From Pirellulaceae bacterium (GTDB lineage: Bacteria; Planctomycetota; Planctomycetia; Pirellulales; Thermoguttaceae), in the NCBI GenBank assembly GCA_012744395.1, contig JAAYCB010000088.1, positions 1-62,620 of the forward strand: a stretch of DNA of 62,620 nucleotides, written 5' to 3'. The notes below the pieces were generated by a model. That model was given only the letters and a program-made list of their open reading frames with translations. It had not been told where the DNA came from and did no database searches. How positions within the stretch are numbered: the stretch's first letter is position 1; each line of letters opens with the position of its first letter. This document shows, piece by piece, positions 1 to 62,620 of the stretch. Made by a program: the position numbers and the translations under genes.

Positions 1-1598
1 CCCACGTCGGCGGCGGCCAGCGAGGCGGCGTCGCTAAGCCCCTCGCCGACCATCGCCACCGGCCCCGTTTCCTGCTGAATCTGGTGGACCGCCGCCGCCT
101 TCTCGCCGGGCATCAGGCCCGTGCGGAGGTCGCCGATGCCGACTTCCTCGGCCACCGTCCGGGCGGCCGCCGGACTGTCGCCGGTCAGCAGCACGATCCG
201 TTCGATCTTCAACGCACCAAGCCCGGCGACGGCCGCCTTCGCCTCCGGGCGAACCGTATCCCGGACGGCCACCGCGCCCACCGCCTCCCGATCCCTCGCC
301 ACCAGCACCACGCCGTAGCCGGCGGCGGACAACCCGTCGACCTGCTGCCGCAGGGCCTCGGGCAAGGCGACCTGGCACAGCTCCATCAGTCGCGGGCTGC
401 CGACGCGGAGCCGCCGCCCGGCAACCATCGCCTCCACCCCGAGCCCCGCATGGGCCGCGAAACGTTTCGACTCGACAGGGTGAAACCCCTCGGCCGCCGC
501 GCGCTCGGCGATCAGCTTTCCGAGCGGATGATCGGAATGGCGCTCGACGGCGGCCGCCAGCCGCAAGACGTCGTTTTCGACATAGCCGCCGGCCGGCACG
601 ATTCGGGCGATCCGCGGCCGCCCCAGGGTCAGCGTGCCGGTCTTGCCGAATACCACCGACCGCAGCCCGCCGAGCGTCTCCAGCGCGGCTCCTTCCCTGG
701 CTAGCACGCCCTGCCGGGCCAGCCCGCCGATCACGGCGGCAATCGCCGTGGGAGCCGCCCGGACCAGCGCGCAAGGGCAGGCCACGACCAGGACCGCCAG
801 CGAGCGGAGGATTTCTCCGCTGATTGCGTAGCAGACGAGGGCAACCCCAAGCACGATCGGAACGAACCAGGTGGCATATCGGTCAGCCATCCGCTGCCTC
901 GGCGCCTTGTCCGACGCGGCGCGCTCGACCAGCCGGATGATCCGCTCCAGCCCGGTCGCCTGGCCGACACACTCCGCCTCTACCTCGATCGTCCCGTGGA
1001 GGTTGATCGTGCCGGCGAAGACCCGCGCGCCGATCGTCTTGTCAGCCGGCGACGATTCTCCGATGAGCGGGCTCTGGTCGACGGCCGAACTGCCCGCCAC
1101 CACCGCGCCGTCGACGGCAATCCGGTCGCCCGGCCGGACAATCACGATGTCCTTCGGCTCGATCTCGTCGATCGGCACGAACTGCTCGCGGTCGCCGGAG
1201 CGGACTCGGGCGGTTGCCGGCCGCAAGGCCACGAGCGCCTCGATCCCGCCGCGCGTCCTGTTGACGGCAGCCTGCACGAGGGCCTTCCCGATCAGCATCA
1301 CGAGGATCACCTCGGCGGCGACCAGATACATCTGCTCCGCGTCTCCGCCCCGGCTGCCCAGGTAGATCGCGCCAAGCACCGCCAGGCTGACGGCAAAATC
1401 GGCCGAGAGCCTTCCCTGAACCAGCCCGGCGGCAGCTGAATAGAAGACGGGCATGCCGCCCACCAGCGCGGCGAGCATGGCGAGGTCAAAACCGCAAACC
1501 ACCTCGGCCGCACCCGTCATGTAGACCAGCAGGGCCGCGCCCATGAGCACGGTCAGAACGCAACGCCGCTGCTGGGTGTCCTCCAGGAGGCGGAACAT
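1..1598 (-). CDS. P1B-type heavy-metal ATPase-like protein with altered catalytic motifs (3' end outside window)
   Basis: The start is ATG at 1598, with an in-frame stop just upstream (1611-1613); the frame runs off the left edge after about 532 residues. The fold is that of a copper/heavy-metal P1B ATPase: N-terminal membrane helices without an HMA metal-binding domain, the actuator loop LIGES (Glu181), the membrane metal site CPC (274-276), the HP motif (357-358) and TGD (about 472-474). Two motifs deviate. The phosphorylation motif reads FGKTGTLT, so the Asp that forms the aspartyl phosphate is Gly318. The hinge motif GDGxND reads GEGLSD (Glu519). Intact family members need that Asp for transport, so this protein is probably unable to pump in the normal way. 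It may be a pseudo-enzyme partner of another ATPase or a decaying gene; the frame is otherwise clean. Confidence 0.85.
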   Translation of the reverse strand, partial: MFRLLEDTQQRRCVLTVLMGAALLVYMTGAAEVVCGFDLAMLAALVGGMPVFYSAAAGLVQGRLSADFAVSLAVLGAIYLGSRGGDAEQMYLVAAEVILVMLIGKALVQAAVNRTRGGIEALVALRPATARVRSGDREQFVPIDEIEPKDIVIVRPGDRIAVDGAVVAGSSAVDQSPLIGESSPADKTIGARVFAGTINLHGTIEVEAECVGQATGLERIIRLVERAASDKAPRQRMADRYATWFVPIVLGVALVCYAISGEILRSLAVLVVACPCALVRAAPTAIAAVIGGLARQGVLAREGAALETLGGLRSVVFGKTGTLTLGRPRIARIVPAGGYVENDVLRLAAAVERHSDHPLGKLIAERAAAEGFHPVESKRFAAHAGLGVEAMVAGRRLRVGSPRLMELCQVALPEALRQQVDGLSAAGYGVVLVARDREAVGAVAVRDTVRPEAKAAVAGLGALKIERIVLLTGDSPAAARTVAEEVGIGDLRTGLMPGEKAAAVHQIQQETGPVAMVGEGLSDAASLAAADV

Positions 1599-1658
1599 CG
1601 GGCGTCTCGACTACAGGTTACCGCTAACAGGTCCCTGGCTTCCGTGCTCGTCTCTGCT

Positions 1659-1742
1659 GGTTCCCAAGCTCCCGCTTGGGAACTCTCCCGCTACTTGCAC
1701 CACCTTTTTCTTTCCTGGTTCCCAAGCTCCCGCTTGGGAACC
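1659..1742. repeat. Two copies of a palindromic dispersed repeat
   Basis: Positions 1659-1683 and 1717-1742 each hold an inverted repeat, GGTTCCCAAGCTCC followed by CGCTTGGGAACC, able to form a stem with a minimal loop. Further copies occur at 38093-38136, 60350-60370 and 60424-60449. All are intergenic. Apart from these copies, the gap 1599-1920 shows no gene. Confidence 0.85.
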
Positions 1743-1920
1743 TCCGCTCCTCCCACCACGCCAAACCGTTCGCCACGGGGACTGGCCCTGTGTGGGCCCT
1801 GGCCGATAGCCTGTCGGTTCCCGCACGCCGCAAACTAACCGACCGCCTTTTTCGCGCAGCTCTCCCATGTCTACCAGGATATTCCGGGGGCAGACCGCTC
1901 GCAAACCGCATCTCCCCGGC

Positions 1921-3738
1921 CTATTGCAGACCCTCACAGCCCGCCAGGCGACGCTCGATCTCGCCGATCACCTGGTTGTACTCGGCGCCGCCGACGCCGC
2001 CATAGTCCTTCTCCAATTGCTCGTCGGAGATGCCCTCCGGCAGATCGGCCGCTTCGGGGAAGACCAGGCCGAGCTGGAATCCGTCGGCCAGTCGGGATTG
2101 CATCCGCCGTGCGGCCGCCTCGTCGCGCGTGGCCGCCAGGGCAAACTGTGTCCCGGCCCGGTCGGCGATCAGATCGGAGAACGAGAAGCCGCTGCCGCCG
2201 CGGCCGGCATCGAGTTCCTCCTTCAGCAGGCCCGCCTCGTCGCTGAGTGACTCATTCGACAACAGGGCCAGCGCCGCGCTCACGAAGTAGTGGCGGCACC
2301 AATCGGGCCGACCCCTCAGCGTCACCCGGCCCATAAGCCGGCGCGCCTCCGAGCGGAGCGCGTCGTCGCTGACCGGCCCCACCAGATGCTCGATCTGCCG
2401 GTGCCCGAGCAGGATCGCCAGCGCTAGGATCGCCGCCCGGTTTTCCAGCATCGGGTCGTTCTCGCGCGAGCGGGTCCTCGCCAGGGTAAACGCCGCGCGA
2501 AGGAAGGCGGAAAACCGGCCTTCCTGGGGGAATTGCCGGGCGGCGACGATCAGGTGGCGGTAGTAAACCGCGGTCCGCACCGCCATGCCGGGATTCCGCC
2601 CCAACCGGGCCACCAGCGAGGGGAGCACGCGGTCGACGAGCCCCCGCGACACGAGCACGGCCTCGACCCCGTCGGAGTGCACGCGCAGCGCGCCGAGCGC
2701 GGCGACGACCGCCTTCAAATCACGGTCGCCCAGCACCATCACCGTCATCGCGTCAAGCGTCTGGTCGAGGAGGAACTGCGGAACCGCCAACCGGCCGATG
2801 CGGCAATGGAGAAAGCGGACCTTGAGCCGCTCGCCTTCGAGCTCCAGCTGCCATGCGGCCTGGCCGTTGAGATACCAGCGGCGCAGCCCCGCCGACTCGT
2901 TCAAGGGAAGCGACACGACCGCCGAGATCGTGCCCTCATCCAGTGCGATCAACCCCTTGCCCCCGGGGACGACCTGGGCCATGCCCATGGCGAGAATCAG
3001 GTTCAGATCGTTCTCCGCCAGATAGAGCGATCGCGACCCGCCCTCCAAAGGTTTCGGTCTTTTCAAAATCTCCACGAGCCGCCGCTTGTCGGCGGAAGTC
3101 ACCTGGGGTACGTCCAAGGCCAGCGGCTGCCTGGCGGTGGTGAGAAGCCCCAGGGCTGCCAGCCCGGCGGCGGCCACGGCCAGCCCCAGGGCGAGTTTTG
3201 GCACAAGCCAGGCCGCCGCGCGGGGGCCGCACGCCAGCCCGCGGCCGACCCACAGACCCGGCAGATAGCCCGCCAGCGGCACGAACGACAGGGCGAGGCC
3301 GGGAAGCCGGCCTGTTTCGGCCAGGCAGAGCGACACCCAGAGCCCGGCGCCAAGCGCGCCGATCAGCAGCCAGCGCGCCAGGAAGGTCCCCCAGCCGACC
3401 GCCCCCCGAGCCGCGCTGCGGCCCGCCGGAGCGGCGCCGATTGCCGCCGCGACCAGAAACCCGAAGAGAAAGAAACACAGGCCCGTCTGTACGAAAGCCG
3501 CCAGCGATTCCGCCAGCAACTGCCGCCAGCGGAGTAGATCGCCCAGCGTCAGTTCCGCGGGGTGCGTGACCGACCGGCGCTTCACCTGGACGCGCAGGAC
3601 GAGCACGACGATGTACCCGGCCAAGATGGCCCAAGCGGACCACGACATCACCCGCGACCAGAGCCGCCCCGGCTGCGGCGGACAATCGGCGGCGGTGCCC
3701 TCGGCGGCAGGAGGCTCTGCTGCTGCGGTATTCTGCAT
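1921..3738 (-). CDS. Uncharacterised membrane protein (605 aa)
   Basis: I do not recognise the family. The chosen start is ATG at 3738; a TTG at 3795 would add 19 polar residues of poor coding character. The N-terminal third carries several hydrophobic helices: one at about residues 32-48, one at about 80-100 and a group through about residue 200. The remaining two thirds are soluble, with a stretch around residues 440-470 (FTLARTRSRENDPMLENRAA) that has the look of a conserved motif. This suggests a membrane-anchored protein with a large extracytoplasmic or cytoplasmic domain. It is transcribed towards the metal ATPase gene, with the palindromic repeats between them, and divergently from the beta-helix gene. 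Confidence 0.7.
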   Translation of the reverse strand: MQNTAAAEPPAAEGTAADCPPQPGRLWSRVMSWSAWAILAGYIVVLVLRVQVKRRSVTHPAELTLGDLLRWRQLLAESLAAFVQTGLCFFLFGFLVAAAIGAAPAGRSAARGAVGWGTFLARWLLIGALGAGLWVSLCLAETGRLPGLALSFVPLAGYLPGLWVGRGLACGPRAAAWLVPKLALGLAVAAAGLAALGLLTTARQPLALDVPQVTSADKRRLVEILKRPKPLEGGSRSLYLAENDLNLILAMGMAQVVPGGKGLIALDEGTISAVVSLPLNESAGLRRWYLNGQAAWQLELEGERLKVRFLHCRIGRLAVPQFLLDQTLDAMTVMVLGDRDLKAVVAALGALRVHSDGVEAVLVSRGLVDRVLPSLVARLGRNPGMAVRTAVYYRHLIVAARQFPQEGRFSAFLRAAFTLARTRSRENDPMLENRAAILALAILLGHRQIEHLVGPVSDDALRSEARRLMGRVTLRGRPDWCRHYFVSAALALLSNESLSDEAGLLKEELDAGRGGSGFSFSDLIADRAGTQFALAATRDEAAARRMQSRLADGFQLGLVFPEAADLPEGISDEQLEKDYGGVGGAEYNQVIGEIERRLAGCEGLQ

Positions 3739-4066
3739 GAACGAAGACTCGCAGGGCAAACGGGCGGAATCGGAATGTCTCGATTCCAGGCGCAACAGTT
3801 AAGTTTCCGCCAAACCAGACGGAAGATCAAGACGTCGAAGAATCTACGTGCTTTGCGAATTCTACGCGTCCACGGGCGGCCCGGGCCCTCCAGCCAACTC
3901 CGCCGCCGCCCCGCTCCGCTCCGCGCTGGCGGGCCCAGCCCGGCGCCGTCGACTGCCCCAAGACTCGCTCCGCACGCTTGCCAGCCCGCCGTGCCATCGG
4001 TTACAGTGTCGCGGAAGAAGCCGATCGGCCCGGTGATGATCCGTCCCACATTGAAGGAGTCTTGCC
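3739..4066. other. Divergent intergenic region
   Basis: This 328-base gap between two divergent genes is very GC-rich in its middle. It should hold the promoters of both genes, but I see no convincing promoter pair, RNA or repeat. AAGGAG at about 4053 is the ribosome binding site of the next gene. Confidence 0.5.
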
Positions 4067-6109
4067 ATGCGCCAAGCCATCTACCGGCTGGCCGTCGTTT
4101 GCGCCATCTGGGGGGTGACGCTGTCCGCGACGGCTCGCGACGTCTATGTCGCCAGAGAAGGGGATGATGCAAACCCCGGAACCAAGGAAAAACCCCTGGC
4201 GAGCATTCCCAAGGCGGTCGACGCGATCCGCGGGGCCGGGCCGGCGACGATCTGGATCGGACCGGGCGAATACTACCTCGAAAAGGGCCTGACGCTCGGC
4301 GCCCAGCACGCCGGGACGGCCGAGCAGCCGCTCATCTTGCGGGGAACCGAGGCCGGCGCCGTCCGGCTGACCGGCGCGCGGACCGTGGGCGAGTTCCGCC
4401 CGATCTCGGCCGACGAGGCGAAGCCGCTCGTCTCGGCCGAAGCAAAACGGCATGTCCTGGTCGCCGACCTCGCGGACCAGGGCTTCCCCCCGCTGGCGCC
4501 GCTGCCAGACAAGCATCGCGACCACGGCCAGGAGGAGGTCATCTTCGGCGACCGGCCGATGCAATCCGCCCGCTGGCCGAACGATGGGTTCGCCGAGTTC
4601 GACAAGGTGATCGATTCCGGGGCGTCGGGCGTCACGCACTGGGTCTCGCGGACCGTTTATCGGCCGGGCGCGTTCCAGTTCCCCGGCGATCGGGCCCGGT
4701 TGTGGGATTTCGACCGCGGGGTCTGGCTGCACGGCTTCTGGTGCTATGAGTGGAGCGACGAGGTCTTGAAGGCGGCCTCCTACGACCCGGCCAGCGGCGA
4801 ACTCCGGCTGGCCGCCATGCACACCTACGGGGTCGGCTCGCCGTGGCGCAAGGACTCGAAGCATTCGTTCTATGCACTGCACGTGTTCGAGGAACTCGAT
4901 CAGCCGGGCGAGTATTACCTCGATCGCCAGAAGAACCGGCTCTACTTCTGGCCGCCCGGCGACGTGGAGAAGACGCCGGTCCGAGTGACCCTCTGCCGGC
5001 AGCCGCTCATCCGGGCCGACGGCTCGGCCTGGCTGACGTTCCGCGACCTGACGATCGAGAACGGCTGCGGTGCGGGCATCGTGATCAGCAACGGCCGCCA
5101 CTGCCGCGTGGAAGACTGCCTGGTCCGCAACATGGGCCGCAATGGAATCTCCCTCAGCGGCGCCCACATGACGGCGGCCCGCTGCGAGGTTACCGAGGTC
5201 GGCTCCTCGGGGATCAGGATTTCCGGCGGCGATCGCAAGACGCTCACGCCCGGCGAGTGCTCGATCGAGAACTGCCACGTCCACCACGTCGGCCGGCTGA
5301 ACTGGGAGGGGGGGCGCTGCGCGTTTCTCAACGGTTGTGGAAACCGCCTGGCCAACAATCTCTTCCATCACGGCCCGACCGGCGCTGTTGCCTACGGGGG
5401 CAACGAGCACGTTCTGGAACTGAACGAAGCCCACACCATGTGCATCCACTATGCCGACGTGGGCGTCTTCTACACGGGCCGCGACTGGGCCAGCCAGGGA
5501 AACATCGTGCGCTGGAACTACATCCACGATGTCGCGGTCAAGGGCGGCAGCGGCGCCCAGGCGATCTACCTCGACGATTGCGACAGCGGAGAAACGGTCA
5601 TCGGCAATATCGTCTATCGCTGCGGCAACCGGGGCGTGCTCCTGGGCGGCGGACGCGACAACACGTTCCGCGGCAACATCTTCATCGACCAGCCGATCGG
5701 CATCCATGTCGACGCCCGCGGCCCCCGCGGGATCGTCTTCGACCGGCCCGACTCCTGGAATCTCTTGGCCAAGTGCGAAAAGCTCGGCTACCAGTCGCCC
5801 CTCTGGAAGGAGCGGTATCCACGACTGGCGAGAACCATGGACGAGAATCCACTCCAGCCGATGGGCAACTCGATGCGCGACAACATCATGATCGGCTGCA
5901 AAAAGCCGTTTGATCTGAAAAAGGAAGTCGACCCGGAATGGATCGACCGGGCGAACAATGCCGAGTGGCCGCTCGCGGAGTTTCCCGAGTTGTTCGAGGC
6001 CGGCACGCCGCCGCGACTCGATCTCTCGAAACTGCCCGCCGTTTGGGCAAAAGTCCCCGCCTTCGAGCCGATCCCGATCGACAAGATCGGCCCCCGTTCC
6101 GCGCGGTAA
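4067..6109 (+). CDS. Secreted right-handed parallel beta-helix protein (680 aa)
   Basis: ATG at 4067 is preceded by AAGGAG at a good distance. Residues 1-23 form a signal peptide ending at a TARD-type junction, so the protein is exported. The start of the mature part, VYVAREGDDANPGTKEKPLA, is the usual entry of pectate-lyase-like beta-helix proteins. A long stretch from about residue 320 to 560 shows parallel beta-helix rungs rich in N-x-(I/V) and G-(I/V)-x-(I/V/L) patterns. Such proteins bind or cleave polysaccharides, but no specific lyase or hydrolase catalytic motif can be assigned from sequence alone. It lies 42 bases upstream of the DUF4838 gene on the same strand, suggesting joint use on a complex glycan. 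Confidence 0.85.
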   Translation: MRQAIYRLAVVCAIWGVTLSATARDVYVAREGDDANPGTKEKPLASIPKAVDAIRGAGPATIWIGPGEYYLEKGLTLGAQHAGTAEQPLILRGTEAGAVRLTGARTVGEFRPISADEAKPLVSAEAKRHVLVADLADQGFPPLAPLPDKHRDHGQEEVIFGDRPMQSARWPNDGFAEFDKVIDSGASGVTHWVSRTVYRPGAFQFPGDRARLWDFDRGVWLHGFWCYEWSDEVLKAASYDPASGELRLAAMHTYGVGSPWRKDSKHSFYALHVFEELDQPGEYYLDRQKNRLYFWPPGDVEKTPVRVTLCRQPLIRADGSAWLTFRDLTIENGCGAGIVISNGRHCRVEDCLVRNMGRNGISLSGAHMTAARCEVTEVGSSGIRISGGDRKTLTPGECSIENCHVHHVGRLNWEGGRCAFLNGCGNRLANNLFHHGPTGAVAYGGNEHVLELNEAHTMCIHYADVGVFYTGRDWASQGNIVRWNYIHDVAVKGGSGAQAIYLDDCDSGETVIGNIVYRCGNRGVLLGGGRDNTFRGNIFIDQPIGIHVDARGPRGIVFDRPDSWNLLAKCEKLGYQSPLWKERYPRLARTMDENPLQPMGNSMRDNIMIGCKKPFDLKKEVDPEWIDRANNAEWPLAEFPELFEAGTPPRLDLSKLPAVWAKVPAFEPIPIDKIGPRSAR

Positions 6110-6151
6110 AACGATCCTTGCCGCAACGCCAATCACGCTGAGGGTGCTCAA

Positions 6152-9019
6152 ATGATGTACAGGTGCTTGCATCGGGCCGTCTTCGTCTTGCTGATGGCGC
6201 GCGTCTCCCTGGGGAGCGAACCGCTCTTCCAGGATGGCCGCACGGACTGGAAGATCTGCCTGTCCCCCCAAGCCGGCCCGACGGAAGCGTTTGCTGCCGA
6301 GGAACTCCGCGATGCGCTGAAGAAGATCTCCGGGGCGGACTTCGAAATCCTCGTCTCGGCCACGTTGCCGGACCGCCGGGCGATTGTCCTCGGCGACCTG
6401 GAGAATCCGCACGTCGGATCGCGCGCCGCCGCCTTGAATCTCCGCCCGGGCGATGTCGAGGAGGTGGCCGTCTACACCCTCGACGGCAATCTCTACCTGG
6501 CCGGCAACCAGCCGCGCGCGGCGCTGTATGCGGTGTACTGCTTCCTGCAAAACGAGCTTCAAGTGCGCTGGTTATGGCCCGGAAGCGACGGAGAATTCAT
6601 CCCCAATAAGAAAAGCTGGGCCCTGCCGGAATTGAAATTCAACCACCGGCCCGGCTTTGCCTACCGGGGGTTCCATCTGTGCGGCGACTGGCGCGATGTG
6701 GACCTGTTCCGCGAGTGGATGGGCCGCAATTTCATCAACATCCACCGCCACGCCGCTCCACCTGAACAGCAGCGTCGGGGTTTTTACTCGATGTGGTCCT
6801 CCCACAATGTCGTCCTGCCGAAGGCCCTCTTCGACCGGCGCCCGGAGTATTTCGCCGAGATCGGCGGCAAGCGTTACAACAGCAACATCTGCCTCAGCAA
6901 CCCGGAAGTCGACCGGATCGTGGCCGCCGAGACGGCCGCCTACCTGCGCAAACGCCCCTTTCTGGAAATCCTCAGCGTCTTTCCCAGCGATAATCAGGAC
7001 TATTGCCGCTGCCCCCAGTGCGCCAAGGTCGACGTCTCCACCGCGTGGTTCGCGTTCTACAACCGGCTGACCGACACGCTGAAGAGAGAGTTCCCGGACC
7101 TGAAATTCGCCACGATCGCCTACCAGGGCTACCGCGACGTGCCCAAGTGCCCGATCCGCAACAGCGAGTTCATTGAATATGCAAGCTACAGCCGCTGCAA
7201 CATCCACCCGTATGGGCATCCGGATTGCCGCCGCAATGAAGACACGATGCGGGCGATGCTCGCCTGGCAGGCAACCGGTCTGCCGATCGGAAATTATGCC
7301 TACGAATACGACATTTATTCCAGGAACTGCCGCTTCGTCCCGTTTCTGAGCGTGATCGACGACGCGGTCAAGACGAGCAGGAAGCTGGGGCACGTTTCGC
7401 TGATTCCCGAGGTTTCGCTCTCGCCCAAGAGCGGCCCGGACGTCTATGCACACGCCGTCCAGAACCGCCTCTCGATCTATCTCTATGCCCGGCTGCTCTG
7501 GGACCCGGACCTGCCGCTGCGCGACGTGCTCGACCCGTGGTGCCAGACCGTCTTCGGCGAGGCCGCGGAGCCGATGCTCAACTATTACACGGCGATCGAT
7601 CGGGCCTGGACCGCGATGCCGATCCATGCCACGATTCTCGGCAATGCACTGGCGACTGCGCCGCATTTGCTGACGGATGAATTGCAGCAAGAGGCGGCCG
7701 CGGCCTTTACCGCCGCCGAACGGCGACTGCCGGAGATCGCCGACCCGGCCGTCCGGGCTCGCGCCGCGGCCGCGCTCCGCCGCGAGCGGGTCCTGTTCAG
7801 CCAGTGGCAAGACCTCCGCCGACTCGGCGCCGATACGGCCCGCTTGAACCTGCCGCTGCTGGCCGATGCGTCGGATTTCGCCTCCTCCGCGTCCGGAGTG
7901 CAGAAGTTCGCCCCGGCCGGCGGCGCCGAGGCCTTTTCCACCCGCGTCAGCGCGGCGTGGACCAGGGATGCGCTGCTGGTCAAGTGGACTTGCGGCGACG
8001 CCGAGATCGACAACCTGCAGGCCGCCGCCGCCCGGCACGACGACAAGGTCGTCGAGGACGACGCCGTGGAATTGCTGCTGTCCTCGGGCGCGACGGGCGA
8101 AACCTGGCACTTCGCCGTCAATTCCAAGGGAATCCGGCAGGATTGGCGCGAGTCGGCCGTCGGAACCCGGGAAGACCTCTGGAATCCCCCGTGGCGGGCG
8201 GAGACCCGACTGAACGCGGACCGCTGGGAAGTGGAAACGGCCATCCCCTTCGCCTCGCTCGGGCAAGCGCCCAACCCGAACGAAACCTGGCAGGCCCGCT
8301 TCGTGCGGCACAGCGGCCGGCGGCGGGACTTTGCCACCGCCGAATTCCCCCAACGCCAACCGGCCGTGCTCCTGTTCAACTCCGCCCCCCGCACCGACCG
8401 CACGCTCGTCTGGTGGTCCGGGGCGCCGGACCGCGAGAGCCCGCGCCATGCCGCGATCGTCCAGGAGTTCACCGAGCTCGGCTGGCAGATCCACCTCGCT
8501 TCCAGCACGGAGCAACTCGGCGCGATCGATGGGCAGTGCGACGCCTACTGGTTCCGCCATCCCCATGGGCCGAACAAGGTCCCCGCCGATTACTGGCGGA
8601 CGCATCTGGTTCCCGCGGTCAGGAACGGGGCGGTGGCGGTTTTCGTCTCGTATTGGGGAATCCCGCTGGATGAGTATTTTCAGGACCCCGCGCTGAAAGT
8701 GAAATCGGTCCAGTGCGGCAAGCTCCCGCTCGCCGCGCGGACCACCGCGCTGATCGCGCCGGGCGACTGGAGCGGCAAGCCGCACAACCTGCTCGCCGGT
8801 CTGAAAACCCAGATCACGCCGGCCTACGGGTTCGTGCCCGACGACGCTTCCGGTTGGACCGTGCTGGCGACCGCGCCCGGCGGCGACGGGATGACGTTCC
8901 CCTACCTGCTGGCACGGCGCTACGGCAAGGGGATGATCGTCCTCGGGGGCGACGACATCCGCCTCTCGCCCGCGAAAATGCTGGAGAACTTCGTCCGCCA
9001 CCGCGAGCAAGGGAAGTAA
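6152..9019 (+). CDS. DUF4838 protein with CBM9-like and ThuA-like C-terminal domains (955 aa)
   Basis: ATG at 6152 (ATGATG) follows an AGGG about 10 bases upstream. Residues 1-21 form a signal peptide. Residues about 25-150 resemble the glycohydrolase-associated N-terminal domain found before GH20/GH67-type barrels (TEAFAAEELRDALKKISG). Residues about 160-480 form a DUF4838 domain, with the paired cysteines of YCRCPQCAKV. Residues about 560-720 look like a family-9 carbohydrate-binding (DOMON-type) domain, and about 730-955 like a ThuA/glutamine-amidotransferase-like domain (LVWWSGAPDRESPRHAAIVQ). A role in binding or processing exported polysaccharide is inferred; no catalytic pair is proven. 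It follows the beta-helix gene and precedes a solute symporter. Confidence 0.8.
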   Translation: MMYRCLHRAVFVLLMARVSLGSEPLFQDGRTDWKICLSPQAGPTEAFAAEELRDALKKISGADFEILVSATLPDRRAIVLGDLENPHVGSRAAALNLRPGDVEEVAVYTLDGNLYLAGNQPRAALYAVYCFLQNELQVRWLWPGSDGEFIPNKKSWALPELKFNHRPGFAYRGFHLCGDWRDVDLFREWMGRNFINIHRHAAPPEQQRRGFYSMWSSHNVVLPKALFDRRPEYFAEIGGKRYNSNICLSNPEVDRIVAAETAAYLRKRPFLEILSVFPSDNQDYCRCPQCAKVDVSTAWFAFYNRLTDTLKREFPDLKFATIAYQGYRDVPKCPIRNSEFIEYASYSRCNIHPYGHPDCRRNEDTMRAMLAWQATGLPIGNYAYEYDIYSRNCRFVPFLSVIDDAVKTSRKLGHVSLIPEVSLSPKSGPDVYAHAVQNRLSIYLYARLLWDPDLPLRDVLDPWCQTVFGEAAEPMLNYYTAIDRAWTAMPIHATILGNALATAPHLLTDELQQEAAAAFTAAERRLPEIADPAVRARAAAALRRERVLFSQWQDLRRLGADTARLNLPLLADASDFASSASGVQKFAPAGGAEAFSTRVSAAWTRDALLVKWTCGDAEIDNLQAAAARHDDKVVEDDAVELLLSSGATGETWHFAVNSKGIRQDWRESAVGTREDLWNPPWRAETRLNADRWEVETAIPFASLGQAPNPNETWQARFVRHSGRRRDFATAEFPQRQPAVLLFNSAPRTDRTLVWWSGAPDRESPRHAAIVQEFTELGWQIHLASSTEQLGAIDGQCDAYWFRHPHGPNKVPADYWRTHLVPAVRNGAVAVFVSYWGIPLDEYFQDPALKVKSVQCGKLPLAARTTALIAPGDWSGKPHNLLAGLKTQITPAYGFVPDDASGWTVLATAPGGDGMTFPYLLARRYGKGMIVLGGDDIRLSPAKMLENFVRHREQGK

Positions 9020-9198
9020 GCGGCCGAGCTGGACCGAGCTGGCGGCCAGATGCGGCCTCGCCGAGGTGCCAGGCTGGCGGCGCTGCAAACGTGTACGATT
9101 CGCCAGACGATTGTCCGCTCTCAGCGAATACACTTCGCCGGTCCCCGGCGCGGGACCGGGGGATGGGCGCAGAGGCCCCGTTTGGGAAAAGCCGGGGC

Positions 9199-9227
9199 TC
9201 GACGGGTCGAGGATCGGCCGGTATCAT
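9199..9227 (+). promoter_or_regulatory. Candidate promoter for the symporter gene
   Basis: TCGACG and TATCAT are separated by 17 bases and lie about 60 bases upstream of the symporter start. The match to a sigma-70 promoter is 4 of 6 and 5 of 6. This is inference from spacing and consensus only. Confidence 0.3.
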
Positions 9228-9287
9228 CACGGGCAAACGGGATAGAACCTCACAAGCCCCCGGCCGCGATCACTGAAGGAATCACGC

Positions 9288-11027
9288 ATGCCGCATCTCA
9301 GCATTGCTCTCGCCCCGGTCGACTACCTGATTTTGGCGGTGTATTTCGTGTTTGTGCTGGGCATCGGGTGGGCGCTGCGACGCTACATGAAGACCAGCAG
9401 CGACTTCTTCCTGTCGGGCCGGGCGATTCCGGCCTGGATCTGCGGGCTGGCCTTCATCTCGGCGAACCTCGGCGCCCAGGAAGTCATCGGCATGGCCGCC
9501 TCGGGGGCCAAGTACGGGATCATGACCAGCCACTTCTACTGGGTCGGCGCGATCCCGGCGATGGTCTTCGTCGGCATCTTCATGATGCCGTTTTACTACG
9601 GCTCGAAGGCCCGTTCCGTCCCCGAGTACTTGAAGCTGCGGTTCGACGAAAAGACGCGCGCGTTCAACGCGATCTCGTTCGCGGTGATGACCGTCTTTTC
9701 GTCCGGCATCTCGATGCACGCCCTGGCCCGGCTCCTGGAGCAGATTCTCGGCTTCCCCTACGACTTGTGCATTGCGGTTTCGGCCCTGATCGTGCTGGCC
9801 TATATCTTCCTGGGCGGACTGACCTCGGCGATCTACAACGAGGTGCTGCAATTCTTCATGATCGTGTTCGGTTTCGTGCCGCTGGTCTGGCTTGGCCTGG
9901 AGAGCGTCGGCGGCTGGGACGCCTTGGTGGCCAAGCTGAATACCGTGGCCGCCAGCCCGGCGAATCCCGCGGGCAGGGTGTTTGCCGAAGGCGCCTGGAC
10001 GCAGTCCTGGGCGCACATGACTTCGCCAGACGCCAACCCGATGGGGGTCGAGTGGTTCGGAATGGTGATGGGCCTGGGATTCGTGCTCTCGTTCGGCTAC
10101 TGGTGCACGGACTTCCTGGTGGTCCAGCGGGCGATGGCGGCGGATTCGATGTCGGCGGCCCGGCGGACGCCGCTGATTGCCGCCGTCCCCAAGATGCTCT
10201 TTCCCGCCCTGGTGATCCTGCCGGGCATGATCGCCATCGCCATGCACCACGAGCTGGGTGACTTCCTGCCCAAGGACGAGAACGGCGCCACCGATTTCAA
10301 CATGACCGTGCCGGTGATGCTCGCACGGTTCTGCCCCTCGGGCCTGTTGGGCGTCGGGATTACCGCCTTGATGGCCTCGTTCATGTCGGGCATGGCCGGC
10401 AACGTCACCGCGTTCAACACCGTCTGGACATACGATCTCTACCAGAGCTACATCCGCCCCGGCCAGCCCGACCGGCACTACCTGCGGATGGGCCACATCA
10501 TCACGGTGATCGGCATCCTGATCAGCGTCGCCTGCGCCTACGTGGCGCGCGAGTTCAATAATATCATGGACATGCTGCAACTCGTGTTCGGGTTTGTCAA
10601 CGCGCCGCTGTTCGCCACGTTCCTGTTGGGCATGTTCTGGCGGCGGGCGACCGGCCACGGCGCGTTTTTCGGCCTGCTGGCGGGCACGGGGGCGGCCGCG
10701 CTGCACCACGGGTTGACCCTGCCGGCCGGGGCAACGGTCGGCGTCAAAGGCGGCTGGCTCGTTGGCGGCCACGTCCTCCACACCTATCCGGTCGACATGG
10801 CCCAGAACTTCTGGGCCGCGATCTTCGCCTGGACCGGCTGCTTCGTTGTCACGATCGCCGTTTCCCTCGCCACGCGGCGAAATAAAACCGATGATGAGCT
10901 TCGCGGGCTCGTCTATTCGCTCACCCCCCGCATCAAGGAGCATGGGGTGCCCTGGTACTTGCAGCCGGCCTTGCTGGGCACCGTCGTCCTCGCCGCGGCG
11001 GTCGTGCTGAACCTGATCTTCTGGTAA
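9288..11027 (+). CDS. Sodium:solute symporter (SSS family, 579 aa)
   Basis: ATG at 9288 is preceded by GAAGGA. The protein has more than a dozen hydrophobic helices from end to end and the family's early signature DFFLSGRAIPAWICGLAFIS with FISANLGAQE in the next helix. It should couple sodium influx to uptake of a sugar or other organic solute across the cytoplasmic membrane; the substrate cannot be read from the sequence. Sequence style is closest to the sugar-transporting branch, which would suit the neighbouring carbohydrate genes. A 78-residue membrane protein follows after 91 bases and may be co-transcribed. Confidence 0.9.
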   Translation: MPHLSIALAPVDYLILAVYFVFVLGIGWALRRYMKTSSDFFLSGRAIPAWICGLAFISANLGAQEVIGMAASGAKYGIMTSHFYWVGAIPAMVFVGIFMMPFYYGSKARSVPEYLKLRFDEKTRAFNAISFAVMTVFSSGISMHALARLLEQILGFPYDLCIAVSALIVLAYIFLGGLTSAIYNEVLQFFMIVFGFVPLVWLGLESVGGWDALVAKLNTVAASPANPAGRVFAEGAWTQSWAHMTSPDANPMGVEWFGMVMGLGFVLSFGYWCTDFLVVQRAMAADSMSAARRTPLIAAVPKMLFPALVILPGMIAIAMHHELGDFLPKDENGATDFNMTVPVMLARFCPSGLLGVGITALMASFMSGMAGNVTAFNTVWTYDLYQSYIRPGQPDRHYLRMGHIITVIGILISVACAYVAREFNNIMDMLQLVFGFVNAPLFATFLLGMFWRRATGHGAFFGLLAGTGAAALHHGLTLPAGATVGVKGGWLVGGHVLHTYPVDMAQNFWAAIFAWTGCFVVTIAVSLATRRNKTDDELRGLVYSLTPRIKEHGVPWYLQPALLGTVVLAAAVVLNLIFW

Positions 11028-11118
11028 GAATCGAGAAAGACACGATCGGAGCGCGCCGGCGCCGCGCCGCCGCGGCCATCGCGCCGATGGCCGCGTCTTC
11101 CTCATGGAGAACTGAACC

Positions 11119-11355
11119 ATGCAACTTGATGTCCGCCTTCCGATGGGCATGATGTTCGTGATTATTGGCGTCATCCTGTCGCTCTATGGGCTGATCACGT
11201 GGTCCGACGCCGAAATGTACCAGCGCTCGCTCGGCTACAACGTCAACCTCTGGTGGGGCCTGTTCCTGGCGGCCTTCGGCGCGGCGATGCTGCTCTTGGC
11301 GCGGCGCGCCGCGATCCGCGCAAAACGCGATGCGGCGACGCCGCAGACCCCGTAG
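11119..11355 (+). CDS. Small two-helix membrane protein (78 aa)
   Basis: ATG at 11119 follows a GGAGAA site. Two hydrophobic segments (about residues 8-27 and 44-61) are joined by a short loop, YQRSLGYNVNLWWG, and the tail is basic. No enzyme motif is present. Because it lies 91 bases behind the symporter gene on the same strand, a role as an accessory subunit of that transporter is a reasonable inference, but it is not established here. Confidence 0.75.
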   Translation: MQLDVRLPMGMMFVIIGVILSLYGLITWSDAEMYQRSLGYNVNLWWGLFLAAFGAAMLLLARRAAIRAKRDAATPQTP

Positions 11356-11372
11356 GGTGGTCCAATGCGGGC
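11353..11372. repeat. Dispersed GTAGGGTGG element
   Basis: The stop of the small membrane protein overlaps the word GTAGGGTGGTCC. Related words occur at 15232-15243, 17023-17065 and 43692-43705. Confidence 0.5.
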
Positions 11373-11518
11373 AATTCCTGTTGAGCTTGCATTGCCCCGA
11401 GGAGTTGTCCACCCCCGACACCGCTGGAATCCCACGGCCCGCAGCGCCGGCCCACCGCGATCCGCCGCGGACGCCGCCTTCGGAAGCGAAACCCTAGCGC
11501 CGGCCCACCGGCAGCGGC

Positions 11519-11547
11519 TTGACTTGTCCGCCGCCGGTTGTTGAAAT
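11519..11547 (+). promoter_or_regulatory. Candidate promoter for the oxidoreductase gene
   Basis: TTGACT (5 of 6) and TGAAAT (4 of 6) are 17 bases apart, about 43 bases upstream of the ATG at 11590. Consensus matching only. Confidence 0.3.
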
Positions 11548-11589
11548 GTTCGCAGACGTTTCTTGCGTAGACCTTCCGGAGAACCAGCC

Positions 11590-12912
11590 ATGACCATCCC
11601 GCTCGACCGTCGCACGTTCGTGAAAACCACCAGTGCAGCCGCACTCGGACTGAGCGCGCTGGGCGCTGGGCGCGTGATCGGCGCAAACGACCGGATACGT
11701 CTCGGCGTGATCGGCACGGGGAACCGCGGCTGCCAGGTGATGGCGTTCTTCCTGAAACATCCGGGCGTGGAGGTTCCGGCCCTTTGCGACGTCTCGCGGT
11801 CGGCGGCCGAGGCGGCCAATGCCAGGCTCCTCGGCGGCAAGGCGGACCTCTGTAGCGACTTCCGCAAGATCACCGATCGCAAGGACATCGACGCCGTGCT
11901 GATCGCCACGCCCGACCACTGGCACGCCTTGCAGACGATCATCGCCTGCCGCGCCGGCAAGGACGTCTATTGCGAGAAACCCTTGTCGAAGACGATCCAC
12001 GAGGGCCGCCGGATGGTCGAGGTCGCGCGGAGCACGGGGCGCGTCGTGCAGATGGGGACCCATCGGCGTTCGGGGCATTCCTATGCCGAAGCGGCCAAGT
12101 TGATCGCCTCCGGCAAGTTGGGCAAGATCAGCGTGACCAGAGCCTTCGACACCACGAACATGTATCCCAAGGGCATCGGCAAGGCCGCGCCAAGCGATCC
12201 GCCCAAGGACCTCGACTGGGAGATGTGGCTCGGCCCGCGGCCATCGCGGCCCTACCAGGCGACGATCACCCCGTTCAAGTTTCGCTGGTGGGACCTCTAC
12301 GCCTCGCGGTTTTCCGACAACGGCGTGCATTTCCTGGACATCATGCGCTGGCTCATCGGCGACGAACCGGGGCCTGTGCGAATCTCGGCGCTGGGTGGGT
12401 GTTTTGCCATTGACGACGACCGCACCACCCCCGACGCGATGGAAGGGATGTTTCAATTCCCCTCCGGCCCGCTGACCAGCTTCGCCCAGTATGAAGCCAG
12501 CGGCAATCGAGCGATGCCGCGCCAGGCCTTCGCCGAGTTCCGCGGCACGCAGGGGGCCCTTTACGTCGACGACGCCGGCTTCGAGGTGCTGCCGGAGCGC
12601 GGCGGGCGCTACCAGGACGACCGCGAGTTCCGCATGGAGCCGATCACGCAGAAGTTCAGCGAGGGTTACACGCAGCACGTCCGCGACCACACGGGGAATT
12701 TCCTGGATTGCATGCGATCGCGCGAAAAACCCCATGCCGACGTGGAGATCGGCCACCGCTCCACCAGCATGGCCCTGCTGGCCAACATCTCGCTGGCCAC
12801 CGAGTCCACGCTCCACTGGGATCCCCAGCGCGAGCGAATCACCAACATCCCCGAGGCCAACGACCTCTTGCATTACGAGTATCGCAAGCCCTGGACGCTC
12901 GAGGACGCATAG
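11590..12912 (+). CDS. Tat-exported Gfo/Idh/MocA family oxidoreductase (440 aa)
   Basis: The ATG at 11590 is chosen because it has GGAGA upstream and starts a twin-arginine signal, DRRTFVKTTSAAALGLSALG; an upstream in-frame start at 11563 would only add nine residues before the signal. The mature protein opens with a Rossmann motif, IRLGVIGTGNRG, and has the family's EKPLSKT motif at about residues 130-136. It then shows the C-terminal alpha/beta domain with GVHFLDIMRWLIGDEP. Family members oxidise or interconvert sugars and sugar derivatives with NAD(P). Export through Tat means folding with its cofactor in the cytoplasm before translocation. The context suggests carbohydrate catabolism together with the preceding genes. 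Confidence 0.9.
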   Translation: MTIPLDRRTFVKTTSAAALGLSALGAGRVIGANDRIRLGVIGTGNRGCQVMAFFLKHPGVEVPALCDVSRSAAEAANARLLGGKADLCSDFRKITDRKDIDAVLIATPDHWHALQTIIACRAGKDVYCEKPLSKTIHEGRRMVEVARSTGRVVQMGTHRRSGHSYAEAAKLIASGKLGKISVTRAFDTTNMYPKGIGKAAPSDPPKDLDWEMWLGPRPSRPYQATITPFKFRWWDLYASRFSDNGVHFLDIMRWLIGDEPGPVRISALGGCFAIDDDRTTPDAMEGMFQFPSGPLTSFAQYEASGNRAMPRQAFAEFRGTQGALYVDDAGFEVLPERGGRYQDDREFRMEPITQKFSEGYTQHVRDHTGNFLDCMRSREKPHADVEIGHRSTSMALLANISLATESTLHWDPQRERITNIPEANDLLHYEYRKPWTLEDA

Positions 12913-12931
12913 GATCCTCTTGACTTCCCTA

Positions 12932-13330
12932 TCAGCGTAGCTCGATGCGGTCGCGCGTGGCGATCTCCAGTTCATCTTTACGAAATACGGTTGGCATGAC
13001 TTCCTCGCCCCTGCGCGACAAGCCAATCAAGAGCCCCTCTTCCGGCGTTTCGCGCGCCGCTTCCTGAAGAGCTTCGATCGCCTCCCAACCGTGCCGAACT
13101 GGCCGCGCAAGTTAGTCTCTCGCCTCGACTTGCGCAGCCAGCGCCGGCGGCTTCTGGAGATGCCGTGTTACAGAACTATTACACAACGCAAACGCGGCCG
13201 TCACGGGGTCAGCGACGATCCGGGATAGGATAGTCTGTTGATCCACCACCAGCCAACGATCCACCCCGCCGATCGCGAGCAGCGCCCGCTTCCCGCCGGC
13301 AGATACGGTGTGGTCGGCCCCTGGCGGCGC
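12932..13330 (-). pseudogene. Possible gene remnant interrupted by an in-frame stop
   Basis: The gap 12913-13384 has no intact gene. On the minus strand one frame stays open across about 400 bases except for a TAA at 13112-13114. Downstream of that stop it reads HGWEAIEALQEAARETPEEG and ends with a TGA at 12932-12934. Upstream it contains RWLVVDQQTILSRIVADP. There is no ATG near a good start. The codon composition resembles coding sequence, so this may be a decayed small gene, but no family is recognised and chance is possible. Confidence 0.25.
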
Positions 13331-13384
13331 TGGATCGCTTGCGGCGGATTCTGACAGGCACGGCCTCTTACCGGGAATGCGACC

Positions 13385-15235
13385 ATGATTACAATCGGCG
13401 ATTCTAACGACGTTCTGCCTCTGGTTCCTCAGACCGGCGCGACCCATCCCCTCGGCTCGCGCGCCCGCGTGCTCCTGACGAGCGTATTCGGCCCCTACGC
13501 CCAGGACGATGAGTACGGCAGCCGGCTGCTGAACCCGATGGAACTGTGGCACAACCAGGTGACGCGGGTCCAGGGCCCGTTCTCCTTGCGGATGTTCCAC
13601 CGCTCTTGGGGGCTGATGCTGATCCAGGTCAATCTCCAGGCGCCCTGCATGTTGCTCGATTTTCCCACGCTCGACCGGTTCATCGAGGAGATCCGCGACC
13701 AGGAGTACGACATCGTGGGGATCAGCAGCATCGTCCCCAACCTGCACAAGGTTGAGACGATGTGCCAGCTCGTTCGCCGGTACCGGCCCGGGGCGACGAT
13801 CGTCGTCGGCGGCCACATCGCGAACATCCCCGACCTGGCCGCGCGGATCGACGCCGACCACGTCGTGCGGGGCGAGGGCGTCCGCTGGTTCCGCCGCTTC
13901 CTCGGCGAGGCCGCGGACCAGCCGATCCGCCACCCGTACATCCATGCGGGCTTGAACACGCGCGTGATGGGGATCAGCCAGAAGCTGGTGCCGGAGAAGG
14001 AGGCGGCCACGGTGATCCCATCGGTCGGCTGCCCGATGGGCTGCAACTTCTGCTCCACCTCGGCGATGTTCGGTGGCAAAGGCCATTTCATCAACTTCTA
14101 CGAGAGCGGCGATGAACTGTTCGACATCATGTGCCAGCTCGAACGGTCGATGAAGACCACTTCCTTTTTCATCATGGATGAGAACTTTCTCCTCCATCGG
14201 CGCCGGGCCCTGAGGCTGCTGGAACTGATGGAGCGAAACGGCAAGGCCTGGAGCATGTTCGTCTTCAGCTCGGCCAACGCCCTCCGCACCTATTCGCTGG
14301 AGCAACTCGTCTCCCTGGGCGTTTCCCGGGTCTGGATGGGGCTGGAGGGGAAGGGCAGCCAGTACAACAAGCTCGACGGCGCCGACTGCTACGCCATCGT
14401 CCGCGAACTGCAATCGCACGGAATCCATGTCCTGGGATCGACGATCATCGGCCTGGAGGAGCACACGCCCGAGAATATCGACGAGGTGATCGAGCACGCC
14501 GTCCGCTACGATTCCGATTTCCACCAGTTCATGCTCTACACGCCGCTGCCGGGCACGCCGCTCCATGCGGAGTTGTCGGCCCAAGGGCGGATCAAGGACG
14601 AACGCGAGTACGACGTGAGCGACATCCACGGCCAATCGGTGTTCAACTACCGGCATCCCCACATCTCCGACGGGCAGGAAACCGAGTTGCTGCTGCGGGC
14701 GTTCCAGCGCGATTTGGAGGTCAACGGCCCGACGATCACGCGGTTCATCCGCACGACGCTGGCCGGATGGAAGCGCTACAAGCATCATCCCGACGAACGG
14801 ATTCGCCGCCATTTCGCCTGGGAGGGGCAAGACCTGGCCACTTCGTTTGCCGCCCTGGCCTGGGCCGCCAAGGGCTATTATCGCGACCGTCCGGCGATGC
14901 GCGAGAAAATGTCGCGGCTGCTCGATGAACTCTACAAGGAGTTCGGATGGAAGAGCCGGCTGTATGCCGCCGCTGCCGGCCGCTATGTCTTGCGGCAGAC
15001 GCGGCGGGAAGAAAAACGGTTGGCCCACGGCTGGACCTACGAGCCGCCCACGTTCTACGAGGGGAACGAGGCCGGCGAACGCGTCGCCGCCGGCGGAGGG
15101 CGCCGCGCCGCGCGATCGGACTACGCCACCCCCCGCCGCCGGCCCGCCCAAGCCGCCGAGGCGGCGACCGCGCCAGCCGCCGCCTCGGCGGAGCGCCAGT
15201 CGGTTGACGACCCGCGCGGCGCTGTGCTATCGTAG
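13385..15235 (+). CDS. B12-binding domain radical SAM protein (616 aa)
   Basis: ATG at 13385. Residues about 75-180 form a cobalamin-binding-like Rossmann region (YDIVGISSIVPNLHKVETM, TIVVGGHIANIPDLAARI). Residues about 215-400 are a radical SAM barrel with the cluster motif CPMGCNFC, which binds the [4Fe-4S] cluster that cleaves S-adenosylmethionine. A helical C-terminal part follows, and the last 60 residues are a low-complexity Arg/Ala-rich tail. B12 radical SAM enzymes often methylate or rearrange unactivated carbons; the substrate here is unknown. The histidine kinase gene starts 52 bases later on the same strand. Confidence 0.88.
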   Translation: MITIGDSNDVLPLVPQTGATHPLGSRARVLLTSVFGPYAQDDEYGSRLLNPMELWHNQVTRVQGPFSLRMFHRSWGLMLIQVNLQAPCMLLDFPTLDRFIEEIRDQEYDIVGISSIVPNLHKVETMCQLVRRYRPGATIVVGGHIANIPDLAARIDADHVVRGEGVRWFRRFLGEAADQPIRHPYIHAGLNTRVMGISQKLVPEKEAATVIPSVGCPMGCNFCSTSAMFGGKGHFINFYESGDELFDIMCQLERSMKTTSFFIMDENFLLHRRRALRLLELMERNGKAWSMFVFSSANALRTYSLEQLVSLGVSRVWMGLEGKGSQYNKLDGADCYAIVRELQSHGIHVLGSTIIGLEEHTPENIDEVIEHAVRYDSDFHQFMLYTPLPGTPLHAELSAQGRIKDEREYDVSDIHGQSVFNYRHPHISDGQETELLLRAFQRDLEVNGPTITRFIRTTLAGWKRYKHHPDERIRRHFAWEGQDLATSFAALAWAAKGYYRDRPAMREKMSRLLDELYKEFGWKSRLYAAAAGRYVLRQTRREEKRLAHGWTYEPPTFYEGNEAGERVAAGGGRRAARSDYATPRRRPAQAAEAATAPAAASAERQSVDDPRGAVLS

Positions 15236-15286
15236 GGTGGAGTTGCCCGCAATTTCGTACGCTTGCGCTGGGGGCGCCAACGACTG

Positions 15287-16297
15287 ATGCCTGTGCGGCG
15301 GTCCCTGCATCTGCCGATTACCTTGGCGATCGTGATGATCGCCATCCTCGCCGTATTGACCGTCGGCTGGGTCCTCCTGGCCTTGTTCGGCGCGTTGGCC
15401 AATACGCGGTTCGCCGGCTTGAACTGGACGCTCCTGTCCGTCGGCACGACGTTCATCGCGCTGCTCCTGGTCGGCGTGATCATGTACCTGGGGCTGTCCG
15501 TTAAGGCGATCAATTTCACGCGGCGGCAGTCGAATTTCATCGACAGCGTGACCCACGAATTCAAATCCCCGATCGCCTCGATGAAGCTCTGCCTACAGAC
15601 GCTGAACCGCCACCAGGTGGGGCCGGAAGAGCAGGCCAGCTTCTACCAGTTCATGCTCGACGACCTGGACCGCCTCGACCATCTGATCACCCAGGTGTTG
15701 GAGGCCGGACGGCTCGATACGGAGTCCGCCTGCGACGAGCGCGACGACGTGACCATCGGCGCGCTGTTGCGGGATTGCGCCCGAACCGTCTGCCTCCGCT
15801 ACCGCGTGCCGCCGGAGACCGTGCATGTCGACGCGGAGGACTGTATTGTGCGGGCCCGGCGCGTGGACCTGGAGATCATCTTCCGCAACCTGATCGACAA
15901 CGCCATCAAGTACGCCGGCGCGGAACCGCGGGTCAACATCGTGCTACGGGTCGACCCACGCGGCCGCGCCGTTGTGCGGATCAGCGACAACGGCCGCGGC
16001 ATCCCCCCCCGGCTCCGCCGGCGTATCTTCCGGCGGTTCGAGCGGCTCGGAACGGAGCTCGAACGGGAACGGCCGGGCACCGGACTGGGGCTCTACATCG
16101 TGCAGTCGCTCGTCCGCCGCCTCGGCGGGCGGGTCCGCGCACTGGATCGGAAGAGCGGCTCGGGCGCCGTCTTCGAAGTGCGATTGCCGCTGGGGCGGCG
16201 AGTCCTGCCGGCGGCGCGGAAGGAAACGCCGCCAGAGGGCGAGCCGCGCGACGCCGGCCTCGGCGATCGCCGCATGTCGCGTCGGGGTGAGCCATGA
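15287..16297 (+). CDS. Membrane sensor histidine kinase (336 aa)
   Basis: ATG at 15287 is preferred over a TTG eight codons upstream. Two transmembrane helices lie at about residues 9-31 and 43-62, with only a short loop between them, so little or no periplasmic sensor domain exists. The dimerisation and phosphoacceptor box is SVTHEFKSPIASMKL (phosphorylated His). The ATPase domain has IFRNLIDNAIKYA (N box), DNGRGIPP (G1) and GTGLGLYIV (G2). It autophosphorylates and should pass phosphate to the response regulator whose ATG overlaps its stop by four bases. Confidence 0.92.
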   Translation: MPVRRSLHLPITLAIVMIAILAVLTVGWVLLALFGALANTRFAGLNWTLLSVGTTFIALLLVGVIMYLGLSVKAINFTRRQSNFIDSVTHEFKSPIASMKLCLQTLNRHQVGPEEQASFYQFMLDDLDRLDHLITQVLEAGRLDTESACDERDDVTIGALLRDCARTVCLRYRVPPETVHVDAEDCIVRARRVDLEIIFRNLIDNAIKYAGAEPRVNIVLRVDPRGRAVVRISDNGRGIPPRLRRRIFRRFERLGTELERERPGTGLGLYIVQSLVRRLGGRVRALDRKSGSGAVFEVRLPLGRRVLPAARKETPPEGEPRDAGLGDRRMSRRGEP

Positions 16298-17025
16298 CGA
16301 GCAAGCACATCCTCGTCGTCGAAGACGAACGGCACCTGGCGATGGGCATCAAGTACAACCTCGAAGCGGAGGGGTATCGCGTCACCACGGTCGGCGACGG
16401 CCCCGCGGCACTGAAGTTCATCGCCGACGCGCCCGGCGGCGTCGACCTGGTGATCCTCGATCTGATGCTCCCCGGGATGAGCGGCTATGCCGTCTGCGAG
16501 GCGCTCCGCGCCGATGAAAATCACATGCCGGTGCTGATCCTCAGCGCCCGTACCCTCTCGGAAGACCGCACCCGCGGGTTCAATGTCGGCGCCGATCAAT
16601 ACCTCACCAAGCCCTTCGACCTCGACGAGTTCCTCAGCCGCGTCAAGAGCCTGCTGACGTTGCACGGGCGGCGCGTGGGGACCGTGCGGGCCGCGGCGGG
16701 CCCGCTCCGCTCGTTTGCCTTCGGCCAGGCCCGCGTCGACTTCGAGACGTTCGAGGTCACGATCCGATCCGAGACGCTGCGCTTGACGCAACTGGAACTG
16801 AAGCTGTTGCGGTATTTTATCGACAACGAAGGCCGCGTGATCCCCCGCCGCGAATTGCTCAAGAATGTCTGGGGTCTGCCGGGATACCTCAATACGCGGG
16901 CCCCCGACCAGTTCATCCGCCGGTTGCGGAAAATCTTCGAAACCGACCCGTCGCAGCCGAAGCACTTCCTCACGATCCGGGATGCGGGCTACCGCTTTCT
17001 GGCCGGAAAACCGGAAGACCGGTAG
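16294..17025 (+). CDS. OmpR/PhoB-type response regulator (243 aa)
   Basis: ATG at 16294 overlaps the end of the kinase gene (ATGA), so the two are translationally coupled. The receiver domain (residues 1-120) has the acidic pair in VVEDE, the phosphoacceptor Asp in VDLVILDLMLPG, the switch Ser in LILSART and the Lys in LTKPFD. Residues about 140-238 form a winged-helix DNA-binding domain with LRLTQLELKLLRYF and RELLKNVWG. The target genes are not known; no matching repeated operator was found nearby. Confidence 0.93.
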   Translation: MTSKHILVVEDERHLAMGIKYNLEAEGYRVTTVGDGPAALKFIADAPGGVDLVILDLMLPGMSGYAVCEALRADENHMPVLILSARTLSEDRTRGFNVGADQYLTKPFDLDEFLSRVKSLLTLHGRRVGTVRAAAGPLRSFAFGQARVDFETFEVTIRSETLRLTQLELKLLRYFIDNEGRVIPRRELLKNVWGLPGYLNTRAPDQFIRRLRKIFETDPSQPKHFLTIRDAGYRFLAGKPEDR

Positions 17026-17276
17026 GGCGGTCCACTGGTAGGGTGGTCCAGAGCGGACCGCCCCGGACGGACCTGGAATCGCCGATCCGTCGACAACCAG
17101 CGTGAATGTCAGAATCGGCTCAGCGGCAGCGGCGGCCCACCGCGCTTCCGACCGACGCCGGTGCCCGTCGGGTGGTGCAGAGCGGGCGGGCCCCTGCCGG
17201 TCGGAATCGCCCCGCGGCTGCCCCGAAACCGCCCAAAGCCCCTAGCCCAAACGGCGGCGCCGCCCCAGCGATGGCC
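17026..17276. repeat. Intergenic inverted and dispersed repeats
   Basis: Between the convergent response-regulator and tgt genes, GGGCGGTCC (about 17030) and GGACCGCCC (about 17055) form a stem around a GTAGGGTGGTCC word. This is followed by GAATCGCCGATCCGTCGAC (17076-17094), which recurs with one change at 21941-21957. The element may act as a transcription stop between the convergent genes. Confidence 0.55.
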
Positions 17277-18437
17277 TTACCGCTCGTCAGCCGGTTCGCC
17301 GTTGGCCCAACCGGCGATCTTCCGGGCGGCGAAGGCGTCGAAGCAGTTCCGCTTGATCGCCTCCCGGGCGGCGGCCAGGAGCCGCTGATAATACGTGATG
17401 TTGTGGATCGAAAGCAGGATCGGGCCGAGCATCTCGCCGGCCAGAAAGAGGTGCCGCAGGTAGCCGCGGCTGCGGAGGCAGGCGGCGCAGGGGCAGCCCT
17501 CCTCGATGGGCTGCTCGTCGAACCGGTGCCTGAGATTCCGCAGCCGCAACGTCCCCTGATCGGTGAATGCCAGTGCGTTTCGTCCGTTGCGGGTCGGCAT
17601 CACGCAGTCGAACATGTCAACGCCGCGGCGAACGGCTTCAAGCAGATCCACCGGGCGGCCCACGCCCATCAGGTAGCGGGGCTTGCCGGCGGGCATCGCC
17701 GCCACCGTGGCTTCGAGCGTGCGGATCATGTCTTCGGGGGCCTCGCCGACGCTCAGTCCGCCGATCGCGTAGCCCGGAAAATCCAGCTCGGCGAGCCGCC
17801 CGGCGCAGTCCGCCCGGAGCTGCGGGTCGAGACCGCCTTGGACGATCGCAAACTGGGCCTGGTCGGGCCGCGCGGCGGCGCGGCGGCAGCGCTCGGCCCA
17901 GCGGATCGTCCGCTCCATGGCCTCGCGTACGGCGCGCTCCTCGTTGGGAAGCCCGACAACGTGGTCGAGCACCATGGCGATGTCGCCGCCGAGCATTTCC
18001 TGGATTCGCACGGCCCCTTCGGGCGTCAACTCGACGAGCCGTCCGTCGATGTGCGAGCGGAACACCGCGCCCCGCTCCGTGACCTTCGTCGTCTGGGCCA
18101 GGCTGAACAGCTGGAACCCGCCGCTGTCGGTCAGAATCGGGCCGTTCCAGCCCATGAACTCGTGCAGCCCCCCAAGCCGCGCGACGACCTCCTCGCCGGG
18201 GCGCAACGCGAGGTGGTAGGTGTTGGCCAGGAGAATCCGCGTCCCCGTCGCGTGAATCTGGTCGACTTCGAGCCCCTTGACCGTTGCGGCCGTTCCGACG
18301 GGCATGAAGGCGGGCGTCTCCACGGTCCCATGTGGGATCGTCAACGAGCCGCAGCGCGCGCCGGTCCCCTCGTCCCGCGCATCGATCTGGAAAGAAAACA
18401 ATCGATCGCCCACGTCTTGCAGGAGCTGTCGGATCAT
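17277..18437 (-). CDS. tgt: Queuine tRNA-ribosyltransferase
   Basis: This enzyme exchanges the guanine at tRNA position 34 for the queuosine precursor preQ1. ATG at 18437. Hallmarks are [13 protein letters not shown] with the substrate-binding Asp, [13 protein letters not shown] where most bacteria have AFDEC, and the nucleophile region [19 protein letters not shown]. The zinc site is [17 protein letters not shown] with a later His. At 386 residues it has the usual length. Its start overlaps the stop of the TPR/alpha-CTD gene by four bases (ATGA), so the two are probably coupled in one transcript. Confidence 0.95.
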
Positions 18438-19756
18438 TCGCCGCGAAGCTTCAAGCCCTGGGCGGCAAGCTTATCGCGGACCTCGTTCAAGCTCGTGACG
18501 CCGAAGTTCTTGCACTCGAGCAGCTCGTCGGCGCTCCGCCGCAGCAATTCTCCGATCGTCGTGATCGCCAGCCGAACCATGCACTTCCGCGCGCGAACCG
18601 AGAAGCCCAGATCGGAGATCGGCCGCAGCAGCACCGCCTGCTCGTCGGCGCTGAGCGTTTCCGTGTCGATGCTCTCGGAAGCCGGGCGCTCCGTGGCGTA
18701 CTGCCCCAACTGGAGTCCCTTCGAAGCCAGCATCTCGCGGATCTCGATCAGGCTCGTTTCGCCGAAGTTCTTGCTGCTCAACAATTCCTGCTCGGTCGTG
18801 CGGCAGAGATCGCCAATCGTCATGATCCCCATCTTTTGGAGGCAGTTCCGGCTCCGCACGGAGAGCTCGAAATCGGTCACCGGCAGGTTGAGAACCTGGC
18901 TGACGCGATCGCGTTTCTTCAACGCGTCCTCGTCGAAAAACATGTCGCCGGAGGCCTGCGAATCCCTGAGGAACAGCGCTGCCCGCTGATGGTTGGGAAA
19001 TGCGTCGACCACGCGCTGGTAGCATCGCACTGCACGATCGAATTGGCCGCGGTCCTCGTAGATCAACCCGAGATTGACCAGCGCGCCAACGTGCGAAGGG
19101 AAGCGGGCGGCCGACTGCTTGTAAAGCTCCAGGGCCGTCTCATCGTTCCCGTAACGGTCGTTTTCCAGCGCCAAGCCAAACAACGCACCGGCGTGCTTGC
19201 GGTCCGCGTCCACGGCGCGCTCATAAAGGGCGACGACCTCGGAGGGGTTTCCTCCGATCGCCGCCACGGTCGCGCCGCGCTGGTAGAGGTACTCGGCCGT
19301 CTGTTCGACCGCGCCCGACAAGTCGTCGAGCTCCTTCAGCGCCCCCTCGGCATCCCCGGCGTAACGTTTCGCCTCGGCGCGGCCCAAAGCGCAGATGTCG
19401 CTGTTGTACCCCGCCTTGGCGGCTAGACCGTAGCTCTCGATGGCGGCCGGGTAATTCTCCTGGCCAAAATACGCTTTGGCCATGTAATAGTGAGCCAACG
19501 CGCCCCCGTCGCCACGCTGCAAGGTCGATAGGGCCAGCGAATAACGCCCGAGCAGATACTGGCACACGCCCAGCGTCACGTTGCTCGCGGGACTCGGATC
19601 TTCCTTCGTCTCCAATTCCTGGACGACTTCGCGAAGCACGCGGAACTGCGAAGGATCCGCGGAAATCACGTCGAGAATTTGCTCGATCTCGCGCGGTCCA
19701 AACGTCCCGCTGACCAGCACCACCTGCTTCAGATCGAAATCCAAGGTCTGCGCCAT
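18434..19756 (-). CDS. TPR protein with two C-terminal RNA polymerase alpha-CTD domains (440 aa)
   Basis: ATG at 19756 with GGTGA upstream is preferred to a GTG at 19798. Residues about 60-290 form tetratricopeptide-type repeats ([60 protein letters not shown]). Two tandem domains follow that closely match the C-terminal domain of the RNA polymerase alpha subunit: [20 protein letters not shown]...[10 protein letters not shown] and [20 protein letters not shown]...[10 protein letters not shown]. The arginine equivalent to E. coli R265 is kept in both. There is no N-terminal alpha assembly domain, so it is not a polymerase subunit. It could contact DNA, sigma or regulators, or use the helix-hairpin-helix fold for protein contacts. 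It lies between a tRNA gene and tgt. Confidence 0.85.
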
Positions 19757-19867
19757 ATAAGATTCACCGCCAAACTGAAACACACCCGAGCGGACCACTC
19801 GACGGAGGGGCCTGAGAAAAATCGATCAGGCCGCACCGGCCACGGCTGGTCGAAAGAAACAAAAAAA

Positions 19868-19939
19868 GCCAGCGGTGGGAGTTGAACCCGCAACCCCAGC
19901 ATTACGAATGCTGTGCTCTGCCGATTGAGCTACGCTGGC
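19868..19939 (-). tRNA. tRNA-Thr (anticodon CGT)
   Basis: A complete cloverleaf is seen on the minus strand: acceptor arms GCCAGCG and CGCTGGC, D arm GCTC...GAGC, anticodon stem CAGCA/TGCTG with loop TTCGTAA, and T loop TTCAACT. CCA is not encoded; a run of seven T follows immediately. Confidence 0.92.
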
Positions 19940-20303
19940 AAGTTGTTTTCTTGCAATGACTTAAGGAAATCGATAACCGCAAAGAAGTGAAACCTGCTCC
20001 CCCTGCTTTGACGCCGACCCGGCCGTCCAGGGTTGAGGGGCACCTGTCACGACAATACGGCGAAAAACGAGCGGGAATGACTATCGTACACAAGAAGCGG
20101 CCCAGCGGCAAGCCATTCAAGTGCATCACAAGGTCATCGTCATCCCCCAGTGCGCGATCGGCTTGCAGGGGGAGAGCAAGACGGGGCATATTGGCGAGGT
20201 GATCGACGCGCGCCGCCTCAAGCTGAACACCCCCGGCCTGAACGCCCGGGAGCCCCGCAGGACCGTCCCCTTCCCCATCGCATACCCCAACAGGAGCCCA
20301 CCG
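19940..20303. other. Intergenic region without recognised content
   Basis: This 364-base gap lies between the tRNA gene and the sulfatase. An in-frame extension of the sulfatase back to a GTG at 20121 exists, but it has no signal-peptide logic. The only site recognised is CAGGAG at 20291-20296, the sulfatase ribosome binding site. Confidence 0.5.
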
Positions 20304-21866
20304 ATGCGCTGCACCTTGCCGCTTTCCGTCGCGCTGGCCGTTCTGGCGAACGCGTCCGCCCTTGCCGAGGCCCCGAAGCCCAATTTCCTCTTCATCCTCG
20401 CCGATGATCTCGGCGCCCGCGACCTGAGCATCGAAGGCAGCCCGTTCTACGAGACCCCGAACATCGACCGCATCGCCAGAACCGGCATGCGATTCACCCA
20501 GGGTTACGCCAGCTGCCAGGTGTGCAGCCCCTCGCGAGCGAGCATCCTGCTTGGCAAGTGCCCGGCGCGGCATGGGATCACCGACTGGATCGGGGCGGCG
20601 GAAGACGCCGACTGGAAGCGGAACACCAAGCTGCTCCCCGCCCGATACGACCGCAACCTGCCGCACGAAGACACGACGCTGGCCGAAGCGCTGCGGGCTG
20701 CCGGCTACCGCACATTCTTCGCCGGCAAGTGGCACCTCGGCGGCGCGGGTTCATGGCCCACGGACCACGGATTTGAGTTCAACGTCGGCGGCTGGGACGC
20801 CGGGAGTCCGAAGGGCGGGTACTTCGCGCCTTACGAGAACCCGAACCTTCAAGACGGGCCCGACGGCGAGCCGCTGCCGATCCGGCTCGGCCGGGAGACC
20901 GCCCGATTCATCGAAGAGCACAAGCGCGAACCCTTTCTGGCTTATCTCTCGTTCTACTCGGTCCATGGACCGATCCAGACGACACCGGAAAGATGGTCGA
21001 AGTACCGGCAGAAGGCCGCGGCCAGACCCCACCGGGGGAACCGGTTCCTCATCGACCGGACCTTGCCCGTCAGACAAGTGCGGGATAACCCGATCTACGC
21101 CGGCATGATCGAGTCGATGGACGAGGCGGTGGGCATCGTGCTCACCAGACTCGACGCGCTGGGATTGGCCGGCAATACGGTGGTGATCTTCACCTCGGAC
21201 AACGGCGGCGTTTCGTCGGGCGACGCCTACGCGACCTGCAACTTGCCCTTCCGCGGTGGGAAAGGGCGGCAGTGGGAAGGCGGCATCCGCGAACCCTACT
21301 ACATCCGCGTGCCCGGCATGGCCGACTCGGGCGCGGCGTGCCCCGCGCCGGTCATCCACGCCGATTTCTATCCGACGATTCTCGAACTGTCAGGCCTGCC
21401 GCCCAGGCCCGGACAGCACGTCGACGGCGTCAGCCTCGTGCCGTTGCTCAAGGGGGGCGCGATCGAGGCCCGCGACCTCTTCTGGCACTATCCGCACTAT
21501 GGCAACCAGGGAGGCGAGCCCTCGGCGATCGTCCGCTCCGGCGATTGGAAGCTGATCCATTATTATGAGGACGGCCGCGACGAGCTCTACAACCTGGCCG
21601 CCGACATCGGCGAACAGACCGACGTGGCCGCCGAACACCCGGCCATCGCGGCGGCCCTGCGCGCCAAGATCGACCGCCTTCTCAAAGAAACCGGCGCCCG
21701 GCTGCCGCGGCCGAATCCGAACTACGATGCCGAGGAGGCGAAGCGCGACGAGGAGGCCATCCGCACCAAGGGGCTCGCTGCGCGCGAAAAGCAGCACGCC
21801 GGCTACCTCGATCCGAACTTCAAGCCCAACAAGGACTGGTGGGGCAGCACGCCGACGAGAGACTGA
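20304..21866 (+). CDS. Exported formylglycine-dependent sulfatase (520 aa)
   Basis: The ATG at 20304 has CAGGAG eight bases upstream and begins a signal peptide (MRCTLPLSVALAVLANASAL), which decides the start. The alkaline-phosphatase-like core follows: PNFLFILADDLGARDL with the paired metal-binding Asp, then CSPSRASIL, the C-x-P-x-R motif whose Cys is converted to formylglycine. Next come GKWHLG and VVIFTSDNGG. It should hydrolyse sulfate esters, most likely on polysaccharides, in the periplasm or outside. No maturase (SUMF1-like or anSME) is in this window. Confidence 0.95.
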   Translation: MRCTLPLSVALAVLANASALAEAPKPNFLFILADDLGARDLSIEGSPFYETPNIDRIARTGMRFTQGYASCQVCSPSRASILLGKCPARHGITDWIGAAEDADWKRNTKLLPARYDRNLPHEDTTLAEALRAAGYRTFFAGKWHLGGAGSWPTDHGFEFNVGGWDAGSPKGGYFAPYENPNLQDGPDGEPLPIRLGRETARFIEEHKREPFLAYLSFYSVHGPIQTTPERWSKYRQKAAARPHRGNRFLIDRTLPVRQVRDNPIYAGMIESMDEAVGIVLTRLDALGLAGNTVVIFTSDNGGVSSGDAYATCNLPFRGGKGRQWEGGIREPYYIRVPGMADSGAACPAPVIHADFYPTILELSGLPPRPGQHVDGVSLVPLLKGGAIEARDLFWHYPHYGNQGGEPSAIVRSGDWKLIHYYEDGRDELYNLAADIGEQTDVAAEHPAIAAALRAKIDRLLKETGARLPRPNPNYDAEEAKRDEEAIRTKGLAAREKQHAGYLDPNFKPNKDWWGSTPTRD

Positions 21867-21894
21867 TCGTAGTTTGATTTCCGGCCGACGACGG

Positions 21895-21960
21895 AGCGCG
21901 TGGGGGGGGGGCCAACGCGGACCACCCCCGACGGGCCTGGAGTCGCCGATCCGTCGACGA
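21895..21960. repeat. Dispersed intergenic repeat
   Basis: GGACCACCCCCGACGGG followed by AGTCGCCGATCCGTCGAC (to 21957) matches the element at 17050-17094 almost base for base. It lies between the convergent sulfatase and M50-like genes. Confidence 0.6.
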
Positions 21961-22007
21961 GCTGACCTTGCGTTGCCGAGCAGCCTGGGAACCGTGCCCA
22001 TGGGCGG

Positions 22008-22631
22008 CTACGGGTGAGCCGTGGAGAATCCTGCCAGGGCTCGAATCCACTGCCGGCGGAACCCCACGTAACCGAAACCGATCGTCACCAGGCAGTAGAC
22101 CGCAATCGCTGCCGGCTGCGCGCCGTGCTCAAGGAGTTGCGGAGTGTCCAGGTAGGAAGCGCCGGAGACCCAAGCCGCCGCCAAATAGACGCCATTGGCC
22201 AGGATGCAGAAATTGGCGACAAACCACATCCAGTCCCTCCGCACGAGGATCGCGACGGCCAGGGGAATTGCCGCGCCGAGCACCGGTCCGCCCCAAAGCG
22301 TGACGAGCGGCCGGGGGTCGGGATCGAAGATGCTGTAGGGCAGATGCCAGGGCGCCAGATCGGCCGTCTTCAAGGTCCCGCCACAGGCCCAGCCGCAGAG
22401 GATGTGGCCCGACTCGTGGACGAACGTCATCACGCACCACGACGCCAGGAGCAGCATCACAAACTTGAGAGCACGTGTGAACAATCCGATCTGCCTCGCT
22501 TGCCGCGAACGTGGGACGGTTTCGTTTCGGCCAACGTCCGGATAGGAAGAACTGCCGATCATCAGCACACAGCCGATCGCCGCCAGCAGAATGGCCAGGA
22601 CGATTCGCTGCGGTTTCCTGGGGGGCTCCAT
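22008..22631 (-). CDS. Membrane protein with HExxH, M50-like putative metalloprotease (207 aa)
   Basis: ATG at 22631. Hydrophobic segments occur at about residues 9-27, 52-72, 110-130 and 135-155, and near the end. The third quarter of the second region holds FVHESGHILCG, the HExxH zinc motif in its glycine form typical of the site-2-protease (M50) family. WGGPVLGAAIP resembles the AGP-type segment that follows in that family. The expected second metal-ligand region (NxxPxxxxDG) is not obvious, so activity is uncertain. It could instead be a zinc-binding relative without protease activity. Confidence 0.65.
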   Translation of the reverse strand: MEPPRKPQRIVLAILLAAIGCVLMIGSSSYPDVGRNETVPRSRQARQIGLFTRALKFVMLLLASWCVMTFVHESGHILCGWACGGTLKTADLAPWHLPYSIFDPDPRPLVTLWGGPVLGAAIPLAVAILVRRDWMWFVANFCILANGVYLAAAWVSGASYLDTPQLLEHGAQPAAIAVYCLVTIGFGYVGFRRQWIRALAGFSTAHP

Positions 22632-22692
22632 TCTATCACGTCAGGTAAAGCAATTGCCAAGATGCAATGCCACGATGGGCGGAGTGCCGCTG

Positions 22693-22919
22693 GATCGCTA
22701 TTGGAGGCCGCCCGCCGCCGCCGCCTTCGGTGAACGCGGCCGTGCGGCGCTCCGCGCCGGTCGAATATCATGCGCGTAGAGCCAATCGCCGTGCCGCAGA
22801 TCGAGGCGGCCGCCGTGAATCACTGGATGCGCCCACGCGGGGCCTTGCGGCCCCTTGGGCAAATTGAACTGGCTGACGATCTCGAATTGCTCGGGCGCTT
22901 CTCGCCTGGAACCGATCTC
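22693..22919 (-). pseudogene. Remnant: C-terminal end of a PQQ-like beta-propeller protein
   Basis: A frame without stops runs from about 22919 to a TAG near 22693. It contains QFEIVSQFNLPKGPQGPAWA and then HPVIHGGRLDLRHGDWLYAH, the usual last blade of planctomycete PQQ-binding-like propeller proteins. No start codon and no upstream blades exist; the sequence immediately upstream is the end of the glycosidase-like gene in another frame. It therefore looks like the surviving 3' end of a deleted gene. The intact propeller gene at 25872-27143 ends differently, so this is not a simple local duplication of it. Confidence 0.55.
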
Positions 22920-25350
22920 AATCCGCCGCGCCGAGATCGATCACGGCAACGTCCTCGGCCGCCAGCCGAAGCGTTGTCTCGCCGTCTTGCCAGGCAATCT
23001 CCCGGCCGCCGACCAGGTCGCGGCTCGGCGCCGGCGACCGCCGCAGCGCCGCCTCGATTTCCAGGGTGACGCTGCGGTCCTCCCGGCTGTCGTTGAAGAC
23101 GGTCAGGTAGCGGCCGCCGAACCGTTCGACGTAAACCCGCGGGTCGCTCGATCGGGCGAGCGTGAGCGGCTCCCAGCCCGCCTCCGCGACCAGCTTGCAC
23201 AGGGGTACGTACTTCTTGAACAGCGGGCGGTCGCGGTTGTAAAATTCCGGCCGCGTGAAGTAATGGCCCTCGGAGGCGTTGTGGCTAAAAAAGCCTGGAA
23301 ACATCCCGTAGGCCAGCGATCGCCGCATGTACTTTTCGACCAGCTCGTAAGAAAAGTCCTCGAAGCGGGTGTTCATCAGGAAGCAGTAGGGCTTGCCCTT
23401 GCACATCGCGCGGCGGTAGAGCAGGTCCGCGTCGGACATCGGCGACCAGCGCCCGCTGCGGTTCCAGTCGGTCTCGGTGCCCATGACCTCCAGCAGCGGG
23501 GCGAGCCACGCAAGGCGGATCGGCGTGCTGTTGGCCATCATCAACTTGCCCATGCCGTGCAAGTCATCGGCGATTGCGCGGACGTACTCGAAGGCGACCA
23601 GCCCGCGAAAAATCGCCGGTCGGCAATCGCCGGACGAGAACGTCAGCGGCGTGGCGGCGGCCGCGAAGTGGTCGCGGCGGAAGTCGAGCTCCGCGGTCAC
23701 GTAGCCTTCGCTCGAATCGATGTACTCGCCGTCGAGTTCTCCCTTGGCGTCCGCACCGTAGAGTCGCTGTTTCAGGTCGGCGTTCCACTTGAGCCGAAAA
23801 TCGGTGACCTCTCCTGCGATGCCCGGCATCCCGTTGACGCTCCAGACGGCGCCGTTGCACCAGGGCGTGTCGAGGAGTTGCGCGACGAACCGGCCCGACG
23901 GGTCATGGAAGCCGCTCGTCAGCAGGGCCTTGGCACGGGCGTCACCCTTTTCGGCCAGCCGCTCGGCCTCGGCCAGGGCGGCCTCGTAGGTCCGGGGCAT
24001 TTCGGGCGGCATCCGCATCCACCAGGTCATCGGTTCGGTGTAGCGGAAAGTCGTCACGCCATGCTCGTCGTCCCAGGCCGTCTCGTCGTTGCCCTCTTTG
24101 AATTGGAAGCCGAAATCCTCCCACCCCTCGACCTTACTGATCTTGGCGAACGGCATCCAGAGCCCCTGCTTCGGCGTGCGGCAGCGGAAGGCTTCGGGGA
24201 ACAACGCGTAGTAGCGGGCCAGCGCTGACCGGAAACCCCAAGCAGGCTCGAACCCGAACCGGCAGAATCGCAGCCGCGCGGAAGGCTTCTCCGGCGCAAG
24301 ACCGATGTCGAACGCGAGGAACAACTCGCCCGTGCCGGAGTTGTAGCCGGTTCGATAGACGGCCGGATGCGCCATGTCGATCCCCAGGGCCACGCCCTCG
24401 CCCGCCCCGGCGACCGCCGAGAACGGATAGCGGGAGATCCGCCCGTTGGCCCCTAAATGGAAGCGGGCGGCGTCCATGTATTCGCGCCGCGGCTCGACGG
24501 CGATCGACCGCCGCGGGTCTTCCAGCCATGCGAGTCCTGCCGGGTCGACGGGAAGGGCATAGACCAGCGTCACCGCGCGGTCCCTGCCGGAGGTGTCGGA
24601 GAGGACCAGGTCGAACAGCTCCGCGCCGTCGCGCTGCTCCGTCCGGCACTGAAGTTTCAAGCCCAGCGCCTCGCGCTGGAGGCGCACGAAATCCGAGTCG
24701 GCGGCGGCGTCGCGGACCTGGAATCCGGCCTGGCGCGGCCCCTGGCACGCCACGGCCAGCCCGTCGAACAGGCTCGTCCCTTCGCCGGCGCGAAGGACCT
24801 GGAGTCTCGGGTTGCGAAACCACGCCTTGCCCGCACGGCCGCGAAGCAGCAGGTAGAAGCTGACCTGCCGGACCGGCTTGCTCGGGACGATCACCACCTG
24901 CCGCCGCTGCCAACCGTGCGTGCCGGTGTCGAACGCGGCGGACTGGCCCCAGAGCGGCGTGCCGTCGGCATGAACCAGGTCGAGGTAGAGCGAGTAATCC
25001 GCGCCGGGGGAGCCGGAGACGCCCTCGCAGCGGCTTTCGACGGAAGCGATGATCGGCTCCGGCTCGGTCTGATTGAGAACGACGGTCTGGCGGGCGCCGC
25101 GGCGGCCACCGCTGTCGCCCGCATTGTCGCAGACAATCTCCGCCCCGTCTCGCGCCGCCCCCTGCTCGTAATCGCCCCAGGCGTCCGGGTTGAGCAGATC
25201 GGCCCCGGTGGCCGAGGCGCGGAGGAGCTGCTTGACCACGGCGCCGTCGGCCGCCTCGCCGGCGCCGGCCCATGCCGGGGCAAGAGCCAGGAACAGCGCC
25301 GCCAGCGGCATCGCCAGGCAACGGGGCTGGGTTCGGACCGGGTAAGCCAT
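22918..25350 (-). CDS. Putative secreted glycoside hydrolase-like protein (810 aa)
   Basis: ATG at 25350 with GGAG upstream starts a signal peptide (residues about 1-30, ending AWAGAGEA); upstream in-frame starts lie in repeat sequence. Residues about 60-200 look like a beta-sandwich carbohydrate-binding region. The middle and C-terminal part (about 330-740) resembles a TIM-barrel glycosidase, with acidic motifs such as DGEYIDSSEGYVTAELDF and EVMGTETDWNR. A beta domain closes the protein. I cannot assign a GH family or point to proven catalytic acids. It is transcribed with the small protein and the PQQ-like gene upstream. Confidence 0.65.
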   Translation of the reverse strand: MAYPVRTQPRCLAMPLAALFLALAPAWAGAGEAADGAVVKQLLRASATGADLLNPDAWGDYEQGAARDGAEIVCDNAGDSGGRRGARQTVVLNQTEPEPIIASVESRCEGVSGSPGADYSLYLDLVHADGTPLWGQSAAFDTGTHGWQRRQVVIVPSKPVRQVSFYLLLRGRAGKAWFRNPRLQVLRAGEGTSLFDGLAVACQGPRQAGFQVRDAAADSDFVRLQREALGLKLQCRTEQRDGAELFDLVLSDTSGRDRAVTLVYALPVDPAGLAWLEDPRRSIAVEPRREYMDAARFHLGANGRISRYPFSAVAGAGEGVALGIDMAHPAVYRTGYNSGTGELFLAFDIGLAPEKPSARLRFCRFGFEPAWGFRSALARYYALFPEAFRCRTPKQGLWMPFAKISKVEGWEDFGFQFKEGNDETAWDDEHGVTTFRYTEPMTWWMRMPPEMPRTYEAALAEAERLAEKGDARAKALLTSGFHDPSGRFVAQLLDTPWCNGAVWSVNGMPGIAGEVTDFRLKWNADLKQRLYGADAKGELDGEYIDSSEGYVTAELDFRRDHFAAAATPLTFSSGDCRPAIFRGLVAFEYVRAIADDLHGMGKLMMANSTPIRLAWLAPLLEVMGTETDWNRSGRWSPMSDADLLYRRAMCKGKPYCFLMNTRFEDFSYELVEKYMRRSLAYGMFPGFFSHNASEGHYFTRPEFYNRDRPLFKKYVPLCKLVAEAGWEPLTLARSSDPRVYVERFGGRYLTVFNDSREDRSVTLEIEAALRRSPAPSRDLVGGREIAWQDGETTLRLAAEDVAVIDLGAAD

Positions 25351-25379
25351 TGGACGTCTCCATGCAAAGCGTTTCGAAG

Positions 25380-25505
25380 TCGCAGGTGACAGATGGCATG
25401 CGACAAGCGACAGGTTACAGATCACAGGTCACCGTAGTCAGTGTTTCAGCCCCTCGTCTTCATCCAGCGGGCATTCGCCTTTCGGCATTCGTCATTCCCT
25501 CGACG
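25380..25505. repeat. Short direct-repeat region
   Basis: Variants of CAGGTGACAGAT, GACAGGTTACAGATCACAGG and GGTCACC follow one another at 25382-25432. A GGCATTCGTCATTCC word (about 25483-25497) recalls the elements around hisC. The region is non-coding. Confidence 0.6.
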
Positions 25506-25508
25506 CCT

Positions 25509-25838
25509 CTACCACCCCATGACCATGTTCGACTCGATGACCTTTCGGGCGCGTTCCAGGTCGCTGCCGGTCTCGTGCATGTAGAGGCGGATTGCGTGGA
25601 GCTTGTCGCCCGCCGCCCGGTCGAGGCAGTCGCGCGCGGTGGCGCAGGGGTCGGTCTTGCCGCGAATCCCCAAGGCCGCCTTCGAGATCACCCAGGTGTC
25701 TCGGGGGCGTTTCGTCACTCGGACCGGCTGTTCGGCGGGATAGCTCTCGGCGAGAACGGCCCGGGCGGTCTCTTCGTTGTCAGCCCACGTGATCACGATG
25801 TGTGATTCGGTCTCAATTTCGAATAGCGGCATTGCCAT
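25509..25838 (-). CDS. Small protein with an L7/L12 C-terminal-like helix region (109 aa)
   Basis: ATG at 25838, with a second ATG at 25832. The N-terminal half, FEIETESHIVITWADNEETA, looks like a small alpha/beta domain. The end, DKLHAIRLYMHETGSDLERA followed by RKVIE, resembles the conserved helices of the ribosomal bL12 C-terminal domain (KIxVIKxxREITGLGLKEAK). That resemblance is weak and noticed by eye. It sits 33 bases downstream of the PQQ-like gene on the same strand. No function is assigned. Confidence 0.6.
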   Translation of the reverse strand: MAMPLFEIETESHIVITWADNEETARAVLAESYPAEQPVRVTKRPRDTWVISKAALGIRGKTDPCATARDCLDRAAGDKLHAIRLYMHETGSDLERARKVIESNMVMGW

Positions 25839-25871
25839 CCCTTTCTTCGTCGTAAGATAACCTCTACCCGT

Positions 25872-27143
25872 TCAGTTTCCGATGCAGTACAGGAACCGGT
25901 CGGAGCGGATCAGCAGGCGGCCGTTGCAGACGGCGGGCGTCGCCTGGAAGGAGCTCGGATCGTCAAGCGAATTCCTGGCCAGTTCGAGCAGCTTCGGCCC
26001 CGGCGCGAGAACGATCGTCTCGCCCCGCCGCGTCACTCCATACAGCTTCTCGCCGGCGCGCACGAGCGACGCATAGACCTTGTCGCCTCTTCCATCGACC
26101 TGCAAATTCTGCTCGTAGAGGAGCCCGCCGTTGGCGGCGTCGATGCAGACGGCGTTCCCTCGCTGGTCGATCCAGTGGAGGCGTCCGGCGTGGTAGAGGG
26201 GAGTCGCCACCTTGGGCGTCTTCTCGGTCTTCCACAGCCGGTGCGACTCCGTCACGTCGCCGCGCCCGCCGAGGCGGATCGCCATGCAGAACGGCTTCCT
26301 GCCGCCGGTAATGTAGGCCACCCCCCCGTGGGCAACCACCGAGGGGCAAACGAAATCGTCGACGCTCTGGCACTCCCAGAGCTGCGTCCCGGTGTTCGGG
26401 TCGAGGCCCAAGGCCTTGCCCTCCGCGCTGACGACAAGCTCCTCGCGGCCGCCCACGGCCGCCGCCACCAGCGGCGTGCTCCACGACTGCCGAATTCCCT
26501 CTCGCCGCCAGGCCTCCTGCCCCTCGGCCTTGGTCAGCGCGATGATCGCCCCGCTCTCCACGCTCGCGTTGACAATCACCAGATCGCCGTGGAGCACGAC
26601 CGACGTGGCCGAGCCCCATTCGTGTCGGCCCGAACCGATGCTTGCCCTCCAGACCGGCCGGCCCGCCATCGTGAAGGCCAGCACCCCGGACCGGCCAGCG
26701 GCCACGTAGACCCGCTCGCCGTCGGTGGCCGGCGTGCCCGAAGCGTATCCGTGAATCGCCAGGAATCCGCGGTAGTCCTGCTCGGGGATCGCCGGCTCGA
26801 TCTCCCGCGCCCAGGCCACACTGCCGTCCGACAGGTTCAGCGCGGTGAGCTGAATCCGCAGGTCTTCCTGCCCGCCGGGATGGTCCTCGTCAAGGCCGTA
26901 GCCGTTGTAGCTGGTCACAAACACCCTGCCCTGCCAGGTGATCGGGCTGGAAGCGCCAAAACCAGGCAGGGCCGTCTTCCACAGCACGGCGTCCGTGGCG
27001 GTCCAACGCGTCGGTCCGGCGACATCGTCCGACGCCCCGCTGGACTTCGGTCCGCGGAAACAGGGCCAATCCGCGGCGACAAAACACATCGCCGCAATCG
27101 CCACCGCCACGGCAAGGCGCGAACGGGCCTGCCGTTCCCGCAT
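25872..27143 (-). CDS. Secreted PQQ-binding-like beta-propeller protein (423 aa)
   Basis: ATG at 27143 with GGGAGAG upstream is chosen because it opens a signal peptide (residues about 1-24, AVAVAIAAMCFVAA); in-frame starts at 27188 and 27248 would bury it. The mature protein begins WPCFRGPKSSGASDD, the typical opening of planctomycete outer-membrane-assembly/PQQ-like propellers. Repeated blades follow, ending in motifs such as VYVAAGRSGVLAF, LVVSAEGKALGLDPNTGTQL and LLIRSDRFLYCIG. The family binds partners or substrates through the propeller; enzymatic activity is not shown by the sequence. Confidence 0.85.
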   Translation of the reverse strand: MRERQARSRLAVAVAIAAMCFVAADWPCFRGPKSSGASDDVAGPTRWTATDAVLWKTALPGFGASSPITWQGRVFVTSYNGYGLDEDHPGGQEDLRIQLTALNLSDGSVAWAREIEPAIPEQDYRGFLAIHGYASGTPATDGERVYVAAGRSGVLAFTMAGRPVWRASIGSGRHEWGSATSVVLHGDLVIVNASVESGAIIALTKAEGQEAWRREGIRQSWSTPLVAAAVGGREELVVSAEGKALGLDPNTGTQLWECQSVDDFVCPSVVAHGGVAYITGGRKPFCMAIRLGGRGDVTESHRLWKTEKTPKVATPLYHAGRLHWIDQRGNAVCIDAANGGLLYEQNLQVDGRGDKVYASLVRAGEKLYGVTRRGETIVLAPGPKLLELARNSLDDPSSFQATPAVCNGRLLIRSDRFLYCIGN

Positions 27144-27377
27144 GACGCTCTCCCGCCCCGCGCGTGGCATTCTCTTCGCGACTGGCATCGATCCCCTCTC
27201 CATTCCTGGCCTGAGCAAAAAACCGTCCCCCTCCAAACTCCATCGCACCCCCCTCGACGACGGGTCCCTCGGTCAACGGACTCCCACCAAATCATAGACG
27301 ACAGCGTCGCGACTCGTCCAGGTGCCACGCGGCAGCGGCCGCCACATGACCATTAAAAAATACCGCAGATTTCCCGC

Positions 27378-29207
27378 ATGATCCAAACTACCTCCGTTAT
27401 CTTGCCGCGTCGGTGCGACTCTGCTACATCTTCGGCGGAGGCGTGTCTTGCCTCCTTGCGCCCCCCCTCTCCTGTGACCTGCAAGCTGTGCATGCACATG
27501 GACTTCGTTCAGGGAAGAACCGATTGTCTTCGCTGGCTCGCCCGCCGCGACTGGGCGGAGACCCTTGTTGGGCCCAACGGACTGCGGCTGGAGGACTGGC
27601 TGGGAGCGGGCACGGTTCACGTTTTCAAGCACGGGCCACATCGGACGGTTTATCGGGTGGCCGCCGGTGAACGGGATTTCTTCGTCAAGCACTACCGCTG
27701 TAGCACCTTCTGGGACCGTGCCCGACACCTCGTTCGCCGCAGTCCGGCTCGCCGCGAGTGGGAACATGCCCAACAGGTCGCGGAGCGGGGCATCGCCACG
27801 GCCACGCCGCTGGCCTGGCAGGAAGAGAAAGGCCGCGGCCCGGTCAACGGGTCTTTTCTCGTTACGCAGGCGATTCCGGGCGGATGCCCCCTCGATGTCT
27901 ACTGCCGTCAACTGCTGCCGGCGCTTGCGGCCACGGTCCGCCGGCGCGTATGGCGCCAACTTCTTGTGGACTTCGCCGCCCTTGCCGCGAGAATCCACCG
28001 GGCGGGCATCTGGCACGACGACTTCCACGCCGGCAACTTCGTGGTCTCGCTTCAAGAGGGGCTCCCGCAGGTTGATCCGGCGACGGGCCGATTCCAGATC
28101 CGCGTGATCGACCTGCCCGGCATCCGCCTCTCCACGCCGCTCGATTGGAGAGCCGTTCGCGGCAACTTGGTTGCATTGAACGCTTCCTGGTCCGAACGCG
28201 TTTCCCCTCAGGATCGATACCGCTTCTGGCGAGCTTACCTGGCCGAGCGGCCGGAAATGCGCTTGCGCTCCGAGCGAAATGCCCTGCGGCAGGTTGTCGC
28301 GGGGACGGCCGGCCATCGGCAGCGGGTGCTCCGCAAGCGCGACAAGCGCCCGCTGCGAAACAACCGAGATTACATCCGGCTCGCCATGCCGCAGGGCCGC
28401 GCCTACGGGGTTGGCGATTTCAGCCCCGAGAGCCTGCGGGATCTCTTCGAGACCTCCGAAGGCCTGCTCCGGCGGAATCTGCACCGGAGCGTCAAGCTCG
28501 ACCACGGAACGATGATCGTCGAGGCCGAAATGCCGCTCGGCGGCCGTCCCGTTCACATCGCAATGAAACGCTACCAGCCGCGGTCGTGGTGGAAGGCCCT
28601 CTTGGCGCCCTTTCGCCGGGCCAGGGCGGTCCGCGGCTGGCGTCACGGTCACGCGCTGCGGCTCCGCAACATCGCCACCGTGCGGCCGATCGCCGCTTGC
28701 GACGTGCGACGGCCGTGGTTCCACTGCCGCAGCTATCTGGTTGTCGAGTGGATCGGGGGCTCCGAAAACCTGCACCTCTACCTCTGGCGGATGGCACGCC
28801 AGCCCCATCCACTGCGGTTTCGCCATGCCTGCCAGTGCGCCGAGCAACTCGGGGGGATGCTCGGGCGGATGCACGCTCAAAACGTCCTTCACAGCGATCT
28901 GAAGGCCAGCAACCTGCTGGTCGCCGAAGAGTCGGGCGAACTCCGCACCTACCTGGTTGACTTGGATGACGTATCGTTCAACGGCAATGCCACCCTCCGC
29001 CAGCGCGCGACCGACCTGGCCCGGCTGGCGGTCAGCATCCAGGCCCACCCCTGGATCTCGCGAACCATCGTCTGCCGATTCCTCCGTGCCTACCAGCGGC
29101 AGATCGGCTCGACGGCGGGCGGCTGGAGGCCGCTCTGGCTCGCCACCGCCAGCCGCAGCGAGAGAATCGTCCGCAGGAAACGCCGCAAGCAGCAAGCCAT
29201 TCTCTGA
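27378..29207 (+). CDS. Tandem lipopolysaccharide-kinase-like (Kdo/WaaP) protein (609 aa)
   Basis: Two kinase-like domains are fused. Domain one (about residues 45-300) has the catalytic-loop motif IWHDDFHAGNFVVS and the metal-binding IDL. Domain two (about 340-590) has VLHSDLKASNLLV and YLVDLDDVSF. Both match the protein-kinase-like fold of Kdo and heptose kinases that phosphorylate the lipopolysaccharide inner core at the inner face of the membrane. The outermost ATG (27378) has no clear ribosome binding site, and the first 38 residues look non-coding; ATG at 27492 or 27498 may be the true start. No other lipid A gene lies nearby. Confidence 0.8.
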   Translation: MIQTTSVILPRRCDSATSSAEACLASLRPPSPVTCKLCMHMDFVQGRTDCLRWLARRDWAETLVGPNGLRLEDWLGAGTVHVFKHGPHRTVYRVAAGERDFFVKHYRCSTFWDRARHLVRRSPARREWEHAQQVAERGIATATPLAWQEEKGRGPVNGSFLVTQAIPGGCPLDVYCRQLLPALAATVRRRVWRQLLVDFAALAARIHRAGIWHDDFHAGNFVVSLQEGLPQVDPATGRFQIRVIDLPGIRLSTPLDWRAVRGNLVALNASWSERVSPQDRYRFWRAYLAERPEMRLRSERNALRQVVAGTAGHRQRVLRKRDKRPLRNNRDYIRLAMPQGRAYGVGDFSPESLRDLFETSEGLLRRNLHRSVKLDHGTMIVEAEMPLGGRPVHIAMKRYQPRSWWKALLAPFRRARAVRGWRHGHALRLRNIATVRPIAACDVRRPWFHCRSYLVVEWIGGSENLHLYLWRMARQPHPLRFRHACQCAEQLGGMLGRMHAQNVLHSDLKASNLLVAEESGELRTYLVDLDDVSFNGNATLRQRATDLARLAVSIQAHPWISRTIVCRFLRAYQRQIGSTAGGWRPLWLATASRSERIVRRKRRKQQAIL

Positions 29208-29402
29208 GCAGTTGTCCGCCACCGGTTGGCAGTGATCGGCAATCGCAGCCGCGATCGCTTGTGGGCTGCCAACCGGGAGTGGGGGAAAGAGTTGGGACAG
29301 CGAGGTGTGGGCTGGGAGGAAGTCTTCGTCGCCGAGCTGGGGCTTGGCGGCGCGGTGTGCCCACGCGGTGGGGCCGGCAACCGGCGGTGCGGAACGTGCT
29401 CT

Positions 29403-31865
29403 TCAAAGATGCGTCCGCACGCGCAATTCGCCGTTCTCGATTGTGACTTCCACGGCGCCGCGTTCACCGGTGTAGATCAGCTCCGCTCCCACCTGGCGGT
29501 AGGCGCTCTCCAGCGCGGCTTGGCGCGGGTCTCTGTGCCCGCTGACCACCACCAGCAGGGGCGAACACCAGGCAGCCAATCCAGCCGCGTCGCTCCGCCA
29601 ACTGCCGTGGTGGGGAGCCAGCAGGACGTCGCAAGGCAGCGGCGAACCTGCCAGCAGCATCTCCATCCCCAGCCCTTCCAGATCGCCGGTCAGCAGGATC
29701 CGACGCCCCTGGTACTCCACAACCAGGACGAGACTCGCGGCGTTGTCGCTTTCCCCGCGGAAGCTGCTCGGCGGGTGGAGCACTCCGACGGTCGCTTCCC
29801 CGGCGCGAAACCGGTCGCCCGCAACCAGTTCGCTGCTGGGGATGCGGTGGCGGCCAATGACGCCGCGGAAGTGCCGAATTGCCCCTTGGTCGCTGGCGAA
29901 CATTCCGGGGCCGACGTAGACCCGCTCGGTTGGAAAACGGCGAATCAGCTCGGGAACGGCGTTGAAGTGGTCCGTATCGCCGTGGGAGATGATGATCGCG
30001 TCGATCGCATTGATCCTCTTCTCCCAGAGGCAGGCGGCAATGCCGCGGGCGCCGATCTGCGGCGCGTCGAGGCGGCCCGCGTCGTAGAGCAGCACCGCCC
30101 CATCCGGCATTTCCAGCAGCACCGCTGCCCCATGCCCCACCGACAGGAACGTGCAGGACAAGCGTCCGGACACCCCCCGGCGATGGTTGGCCAGTCCGCC
30201 AACGGCGATCCAGACGGCCACCGCGGCCAGCACCCACCCGGCCGCCGCGCGGCGGTGACGGAGGCAGAAAGCGAACGTTCCGAAGACGGCGTAAAACGCA
30301 ACGAGCCACCAATCCGGCAGGCCTTTCACCCAGACGTGGTTGCCCGGCACGCGATGAACCCACTCGATCATTGCCTGGAGCGTCGCCAGGGAGCCGGCAC
30401 AGGCCCATGCCAATGGCGTGGTTGCCGGCGGGAGCAGGCAGCCGGCGAGGATCAACAGGAACCCGAACACCAGGGCGGCCGTCATCGGGATCCCGATCAT
30501 TGGATTGACCACCGCCGCTCCGAATGCGGCAACGTGGAAGCGGCTCATGACCAGCGGCAGCGTGACCATCCAGACCGCGGCGCTGACGAACGCTGCGCGC
30601 CCGAACTTTGCCAGGCTCCATCGCAGCAACCGCTCGCCGCGGCTGCGGCTCTGCTCGATCAGGCGGTCGAGAGGATCGCGGTTGGCCTGGCTGGAGAACC
30701 ATTGCGGCCTGAGCCAGATCAGCGTCGTCACGGCCAGGAACGAGAGGTGGACGCCGGTATTGAACAGGTCGGCTGGGTTGAGCGCCAGGATCACCAGTCC
30801 CGCGGCAGCCAGCGTGTTCCAGGGCGAGGGCGGCCGCCGGATCGCCCGCGCGAAGCACAGCACGGCGATCAGAATCGCCGCGCGGATTGCCGGCGGCTGC
30901 GCGTCGGTCAGCAACGTGTAGCCGCCGGAGAGCGCGGCCACGGTCCAGAACACGGTGATCCGCCGCAGCGGCAGCGCCCGCAGCGCCACCAGGAACACAC
31001 CGGCGAACATCCCCACGTGAAGGCCGGAGACGGCCAGCAGGTGCACGGTGCCGGTCTCGATGAAGATGTCGGTCGTCTCCGCATCGATCTCCTCCCTGAC
31101 CCCGAGGAGAACAGCGGCGGCCAGATCGGCCCGCTCGGCCGGGAGGTTTCTCCACAGCGTGCTCCGCGCGCCCGTCCGCACTCGATCGACCCACCACCAG
31201 GGACCGCGCCGCGGAGCCCTCTGGAGCAATCGGATGGCATCCGGGTGGCTTGCCCAGAGGCGGCAATGCTTCCGCGCGCCGCGCAGGTGGCCGACCTGGT
31301 CGAAGTCGCCCGGATTGGCCGCGCGGCGCGGACTGGAGAGACTGCCGAACACGCGGACGCGATCGCCCGGATGGACGCCGACAAGTTGGCCGTCGACAGT
31401 CAATCCCACGCGGCCGCGCGCCGCGATCCAGCCGGCCCCGTCGCGGATCGCCGCGGCTTCGAGTTCCAGTCGCGTGCGTTCCCCGACGGCGACGGGGCTC
31501 AGCGGGTCGGGGGGCCGTGGCGCCACGCGCCGCGGCCCCTTTCGCACGACCGCCTCGACGCACGCCGGCTGCGGGGCCGGCCGCGCGAATCGGCCCAGAT
31601 CGTCGGCCGCGTACCACGACCAGCGAAGCTCGTGCCAAGCGCCGGCCAGCGCCCCGGCCGCGGCCAGCACGGCCGCGGCCGCTGCTCGATTGTGGCCGCC
31701 GCGGCCGAGGGCCAACCACGCGCCCAGGCCGCCGACCCCGATCGCACACCAGCCGGGCAGGGAGACGCCGGCCGCGCGGTCCAGCACGATCCCCGCACAG
31801 GCGGCCCCCAGCACGAACGTCAGCGGGTTGTAGCGGGCACGGCAGTTCGGCGCGGACGGGAACAT
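29403..31865 (-). CDS. comEC: ComEC/Rec2-family DNA-uptake membrane protein (820 aa)
   Basis: ATG at 31865 is used; a GTG at 31883 would add six residues. Order of domains: N-terminal helices and an OB-like (DUF4131) region (to about 220), the competence domain with the signature TGTVHLLAVSGLHVGMFAGV (about 270-300) and many membrane helices, and a C-terminal metallo-beta-lactamase domain with SHGDTDH (about 610-640) and later ILLTGDLE and APHHGS. It forms the inner-membrane channel for single-stranded DNA in natural transformation. No other competence gene (comEA, comF, dprA) is present in the window. Confidence 0.93.
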   Translation of the reverse strand: MFPSAPNCRARYNPLTFVLGAACAGIVLDRAAGVSLPGWCAIGVGGLGAWLALGRGGHNRAAAAAVLAAAGALAGAWHELRWSWYAADDLGRFARPAPQPACVEAVVRKGPRRVAPRPPDPLSPVAVGERTRLELEAAAIRDGAGWIAARGRVGLTVDGQLVGVHPGDRVRVFGSLSSPRRAANPGDFDQVGHLRGARKHCRLWASHPDAIRLLQRAPRRGPWWWVDRVRTGARSTLWRNLPAERADLAAAVLLGVREEIDAETTDIFIETGTVHLLAVSGLHVGMFAGVFLVALRALPLRRITVFWTVAALSGGYTLLTDAQPPAIRAAILIAVLCFARAIRRPPSPWNTLAAAGLVILALNPADLFNTGVHLSFLAVTTLIWLRPQWFSSQANRDPLDRLIEQSRSRGERLLRWSLAKFGRAAFVSAAVWMVTLPLVMSRFHVAAFGAAVVNPMIGIPMTAALVFGFLLILAGCLLPPATTPLAWACAGSLATLQAMIEWVHRVPGNHVWVKGLPDWWLVAFYAVFGTFAFCLRHRRAAAGWVLAAVAVWIAVGGLANHRRGVSGRLSCTFLSVGHGAAVLLEMPDGAVLLYDAGRLDAPQIGARGIAACLWEKRINAIDAIIISHGDTDHFNAVPELIRRFPTERVYVGPGMFASDQGAIRHFRGVIGRHRIPSSELVAGDRFRAGEATVGVLHPPSSFRGESDNAASLVLVVEYQGRRILLTGDLEGLGMEMLLAGSPLPCDVLLAPHHGSWRSDAAGLAAWCSPLLVVVSGHRDPRQAALESAYRQVGAELIYTGERGAVEVTIENGELRVRTHL

Positions 31866-31932
31866 GCCGCGTATTGTCGGCACAATCCGCTACACATGCA
31901 ACTCTAGTTGAAAGTGGTGCCTTTAAAAAATG

Positions 31933-32307
31933 TCAGGGCAGCGGCGGCCAGCGCGGCGTGCTCTTGCTCGGCAGTTCAGCCATCTGATCGGCCCAGCAGG
32001 CAAGCAGTTCTTCGCGAACCGCCCGGCGGAACTCGTTCTTGCTTTCCGGGGCGTTGGCCGACTTGGCGACAATCCACGGGATGTCGATTTCAGCTTCCGA
32101 GAGCGCCCATTCGAGAAACGTCCGGTTGCCGATCCAGACGCGTTCCCGCTGCGACCAGAGCGCCTTGGCATCTTTGGAACGGTGCGTGAACTGGAAAAAC
32201 GTGTTCACGGCCAGCCGGACGGCGCTGCGGAGGCGCAGATCTCCGGCGCGCCGACGGATCCACCGCTGACGGCGCGTGTGCGGCTGCAGTGGTTGCTTGG
32301 TCTTCAT
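31933..32307 (-). CDS. Uncharacterised protein (124 aa)
   Basis: ATG at 32307 with AGAGGAAC upstream. It is a soluble, basic N-terminal protein (MKTKQPLQPHTRRQRWIRRR) with a Trp-rich, mixed-charge body and a proline-rich end. No motif is recognised. It lies between comEC and a larger unknown gene on the same strand and could be expressed with either. Confidence 0.55.
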   Translation of the reverse strand: MKTKQPLQPHTRRQRWIRRRAGDLRLRSAVRLAVNTFFQFTHRSKDAKALWSQRERVWIGNRTFLEWALSEAEIDIPWIVAKSANAPESKNEFRRAVREELLACWADQMAELPSKSTPRWPPLP

Positions 32308-32464
32308 AAGCGGTTCCTCTCATGCCATTTGCGACGATTACCGAATAGCCGCACGACCAGCCCTCTGCCCCGTTGGCGGACAGACTGCCGGCAGCGCTGC
32401 CCTCCCCGCCGCCAACCGCCCGGCGGCGGCGCCGCCAAGAACCCATCCCGGGACCAGATCCGGC

Positions 32465-34261
32465 TCAACTCACGGGAGTCAGGATCGTCTCGTCGAGCAG
32501 GCTGTTCAACTCTTCCAGCCCCTCAAGGAATTGGCATTTCAATTCTTCCACAAAACTGCCGGCAAGCTGCCGGTAGTGTTCGATGCCGCACAGCAGGTTT
32601 TCACGAAATTCCGACAGGTACTCGGGCGTTCGGGCCGGCAGCCCCGCGGCGTATTTCTCGCTCTCCTGGCGCAGGTGGTCAATGTACAGGGCGAGTTCCT
32701 TCAAGAACATGTGCGGGCGGCTGGAATTCACTAGCAGCGACAGCCGTCCATAGATGTGCCCGACCATCTCGTCGAGCGTGGCGATCTTCGAGAAGTTGAC
32801 GATGTTCGGGCCGCAGCAGACCGCCGGCGTTGCCGCCGCGTCGATGCCGTACTTGAGGGTCGCTCCTCCGGCCAGGTCATGGCAGATGCAGGCCTTTGCC
32901 AGGACGCTCTGGCGGAGTCGTTCCCGCTGCTCCTCCGGAAGGTTCTCCTTGGCGATCTGCGCCAACTTCAGCCGCTGGTACTGGCGCGACGCCGTGCAGA
33001 TCGGCTCCTTGGTGAATTCCGTGTTGTACAACTTCGCGTGCCCCTTCAAGCACGGACTGCCCGGCGCCCCCCGAGCGATCCGCTCGCGCCGCAGATTCTC
33101 GCTCGCCGAGCTCCGCAGGGTCCAGATCGGCACGCCGATCGGGGAACACTCGCTCAGGTAGACGTCCTCTTCCGTGGCGGCGGCGAGCTTGACGAGATGC
33201 TCCGGGTCGACGCTGGTCACCTCGGGCACGAGCAGGAACGGTGTCCCCCAACCGGTCCCCTCCACGCCGTAGCGCTGGTGGAGCATCCGGTCCTCTTCGG
33301 CCGTGCCGATCCCGCCCTGCACCGTGACGCGGATTTCCGGCGCGCGCTGCGGCACGGGACGTCCGGCGCGGGTCAATGCCTGGCCGTAGATCGCCCGCAA
33401 TTGGTCGCTCAACTCTTGCCGATTCTTTCGGAACTCCTCGAGGATCGGGCCGAGCAACAGGCCCTTCGTGGCGAAGGCGTGCCCTCCGCAATTCAGCCCC
33501 GACTCGATCCGGTACTCCGACACCCAGAGGCCCCGCTTCGCCAGATACTTGCCCTGGACGATCGCCGAGTGATAGTCGCTGACCTTCAAGACGATCCGCT
33601 TGGCGCAGTTGCCGGCAAGATCGGGGAAGAACCCCTCGAACTCGGCGAGATAACTGTACAAACGGGGATTCATCCCCGCCGAAAACACGATCGCCGAACG
33701 CACGGTGCTGAGGGCAAATCCGCGCAACGCCGCCGCCGCGTCGCTATACTTGGAGGGGAGCGGCTCCCCGTCGCGGTAGGCGGTCCGGTCGAGTTTCGAC
33801 ATGATGTTCACGTCGATGCTGCCGGGCACCGCGAGCCGCCGAAGTTGCTCCTGCCGCTCCGCCCGCCGCTCGGGATCGGCGGTCGCCAGCATCTCGCCGT
33901 AAGCCTCTTGGAGCTGGCACGCGGGCAGCAACTCGAAGTAGCGCGTGATCTCCGAACCCGGCTCGAACGGCGCGGCCTGCAACCGGCGAACCTGCCGCGC
34001 GACAAGGCGGTCGACCAGATCCAAGTAGGCCGTGATGCGGCGCGCCCGGGAGTCCTCCTCGTCGCCCCGGATCTCGTCGTACGGTTCGCCCTCCTGCTCG
34101 AGATGGAATCGCCGCATCTGCTCGATCAACGAGTCGTCGACCAGCGAGATCACGGAAGAAATCCCGTAACGCGCGACTTTCAGCGGAGTGTCAACCAGAA
34201 AACCGGTACCCATCACGGGAATTGAAAACGTGTGAGCGCTCCGCAAGATCGCGTCGTCCAT
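32465..34261 (-). CDS. Uncharacterised conserved-looking protein with cysteine clusters (598 aa)
   Basis: ATG at 34261 begins MDDAILRSAHTFSIPVMGTG; further upstream the frame looks non-coding. There is no signal peptide or membrane segment. Blocks with the look of strong conservation are SGLNCGGHAFATKGLLLGPI, VTVQGGIGTAEEDRML and SECSPIGVPIWTLRSSASEN. A cysteine-rich end follows with SPCLKGHAKLYNTEF...PICTASRQYQ, KACICHDLAGG and AVCCGPNIVNF. The glycine-rich QGGIGTAEE and the cysteines suggest a TIM-barrel flavin or iron-sulfur enzyme related to the glutamate-synthase/nitronate-monooxygenase type. That is inference only; no function is assigned. Confidence 0.65.
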   Translation of the reverse strand: MDDAILRSAHTFSIPVMGTGFLVDTPLKVARYGISSVISLVDDSLIEQMRRFHLEQEGEPYDEIRGDEEDSRARRITAYLDLVDRLVARQVRRLQAAPFEPGSEITRYFELLPACQLQEAYGEMLATADPERRAERQEQLRRLAVPGSIDVNIMSKLDRTAYRDGEPLPSKYSDAAAALRGFALSTVRSAIVFSAGMNPRLYSYLAEFEGFFPDLAGNCAKRIVLKVSDYHSAIVQGKYLAKRGLWVSEYRIESGLNCGGHAFATKGLLLGPILEEFRKNRQELSDQLRAIYGQALTRAGRPVPQRAPEIRVTVQGGIGTAEEDRMLHQRYGVEGTGWGTPFLLVPEVTSVDPEHLVKLAAATEEDVYLSECSPIGVPIWTLRSSASENLRRERIARGAPGSPCLKGHAKLYNTEFTKEPICTASRQYQRLKLAQIAKENLPEEQRERLRQSVLAKACICHDLAGGATLKYGIDAAATPAVCCGPNIVNFSKIATLDEMVGHIYGRLSLLVNSSRPHMFLKELALYIDHLRQESEKYAAGLPARTPEYLSEFRENLLCGIEHYRQLAGSFVEELKCQFLEGLEELNSLLDETILTPVS

Positions 34262-34801
34262 AAATCTTCCGATCCGGCGCCAACTGCAACTGGCGCCGGC
34301 GGACGCCGAGGGGCAGCGGGACTGCGAAAAGGCCGCGGTTGTTGGGTCAAGGGAGACTTCCCTCAAAGCCTCATTCTAACCCCTGCCGAGTCAAAAGTCA
34401 TGCCCCGGCTCTCCTTGGGGGGTGGCCGGCAATCCCGATTCCAGAGGCCGGCGGAAAGGAATCTGAGGAGCTGGGATGCGGCCGAGGCCGCCGAATGGGG
34501 GGCGGCAGAGGATTTCTCCGAAGATTCTACCAGACCGATTCATTAAACCCTGCGGGCATGGTACAATGCGGGTGATAGTGGTGAGAAACTCAGCGAGCCC
34601 CAACTGCCAAGTTTTCTCGTTCGATATCGCCCAGATGCTGGAGCGGCGGCAATTCCCGCGCCGATGCCAATCCGCGATTGGTCGTCGATTTTCTCCCCCC
34701 TACTGTTTCGACCGCACTCCTCCTCAACGAGACGGGGGCTCTGAGTGTTGAGTATGCGGCGTCGTGGAAAACTTGGTTACTTGTTTGAAGGAATGGCAAG
34801 C
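34262..34801. other. Non-coding region with probable long cold-shock leader
   Basis: This 540-base region separates divergent genes. GTACAATG (TACAAT at 34562-34567) is the best -10-like word; its -35 is poor. If used, the cold-shock mRNA would have a leader of about 230 bases, a length common for csp genes. GAAGGA at 34787-34792 abuts an ATG at 34793 but is well spaced for the ATG at 34802. Confidence 0.4.
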
Positions 34802-34999
34802 ATGCCGCAGGGAAAGATCAAGAAAGTTATCGCTGACAAAGGTTTTGGATTCATCGAGGGGGAGCGGGGAGACATCTTCTTCCATCACAGCGCCCTGGAT
34901 GGAATCGCCATCGAGGCCCTCCAGATCGGCCAGTCCGTGACCTACGAGGAAGGCCGCGGACCGAAGGGCCCGCGCGCAGAGAACGTCCGCCTCGCCTAA
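34802..34999 (+). CDS. Cold-shock domain protein (65 aa)
   Basis: A single OB-fold cold-shock domain with both RNA-binding motifs: KGFGFIEGERGDIFFHHSAL combines RNP1 (KGFGFI) and RNP2 (DIFFHHSAL). It binds single-stranded RNA/DNA and should act as an RNA chaperone. The start at 34802 is chosen because GAAGGA lies nine bases upstream and the product then has the standard length. The other in-frame ATG at 34793 directly abuts the ribosome binding site. Confidence 0.93.
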   Translation: MPQGKIKKVIADKGFGFIEGERGDIFFHHSALDGIAIEALQIGQSVTYEEGRGPKGPRAENVRLA

Positions 35000-35042
35000 G
35001 GGCACGGATTGCAGCGCTACGACCCTCGCCAGGCACGCACGA

Positions 35043-35075
35043 CTGCCGGTCGCTCCTCCCAGGCGCGACCGGCAG
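35043..35075. terminator. Perfect hairpin between convergent csp and larE
   Basis: CTGCCGGTCGC (35043-35053) pairs fully with GCGACCGGCAG (35065-35075) around an 11-base loop. No T tract follows on either strand, so it is an uncertain terminator, possibly serving both genes. Confidence 0.45.
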
Positions 35076-35099
35076 CGGGCGGCGCCGGGGGCGGCCGAT

Positions 35100-35957
35100 T
35101 CAAGAATCGAGAATCTGTAGACTCTCGCTGGGCAGCATCTGGTTCAGGCTCCCCGATCGGAAGCCCGCCAGGTCGAGCGCTACATACTTGAATCCGGCCT
35201 CGCGGAAGACTTGAACCACCTTGTCGCGAAACTCCGGATCGATCAGCCGCGGCAGCGAATCCGTCGTGACTTCGATCCGCGCCAAGTCGCCCTTGTGGTA
35301 GCGAACCCGAAGCGGCTGGAAACCCGCGCCGCGAAGGAATCGCTCCGCTCGATCGATCATCGCCAGACGCGTGCCGGTCACCTGCTCGCCGTAAGCGATC
35401 CGGCTGCTGAGGCACGGCGTGGCGGGCTTGTCCCAGATCGGAACCTCCCATGCGGCCGCCAGCTGCCGGATTTCGGCTTTCGTCAGGCCGCATTCGGCCA
35501 GGGGACTGACAACATTCTGCTCGCGGGCGGCCCGCATGCCGGGCCGATGCTCGCTGCGGTCGTCGCGGTTCGAACCGTCGCAGACCACCGCCACGCCGAG
35601 CCGCTTGCTGAGCTGTTCCACCTGGAGGAACAGCTCCGTCTTGCAGTAGTAGCAGCGATTGGCGTCGTTCTTCTGATAGTCGGGATTCGACAGCTCGCCG
35701 GTCTGGAGAACCTCGTGCCGAATCCCGATCGCCTTGGCAACCGCGCGGCATTCGTCCAACTCGCCCGCCGCCAGGCTCGCACTGACTCCCGTGACGGCAA
35801 TCGCCCGGTCGCCCAGCGCAAGCCGCGCCGCCTTGGCAAGCACCGTGCTGTCGAGCCCGCCCGAGAAAGCCACGGCGCAACTGCCCAGACTCTGGAGAGA
35901 CTCAATCAGCCGATCGCGCTTCTGGAGCAGTTCCGGAGACAACCCTGCACTCGCCAT
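35100..35957 (-). CDS. larE: ATP-dependent sacrificial sulfur transferase LarE
   Basis: LarE inserts sulfur into the nickel-pincer nucleotide cofactor of lactate racemase by giving up a cysteine sulfur. The PP-loop is AVAFSGGLDSTVLAKAA (residues about 28-44). The motif NRCYYCKTELF and the sacrificial-cysteine context DKPATPCLSSRIAYG are both present. ATG at 35957 is used; a GTG at 35966 would add three residues. larB lies 2.2 kb upstream on the same strand, but larC and a racemase (larA) are not in the window. Confidence 0.9.
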   Translation of the reverse strand: MASAGLSPELLQKRDRLIESLQSLGSCAVAFSGGLDSTVLAKAARLALGDRAIAVTGVSASLAAGELDECRAVAKAIGIRHEVLQTGELSNPDYQKNDANRCYYCKTELFLQVEQLSKRLGVAVVCDGSNRDDRSEHRPGMRAAREQNVVSPLAECGLTKAEIRQLAAAWEVPIWDKPATPCLSSRIAYGEQVTGTRLAMIDRAERFLRGAGFQPLRVRYHKGDLARIEVTTDSLPRLIDPEFRDKVVQVFREAGFKYVALDLAGFRSGSLNQMLPSESLQILDS

Positions 35958-36035
35958 GCTCTGCACTCGACCACCTCTGCTCGACCCGCAAGAAAATCCG
36001 GCGATTCTCCGATCTGTCGCCCACTGTCGTCACCC

Positions 36036-36171
36036 AACACATCCGCGAGACATTCACAACCCGACGCGTCAGCGAGGCACTCACAACCCGACGCGTCAGC
36101 GAGACATTCACAACCCGACGCGTCAGCGAGACATTCACAACCCGACGCGTCAGCGAGACATTCACAACCCG
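36036..36171. repeat. 27-bp tandem repeat array
   Basis: Four near-perfect units start at 36063, 36090, 36117 and 36144, each beginning GACGCGTCAGCGAG and ending TTCACAACCC, preceded by one degenerate unit from about 36036. There are no spacers. Because 27 is a multiple of three, the array is open in several frames on both strands without being a gene. Confidence 0.95.
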
Positions 36172-36714
36172 TTCGCGCGGCCAGCTCATGGATCATCCGC
36201 CCCGAGACCGGGCGTTTTACCGCGCGGGCAACAGCCGCTCGACAGTTCAGTCTAGGCGGCCGGGGCGGAAAAAAAGGCGGCTGCCGAACCCTCGCCGGCA
36301 AAGCCACCTGGCGTCTCTGAATAAGAACGGCCCTCCACCTCAATGCCGTGGCGGTGCGCGTTTGAGAGCCCGTCGCGTAAAGGGGGCGACCTGGAACCCG
36401 GGTTGTGTGATCCGCTGCTGTCCCTGCGGACAGTCTGGCGGCTATACACGCGGCCGAGTTCGTTGTTTCAGGCACCCAACGGGCAAATTATCGGCTCACC
36501 AAATTTTAGTCACCGTCAGCACGAGCATGGTAGAGGGCCGCGCGTTGAATCCTCGCCCCAAGCGCCTCGCGAACGGCGCCGCCGGCGAGGACCCAACGCG
36601 CGGTATCCTATCAGCTTCCAGCACCTCGGGCAAGCCAGCTTCGCGCCACAGGCGGCTCTTGGGCGGTTTTTTTCAGGGCGACATTTGGTTTTGCGGGCTG
36701 GGAAAATGCCGCCG
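36172..36714. other. Intergenic region without recognised gene
   Basis: This 543-base region between the repeat array and the DUF2784 gene holds a short perfect hairpin, CTGTCC-CTGC-GGACAG (about 36418-36433), and a run of seven T near 36661-36667 after GGGCGG. No tmRNA, SRP RNA, RNase P RNA or 6S signature was found. Confidence 0.5.
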
Positions 36715-37134
36715 TCAGACGCCGTCCCGACGGCCGAACCAGTTCCCCGGCGGGCGAATCGGAACGAGCGGCACCATCGCGATGACCGCCACCGCGAACA
36801 GGCAATAGCTGACCGCGATCGCCTCCGGCGAGACGTCGATGAACAACAGTTCGTGGACCCAATGGCCGATGAACGAGCCCGGGTACGTCGTCTCGCCGGC
36901 CCGGAGCCGAAGCGACTGCTCCAAGGTGGTGAGCGGGCAGAGCCTGCCGGTCAGGGGGGACATCGCCACGATCACCACCAGGGCCAGATGAGCCGCGCGC
37001 AACCAGAAGTTGCCGACCCATCGCCACCGCAGGCAACCCCCGACCGCCACCGCCGCGGCCCCGGCCACGGCAAAGGCGGCGAGCAGTCCGTGAACGATCA
37101 CTACGAGGTCCGCCAACACGCGATAGGTCAACAT
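36715..37134 (-). CDS. DUF2784 family membrane protein (139 aa)
   Basis: ATG at 37134 with a GGTGG site. Hydrophobic helices lie at about residues 6-32, 44-62 and 104-125. The family signature CPLTTLEQSLRLRAGETTYP followed by FIGHWVHELLF is clear. The family has no established biochemical role. It is 48 bases downstream of the NAD(P)HX dehydratase gene and probably shares its transcript. Confidence 0.85.
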   Translation of the reverse strand: MLTYRVLADLVVIVHGLLAAFAVAGAAAVAVGGCLRWRWVGNFWLRAAHLALVVIVAMSPLTGRLCPLTTLEQSLRLRAGETTYPGSFIGHWVHELLFIDVSPEAIAVSYCLFAVAVIAMVPLVPIRPPGNWFGRRDGV

Positions 37135-37182
37135 CCACCATCCCGCCCAGCGGCCGAGTTGCCGCCACCCGGCCTTGCAGGT

Positions 37183-38061
37183 CTATTCGCTTCTCGCCTC
37201 CCGGTATTGGCGGAAGGCGTCGGGCAACAGCCGCAGCAGATCGCCGGCCACGAGCGACTCTTCCCCAAGCCGTCTGGCGGCCAGGTCGCCCGCCAGCCCG
37301 TGCAGATACACCGCCAGGCGGGCCGCATCCAACGCCGGCAAGCCCTGGCTGAGCAGCCCGGCAACCAGTCCCGTCAGCACGTCGCCCGTCCCGCCGGTGG
37401 CCATCCCCGGATTGCCGGTCGAATTGATCGCGGTCGAGACTCCATCGGTGATCACCGTGCGGTGTCCCTTGAGCACGACCACCGCGCCGATTCTCCGCGC
37501 CAAACGCGCTGCCGCGTCCGCGCGCTGGCCGTCGCCGGCCGGCTTCTCTCCGCACAGCCGGGCGAACTCCCCCGGATGCGGCGTCAACACGCGGGCGCCG
37601 GCCGGCCGGCCGAGGGCCTGCGGCCGCCGCGCAAGTGCGTTCAGGCCATCGGCGTCGATCACCATCGGCCGATCCAGCGCTGTGAACAACCTCGCCACCA
37701 AGGCATCTAGTCCCAGGGAACGGCCCATCCCCGGCCCGCAGGCGACGACCGTCGCCTTGCCGGCCTGGCGGAGAATCTCCGCCAGGGCGACGAAGGCGAT
37801 CCGGCCCGCCCGGTCGGAGGCCAGGGGCACGGTCATGTATGCAGGCTCGAATCCCGCCACCGTCTCCAGGCAGACGTCGGGCACGGCAAGGCGGACCAGC
37901 CCGGCGCCGCTCCGCAACGCTGCCATGCCGGCCAGCGCAACAGCGCCGGCCATGCCGCGCGAGCCGCCCACGACAAGTGCCAGCCCAAACCGCCCCTTGT
38001 GGGCGTCCACATCGCGGACCGGCAAACAGGGCAGTGACGGACACGGATCGCCGCCAGGCAT
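37183..38061 (-). CDS. nnrD: ADP-dependent (S)-NAD(P)H-hydrate dehydratase
   Basis: This enzyme repairs NADHX and NADPHX, damaged hydrated forms of NAD(P)H, using ADP. The ribokinase-like domain is complete: VVGGSRGMAGAVALAG, VIDADGLNAL, LTPHPGEFARLCG, VVLKGHRTVI and the nucleotide/anion-hole motif NPGMATGGTGDVLTG. In many bacteria it is fused to an N-terminal epimerase domain (YjeF_N); that part is absent here, so the epimerase must be elsewhere. ATG at 38061. Its nearest neighbours on the same strand are larB and the DUF2784 gene. Confidence 0.92.
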   Translation of the reverse strand: MPGGDPCPSLPCLPVRDVDAHKGRFGLALVVGGSRGMAGAVALAGMAALRSGAGLVRLAVPDVCLETVAGFEPAYMTVPLASDRAGRIAFVALAEILRQAGKATVVACGPGMGRSLGLDALVARLFTALDRPMVIDADGLNALARRPQALGRPAGARVLTPHPGEFARLCGEKPAGDGQRADAAARLARRIGAVVVLKGHRTVITDGVSTAINSTGNPGMATGGTGDVLTGLVAGLLSQGLPALDAARLAVYLHGLAGDLAARRLGEESLVAGDLLRLLPDAFRQYREARSE

Positions 38062-38092
38062 CGCCCACTCCCTTAAATCCTGATCAAAACCT

Positions 38093-38136
38093 GGTTCCCA
38101 CTTGTAACCTGGTTCCCAAGCGCCAGCTTGGGGACC
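38093..38136. repeat. Palindromic dispersed repeat (one full, one partial copy)
   Basis: A partial copy (GGTTCCCACTTGTAACC) is followed by a full copy at 38111-38136, GGTTCCCAAGCGCC then AGCTTGGGGACC. It is the same family as at 1659-1742. Confidence 0.8.
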
Positions 38137-38148
38137 CGGCGATGCGGA

Positions 38149-38925
38149 TCACCCTCCCCGGCGTCTGACGGCATTCCCGGCAATCAGGCCGCCGATGTAT
38201 CCGCCCTTGAAGCCGGCGTCGATATTGACCACGGTCACGTTCGCGGCGCAACTGTTGAGCATGCCGAGCAGCGCGGCGAGCCCGCCGAAACTGGCGCCGT
38301 AGCCGACACTCGTCGGCACGGCGATCACCGGGCAGGCGACATGGCCGCCGACAACGCTCGGCAGCGCGCCCTCCATGCCGGCCACGACGACCACCGCGTC
38401 GGCATCGGCAATCGCCGGCAGGCTGGCCGTGAGGCGGTGGGGCCCCGCGACGCCGACGTCCTGGACCGTAACCACTTCGGCGCCCATCCAAAGGGCGGTC
38501 TCGCGGGCCTCCTCGGCGACCGGCAGGTCGCTGGTTCCGGCGGTGACGATCGCTACCTTGCCGCACGGCCGCGGCGGCTGGGGAAGCGGGAGCCGAAACG
38601 TGCGGCCGACGGCATTGTAGCGCCCGAGGGGGAATTTCGCCAACAGGACGGTGGCTTTCTCCGCAGACAGCCGTGTTGCCAGCACGTCGATCCCGTGCTC
38701 GACCATCGCGCGAACGATCGTCTCGATCGTCTCGACCGGCTTGTCCTGGGCATAGATCACCTCCGGAAAACCGCAGCGGCGGCTGCGGTCGAGATCGACC
38801 TGGACCTCGCCCAGGTCGGCAATGGACGGTTGGCACATCCGGCCGGTGAAATCCTCGACGGACATCTCGCCCGAGAGCAACCGCTCCGCCAGCCTGGCAA
38901 TTTCGGTGGGGTCGAAGGGGATCAT
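38149..38925 (-). CDS. larB: Nickel pincer cofactor biosynthesis protein LarB
   Basis: LarB carboxylates nicotinic acid adenine dinucleotide and hydrolyses its phosphoanhydride, the first step to the nickel-pincer cofactor. The C-terminal AIR-carboxylase (PurE)-like domain is clear: VAIVTAGTSDLPVAEEA, VVAGMEGALPSVVGG, PVIAVPTSVGYGASFGGLAA. The N-terminal FPEVIYAQDKPVETI is also typical. ATG at 38925. With larE in the same neighbourhood the pathway is partly represented; larC was not seen. Confidence 0.93.
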   Translation of the reverse strand: MIPFDPTEIARLAERLLSGEMSVEDFTGRMCQPSIADLGEVQVDLDRSRRCGFPEVIYAQDKPVETIETIVRAMVEHGIDVLATRLSAEKATVLLAKFPLGRYNAVGRTFRLPLPQPPRPCGKVAIVTAGTSDLPVAEEARETALWMGAEVVTVQDVGVAGPHRLTASLPAIADADAVVVVAGMEGALPSVVGGHVACPVIAVPTSVGYGASFGGLAALLGMLNSCAANVTVVNIDAGFKGGYIGGLIAGNAVRRRGG

Positions 38926-39039
38926 GGAGCTCTATCTTAATCTGCCGGCGGGCGCGGGAAAACCTGGTTTGCGCCTTGAGAAACCGCCCGCGAGAGCGTA
39001 GTCTGAGGGATTACCGTGTTGGCACCCGTGGAAACGACA

Positions 39040-40134
39040 ATGAAAGACCAGTACCTCGGTCGTCGGGATCGGCTGCGGCGCTTGCTGAATCGATCCGCCG
39101 CCGGCGCAATCCTCGTCACCAACCCCGTCAACGTGACCTATCTGACCGGATTCACGGGAGAAGACAGCTACTTGCTCGTTGGCCAGGCCGGGGACGTGTT
39201 GCTGAGCGACTTTCGTTATAGCACCCAATTGGAGGAGGAGTGCCCCGGTCTGGAGTTGGCCATCCGGCGGCAAGACCTGACGATGGCTGAATTGACCGCC
39301 AAGACGGTCGGGTCTGCCAAGGTCCGCCAATTGGCCCTGGAGGCCGAGTCGATCAACTGGTCGCTGCTCGAGACGATCCGCGAGAAGATCAAGCGGATTG
39401 AAACGGTTGCCACGTCTGGGTTGGTCGAGCGACTCCGGGAGGTCAAGGACAAGACGGAGATCGGCGCGCTGCGAGCTTCGATCGCGGCGGCGGAGAAGGC
39501 GTTCGGCGTCCTCCGCGCGACTCTCCGCCCTGAGAAGACCGAGATCGAATTGCGCAACGAGTTGGAATACCAGATCCGTCTGTTCGGGGCGGAGGATCGC
39601 GGCTTCCCTTCGATTGTCGCGGCGGGGCCTCGCGCGGCCCTGCCGCATGCAGCGCCGAGCAACGCCCGGATCGGCGATAGCGACTTCGTTCTGGTCGACT
39701 GGGGCGCCCGGGGGACCCTTTACCGTTGCGACTTGACGAGGGTCTTGGTGACAGGTAGAATCTCGCCCAAACTCGAACGGGTTTATGGAGTTGTGTTGAA
39801 TGCCCAGTTGCGGGCGATCGAGGCCGTTCGACCCGGAATTCCCGCCAGCGAAATCGACCAAATCGCTCGTCGCGTGATTGGCGACGCCGGCTTTGGCCGA
39901 TACTTTGGGCATGGACTTGGGCATGGGATCGGTCTGGATATTCACGAACGGCCGCGGCTGGCCTCGACGAACTCCACGCCGCTGAAGCCCGGCATGGTGA
40001 TGACCGTCGAGCCAGGAGTCTACATCCCCGGGTGGGGGGGTGTTCGGATTGAGGACGATATCCTGGTCACTCGAAAGGGCCATGAGGTGCTGACCTCAGT
40101 GCCCAAGGAGCTCGACGCGGTCGTCGTCTCCTGA
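39040..40134 (+). CDS. M24 family aminopeptidase (Xaa-Pro type, 364 aa)
   Basis: ATG at 39040 is preferred over a GTG at 39016. An N-terminal creatinase-like domain (NPVNVTYLTGFTGEDSYLL) precedes the pita-bread catalytic domain. All five metal ligands can be seen: Asp in LVDWGARG, Asp in YRCDLTRVL, His in FGHGLGHGIG, Glu in MTVEPGVYIPG and Glu in VRIEDDI. It should remove N-terminal residues before proline in the cytoplasm. It precedes accB and accC; in many bacteria the efp gene sits between them, but it is absent here. Confidence 0.92.
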   Translation: MKDQYLGRRDRLRRLLNRSAAGAILVTNPVNVTYLTGFTGEDSYLLVGQAGDVLLSDFRYSTQLEEECPGLELAIRRQDLTMAELTAKTVGSAKVRQLALEAESINWSLLETIREKIKRIETVATSGLVERLREVKDKTEIGALRASIAAAEKAFGVLRATLRPEKTEIELRNELEYQIRLFGAEDRGFPSIVAAGPRAALPHAAPSNARIGDSDFVLVDWGARGTLYRCDLTRVLVTGRISPKLERVYGVVLNAQLRAIEAVRPGIPASEIDQIARRVIGDAGFGRYFGHGLGHGIGLDIHERPRLASTNSTPLKPGMVMTVEPGVYIPGWGGVRIEDDILVTRKGHEVLTSVPKELDAVVVS

Positions 40135-40279
40135 AAGGCAAATCCCACCCTGCGGACAGCCGCCTTGGACCGGTTTCCGGGCGGTCTCCATCCGACAACG
40201 GAAGCAGGCCGGCCGCGGACAATCGGGCGACGCCGGTTCGCAGGCGACAGAAAACCGATCGACGGGTTAAAAGAAGCAC

Positions 40280-40795
40280 ATGGAAAGCGGAGTCAACGGG
40301 ATGGGCAGTCCCTCATCTACCCAAGACGTATTCGACGTGCGGAAGATCCGCCGATTGATCGAGTTGATGAACGATCACAACCTCCAGGAGATGGACCTCC
40401 GGCAGGGCGACATGCGGATCCAGCTCCGCCGTGCGAGTGATCCGGTCGCCGGCAGCCTGCCTCAGATGCAGCCCGTCCTGGCCCCCACGGCCCCGGCCGT
40501 CGCGCCCGCGCCGGCGGCCCCGCCGGCCGCGGCTGAGCCGGTGGAGGACCCGAACACGACGATCATCAAGAGCCCGATGGTCGGCACCTTTTACGCCGCC
40601 CCGGACCCGGATTCGGCCCCCTACGTGAAGGTGGGCGACCCGATCGGGCGGGATACCGTGATCTGCATTGTCGAGGCCATGAAGGTCTTCAACGAGATCC
40701 AAGCGGAAGTCGCCGGCATGATCACCGCCGTGCTGGCGGAGAACGGGGAACCCGTCGAGTTCGGCCAACCGCTGTTCCGGGTCAAAACCGCATAA
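40280..40795 (+). CDS. accB: Biotin carboxyl carrier protein of acetyl-CoA carboxylase
   Basis: ATG at 40280; an ATG at 40301 with GGAG upstream is a possible alternative. The N-terminal helix region ([20 protein letters not shown]) is typical of AccB. A Pro/Ala linker (about 65-90) is followed by the biotinyl domain with [11 protein letters not shown], where the Lys in EAMK is biotinylated. It shuttles carboxylated biotin between AccC and the carboxyltransferase AccAD in fatty acid synthesis. accC starts 26 bases later. Confidence 0.96.
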
Positions 40796-40821
40796 TCGCA
40801 TCGACGGATAGACGGACCGCC

Positions 40822-42165
40822 ATGTTCAAGCGCATCCTGGTTGCCAATCGCGGTGAGATTGCCCTGCGGGTCATCCGCGCCTGCCGCGAGATGGGCATCG
40901 AGACCGTGGCCATCTTCAGCGAGGCCGATCGCGGCGCCGCGTATCTCGATCTGGCCGACGAAGCCTTCTGCATCGGCTCGGCCCGAGCGAGCGACAGCTA
41001 CCTGAAGATCGATCGGGTGATCAGCGCCGCCGAGGTCGGCAACGTGCAGGCGATTCATCCCGGCTACGGCTTCCTCGCGGAGAACCCGCACTTCGCCGAC
41101 GTCTGCCGGAGCTGCCGGATCGAGTTCATCGGCCCGACCCACGAGGCGATGTCGCTGGTCGGCGACAAGAACGCGGCGCGCAGCCTGGCCCGGCAGATCG
41201 GCGTGCCGACGGTGCCGGGGAGCGACGGGCTCGTCGAGGACAAGCGGCAGGCGCTGTCCGTCGCCCGCCAGATCGGCTTCCCGGTGCTGATCAAGGCGGC
41301 GGCCGGCGGCGGCGGGCGGGGGATGCGGGTCGCGCTGACCGAGAAAGCGCTCGAGTCGGCCCTCGACCAGGCCCAGGCCGAGGCCGGCGCGGCCTTCGGC
41401 AACGCCGACATCTACCTGGAGAAATACGTCGAGCACCCGCGGCACGTCGAGGTTCAAGTCCTCGCCGACACCCACGGCAGCGCGGTGCATCTCTGGGAAC
41501 GCGATTGCACGATGCAGCGGAGACACCAGAAACTGATCGAGGAGAGCCCCGCCCCGGACCTCGACGATTCGGCCCGGGCGGCGATGTGCGCGGCCGCCGT
41601 GAATCTCGTCAAGGCCGCCGAGTACACCAACGCGGGAACCGTGGAATTCATCGTCGACCGCCAAGGCAACTTCTACTTCATCGAAATGAACGCCCGCATC
41701 CAGGTCGAACACCCGGTCAGCGAGCTGGTTACCGGAATCGACCTGATCAAGGCCCAGATCCGCATCGCGGCGGGCGAACCCCTGCCCTTTGCCCAAGAAG
41801 ACATCTGCTGCCGCGGCGCGGCGATCGAGTGCCGGATCAACGCGGAAGACACGACGAGGAATTTCCAGCCCTGCCCGGGCAGGATCGAAAAACTCATCGT
41901 GCCCGGCGGATTCGGCGTGCGGTTCGACTCGCACGTCTACGCGGGCTACACGGTTTCGCCCCATTACGATTCGATGATCGGCAAACTGATCGTCCACCAG
42001 CCGACGCGTGATGAGGCGATCGCCTGCATGTTGCGGGCCCTCTCCGAGTTGCGGATCGAGGGCATCCACACGACGGTCCCGCTGCACAAGCAACTGCTCG
42101 CTCATTCGGCCTTCGCCGAAGCGCGGGTCGACACGACGTTCATCGAGCGGACCTCGATCGGCTGA
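40822..42165 (+). CDS. accC: Biotin carboxylase subunit of acetyl-CoA carboxylase
   Basis: ATG at 40822. It carboxylates the biotin on AccB with ATP and bicarbonate. The ATP-grasp features are intact: [20 protein letters not shown], the glycine-rich loop [13 protein letters not shown] and [16 protein letters not shown] with the catalytic Glu/Asn/Arg set. The length, 447 residues, is standard. It is in an operon with accB and probably the M24 peptidase gene. Confidence 0.97.
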
Positions 42166-42272
42166 CGCGCCGGGCCCGCCCGGTGGTGGCGCGCCGCCGC
42201 CCCCGCCCGGCGTTTCCGACGAATTTCTGAAGGCATTCGACTTTCCTTGACTTAGATTGCGGAGTGAGAGCG

Positions 42273-43634
42273 ATGGCAACGCCCCTGACCAGCCCCCAGC
42301 GACCGGACACCGACCTGCGGCGCGTGGCGATCCTGTTTTCCGGCGGGCCGGCGCCCGCGGCCAACGCGGTGATCGTCAGCGCCGCCATGTGCTTCTCCCG
42401 CGCCGGCATCGAAGTACTCGGCATGAAGAACGGCTACACGCACCTGATGGGGTACAAGCCCGGCGACGTCCTCGAGGAAGGCCAGGCGTACATTCTCCTC
42501 GATCACAAGGAGTTGGAGGGCAAGCGGACCGCCCAGGGGATCATGATCGGCACCGCGCGGGCGAACCCCGGCAAGCCGCTGAAGACGCCCGAAGACTTGA
42601 ACGATCCGGAAAAGACCGGCCAGCTCAAGACCGTCTACGACGCCCTGCGGTCGCTCGGAGTCGGCGCGCTGATTTCCATCGGCGGCGACGACACCTTGAC
42701 CACGGCCGCCAAGTTCAAGCTCTTCCAGGACACGTTGCCCGGCGACCAGCCCCGAGTCCGCGTCGTCCACCTGCCCAAGACGATCGACAACGACTACCAG
42801 GGCATCGATTTCACGTTCGGCTACTTCACGGCGGTGGAAATGCTCGCCAAGCAGACGCGCAACCTGCTGGCCGACTCCCAGGCCGCCGGCGCGTGGTTCA
42901 TCTGCCAGTTGATGGGCCGCGCCGCCGCCTGGCTGACCTACGGCGCAGCGATCGGCGGCGAAGCGAGCCTGGCGATCGGTTTGGAAGACATCGACGAGTC
43001 GTGGTGGGGGGTCGAGCCGACGGTTGATCCAAGCACCGGCGAGACCGTCAAGGACGACTACGGCAAGGCCGTGATGCGGAAGATCTTCGATGTCGAGAAA
43101 CTCGTCAAGCGGATCGCCGACACCGTCGTCGCCCGTGAGGCCGAAGGCAAGTCGTACGGCGTGGTCGTAATGGCCGAAGGCCTCGCCGAGTTCCTCCCCC
43201 TGGACGAGATTCACAAGTGCCTCAGCGAGGACGAGTATCTCAACCTCAAACCCGACTCCTTCGGCCACTTCCCCGTCTCGCAACTGAAGTACTCCAGCCG
43301 GATCGGGCGGCTGGTGGCGGCGGAATACAAGCGGCGGACGGGCAAGGACAAGAAGTTCAACGGCCTCCAGTTCGGCTACGAGGTCCGCTGCAACACCCCG
43401 ACGGCGTTCGACGTCATGCTCGGCAGCCAGCTCGGCGCCGGCGCCTACCGCGCTTTGGCCGAAAAGGGAATGGACGGCGTAATGGTCTCGGTCTCCGGCC
43501 AACTCGGCCTGGTCTTCCCGCCGTTCGAGCAGCTGATCAACTACGAACGCCTCCGCGCCCACCCCAGGCCGATCCGCCCCGGCGAGGACTTCCACCAGCT
43601 CGCCCGCTACATGGAGACGTGGGTCGCGGAGTAG
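42273..43634 (+). CDS. pfp: Pyrophosphate-dependent 6-phosphofructokinase (453 aa)
   Basis: ATG at 42273 with GGAG/GAGAG upstream; a GTG three codons earlier is possible. The active-site motifs are ISIGGDDTL and LPKTIDNDYQG. The Asp after GGD, in place of the Gly of ATP-dependent enzymes, and the Lys in PKTIDND indicate use of pyrophosphate rather than ATP, giving reversible glycolytic flux. MGRAAAWLTYGAAIGGEA corresponds to the MGR substrate motif. It lies 107 bases after accC on the same strand. Confidence 0.93.
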   Translation: MATPLTSPQRPDTDLRRVAILFSGGPAPAANAVIVSAAMCFSRAGIEVLGMKNGYTHLMGYKPGDVLEEGQAYILLDHKELEGKRTAQGIMIGTARANPGKPLKTPEDLNDPEKTGQLKTVYDALRSLGVGALISIGGDDTLTTAAKFKLFQDTLPGDQPRVRVVHLPKTIDNDYQGIDFTFGYFTAVEMLAKQTRNLLADSQAAGAWFICQLMGRAAAWLTYGAAIGGEASLAIGLEDIDESWWGVEPTVDPSTGETVKDDYGKAVMRKIFDVEKLVKRIADTVVAREAEGKSYGVVVMAEGLAEFLPLDEIHKCLSEDEYLNLKPDSFGHFPVSQLKYSSRIGRLVAAEYKRRTGKDKKFNGLQFGYEVRCNTPTAFDVMLGSQLGAGAYRALAEKGMDGVMVSVSGQLGLVFPPFEQLINYERLRAHPRPIRPGEDFHQLARYMETWVAE

Positions 43635-44325
43635 GCGACGATCGCGGGCCGCGGCAACCGCGGAGCGCCTGAAGCCGCTCACGAGGCGGCCGGTAGGGTG
43701 GTCCGCAGCGGCGAGCCGGCGCGATACGGATCAGACGAGCAGAAACGCTCCCCCAGGGCGATCAGGGTCGCACAACCCAGCGGCGAGCGGAGGCTGTTTT
43801 ATTTTATGGAGGAAGTGATTGGGAATGGGGAGTGGGGGCGGGAGGGGGGGCTACGAAAGATACGAAAGACACGAAAAAGATGTGAGAGATGAAAAGAGGC
43901 GAAGGACAGGAATAGGATGCAACAGAACGCTTCTGGGGGGGCGTGGAGTGTGTGGGACTGGGATGGTTAGGGTGTGTGGGGAGATAGAAGAAGGCGGAAC
44001 ATGACGCGAACAAACGGTACGTTGGGGCGGCGCTGTTGTACGCGCCCTTTCCGGGCTGCCGGTCCATGATGGATGCCGTGCCCAGGGCGTTGCCCTTACG
44101 TTGATTTGTTGCGGCCCCTGCGGGGCCAGAGGGCGACCCGTGCCGGAAACGCGTGGGCCGGTGTGGTGGAGCGAAAGGGTTCCATCCCCCTATCCCCCAT
44201 TCCCCCGGATTGGCCTTGTCTCAACTCCCGCACTTCGGTATCAGACACGCTCCATTCGGAGCGGCCCGGGCCCCCCTTTCGCAAGGGACCTGTGGGCCCC
44301 GGGCGGCCAAGGAGGGATAGTCCCG
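43635..44325. other. Repeat-rich non-coding region
   Basis: This 691-base gap contains a GTAGGGTGGTCCGCAGCGG word (43692-43710), a purine-rich stretch with three ACGAAAGA-type words (43853-43880), and a compound hairpin element at 44080-44128: CAGGGCGTTGCCCT, then TTTGTTGCGGCCCCTGCGGGGCC. AGGAGGG at 44310-44316 is the ribosome binding site of the next gene. No RNA gene is recognised. Confidence 0.6.
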
Positions 44326-45300
44326 ATGGCGCGAGCGAAGAAGACGTCGAACGGCCCTGGCGCCGACCGCTTCGTCGACATGTGGGCGCTGGCCGGCGCG
44401 CACCCGACGAATATCGATCTGTTGCGGCGATTGCGATCGGCCGACGACCGGCAGTTTGGCGCGAACATGGACGTCTGTGGGTCGATATCGGAACGCGACT
44501 CGAAGACGGGCAAGTGGGAGGAGACGCGGATCGTCGCCATCCGCAGCGACGTCTGGAATCCGGGCAAAGAGAAGTTGCAGCAGCGGCTGAAGTCGCTCCA
44601 GGAGCGCCGGCGTGACCAATTGCGGCGCGCGATCCAGCGTTCCGGCCGCCTGGACGCCGGCCAGACGAGACAGCTTGCCCGGCGGCTCCAGCACGACCCG
44701 GTGATGCGCTTGAGGGCGTCGGACCTGTTCCACCGGCGCCTGGTGATGAAGATGTTCCACTCCAGCGGCGCGCGAATCCGCTGGGCCGGCTCGATCGAGG
44801 AGGTCACCACCCGCGAGGTCCATAACTCGCTGGGCTCGCGGCGCCGGCTACTCTCGCTGGCGGCGATCCTGCCGGGCTACGACTACGTGATCGCGCTGGA
44901 GCAGAACCACCGCACGTTCCGCATCCCGGCGGTGTTCACCTTCTCGTTTTTCGACGAGCAGGAGAAACAGGTCCACTATGTGTCGATCAAGCGGAAGTGG
45001 ATTTCCGTGGGCGCCGATTTCGAGATCGCGTCGGACGGCCGGAGGATCGGCGAGATCGACGGCCAACTGCTGAGCTTCGGATTCAACGCCCGGGTGAGCG
45101 TTTGCGACCCCGCGCTGGCGGAAAACCGGCAACTTGTCGACCTCCTGACGCTGTTCACGGCGACGGTGGGCTATCACCGGGCGATGCGCGGAAGCGTGCG
45201 GCGGCGCGTGCGGGCGGTTGCCGCCGGGACGTCGTTCCAGCACCTGGTCGAAGACGAAGAGGTCTGGCTCTTGAAGAACCCGCGCCGCCGGGCGGCCTGA
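44326..45300 (+). CDS. Uncharacterised protein, possible tubby/LURP-one-like domain (324 aa)
   Basis: The ATG at 44326 is fixed by a strong AGGAGGG nine bases upstream. Residues about 80-140 are highly basic and helical (KLQQRLKSLQERRRDQLRRA). The C-terminal half (about 180-270) has alternating beta strands, with IPAVFTFSFFDEQEKQVHYV, KRKWISVGADFEIASDGRRI and GEIDGQL. This strand order loosely recalls the tubby C-terminal-like/LURP-one fold. No family is assigned. It faces hisB convergently with only eight bases between stops. Confidence 0.6.
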   Translation: MARAKKTSNGPGADRFVDMWALAGAHPTNIDLLRRLRSADDRQFGANMDVCGSISERDSKTGKWEETRIVAIRSDVWNPGKEKLQQRLKSLQERRRDQLRRAIQRSGRLDAGQTRQLARRLQHDPVMRLRASDLFHRRLVMKMFHSSGARIRWAGSIEEVTTREVHNSLGSRRRLLSLAAILPGYDYVIALEQNHRTFRIPAVFTFSFFDEQEKQVHYVSIKRKWISVGADFEIASDGRRIGEIDGQLLSFGFNARVSVCDPALAENRQLVDLLTLFTATVGYHRAMRGSVRRRVRAVAAGTSFQHLVEDEEVWLLKNPRRRAA

Positions 45301-45308
45301 CGGCAACG

Positions 45309-45893
45309 TCAGAGGACTCCCTTGGTGCTCGGCACGCCGGAGAGCCGCTCGTCGGGAGCGGCGGCCATGCGGAAGGCCCGGGCGACGGCCTTGAAGATCG
45401 CCTCGGCGATGTGATGGCTGTTGCGGCCGTAGTGGAGCTGGATGTGCAAATTGCACAAGGCGTTGGCTGAAAACGCCTGCCAGAAGTCGTAGACCAGCTC
45501 ACTGTCGAACTGGCCGATCTTGGGCGAGGGGAAATCCGCCTGGAAGACGAACACCGCCCGGCCGCCCAGGTCGATCGCCGCGGTGACCAGCGCTTCTTCC
45601 ATCGGCAGGGCGAAATGGCCGTAGCGGCGGATTCCCGCCTTGTCGCCGAGCGCCTGGCGGACCGCCTGCCCGAGGCAGATGCCCGTGTCCTCGACCGTGT
45701 GGTGCTGGTCGACCTGGAGGTCGCCGGCGGCCTTCACGGTCAGGTCGATCGCCCCGTGCCTGGCGAACAACTGGAGCATGTGGTCGAAGAAGCCGACGCC
45801 GCTGGCCACCTCGCCGCGGCCCGTGCCGTCGAGATTCACCGCCAGCTCGATGTTCGTTTCGGCGGTCTTGCGCTGGATTTGGGCTTTTCGCAT
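45309..45893 (-). CDS. hisB: Imidazoleglycerol-phosphate dehydratase
   Basis: ATG at 45893 ([19 protein letters not shown]) is chosen because the upstream frame runs into repeat DNA. It catalyses the sixth step of histidine synthesis. Manganese-binding motifs [10 protein letters not shown] and [12 protein letters not shown] are both intact. At 194 residues it is the stand-alone enzyme without the phosphatase domain of the enterobacterial fusion. It is the last of the hisD-hisC-hisB series, 128 bases behind hisC. Confidence 0.96.
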
Positions 45894-45904
45894 GGAACGA
45901 GTCC

Positions 45905-46021
45905 AGGGGGGGTGGCAAATGTCGAATGTCAAATGTCGAAATTAATGACGAATCAGGAATGTCGAATGTCGAAATTCTTTCGACATTTGATTTTCGACAT
46001 TCGTCATTCTTTCGACATTCG
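45905..46021. repeat. TGTCGAA-type repeat element between hisC and hisB
   Basis: The gap is filled by direct and inverted copies of AATGTCGAA, ATTTCGACAT-like and TTCGACATTCGTCATT words. The inverted halves could fold into a long hairpin in the his transcript. Confidence 0.85.
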
Positions 46022-47083
46022 TCATTTTCCCGAGGCCATCAACTCCCGCAGGAGCCGCAGGGTGCGGTCGATCTGCTCGTCGGTTCCCACGCTGATCCGC
46101 AGCCCGTCGCCCCAGCCGGGATAGTTCATGTATCGGACGAGGATGCCCCGCTGTTTGAGCCCTTGGTAGAGCGGCTGTGCGGGCCGTTCCGGATGTACGT
46201 TCCAGGTGAAGTTTGCCTGCGAATCAACCGTTATAAACCCTAGCCGCCGCATGCCCTCGACGAGGCTGGCCCGGGTGGCGAGAATCTTGGCGCGGTTTTC
46301 GGCGAGCCAGTCGCGATCGGTGATCGCGGCCGCCGCGCCGGCGATCGCCAGGGCGTCGCAGTTGTAGGAATCCTTGACCTTGGCCAACTGCTCGATCATC
46401 CGCGGCTGGCCGACGACGTAGCCGAACCGCAAGCCGGCCAGCCCATAGGACTTGCTCAACGTCCGCGAAACGAGAATCTTCTCTTCCTCGGCCACCAGGT
46501 CGAGGCAGTTCGTCTCGGCGAAGTCGGCATACGCCTCGTCGACCAGCAGGGGGCAAGGGAGTCGCCGGGCGAACTCGAGCACGCATTGCGGCGGGATGAC
46601 CGTGCCCGACGGGCTGTTGGGGTTGGGCAGGAAGACCAGCCGGAGCCCCTCGCTTCCGGCGGCGAAGCGGTCGCTGAGCGTCCAATCCGCCTCGAACCGC
46701 ACCTCCTCGCTCCGCGCGCCCTGAAGGTCGGCGAGGGTCTTGTAGAGCACGTAGCTCGGGTAGGGGAGCCGGAGGAGCTGGCCGGCGCCGACGAACGCCC
46801 GGGTGGCGATTGTGAGGATGTCGTCGCTGCCGTTGCCGCAGAGGATCCAGTCGGGCGGGACGCCGAGGACCGCGGCGGCCGCCTCGCGGAAGGGCTGACC
46901 CAGCGGATGCGGGTAGCGGCCGAGCCCGCGATCGAGCGCCGCCCGGATCGCTTCGGCAACCGCCGGCGACGCCGGGTAGGGGTTCTCGTTCGTGTTGAGC
47001 TTGACGACCGCTTCGCCATGCCCCGGCTGCTCGCCCGGCACATAGCCGGAGATTGCCTCTATTTCAGGTCGGAAGTAGCACAT
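46022..47083 (-). CDS. hisC: Histidinol-phosphate aminotransferase
   Basis: ATG at 47083 (MCYFRPEIEAISGYVPGEQP). This PLP-dependent fold-type I transaminase makes histidinol phosphate. Motifs: KLNTNENPYPASPAV at the N-terminus, GNGSDDIL, FLPNPNSPSGT, VDEAYADF and SRTLSKSYGLAGLRFGY with the PLP-binding lysine. Length is 353 residues, normal for HisC. Both its flanks carry the same family of AATGTCGAA repeats. Confidence 0.96.
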   Translation of the reverse strand: MCYFRPEIEAISGYVPGEQPGHGEAVVKLNTNENPYPASPAVAEAIRAALDRGLGRYPHPLGQPFREAAAAVLGVPPDWILCGNGSDDILTIATRAFVGAGQLLRLPYPSYVLYKTLADLQGARSEEVRFEADWTLSDRFAAGSEGLRLVFLPNPNSPSGTVIPPQCVLEFARRLPCPLLVDEAYADFAETNCLDLVAEEEKILVSRTLSKSYGLAGLRFGYVVGQPRMIEQLAKVKDSYNCDALAIAGAAAAITDRDWLAENRAKILATRASLVEGMRRLGFITVDSQANFTWNVHPERPAQPLYQGLKQRGILVRYMNYPGWGDGLRISVGTDEQIDRTLRLLRELMASGK

Positions 47084-47084
47084 G

Positions 47085-47300
47085 AGGGGTCGGAAATGTC
47101 GAAGGTCGAAAACCAAATGAGGAACGAATGTCGAAGGTCGAAGGTCGAAAACCAAATGAGGAACGAATGTCGAACTCCTGAAGGATGAAGGTCGATGCTC
47201 GATCGGTGGAGGCGTTTGTGCCTCCGCGCTCGCGTGGCCTTCTTCATTTGTCCTTCGTCATTCTTTCGGCATTTGATTTTCGACATTTGTCATTCCCCTC
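47085..47300. repeat. TGTCGAA-type repeats between hisD and hisC
   Basis: Two 39-base direct repeats start at 47098 and 47137, each beginning GTCGAAGGTCGAAAACC. A further copy in the other orientation lies at about 47235-47297 and supplies the last codons and stop of hisD. Confidence 0.85.
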
Positions 47301-48673
47301 TTGCCTGGATCTGGTTCCGCCAGGCGGATTTCGACGCTGGCGCGGTGGGCCGTGAGCCCCTCCTTGGTCGCCAGAATCCGCACGGCGGGGGCGAGGCGGC
47401 GGATTCCTTCCCGGTCGAAGTGGATCAGACTCGAGGAGCGGAGGAAATCGTTGGCCGACAGTCCGGAGGCGAAGCGGGCGGTGCCGCTGGTCGGCAGCAC
47501 GTGGGAGGGGCCGGCGGCGTAGTCGCCGAGCGCGACGGGCGCGTAGTTGCCCAGGAAGACCGCGCCGGCGTGTTGGATTTTTCTGGCCAGCTCCGGGGCG
47601 TTCTCCGTGGCCACGTGGAGGTGCTCGGGGGCGATCTGGTCGGCGAGTTGGCAGGCCTCATCGGCATCGCGGGCGAGGATCACCGCGCCGAAGTCTTCCA
47701 GGCTCTGCCTGGCGAGTTGGCCCCGCTCGACTTGATCGATCCGACGGGCGACTTCGCCCACGGCGGCCCGCAGCGCTGGCTCGTCCCAGCCGATGAGGAT
47801 GCTGGCCCCCGGCGCGTGTTCGGCCTGGGCGAGGAGGTCGTAGGCCGTGTAATCGGCACGGGTGGATTGATCGACAATCACCACGACCTCGCTGGGGCCG
47901 GCGATCGAATCGATGGCGACGTCTCCGTAGACGTGTTTTTTGGCCAGGGCGACGAAGAGATTGCCCGGCCCGACGATCTTGTCGACCCGCGGCAGCCCCT
48001 CGACGCCGTAGGCCAATGCGGCGACGGCCTGCGCGCCGCCGAGCCGATAGACCTCGTCGATTCCCAGTTCGCGGCAGGTGGCGAGCATGTCGTGGTTGTA
48101 GGCGCCGAACCGCGTAGGGGGAGCGACGACGGCAAGCTGTTTCACGCCGGCGACTTGGGCCGGCACGGCGGTCATCAGCACGGTCGAAGGATAGGCGGCG
48201 GCCCCGCCCGGCACGCAGACTCCGACGCGCGCCAGCGGCAGGTATCGTTCGACGAGGTAGCCGTCGGGGCGGTCGATCCGCACGTCGCGGTGGAGGATCG
48301 CCCGCTGGAAATCCGCGATATTCTCGCGGACCTGGCGGACGGCGGCGAGGAATTCCGGGTCGGCCTTGGCGTGGGCCTCGTCCAGTTCGGCCTGGGGAAC
48401 GCGGATGGTCTGCGGCGCGAGTTCGGCGTGGTCGATCCGCGCGGAGTAATCCAAGACGGCCTCGAGGCCCTTTTGCTCGACGTCGCGGCAGATCCGGCGG
48501 ACGACTTCCGAGGGCGAGAGAGGCTCGCCGAAGATTTCGATGGTTCGCTGGCGGCCCTCCTGGCTGACGATCTCGCCGCGTGGGCTGAGCTTCTCTCGGA
48601 GGCGGGCCATCGCCGCCTTGATGTCGTCCTTGCGGCTGTCAATCCAGGTGATTTTCAGGTCTTGGAGCGGCAT
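47258..48673 (-). CDS. hisD: Histidinol dehydrogenase with repeat-derived C-terminal tail
   Basis: The ATG at 48673 is chosen because GGGAG lies eight bases upstream; the ATG at 48688 has no such site. It oxidises histidinol to histidine in two NAD-dependent steps. Motifs: VCVPGGAAAYPSTVLM, KIVGPGNLFVALAKKHVYG, DSIAGPSEVVVI, LLAQAEH, PEHLHV and SHVLPTSGTARF. The protein is 471 residues, about 40 longer than usual. The last residues (GMTNVENQMPKE) and the stop codon are encoded by the AATGTCGAA repeat, so the element has extended the reading frame. Confidence 0.95.
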   Translation of the reverse strand: MPLQDLKITWIDSRKDDIKAAMARLREKLSPRGEIVSQEGRQRTIEIFGEPLSPSEVVRRICRDVEQKGLEAVLDYSARIDHAELAPQTIRVPQAELDEAHAKADPEFLAAVRQVRENIADFQRAILHRDVRIDRPDGYLVERYLPLARVGVCVPGGAAAYPSTVLMTAVPAQVAGVKQLAVVAPPTRFGAYNHDMLATCRELGIDEVYRLGGAQAVAALAYGVEGLPRVDKIVGPGNLFVALAKKHVYGDVAIDSIAGPSEVVVIVDQSTRADYTAYDLLAQAEHAPGASILIGWDEPALRAAVGEVARRIDQVERGQLARQSLEDFGAVILARDADEACQLADQIAPEHLHVATENAPELARKIQHAGAVFLGNYAPVALGDYAAGPSHVLPTSGTARFASGLSANDFLRSSSLIHFDREGIRRLAPAVRILATKEGLTAHRASVEIRLAEPDPGKRGMTNVENQMPKE

Positions 48674-48919
48674 CGAGGAGTCTCCCATGGGGCTTTTCCG
48701 GGCCGAGCGGCATGGCTCGCCAGAACATCAGACCGGGAAACCATCCATTGTGTTCGCTGCCGCCGAGCAGCGGAACCCCCTCGCGCGTCGGCGGCGTGTC
48801 TGACCGGGAGGGCCGACTTTTCCGGCTTTTCCACCCCGGCGCGCGCGGAATCCTGGCAGGGAGCGCCGCGGGCGCCCTACAATTGGTGAGGGCCCGCGCC
48901 CGCTAAGGGTCCGCGCCCG

Positions 48920-51900
48920 ATGAAAGTCTGTCTTTCGCCGTTTTTCATCCCCGCTTGCAACGCCCGTCAGGTCCCCGCCTTGGATCCCGTGCTGTTCTTC
49001 ATCACCTGCCCCACCTGCGAAGCTCGGCTCAGCGTCCGAAATGCTGTGGCGATTGGCGCGATTTTGAACTGCCCCAAGTGTGGGAGCATGGTCCAGGTCG
49101 CGGCGCCGCCCGGCTGGCGGGAGCAGGCAGCGGCGCCGCCTGGATCCGGTGCTGCGGGAGAGCCGTCGGCGGAAATGCCGCCGGTCCGGGCGCGGCGTGG
49201 GGCCGGCGTGGGGCCGCCGAACCTCCCGGCGGAATCTGGGCGCGGCTCCGAGGCCCTCACTGGATGCGAATCGGGAGAAGACCACGCCGTGGCGAACCGG
49301 CCGAGTCGCGCGGGCCGCCGGCAGCCGCAAGAAGCGGCGCCGCAGCCGATTGGCCGAGCCGCGGCAGTCTCGCCGGCGGGGGCGATTGCGGGCGGTTCGG
49401 CTTCGGCGCAGGCGGCGCCCGCGGCGGCGCGGGAGGCGCAGCCGCCGTCGTTGGAGCCTCCGGCGGAGATGGCCCGTCCGGGCGTTCCGCCCTCGCCGCT
49501 GCCACCCCCGGTCGATTGGGCTTCGCCGGCAGAGGCGGCTGCTCGCAAGTGGCTGCTATGGGGCGCTGCTTCGGTGGCGGGGTTGGTGGTCTTGGTCGGC
49601 GCCTGGTCGCTGCTCTCCAGCGGCAAGACCTCCAGGGACCTGGCGGCGTCAAGCCCGCCGGTCGCTTCGCCCGTGGAACCGCCCGCCCCAGCGCCGGCCG
49701 GCCCGGCGCTTGATGCCCGGTGGATTCCCGACGCGCCCGAGTTGCTGCTCCGCCTGGAGGTGGCGACGCTCGAAGCCTCGGGCGTGCTGGAGACGATCTA
49801 CCAGGCCGCCCCCGGCGTCCGCGAGGCCGTTGCCGAGAGCCTCTTCAAGGGCTTTGGCTTGCAGCCCAAGGCGGTGCGGCGCGTGACGTGGGCTTCCGCG
49901 GACCTTGGCGATTGGACCGGCCAGGGGGTTGCCGTGATCGAACTGGCCGAAGGCCAGAATGCCGGCGTGCTGCGTTCGGCGGGCGAACCGCTCGACTGGC
50001 GGCTCGAAGGCCGTCCGGCTCGGCGACTGAACCGGCCCGCCTGGACGCTGCCCTACGTTGTGCTCGACGATCGCACGATTGTCACCGGCGAAGCGTCGCT
50101 GCTCGGGCAGCTTGCCGGCCGCGGCGGAGACAGCGCGGACCTCGGCGGGCTGTCGCCGTTCTTCGCAGCCGCACCGGCGGACGCCGATCTGCTGCTGGGA
50201 ATCGATCTGTCCGCGGCAAGAACGGCCGGCTGGCCGCTCCCGACCGAGTGGCTGGATGTCTGGCCCGAAGGCAAGGCCTCGTGGAACCTGATCTGGGGGA
50301 TGCCCGTCGGATTGGGCGTGGTCTATGAGGGCGGCGACCTGTCGTTGATGGAATTGGCCCTGATCTGCGAAGGGCACACGGCGGCCGACAAGATCCGCAC
50401 GGCTCTCGGACAGTTCTCGCCCCAGGCAAGATCGGTGCTCGCCAGCCGGATCGACCGGATGGCGGCCTCGATCGCCGCCGGCGAGATCGAGGCCGCCGAG
50501 GCGAGTCGCTACGAACTGGCACTCCGCGGCTCGCTGGCCGCGCTGGAGAGCGCGGAGGTCGACCTGGTCGATCGCTGCGTCTGGGTCCGGACGGACCTGG
50601 GCGGCAATTCGGCCGAGTGGACCTCGGCGGTGGCGGCGAGCGAGGCGGCCGCCAGATCGGACTGGCTTCGCGCTGCCGGCGCGGTTGACGAAGAAGCGCA
50701 CGGCCGCCTCCACGGGGCGTTGGCCAGGCACGACGGCGACGAGGGACGGATGCCCGCCGGCGTGCTCAACCCGGGTCTGCTGCCGCCAGAGACTCGGCTG
50801 AGCTGGATTACGGCGATGCTCCCCTATCTGGGGCACGCGGCCTGGTCCGAACAACTGGATGCGAGCTACTCGTGGGACGGTCCCAAGAACAGGCCGGTGA
50901 CGACGAAACGGCTTGGCGAGGTGCTTAATCCGGCCCTCCGGCCGCGCCAGACCGATGCCGGTTATCCGGTTTCGCACTATGCGGGCGTGGCGGGGATCGG
51001 CGCCGACGCGGCGATGCTGCCGCGCGACGACCCGCGGGCCGGCGTCTTCGGCTTCCAGGCGAGCCGGCGGCTGGGCGAGATTCCCGACGGCGCAAGCAAC
51101 ACGATTGCCACGGCCGGCGTGGCCGCCGAACTCGGCCCCTGGGCGGCCGGCGGAACGGCCACGGTGCGGGCTTTGACCCAGCAGCCGTACATCAACGGCC
51201 CCGATGGTTTCGGCAGCGGCCAACCCGGCGGAATGTATGTCGGGATGGCTGACGGTTCGGCCCGATTCCTCTCGAAGGACATCGCTCCGGAGGTCGTCGA
51301 GCAGTTGGCGACCGCCGCCGGCGGGGAGGTTCTGAAACTCGCGGGGGAGGGACCAAAGCCGCCCCCCGTGCCGGAACCGCCGAACGCGGAAACACCTGGC
51401 GGTCCGGAAGGGCTGCCGAAGGTTGACAAGGCCGAAACAGAAAGCCACGGCGGGCAGGAAGCAACACCGCCGATTGACAACCCGGAAGCATCCGCGGTCG
51501 CCGAGCAACCGGAGGGCGCGCCGGATGCCCAGCCGCCAGCAGCGCCGGCCGCCGATGCGGCCGTGCAACTGGCCGCGGTGATTTCCGGCGTGGCGATCAC
51601 GGACGTGCCGCTGAAGGATGCCGTCGAAGTCTTCAGCCGCTATGGCGGTTTCAAAACGACGTTCGATCTGGCGGCGATGTCGGAACTCGGCGTGCGGTTC
51701 GATCGGCCGGTCGCGCTGCGGCAGACGGGGACAACCGTGGCGACCGCTCTGAATGTGATGCTTGGCAGCTGCGGACTGGCGGCCGTCCCCGTGGGCGGGC
51801 ATGTGCTGATCACCAGCCCGGCGAGCAGAAGCGCGGTGTTCGGCTCGGTTCGCTACACGGTCGACGACCTGGCCGAGCCCGGCGGCGCGGGGGTGTCGGA

Positions 51901-52621
51901 ACTCGGTTCCCTGATCACGCGGCTGGTGGCTCCGGAAAGTTGGCAGGCGGCCGGCGGGCCGGGCACGTTCCGCGCGGACGGATCGGTGCTCGAAATCGGC
52001 CAGACCGAAGCGGTCCACCGGCAGATTCTGGTCTTTTGCGAGAGACTCCGTGTCGCCCGGCGGCTGCCGACGCGGAGCAGCCGGCCCGCCGAGCAATTCG
52101 CGTTGACTCCGCGGCTGATCCGGGCGGCGCCGTTGCTTGCGCGCCCGGTGAGCGTCAATTTCTTCGAGCCCGTGCCGGTCGAGAGGATTGTCGAGGAACT
52201 GGCGCGGATCACCGAGTCGCAGATCGCCGTCGAATGGCTGGCGTTGGAAGAGCAAGGCAAGTCGCCGGCCGTGGCGGCGGCGATCACCCTCCAGGATGCG
52301 CCGCTGGGAGAGGGACTCGCCACGTTGCTGGGGCCGCTGGAATTGGCCTATCGCGTGATCGACGCGGAGACGATTGAAATCACCACGCCCGCGCGGCTGG
52401 CGTCGCAGCTGGAGCGGGAGTTCCACCCGATCGGCGAGTTGCTCGAAAACGGCCAGACGGCCGCGGCATTGATCCAGCGAATCCGCGAGGAAATCGGCGC
52501 CGCGTGGGCCGATTCCGGCGGGCCGGGCCAGATCGTGTTCGACGAGCCGTCGCGGTGCCTGATCGTGCTGCACTCGCAGAGCGTGCAGGCGGCGATCGGC
52601 CGCCTGCTCGGGGAGCAGTAG
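48920..52621 (+). CDS. Large membrane-anchored protein: zinc ribbon, DUF1559-like and secretin-N-like regions (1,233 aa)
   Basis: ATG at 48920. Residues about 30-58 form a zinc ribbon (CPTCEARLSVRNAV...CPKCGS). A Pro/Ala-rich linker leads to one transmembrane helix at about 212-232, so most of the protein is exported. Residues about 270-640 resemble planctomycete DUF3352-like repeats. About 650-830 resembles the C-terminal module of DUF1559 proteins (YVGMADGSARFLSKDI) without the prepilin helix. After another low-complexity linker, two segments (about 885-975 and 1065-1160) look like secretin/TonB short N-terminal domains (ISGVAITDVPLKDAVEVFSR; LQDAPLGEGLATLLGPLELA). The function is unknown; a cell-envelope or secretion role is inferred. 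Confidence 0.75.
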   Translation: MKVCLSPFFIPACNARQVPALDPVLFFITCPTCEARLSVRNAVAIGAILNCPKCGSMVQVAAPPGWREQAAAPPGSGAAGEPSAEMPPVRARRGAGVGPPNLPAESGRGSEALTGCESGEDHAVANRPSRAGRRQPQEAAPQPIGRAAAVSPAGAIAGGSASAQAAPAAAREAQPPSLEPPAEMARPGVPPSPLPPPVDWASPAEAAARKWLLWGAASVAGLVVLVGAWSLLSSGKTSRDLAASSPPVASPVEPPAPAPAGPALDARWIPDAPELLLRLEVATLEASGVLETIYQAAPGVREAVAESLFKGFGLQPKAVRRVTWASADLGDWTGQGVAVIELAEGQNAGVLRSAGEPLDWRLEGRPARRLNRPAWTLPYVVLDDRTIVTGEASLLGQLAGRGGDSADLGGLSPFFAAAPADADLLLGIDLSAARTAGWPLPTEWLDVWPEGKASWNLIWGMPVGLGVVYEGGDLSLMELALICEGHTAADKIRTALGQFSPQARSVLASRIDRMAASIAAGEIEAAEASRYELALRGSLAALESAEVDLVDRCVWVRTDLGGNSAEWTSAVAASEAAARSDWLRAAGAVDEEAHGRLHGALARHDGDEGRMPAGVLNPGLLPPETRLSWITAMLPYLGHAAWSEQLDASYSWDGPKNRPVTTKRLGEVLNPALRPRQTDAGYPVSHYAGVAGIGADAAMLPRDDPRAGVFGFQASRRLGEIPDGASNTIATAGVAAELGPWAAGGTATVRALTQQPYINGPDGFGSGQPGGMYVGMADGSARFLSKDIAPEVVEQLATAAGGEVLKLAGEGPKPPPVPEPPNAETPGGPEGLPKVDKAETESHGGQEATPPIDNPEASAVAEQPEGAPDAQPPAAPAADAAVQLAAVISGVAITDVPLKDAVEVFSRYGGFKTTFDLAAMSELGVRFDRPVALRQTGTTVATALNVMLGSCGLAAVPVGGHVLITSPASRSAVFGSVRYTVDDLAEPGGAGVSELGSLITRLVAPESWQAAGGPGTFRADGSVLEIGQTEAVHRQILVFCERLRVARRLPTRSSRPAEQFALTPRLIRAAPLLARPVSVNFFEPVPVERIVEELARITESQIAVEWLALEEQGKSPAVAAAITLQDAPLGEGLATLLGPLELAYRVIDAETIEITTPARLASQLEREFHPIGELLENGQTAAALIQRIREEIGAAWADSGGPGQIVFDEPSRCLIVLHSQSVQAAIGRLLGEQ

Positions 52622-52821
52622 TCGTTGGTGGCTGGAAACAGGGCGGCATAGCCGGCATTGCCATGCCCCCGGTCAATGGCCACATCGGCCAGTGCGACGA
52701 TTGCCGCAATCGCCAGCAGATCCCGCCAGGAGACCGGCGGTTGGTCGCGCGCCGGCAGGGGCGTTGGACCCTGCCAAATCTTCCTCCGAGGGGCGGCTGA
52801 GATTTTTTTCGATTTTTCCTC

Positions 52822-52850
52822 TTGCTTTTTCGCCGGGATGATCGAAAATA
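52822..52850 (+). promoter_or_regulatory. Weak promoter candidate for the aro leader
   Basis: TTGCTT followed 16-17 bases later by GAAAATA, about 50 bases upstream of the leader ORF. The match is poor and is offered only because a promoter is required between 52621 and 52898. Confidence 0.2.
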
Positions 52851-52897
52851 GTCCAGCGGTGGCGGCCGTTGCCGCCAAAACGCGGAAGAGAAGCCAC

Positions 52898-52969
52898 ATG
52901 AGCCGATCCTACACCTACTTCTGGTTTTATTTTTACCCGCCGGGTCGCGGGACCGGAGGTAGTTTGTAG
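52898..52969 (+). CDS. Aromatic leader peptide (23 aa) of the DAHP synthase attenuator
   Basis: ATG at 52898 follows GGAAGAG (52884-52890) at seven bases. The peptide contains YTYFWFYFY at residues 5-13: four Tyr, three Phe and one Trp in nine positions, encoded at 52910-52936. It ends at a TAG (52967-52969). Such a run is very unlikely by chance and is the hallmark of leader peptides that sense charged tRNA for the amino acids made by the downstream pathway. The downstream gene is DAHP synthase, the first enzyme of aromatic amino acid synthesis. The peptide itself probably has no function beyond ribosome stalling. Confidence 0.8.
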   Translation: MSRSYTYFWFYFYPPGRGTGGSL

Positions 52970-53039
52970 ATTCAGCGGTTGATCCTGACAAACACCAAAA
53001 AGCCCCGAGACTCGGCTGATGAGTCTCGGGGCTTTTTTT
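52940..53039 (+). promoter_or_regulatory. Transcription attenuator of the DAHP synthase gene
   Basis: Three mutually exclusive pairings can be drawn. A local hairpin uses GGTC (52943-52946) and GACC (52951-52954). The terminator is 53001-53033. An antiterminator would pair GGGTCGCGGG (52942-52951) with CCCGAGACTC (53004-53013): eight Watson-Crick pairs, one G-U and one mismatch. A ribosome stalled on the early aromatic codons would free 52942-52951 and favour the antiterminator. One that reaches the stop codon would cover or border that segment and let the terminator form. The pairing is seen in the sequence; the mechanism is inferred from the trp and pheA attenuators. Confidence 0.7.
53001..53039 (+). 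terminator. Intrinsic terminator in the aro leader
   Basis: AGCCCCGAGACTC (53001-53013) pairs perfectly with GAGTCTCGGGGCT (53021-53033) around a seven-base loop, followed by T at 53034-53039. It lies 95 bases before the DAHP synthase ATG, after the leader peptide stop. Confidence 0.93.
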
Positions 53040-53133
53040 GTTTTCTCAAGCAGCAAATCGGCGCAAGAGACGCCTGGCGGGTCCGCAGAGGGCCGGTCCG
53101 AAAACACCTCGAAAGGGAAAGGAACGTGCGGCC

Positions 53134-54147
53134 ATGATTGTGGTCATGAAACAAGGTGCAACGAAAGAGCAGGTCGAGCACATGATACGGCGAGTTGAAG
53201 AGCTGGGACTCAAATCCCACGTGATCCACGGCACGGAGCGGACGGTGATTGCGGCGATCGGCGACAAGCGCGACGAGGATCGCCAGTCGCTGGAGAGCGG
53301 GCCGGGAGTGGACGAGGTCGTGGCGATCCTGGCGCCCTACAAGGTGGCCAGCCTGGAGGTGAAACGAGAGCGAACGATCGTCCACTGCGGGTCGCTCTCG
53401 GTCGGCAATTGCCATCTCGGAGTGATCGCCGGCCCCTGTTCCGTGGAGAGCGAGGAGCAGACCCTGGCGACGGCCAGGGCGGTCAAGGCCGCCGGCGCCA
53501 CGGCGCTCCGGGGAGGGGCGTTCAAGCCGCGCACCAGCCCGTACAGCTTCCAGGGGCTGAAGATGGACGGATTGAAGATCCTGGCCGCCGCCAGGGCGGA
53601 GACCGGCCTGCCGATCGTCACCGAGGTGATCGCCGCGGGCGACGTGCCGCTGGTCGCCGCGTATGCGGACGTCCTCCAGATCGGCGCGCGAAACATGCAG
53701 AACTACCGGCTGCTCGAAGAGGCGGGCGCGGCCGGCAAGCCGGTCCTGCTCAAACGCGGGCCTTCCGCCACGCTCGACGAACTGCTCCTGGCGGCCGAAT
53801 ACATTCTGAACGCCGGCAATCAGAACGTGATGCTCTGCGAGCGGGGCATCCGCACCTTCGAGACGCACACGCGGTACACGCTCCCGGTCGCCAGCGTGCC
53901 TTACCTGCACGATCGGACGCACCTGCCGGTCGTGGTCGATCCGAGCCACGGGACGGGCCACACGAGCCTTGTCCCGCGGACCGCCGCGGCGGCCGTGGCC
54001 GCCGGCGCCGACGGGCTGATGCTCGAGGTCCATCCCGACCCGGAAACGGCCCTTTCCGACGGCTACCAATCGCTGACCTTCCGCCAGTTCGAAGAGACGA
54101 TGGCCTTGATCCACCGAGTCGCGGAAGCCGTGGGGAAACAGGTCTGA
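53134..54147 (+). CDS. aroF: 3-deoxy-7-phosphoheptulonate (DAHP) synthase, type I-beta
   Basis: ATG at 53134 with AAAGGA upstream. It condenses phosphoenolpyruvate and erythrose 4-phosphate, the entry step to Phe, Tyr and Trp. Residues 1-70 form a ferredoxin-like regulatory domain ([20 protein letters not shown]) as in the Thermotoga enzyme, where it mediates feedback inhibition. The barrel has [58 protein letters not shown] and [11 protein letters not shown] with metal and substrate ligands. It is alone in its transcript, behind the attenuator, and convergent with the pseudopilus operon. Confidence 0.96.
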
Positions 54148-54172
54148 CAGATCCAGCCGATCGCCCCGGCGC

Positions 54173-55027
54173 TCAGAAGTCGCTGATCAGCAACTGCCCG
54201 TCCGATCGGTCGGCCAACTGCTGGAAGACCTGCGGCTCGATCGTCTCGCTGATGAACCGCACGGAGCCGTCGCCGAGAGCGAAATTCGCTCCGCCCGGAT
54301 GGTGGCTGCCGAAGGGGCCGACATACAGCTTGCCCTTGTCCTCGGGCGGGGCCTCTGCGGCCTGGCCGTGATCGGTCCGCGTCTGGTTGGCGTTGATCTG
54401 TTCGCCCGCGTTGCGCAGCGTGGCGCGGGTTCCGCTCATCCAGCCGAGCGAGTCGTTGTCGTCGACGAACTTCTCGCCGAGGAACAGGGTCTGCGAGCAG
54501 CCGTCGCCGATCTCCTCGTAGCGGAGCGCCGCGTTGAGGAAGAACACCCCTTTGTTGTCCGCGTCGATCGGCGCCTCGACCGGATGGTGGCAGCCGGCAT
54601 AGTTGGCGGCGGCGGTTTCACCCGGGCGGTGTGGGGAGGACGGGCAGCGGAGCGTCGGAATCCACCGCTTGCGGACCTGGGCGTTGCTCTCGTCGTAGAC
54701 GCCCTGGCTGAAGTCGATGTGCCGGTAGGTGTTCCGCTCCTCGATGTAGGGGAGAATCTGCGCGATCCAGTTGTGGTGGTATCCCTGGCTCTCGCTGGCG
54801 ATTGGCCCCTGGCTGTTGATCGTGCCCGGCGGATAGACGCCGTGGGCCATGTTGTAGTTCTGCACGGCGAGGATCAGCTGGCAGGCGTTGTTGAGGCACT
54901 GCACGCGGCGGGCCGCCTCCCGAGCCGCCTGGACCGCCGGCAGCAGCAGCGCGATCAGGATTCCGATGATCGCGATCACCACGAGCAGTTCAACCAGCGT
55001 GAACGCCTTCGATCTGTTGGGTTTCAT
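54173..55027 (-). CDS. DUF1559 prepilin-like protein (284 aa)
   Basis: The N-terminus FTLVELLVVIAIIGILIALL is a type IV prepilin/GspG-like cleavage and helix motif, with the cleavage before Phe. The DUF1559 body ends with the H-X9-DG signature, HHPGGANFALGDGSVRFI. These proteins are very numerous in planctomycetes and their role is not settled; here it closes a secretion-like operon and may be a major pseudopilin. ATG at 55027 overlaps the stop of the preceding gene by four bases. Confidence 0.9.
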   Translation of the reverse strand: MKPNRSKAFTLVELLVVIAIIGILIALLLPAVQAAREAARRVQCLNNACQLILAVQNYNMAHGVYPPGTINSQGPIASESQGYHHNWIAQILPYIEERNTYRHIDFSQGVYDESNAQVRKRWIPTLRCPSSPHRPGETAAANYAGCHHPVEAPIDADNKGVFFLNAALRYEEIGDGCSQTLFLGEKFVDDNDSLGWMSGTRATLRNAGEQINANQTRTDHGQAAEAPPEDKGKLYVGPFGSHHPGGANFALGDGSVRFISETIEPQVFQQLADRSDGQLLISDF

Positions 55028-55551
55028 AATCGGTTTCGCTCCGTTTCAGGATTGACGACTTGAGCGGCCCTGACCGCCAGCTCCCTGCGGTAAACGTTCG
55101 CTTCCGGCGCGCGGCCGAGGCGGGCCTCGACCCGAATTGTCCGATCCCCTTTCGATTCACTCTTGGCGACCTGGATCGTCACCACGGCCGGCCGGGCCGC
55201 GCCGAGCGTCTCTGCGGTGACCTCCCACGTTTCCCCCTCGTAGTCCGGCGAAGCGGCCAGTCCGCGGATCGCCCTCTGCACGCCCGCCTCGGCCAGCCAG
55301 AGGGCCTGGTGCTGGCCGCCGAGGAGGCGCGCCTGGCGGTGGTGGACGAGGACTGTTTTCAGCAGCGCCAGCCCCAACATGCTCGCCACGAGCAGGCTCG
55401 CCAGGACGAGTGCCAGGACCGATCCGGCGCGGCGGACTCGATCGGCGACGACTGGCCGCCTTGGGCCGCGGAGTGTTCCGCGGCGAAAGCCGCCGCCAGG
55501 CGTCGCCAGACGCGGGGCGAACGGTTCGGCAGAATCGATCGGACAGATCAT
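55024..55551 (-). CDS. PilX/GspK-like pseudopilin component (175 aa)
   Basis: ATG at 55551, overlapping the upstream gene by four bases. A basic N-terminal 50 residues precede a hydrophobic helix at about 55-80 (VLALVLASLLVASMLGLALL). AEAGVQRAIRGLAA then follows, as in PilX and GspK-type minor pseudopilins where the processed helix is followed by an A-E-A-G turn. The remainder is a small beta-rich domain. It probably joins the pseudopilus tip. The assignment rests on helix position and operon context. Confidence 0.7.
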   Translation of the reverse strand: MICPIDSAEPFAPRLATPGGGFRRGTLRGPRRPVVADRVRRAGSVLALVLASLLVASMLGLALLKTVLVHHRQARLLGGQHQALWLAEAGVQRAIRGLAASPDYEGETWEVTAETLGAARPAVVTIQVAKSESKGDRTIRVEARLGRAPEANVYRRELAVRAAQVVNPETERNRL

Positions 55552-56078
55552 GGCATTTCTCCCGGCGGCAGCGGTCCGAGGAGTCCCACGGCGGCCTGGA
55601 TCTCCACGCCGCCTCTGGCGATCGAGTCGGCGCCGCCCGGCGGCGCGGGGGCGACCTGGAGTGCGACGATCGGCGCGGCGGCGCCGCTCGACAGCGTCCA
55701 ACAAACGGCCGGCGAACCGGGCAGCCGGTAGGTCTCGCGGTGCGCGACCGTGCCTTGCTGGCGAACCACCCGCTCGATCCGTTCCGCCCGGATCGAGTAG
55801 TCGATCCGCCGCTGGCCGTGGAGAGTCAGCCGGAGCGAGCCGGCCGGCGCCGACTGCTCGACTGGCGCGGGCAGGTCGGCCGCGAGCGCCTCGTGGGCGT
55901 CGGCGCGAAGCTGGATCGCCAACCGCTCGATCCCCAGTTCGATCTCCACGTCGGCACGCAGTCGGGCGAGTGCCCGCCGGATGCCGCCGGTCGCCACGGC
56001 AACGGTCGTGAAGGCCACGGCAATCAGGCCGATGGCCACGACGCACTCAACGAGGCTGAAACCGCGGCGGCGTTTCAT
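55548..56078 (-). CDS. Prepilin-type protein, GspJ-like (176 aa)
   Basis: ATG at 56078, overlapping the upstream gene by four bases. RRRGFSLVECVVAIGLIAVA at the N-terminus is a prepilin peptidase site (G before F, Glu at +5) and hydrophobic helix. The globular part has beta strands with no further motif. Position third in a pseudopilin series suggests a minor pseudopilin of the I/J kind. Confidence 0.75.
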   Translation of the reverse strand: MKRRRGFSLVECVVAIGLIAVAFTTVAVATGGIRRALARLRADVEIELGIERLAIQLRADAHEALAADLPAPVEQSAPAGSLRLTLHGQRRIDYSIRAERIERVVRQQGTVAHRETYRLPGSPAVCWTLSSGAAAPIVALQVAPAPPGGADSIARGGVEIQAAVGLLGPLPPGEMP

Positions 56079-56482
56079 CGCCCTTCCTCCTTGGCAGGGA
56101 ATTTCCAGCCGACGAGGCAGACCGGCGCGGCGCGTTGGCCCAAGGGGTCATGCCAGGCGATTTCGATGCGGATTCGCCTGGCGTCGGGCTTCTCGTCGGT
56201 GATTTCGAGCTTCAGTTCCGCACCGGGCAGCCACTGGCGGCAGGCTTCTGAGAGGCTGACCGGCGATTGGCCGGGTGCCGTCTGTTCCCAGGGGCGGGCG
56301 GCGATCTGCTCCATCAGGTTTCCCGCCTCGAGGACGGCTGCGGCGCGTTGCCGGGCGAGGTGGCGCTGGTTGGCGACCACGGTCAGAATCTGCGCGACGC
56401 CGACCGAGAGGGCCATCGCCAAGGCGAGGGCCATCATCGCCTCGTAGAGGAGAACGCCGCGTCTGTGTTGGGAGCTTCTCAT
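56075..56482 (-). CDS. Minor pseudopilin-like protein, GspI-like (135 aa)
   Basis: The ATG at 56482 overlaps the stop of the GspF-like gene (ATGA), which fixes the start; the longer in-frame ATG at 56590 lies inside that gene. RRGVLLYEAMMALALAMALS is a prepilin-like helix with Glu at the expected place but Val in place of Phe at +1. The C-terminal domain is small and ends AWHDPLGQRAAPVCLVGWKF. Confidence 0.7.
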   Translation of the reverse strand: MRSSQHRRGVLLYEAMMALALAMALSVGVAQILTVVANQRHLARQRAAAVLEAGNLMEQIAARPWEQTAPGQSPVSLSEACRQWLPGAELKLEITDEKPDARRIRIEIAWHDPLGQRAAPVCLVGWKFPAKEEGR

Positions 56483-57750
56483 GTCAAGCAGAGGATCATC
56501 TTGAACAGGGGGGAGAGGATGGCGAAGGCGATCAGCAGCACGCATCCGCCGAGGGCCAGCAGCGACGCCGGAAACGCCACGTTGACCCATGCCTGAATCC
56601 GGTAGACCGAGCGCCGCACGTGGCTTTCGGCCATCTCCTCAAGGGCCCAGGCGAGGTTGCCGGTCCGCTCGGCCGCGCGGAACACGGCGGCCTCCGGCTT
56701 GCCGATCAATCCGCACTTTTGCAGGCAGCCGGTCCATTCCGCGCCTTGGTCGATGCGTTTCGCCGCCCGCTGCAACTTGCGGCGGAGGCCGGCGCGGGTG
56801 AGGTAGCCCGCCACCAGCCGCATCATCTCCGGCAGGGGCCGGCCTTGCCGGACCGCGTGCGCCAGCCATTGCAGGATCACGCTGCGGTCCGCCCGTTGCC
56901 AGCTTGCGATCATTCCGGGCAAGTAGCGCGGCGAGTAGACCGTCTGGCGGGAGAGACTGCGGACCAGGATCACCAGCCCCAGAGCCGCCAGCAGCAGGAT
57001 CGCCGGCCAGAAGTCGATCAAGACCCGCGAGACCGTGATCAGCGCACGCAAGGCGGCTGGCGCCGTCACCGAGAACTCAGTGAGGATTTTGACGAGGGCC
57101 GGCACGATCTTGACCATCATGAACGTCAGGATGCAGAGTCCGATGAAGACGAGGCAGGCCAGGTAGAAAACCCTCTCGACCGCCGATCGGAAGACAAATT
57201 CCGCGTCGTCGCCGCGGCCGAGCGCCTTCCGCAGAGCGCTGCCGAGATTGCCCGTCTGCTGGCCGAGCTCCGCGGAGAGCAGCACCGCCTGGGGGAAGTG
57301 AAGGTGCGAGCGTTTGAGCGCCAGGGCCAGCGGCAGGCCGGCTTCGAGATACTCGGCCAGGTCCCGCACGCGCTGCCCGGTCGCGTCGCGGCGTTCCTCG
57401 GCAAATGCCCGGGCGGCCGTGTGGAGGGGAATCCCGCGTTCGGCGGCGAGCATCAGGGTCCAGAGGAGCGAGCGCCGCTCGACGGCGCGGTAGCGGTGGA
57501 AGAGGGTGATCAGGATCAGGGCCGCGACGATCCACGCCAGGAGGAAGAAGGCATGGGCCATGAGGCCGACGGCGGCGAACACTCCGACGAGAAACAGCAC
57601 CCAGCCGAGGGCCGTCGTGGCGCTTGCCAGCCAGTCGGGGGCAATCGTCCGGCGGTTCTCCGCCCATGCCCGGCCCTGCGCCCAGAGGATCGCCAGGCCG
57701 GCAATCGCCAGCGCCGCGGAAAGGAAGAATGCCAGCAGTCCCTCGACCAT
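56479..57750 (-). CDS. Type II secretion F-like platform protein 3 (423 aa)
   Basis: ATG at 57750, ten bases after the previous gene. It has two GspF-type cytoplasmic helical domains: AERGIPLHTAARAFAEERRD...LSAELGQQTGNLGSALRKAL and AVRQGRPLPEMMRLVAGYLT...FRAAERTGNLAWALEEMAES. They are separated and followed by membrane helices (about 200-225, 245-270 and 395-420), and two extra helices sit at the N-terminus (about 5-25, 45-85). F proteins form the inner-membrane platform that couples the assembly ATPase to pseudopilus growth. No GspE ATPase is encoded nearby. Confidence 0.88.
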   Translation of the reverse strand: MVEGLLAFFLSAALAIAGLAILWAQGRAWAENRRTIAPDWLASATTALGWVLFLVGVFAAVGLMAHAFFLLAWIVAALILITLFHRYRAVERRSLLWTLMLAAERGIPLHTAARAFAEERRDATGQRVRDLAEYLEAGLPLALALKRSHLHFPQAVLLSAELGQQTGNLGSALRKALGRGDDAEFVFRSAVERVFYLACLVFIGLCILTFMMVKIVPALVKILTEFSVTAPAALRALITVSRVLIDFWPAILLLAALGLVILVRSLSRQTVYSPRYLPGMIASWQRADRSVILQWLAHAVRQGRPLPEMMRLVAGYLTRAGLRRKLQRAAKRIDQGAEWTGCLQKCGLIGKPEAAVFRAAERTGNLAWALEEMAESHVRRSVYRIQAWVNVAFPASLLALGGCVLLIAFAILSPLFKMILCLT

Positions 57751-57760
57751 CGCGGGTTCC

Positions 57761-58948
57761 TCAGGAAAGGCTCGATACGAGGTGGATCAAGGGGAAGAAC
57801 AGCGCCCCGACCACGAGCAGGACCACGCAGCCGATCGACAAAAACAGCAGCGGCGGCAGGGCTGCATGCAGCCACAAGGACCGCATGCGGATGCGGTCCT
57901 CGAGCATTTCGCAACCCATGGCGAGCGACTCGACGAGTCCGCCGGCCTGCTCGCCCCAACGGACGAGCGGAACCAGCGAGGCGGGCAACTGCCGCTGCGA
58001 TGCGATCGCCTGCGAGAGGCTTCTGCCCCGGCCGACCCCCTCGGCCAGCGCGCGGGCGATCTGGCCGACGTTGGCATTCGAGGTCCCGCCGGCCGAGAGC
58101 CGCAGGGCGTCGAACAGCGTCATCCCGTTGCGGACCAGGACTTGCAGGAGCCCGATCCATTCGAGCAGGCCGAGCCAGTGGCAGATTGGGCCGAGGACCG
58201 GCGCCGAGCTCAGCAGGCGGTGCCAACCGGCACGGCCCAACCGCCAGCGGAGCAGCGTTCCAAGGATCAGCGCAAGGGCTGCGACAAGCGGCAACAGCCA
58301 GCCTGCCGCGCGGCGAAAGCCGAAGAAGACGACGGTCACCGCCGGGAGTTGGACCGCGAACTCGTCGTAGATCTCCTCGAAGCCGCCGGCGACGAAGACG
58401 ATGACGAGGGCCAGGATCACGGTTGCCATGCCCAGGACGAGGAGCGGGTAGGCCAATCCGTCGCGAATGCTCTGGCGGAGCGATGCGGCATCGCGGTGGT
58501 GTTCGACCAGTTCGGTCAGGGCAGGTCCGAGTTGGCCCGTTAAGAGGGCCGCCCGAACCAGGCCGTTGACGTGGACCGGAAGGAATCCGGCCGAGGCATC
58601 GAGGACTTCCTCCAGTGGGCGGCCCCGCTCGAGCTGATCGGCGAGCCAATCGAATGCCCGGGCCAGCTTGGGACTGCCGCTCTCCTGGCCGGCCGCCCGT
58701 AGCCCTGCCGCCAGCGGCAATCCGGCGGCGCTCCATTGGGCCACGCTGCCGACCAACTCGCGGGCCTCCTCGACAGAAAGAGCCTCCGCGGGGATCTCGT
58801 CGGCGGGGCCGCCGGATGCGATGATCTCCAGAACACGGAGCCCCTCGTCGGCGAGCCGCCGCCGCGCATCGGCGACCGATGCGGCGTCGACGTGGCCGTC
58901 GACCCGCTCGCCGTTTGGGCCTTCCGCGGTGTATCGGTAGCGGATCAT
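57761..58948 (-). CDS. Type II secretion F-like platform protein 2 (395 aa)
   Basis: ATG at 58948. The opening MIRYRYTAEGPNGERVDGHV with ARRRLADEGLRVLEI is the typical GspF/PilC N-terminal domain. Two F domains follow (QWSAAGLPLAAGLRAAGQES; VLVRNGMTLFDALRLSAGGT...VRWGEQAGGLVESLAMGCEM), each with membrane helices. This is the most canonical of the three F-like proteins in the operon. Confidence 0.9.
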   Translation of the reverse strand: MIRYRYTAEGPNGERVDGHVDAASVADARRRLADEGLRVLEIIASGGPADEIPAEALSVEEARELVGSVAQWSAAGLPLAAGLRAAGQESGSPKLARAFDWLADQLERGRPLEEVLDASAGFLPVHVNGLVRAALLTGQLGPALTELVEHHRDAASLRQSIRDGLAYPLLVLGMATVILALVIVFVAGGFEEIYDEFAVQLPAVTVVFFGFRRAAGWLLPLVAALALILGTLLRWRLGRAGWHRLLSSAPVLGPICHWLGLLEWIGLLQVLVRNGMTLFDALRLSAGGTSNANVGQIARALAEGVGRGRSLSQAIASQRQLPASLVPLVRWGEQAGGLVESLAMGCEMLEDRIRMRSLWLHAALPPLLFLSIGCVVLLVVGALFFPLIHLVSSLS

Positions 58949-59005
58949 CGGACTGGCCTGTTCTTTCCGGGGTCGATTGATTCTCCAGTTCCGCGCTGCG
59001 GCGGC

Positions 59006-60259
59006 TCAAGGCAATGCCAGGTGGTCGTAGAGCCTGACAATCGGCAGGAACGTGACCAGCGCGCAAAGCAACGTAGCGGTTCCGCCCGCGAAGAGGGTGA
59101 GTGAAACCGGCAGGTAGACGGCGGCCGCCCTCGCCGCCCGCGATGCCCTGGTGCGATAGACGGCGGCGGTTCGCGACAGGGCGTCCGTCAAATCATCCGG
59201 CCGCCCGCCGGACGAGAGCAGCCAGCCGAACAGCGGCGGCAACTCCGGCGGCAAGTCCTCGTATTTCTGGAAAACCTCGCCGCGCCGCAGCGCGTCGGCG
59301 ATTTGACGCGCGGCGGAGATGATCGACGGATCGCCGCTGGCCTCGGCGGCGAGGACGGCCGCGTCGCCGAGCGGTACCTGCGCGCGGAGGAGCAGCGCGA
59401 TCACCTCGCTGAACGTGGCCATCCGCCCCATCCGCAGGGCCTGGCGAAAGCCGGTCCCCGGCAGGCTCCGGCCAGGTCTCCAGGCGCTGGCGCGGCCCCT
59501 GCTCCAGAGTGCCTGGCCCGATCGCCACCAACACACGCCGCAAACCAGGGCCACCGTCAGCGGCAAGGGAATCGCCCACCAGCCGGCGGTCCGCCCAAGC
59601 CCGTGGAGCGCGGCCAGGAGCGGCTCGGAGCGCCCGGCCAATTCCAGGTTCGCCTGCAACGCAACCGGAACCAGCCACGTCAAGAGAAACAACAGGAGCA
59701 GGTAGGCCAGCGTGACGACGATCGCCGGATAGACGATTCCGGCGGCCACGATCTTGCGTAGATCGGCAATTCTCCGCGATGTCGCCGAGAGCGACTCCAT
59801 GGCCGCCGCCAGGTGGCCGGACCGCAGACCCGCCTCGACCACGGCCCGCCAGACCGGCGGGAACCGCTGCTCCGGGTCGGCGAGTATCTGGGACAGGCTC
59901 TCGCCGGCGTTCAGGCGGTCGGCCAGCATTTCGGCCAGCTTTCCGGACCGTCCGGGCAGGTCGCCGCCAAGTGCCTTGAGCCCCTGCTCCAAGGGGACGC
60001 CGGCGCGAATCAGCGCCGCCATCTCGTCGTTCAAGGCGACCAACTGTTCGAGCGTGATCGCGGTATTGGATTGTCCGGTTCCCACGGCTTGCACCGGTTG
60101 AGGTTGGAGATACCGAGGAACAGCGCGCAGGTTGCGGTACGGAAGCCGATCGACCGATCCGCCGGCTCGCTCGGCGGGCGGCCCTCCGAGACGCAGATCA
60201 CGGTTCCGGAGAGACTGGGATATCGTCCGGCCACGAATCGGGGACGCTTTGCCGTGCAT
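59006..60259 (-). CDS. Type II secretion F-like platform protein 1 (417 aa)
   Basis: ATG at 60259 (a TTG precedes it directly). The first 60 residues are basic and variable. F domains: LNDEMAALIRAGVPLEQGLK...VVEAGLRSGHLAAAMESLSA and ALLLRAQVPLGDAAVLAAEA...LLSSGGRPDDLTDALSRTAA, with membrane helices at about 170-195, 225-245 and 385-410. It is the first gene of the seven-gene minus-strand series ending at 54173. The presence of three F-like genes in one operon is unusual; most type II systems have one. Confidence 0.87.
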   Translation of the reverse strand: MHGKASPIRGRTISQSLRNRDLRLGGPPAERAGGSVDRLPYRNLRAVPRYLQPQPVQAVGTGQSNTAITLEQLVALNDEMAALIRAGVPLEQGLKALGGDLPGRSGKLAEMLADRLNAGESLSQILADPEQRFPPVWRAVVEAGLRSGHLAAAMESLSATSRRIADLRKIVAAGIVYPAIVVTLAYLLLLFLLTWLVPVALQANLELAGRSEPLLAALHGLGRTAGWWAIPLPLTVALVCGVCWWRSGQALWSRGRASAWRPGRSLPGTGFRQALRMGRMATFSEVIALLLRAQVPLGDAAVLAAEASGDPSIISAARQIADALRRGEVFQKYEDLPPELPPLFGWLLSSGGRPDDLTDALSRTAAVYRTRASRAARAAAVYLPVSLTLFAGGTATLLCALVTFLPIVRLYDHLALP

Positions 60260-60349
60260 CAATCACCGGGCGCGCCGAGCGCCTGTAGGAATCAACGACG
60301 CTCGAAGCCCGCGCGCACGCAAAAATGGGACCACTCACCAATCTTTCCT

Positions 60350-60449
60350 GGTTCCCAAGCTCCAGGAACCCCGGCTACCCCCCGACCGTATGGCCCCCGC
60401 GGCGATTTGAGCCAATTGCCCCTGGTTGCCAAGCTCCAGCTTGGGAACC
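60350..60449. repeat. Two copies of the palindromic dispersed repeat
   Basis: A shortened copy at 60350-60370 (GGTTCCCAAGCTCC then AGGAACC) and a full copy at 60424-60449 (GGTTGCCAAGCTCC then AGCTTGGGAACC). They lie between the hicB-like gene and the first GspF-like gene. Confidence 0.85.
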
Positions 60450-60493
60450 TCGACCCTACCGTGCGGGCTTGCCCCGCGACTTGAGCCGCCGGG

Positions 60494-60721
60494 TCAAGTC
60501 TTCGTTGTCATTCTTGCGAGCGTATTGACTAGATCGTAACCCGATGTGGGAGGCGGCAGCGGCCTCCCCTCGCGGTGACAAAACTGGATTGTCTCTTCGA
60601 CAATCTCGCACAGTTGAGCGAAAACCGCTTTCTCATCTTGGCCATGGCAACCGCCAAAGAACAAGCCGGGGCAGCTTCCGACGTAGCATTGATCTTCATC
60701 GGACCACTCAACAATCTTCAC
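60494..60721 (-). CDS. HicB-like antitoxin family protein (75 aa)
   Basis: The GTG at 60721 gives KIVEWSDEDQCYVGSCPGLF, the normal HicB opening; a TTG at 60814 would add a basic leader in an unlikely frame. The body GGCHGQDEKAVFAQLCEIVE and the end REGRPLPPPTSG follow the HicB/UPF0150 pattern of a partial RNase-H-like fold. HicB normally neutralises a HicA mRNA endonuclease; no HicA gene is visible on either side. The start overlaps, as GTGA, the end of a short open frame upstream. Confidence 0.75.
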   Translation of the reverse strand: MKIVEWSDEDQCYVGSCPGLFFGGCHGQDEKAVFAQLCEIVEETIQFCHREGRPLPPPTSGYDLVNTLARMTTKT

Positions 60722-60828
60722 GTATCTGGCCGCTTGACTGACGACTGTGCCTCCTCGATGGCTTTCTTGGCCGCGCGCTCCCGGGATCGTTTTGCGGCGG
60801 CGATTGCTTGACAAGCGCGAGTGGAGCG
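60718..60828 (-). pseudogene. Possible remnant frame coupled to hicB
   Basis: A 36-codon frame without a start codon (bounded upstream by TAG at 60829-60831) reads QAIAAAKRSRERAAKKAIEE and ends at the TGA overlapping the hicB GTG. Its coding character and exact GTGA junction suggest the tail of a former partner gene. It could be chance. Confidence 0.25.
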
Positions 60829-60835
60829 CTAGGAT
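60808..60835 (+). promoter_or_regulatory. Sigma-70-like promoter in an ORF-free region
   Basis: A perfect TTGACA (60808-60813) is followed after 16 bases by TAGGAT (60830-60835, 4 of 6). Transcription would start near 60842 and run into the terminator at 60881-60917. Confidence 0.5.
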
Positions 60836-60841
60836 TTAATC

Positions 60842-60917
60842 AGACGCGGTCGGCGGGATTTTGGAAAACTGACAACGTTGGGCCCCTTTCGTGTGCGTAC
60901 ATGAGAGGGGTCTTTTT
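60842..60917 (+). ncRNA. Candidate short RNA or attenuated leader ending in an intrinsic terminator
   Basis: GGCCCCTTTCGTG (60881-60893) pairs along all 13 positions (three G-U) with CATGAGAGGGGTC (60900-60912) around a six-base loop, followed by TTTTT (60913-60917). No plus-strand gene lies upstream that needs this terminator; the neighbouring genes to the left are on the minus strand. With the promoter at 60808 it would define an RNA of about 75 bases. Alternatively it is a regulated stop in the leader of the gene at 61119. No known RNA family is recognised. Confidence 0.45.
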
Positions 60918-61118
60918 GCCTTGACTTCCGTTTTCCGCTTCGATGGCTCGCCAGGCCGTGCCGGTTTTTCGGCCGGACAATGCCGGCGGACACCGCTGGG
61001 ATGATCGAACGGCCCGGACGCTGGGGACGCGGTTTGACAGAGGCCGCGATCGAGTGGATAGTCAACGGGAACAGCGTGGACGGAAGTTCACAAGAGGCAT
61101 CGTTTGGAGGATCGGGCA

Positions 61119-62620
61119 ATGTGTGGAAAGCGATCCGTGATTGTAGTGCCGGCGGCAATTCTGGCGTTGGCATGGATGAGCATCCAGGCTGTTGCGCAGG
61201 AACCGGTTGCGGCAACGGCGGAGGGAGACGAGGAATACTTGTTGCGGGGGCCGCTTCACGAGGCGTTTGCGGAACCGCTGACGTTTGATCCGCAGCCGGG
61301 GCTCGTCGTGCCCAAGGCGCCGCCCGAGCCGGTTCCGGAGATGCCGCCGGAAGTCAAGCCCGACGAAGACGCCGCGTGGATTTCGGGCTACTGGGCCTGG
61401 GACGACGAGCGCGAGGACTATATCTGGATTTCCGGGGTTTACCGCGTGTTTCCGCCGGGTCAGCGCTGGGTCCCCGGCTATTGGCGCCAGGCCGACAACG
61501 GGCATCAATGGGTGCCCGGGCTCTGGGCGCCCGTCGAGGCCCAGCAGGTAGAATACCTGCCCTCGCCCCCAGAGAGTCTCGAACAGGGCCCGTCCAGCCC
61601 AGCCCCCTCGGACGATCACTTCTGGATCAACGGTTGCTGGGAATACGAACGCGACGATTATCTCTGGCGGCCGGGCTACTGGGCGGCGGGGCACGACGGC
61701 TGGGTGTGGGTGCCGGCGCATTATAACTGGACACCGTACGGCTGCATCTACGTGCCCGGCTACTGGGACTACCAGCTCGTGAATCGGGGCATGTGCTTCG
61801 CCCCGGTCTACTTCCGCCGGACGGTCTACGTCCGGCCGGGATTCTACTACAGCCCCCGCCGCGTGATTGATCTTGGTCGGCTGTACATTCACCTCTTCGT
61901 GCGGCCGGGTTATAGCCATTATTACTTCGGCGACTGGTACGGTTCGCACTCGCGCTTCGGCATCTACGCCTCGTTCAATTTTCACGGGCATCGCGGATAC
62001 GATCCGCTCTGGTCCTACGATCGCTGGCACTTCCACCGCCGCGGCATCGACTACGAGAACCGCATCCGCGGCTGGCACGATTACTTCAATCGCCACGAGG
62101 ATCGCCGCCCGCCCCGCACGTGGCACGACCAGCAACGATTCGTCGAGAGGAACCGCGGCTACGAGCACCTCAAACAGGTGGTCCTGGCCGACGACGTCAA
62201 GCACGTCCTGTCCAGGCCCGATCGCCGCGTGCATTCGATCGGCGACGATGTCCGGCGAGAAATGCGCGCCAGTGCGACGGAAGTCCGCGACAAGCTCGTG
62301 GAGGCACGACGCACTAGTGAAGGGAGAACACGGTCCGGGGGGGGACCGCCGCGGGACGGGGCCGAACGGCTCAAAGAACGGTGGACGCTGCCGGAGACGC
62401 CCGATCTGCGCCATGCCGCCCGGCACACCTCCGGGCGAGGACCTGAGTTGAAACGACAGCCCCCCGATCGGGGGCGGACGCCGGGTCTGGATCGGGGCAG
62501 GCCGGGCGAGAGCGGGCCGGCAGCGAAGACGCCGCGGGTCGAACGGCCGGCGAGACCGCCGGAATTGAGACCGCCGGAGGGCCCGAAGCCGGGGGAGAGA
62601 CCGCGGATCGACCGCGGGCG
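61119..62620 (+). CDS. Secreted YXWGXW-repeat protein (3' end outside window)
   Basis: ATG at 61119 follows GGAGG. The frame stays open to the right edge (about 500 residues). Residues 1-26 form a signal peptide (VIVVPAAILALAWMSIQAVA). Tryptophan/tyrosine repeats of the WVPGYW type follow: WISGYWAWDD, RWVPGYWRQAD, HQWVPGLW, WRPGYWAAGH and IYVPGYWDY. Then come a Tyr/Arg-rich segment and a long, highly charged Pro/Arg-rich tail near the edge. Proteins with such repeats are frequent in planctomycetes; their function is not established, and a surface or envelope role is inferred. Confidence 0.85.
   Translation, partial: MCGKRSVIVVPAAILALAWMSIQAVAQEPVAATAEGDEEYLLRGPLHEAFAEPLTFDPQPGLVVPKAPPEPVPEMPPEVKPDEDAAWISGYWAWDDEREDYIWISGVYRVFPPGQRWVPGYWRQADNGHQWVPGLWAPVEAQQVEYLPSPPESLEQGPSSPAPSDDHFWINGCWEYERDDYLWRPGYWAAGHDGWVWVPAHYNWTPYGCIYVPGYWDYQLVNRGMCFAPVYFRRTVYVRPGFYYSPRRVIDLGRLYIHLFVRPGYSHYYFGDWYGSHSRFGIYASFNFHGHRGYDPLWSYDRWHFHRRGIDYENRIRGWHDYFNRHEDRRPPRTWHDQQRFVERNRGYEHLKQVVLADDVKHVLSRPDRRVHSIGDDVRREMRASATEVRDKLVEARRTSEGRTRSGGGPPRDGAERLKERWTLPETPDLRHAARHTSGRGPELKRQPPDRGRTPGLDRGRPGESGPAAKTPRVERPARPPELRPPEGPKPGERPRIDRG

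Follow-up and report, generated by a model that had tools for sequence, protein, structure and literature searches.

Cages of SPFH-domain proteins (HflK/C, prohibitins, flotillins) are found everywhere, and it is debated what lies inside them or is organised by them. In E. coli, a cage built of 24 alternating HflK and HflC subunits surrounds FtsH and reaches into the periplasm (PMC12048511). In P-type ATPases the Asp that becomes phosphorylated is described as invariant, and without it neither a phosphoenzyme nor coupled transport is possible (PMC9433437). Here we describe a planctomycete locus at which the two kinds of protein come together: a P1B-type ATPase gene that lacks this Asp and that, in a sister species, continues in the same frame into an HflK-like protein. 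The stretch of DNA analysed (62,620 nucleotides; hereafter the window) is the entire contig JAAYCB010000088.1 of a 6.17-Mb, 551-contig planctomycete assembly (a MAG).

The ATPase frame starts with an ATG at position 1598 and is open for 532 codons up to the contig end. In a profile search the truncated protein scored 423 bits against TIGR01525 (heavy-metal P-type ATPase; cut-off 346; E=1.9e-126). With this cut-off passed and with CPC and HP present, the protein is, by its sequence, a P1B-type ATPase by descent. It has in common with the P1B-ATPases CopA and ZntA (TIGR01525; 3j08, 7r0g, 4umv) the core of membrane segments, A domain and P and N domains together with CPC, HP and TGD. In contrast to them, it has neither the Asp of DKTGT nor the Thr of TGES nor an N-terminal metal-binding domain, and the copy in the sister species is fused to HflK. 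In relatives the ATPase has HQxxS close to its end, a motif that we matched to no numbered P1B subclass.

The original prediction described an intact frame with CPC, HP and TGD in place, a GKTGT with the Gly codon GGC at 645-647, and a GEGLSD, and all of this was confirmed. CPC lies within ACPCAL, HP (residues 357-358, in the N domain) within SDHP and TGD at residues 472-474, whereas DKTGT reads GKTGT and GDGxND reads GEGLSD (Table 1). The prediction missed a third altered motif, TGES, which reads IGES; both in the window and in the sister species the GE of (T/S)GE is retained and the Thr is gone. The phosphorylated Asp, the Mg-binding motif GDGxND and (T/S)GE, by all three of which a functional P-type ATPase is recognised, are thus not intact in the window protein, and no acidic residue lies beside G318. 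Leu280, which is invariant among the aligned fused relatives, is Arg in the window copy. Because the Asp is needed for the phosphoenzyme, the GKTGT protein should carry out no ATP-driven transport; the part of the original prediction that proposed a pseudo-ATPase, on the ground that the Asp is essential for transport, stands, and no aspartyl-phosphate can form.

Table 1. Features of the locus and repeats, in positions of the window.
Feature	Position	Strand	Remark
P1B-type ATPase gene, 5' 532 codons	3..1598	(-)	gene cut by contig end
GGC = Gly318, replaces phosphorylated Asp of DKTGT (GAC in L045)	645..647	(-)	common to L037
ATC = Ile179 (T179I), replaces Thr of (T/S)GE dephosphorylation motif	1062..1064	(-)	common to L037
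GAG = Glu519 (D519E), replaces first Asp of GDGxND	42..44	(-)	window's species only
AGC = Ser522 (N522S), replaces Asn of GDGxND	33..35	(-)	window's species only
CPC metal-site motif in TM4, residues 274-276	771..779	(-)	intact
L280R, just after CPC in TM4	759..761	(-)	
E108V, near-invariant site	1275..1277	(-)	window's species only
26-bp near-palindrome GGTTCCCAAGC(G/T)GGAGCTTGGGAACC	1659-1684, 1717-1742, 38111-38136, 60424-60449		four places; 0 in shuffles
Tandem array, 27-bp unit, 4.7 copies	36045-36171		96% match

Two copies of the 26-bp palindrome lie just upstream of the ATPase start (1659..1742) and are not thought to be part of its function. Units of it also occur in the same intergenic gap, beside the ATPase gene, of the sister species, and the genus probably carries the element as a dispersed repeat family.

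The genus is sampled by two genomes. The other one examined, MAG Bin_67, belongs to the sister species and carries the gene on contig JAMOAF010000798.1 (locus L037). Its ATPase is 86% identical to that of the window over 532 residues and has the identical GGC codon, changing Asp to Gly, and the same IGES, yet its GDGVND is intact. Since the GGC is common to both species, Gly318 is not a read error and is older than the species split. In a tree of 62 P1B-ATPases the window and L037 proteins are paired (100/100), followed by L045 and then by L046 and L011/L047. Given this pairing, and given that the nearest outgroup L045 (62% identical to the window) has DKTGT, the tree places the Asp-to-Gly and Thr-to-Ile changes on the stem of the genus, and D519E, N522S, E108V and L280R later, in the window's lineage. 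Whether orthologues conserve the Gly, a point raised by the original prediction, therefore has a divided answer: the sister species has it, but all relatives outside the genus have DKTGT. Orthologues with an intact DKTGT had been named as evidence against the prediction; they exist in all relatives outside the genus, but what they do is date the change to the genus ancestor, and they do not make it an artefact.

Naturally Asp-less P1B-ATPases are rare. The Asp of DKTGT is lost in 0 of the 60 other P1B homologues in the analysed set and in 0 of 23 fused relatives. The FGKTGTLT pattern, searched for in 392 genomes of the phylum, matched the window alone, and a pattern with Gly, Ala or Val at the Asp site gave two further matches among 296 genomes of the order, neither of them an ATPase. 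The window protein breaks 5 of 34 near-invariant sites, four of them catalytic; the sister protein breaks 2 of 34, and most of the 60 others none. We also noted a very divergent P-type ATPase (L051:4857-8144), on an end branch of 3.8, that keeps the Asp and is altered at 7 of 37 near-invariant sites, the P of CPC among them.

In the sister species, the ATPase makes up approximately the first 620 residues of a single 959-aa frame, the remainder of which is a Band_7/SPFH domain matching hflK (TIGR01933; E=5e-38, 131 bits, below the cut-off of 159.4). The gene after the fusion is hflC (TIGR01932; 174 bits, above the cut-off of 134), and after it comes a second hflK gene (162 bits, above the 159.4 cut-off of TIGR01933). 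The fused half, its neighbour and the gene after that thus resemble hflK, hflC and hflK, the HflK/HflC (SPFH3) components of the FtsH complex. Where E. coli HflK has a short cytosolic N-terminus, the fusion has an ATPase, and its SPFH half scores below the hflK cut-off. We noticed no FtsH gene beside the fusion cluster.

Three further genera of this family (L045, L046, L047) share the order fusion-HflC-HflK, and a genus from a different family (L048) has the fusion with no recognised HflC/HflK neighbours. A search with the SPFH half gave matches in 40 of 397 genomes of the class at E<=1e-60, most of them in open frames longer than 1000 aa. Of the 20 regions fetched, 19 (L177-L195) carry the ATPase-HflK fusion, all with DKTGT, and in most of them HflC and HflK come next; with L045, L046, L047 and L048 added, the fused relatives that have DKTGT number 23. 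In the tree, the fused ATPases group as a single clade (support 98/92). Judged from these loci, the cluster of fusion, HflC and HflK recurs across the class, and in the literature searched we found no description of a P1B-ATPase/HflK fusion or of its cluster.

The fusion is thus seen in the sister species and in 23 relatives; for the window's species the assembly holds only the ATPase part, the contig stopping at residue 532, and searches of the window's own genome assembly gave no match to the SPFH half or to the HflC ortholog and HflK gene of the cluster. The SPFH half of the sister protein is without about 40 residues that are present in most relatives. Within the family the distribution of the fused cluster is patchy. 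One genus (G407, contig C1198, L049:3505-4818) has a remnant of the fused gene in which residues 1-97 are joined in another frame to residues 373-531, followed by SPFH-like pieces, so that residues ~98-372 are missing; it has the appearance of a pseudogene, or else of a misassembly.

In P1B-ATPases the chain terminates on the cytosolic side, past M6. The hydrophobic segments of the sister protein are like those of P1B-ATPases; after them come five Arg residues (RRRRR), a hydrophobic HflK helix at ~648-666 and then the SPFH domain. Because the ATPase C-terminus is cytosolic and the HflK helix follows it, the SPFH half of the fusion should sit in the periplasm, which is the normal HflK orientation. 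This half matches the E. coli HflK structures 7vhp/7wi3.

The window's own genome also contains the same four components as separate genes. On contig C159 (L050:2872-8810), HflK (with a membrane extension), HflC, HflK and a P1B-ATPase follow one another. Here, in contrast to the fusion cluster, the ATPase stands as a gene of its own, the last, and belongs to a separate clade, and its DKTGT is intact while CPC is changed to CPG. This four-gene arrangement is common in the window's order; its ATPases often have CPG or CPS for CPC, with DKTGT intact in those read, and form their own clade (100/99) apart from the fused one. The ATPases of the separate clusters, which keep the phosphorylation Asp and have lost a metal-binding Cys, are odd in their own right. 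In one genus (g5; L128-L135), the separate SPFH-linked ATPases read PGES for TGES, and DKTGT is kept where seen.

The reading that we favour, at about even odds, is that the genus ancestor lost phosphorylation, that the protein lived on as the membrane scaffold of an HflK/C-like cage, and that it is now decaying in the window's species. An incipient pseudogene is a serious possibility too, though short of an even chance: the cluster would have become useless in the genus, the Asp would have been lost first and other catalytic residues next, and the frame would still be open for lack of time. Replacement and silent changes, polarised with L045 and resting on two tips and this one outgroup, to which silent sites are fairly saturated, number 44 and 20 in the window lineage, compared with 22 and 27 in the sister lineage (p=0.013) and with 36 and 35 in the window's own neighbour gene (p=0.037). 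The window's omega of about 0.9 (bootstrap 0.44-3.3) is near neutral, which favours decay, as do its five broken near-invariant sites, the patchy occurrence of the fused cluster and the frame-changed remnant in G407. The same holds for the genus stem, on which the ATPase evolved about twice as fast as on the L045 branch (ratio 2.0, 1.6-2.6). The corresponding ratios are 2.4 for HflK2, 1.7 for HflC and 1.3 for the fused SPFH half (0.9-2.0; not clearly fast); with the SPFH half about 40 residues short and HflK2 accelerated, the whole cluster, and not the pump alone, may be relaxing. Nor does the open frame speak against a pseudogene: zero stops were seen in 39% of neutral simulations, and we rejected the lack of stops as evidence of function. 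The sister's GKTGT protein, however, is under what appears to be ordinary constraint (22/27 against 27/35 in the neighbour gene, p=1; omega about 0.25), with 959 open codons and with hflC and hflK intact. In addition, no indel separates the two species over the 532 ATPase codons, whereas the adjacent intergenic DNA has several. The two ATPases differ at 151 nucleotides and 77 amino acids, and neutral simulations that took their mutation spectrum from four-fold sites predicted 111±5 amino-acid changes, the observed 77 being lower than in 2000/2000 runs. These comparisons indicate that the sister species retains a constrained GKTGT protein and that the window copy is close to neutral. Decay of the fusion locus appears, moreover, to be a real outcome in the family, because G407 holds only a remnant.

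The original prediction proposed that the pseudo-ATPase acts as a metal sensor, a metal chaperone or a partner of an active paralogue, and we find such a regulatory role improbable. In its favour, CPC is retained, and the window's genome has other P1B-ATPases with an intact Asp (on C283 and C159). Against the proposal, an N-terminal metal-binding domain is absent, L280R just after CPC is unlikely to keep the metal site, and in relatives we recognised neither a regulator nor another ATPase next to the locus; HflC and HflK are the partners there, and the ATPase is itself fused to HflK. The sensor, chaperone and paralogue-partner roles find no support here, and the neighbourhood points in another direction. 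The original prediction also advised looking for a second, intact ATPase in the gene to the left; on that side the window stops, and relatives have hflC and hflK at that place. That the protein still pumps, with another residue standing in for the Asp, is very unlikely: HP, TGD and CPC do remain, but the Asp, described as invariant in P-type ATPases (PMC9433437), is kept in 60 of 60 homologues, and G318 has no acidic neighbour to replace it. The chance that the defect is a sequencing or assembly error is close to negligible. The gene sits right at a MAG contig end, a place more prone to error, but the GGC and IGES recur in the sister species, whose genome was assembled independently and which differs at 151 nucleotides over the stretch. 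Error is thus ruled out for Gly318 and Ile179, and the original view that the defect is genuine holds for these two; D519E and N522S, present in the window's species only, rest on one assembly.

If the protein was indeed kept as a scaffold after phosphorylation was lost, the window would hold the N-terminal half of a P1B-ATPase-HflK fusion belonging to the planctomycete fusion-HflC-HflK cluster, in most members of which the pump, judged by motif, would be active. The cytosolic C-terminus of the ATPase would lead directly into the HflK membrane helix and so place the SPFH domain in the periplasm. By homology to E. coli HflK/C, this domain may join HflC and HflK in building a cage or cap whose rim holds the membrane bundles of the pump; the simplest model would be an HflK/C-type cage in which ATPases replace the short HflK N-terminus. 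In the genus ancestor, Asp-to-Gly and the Thr-to-Ile change of TGES would have abolished phosphorylation and, by established P-type chemistry, ATP-driven transport with it. The dead-pump protein would then have been retained, most likely as a membrane-embedded anchor of the HflK subunit. The sister copy would still be constrained, and the ATPase half in the window's species would be drifting almost freely, possibly heading for loss.

More tentatively, and with less than even confidence, we suggest that Planctomycetia may possess a widespread, apparently undescribed machine that combines a P1B pump and an HflK/C-type SPFH cage in one polypeptide and exports into or at the cage rim, and that the window's genus keeps a dead-pump version of it for the cage. 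If this is true, the genus separates the scaffold role of the machine from its transport role. An ion pump covalently joined to an HflK-type subunit, if conserved in this form across a bacterial class, would indicate a defined client and topology, and a natural, catalytically dead member would provide a built-in control for asking which role is under selection, transport or scaffolding.
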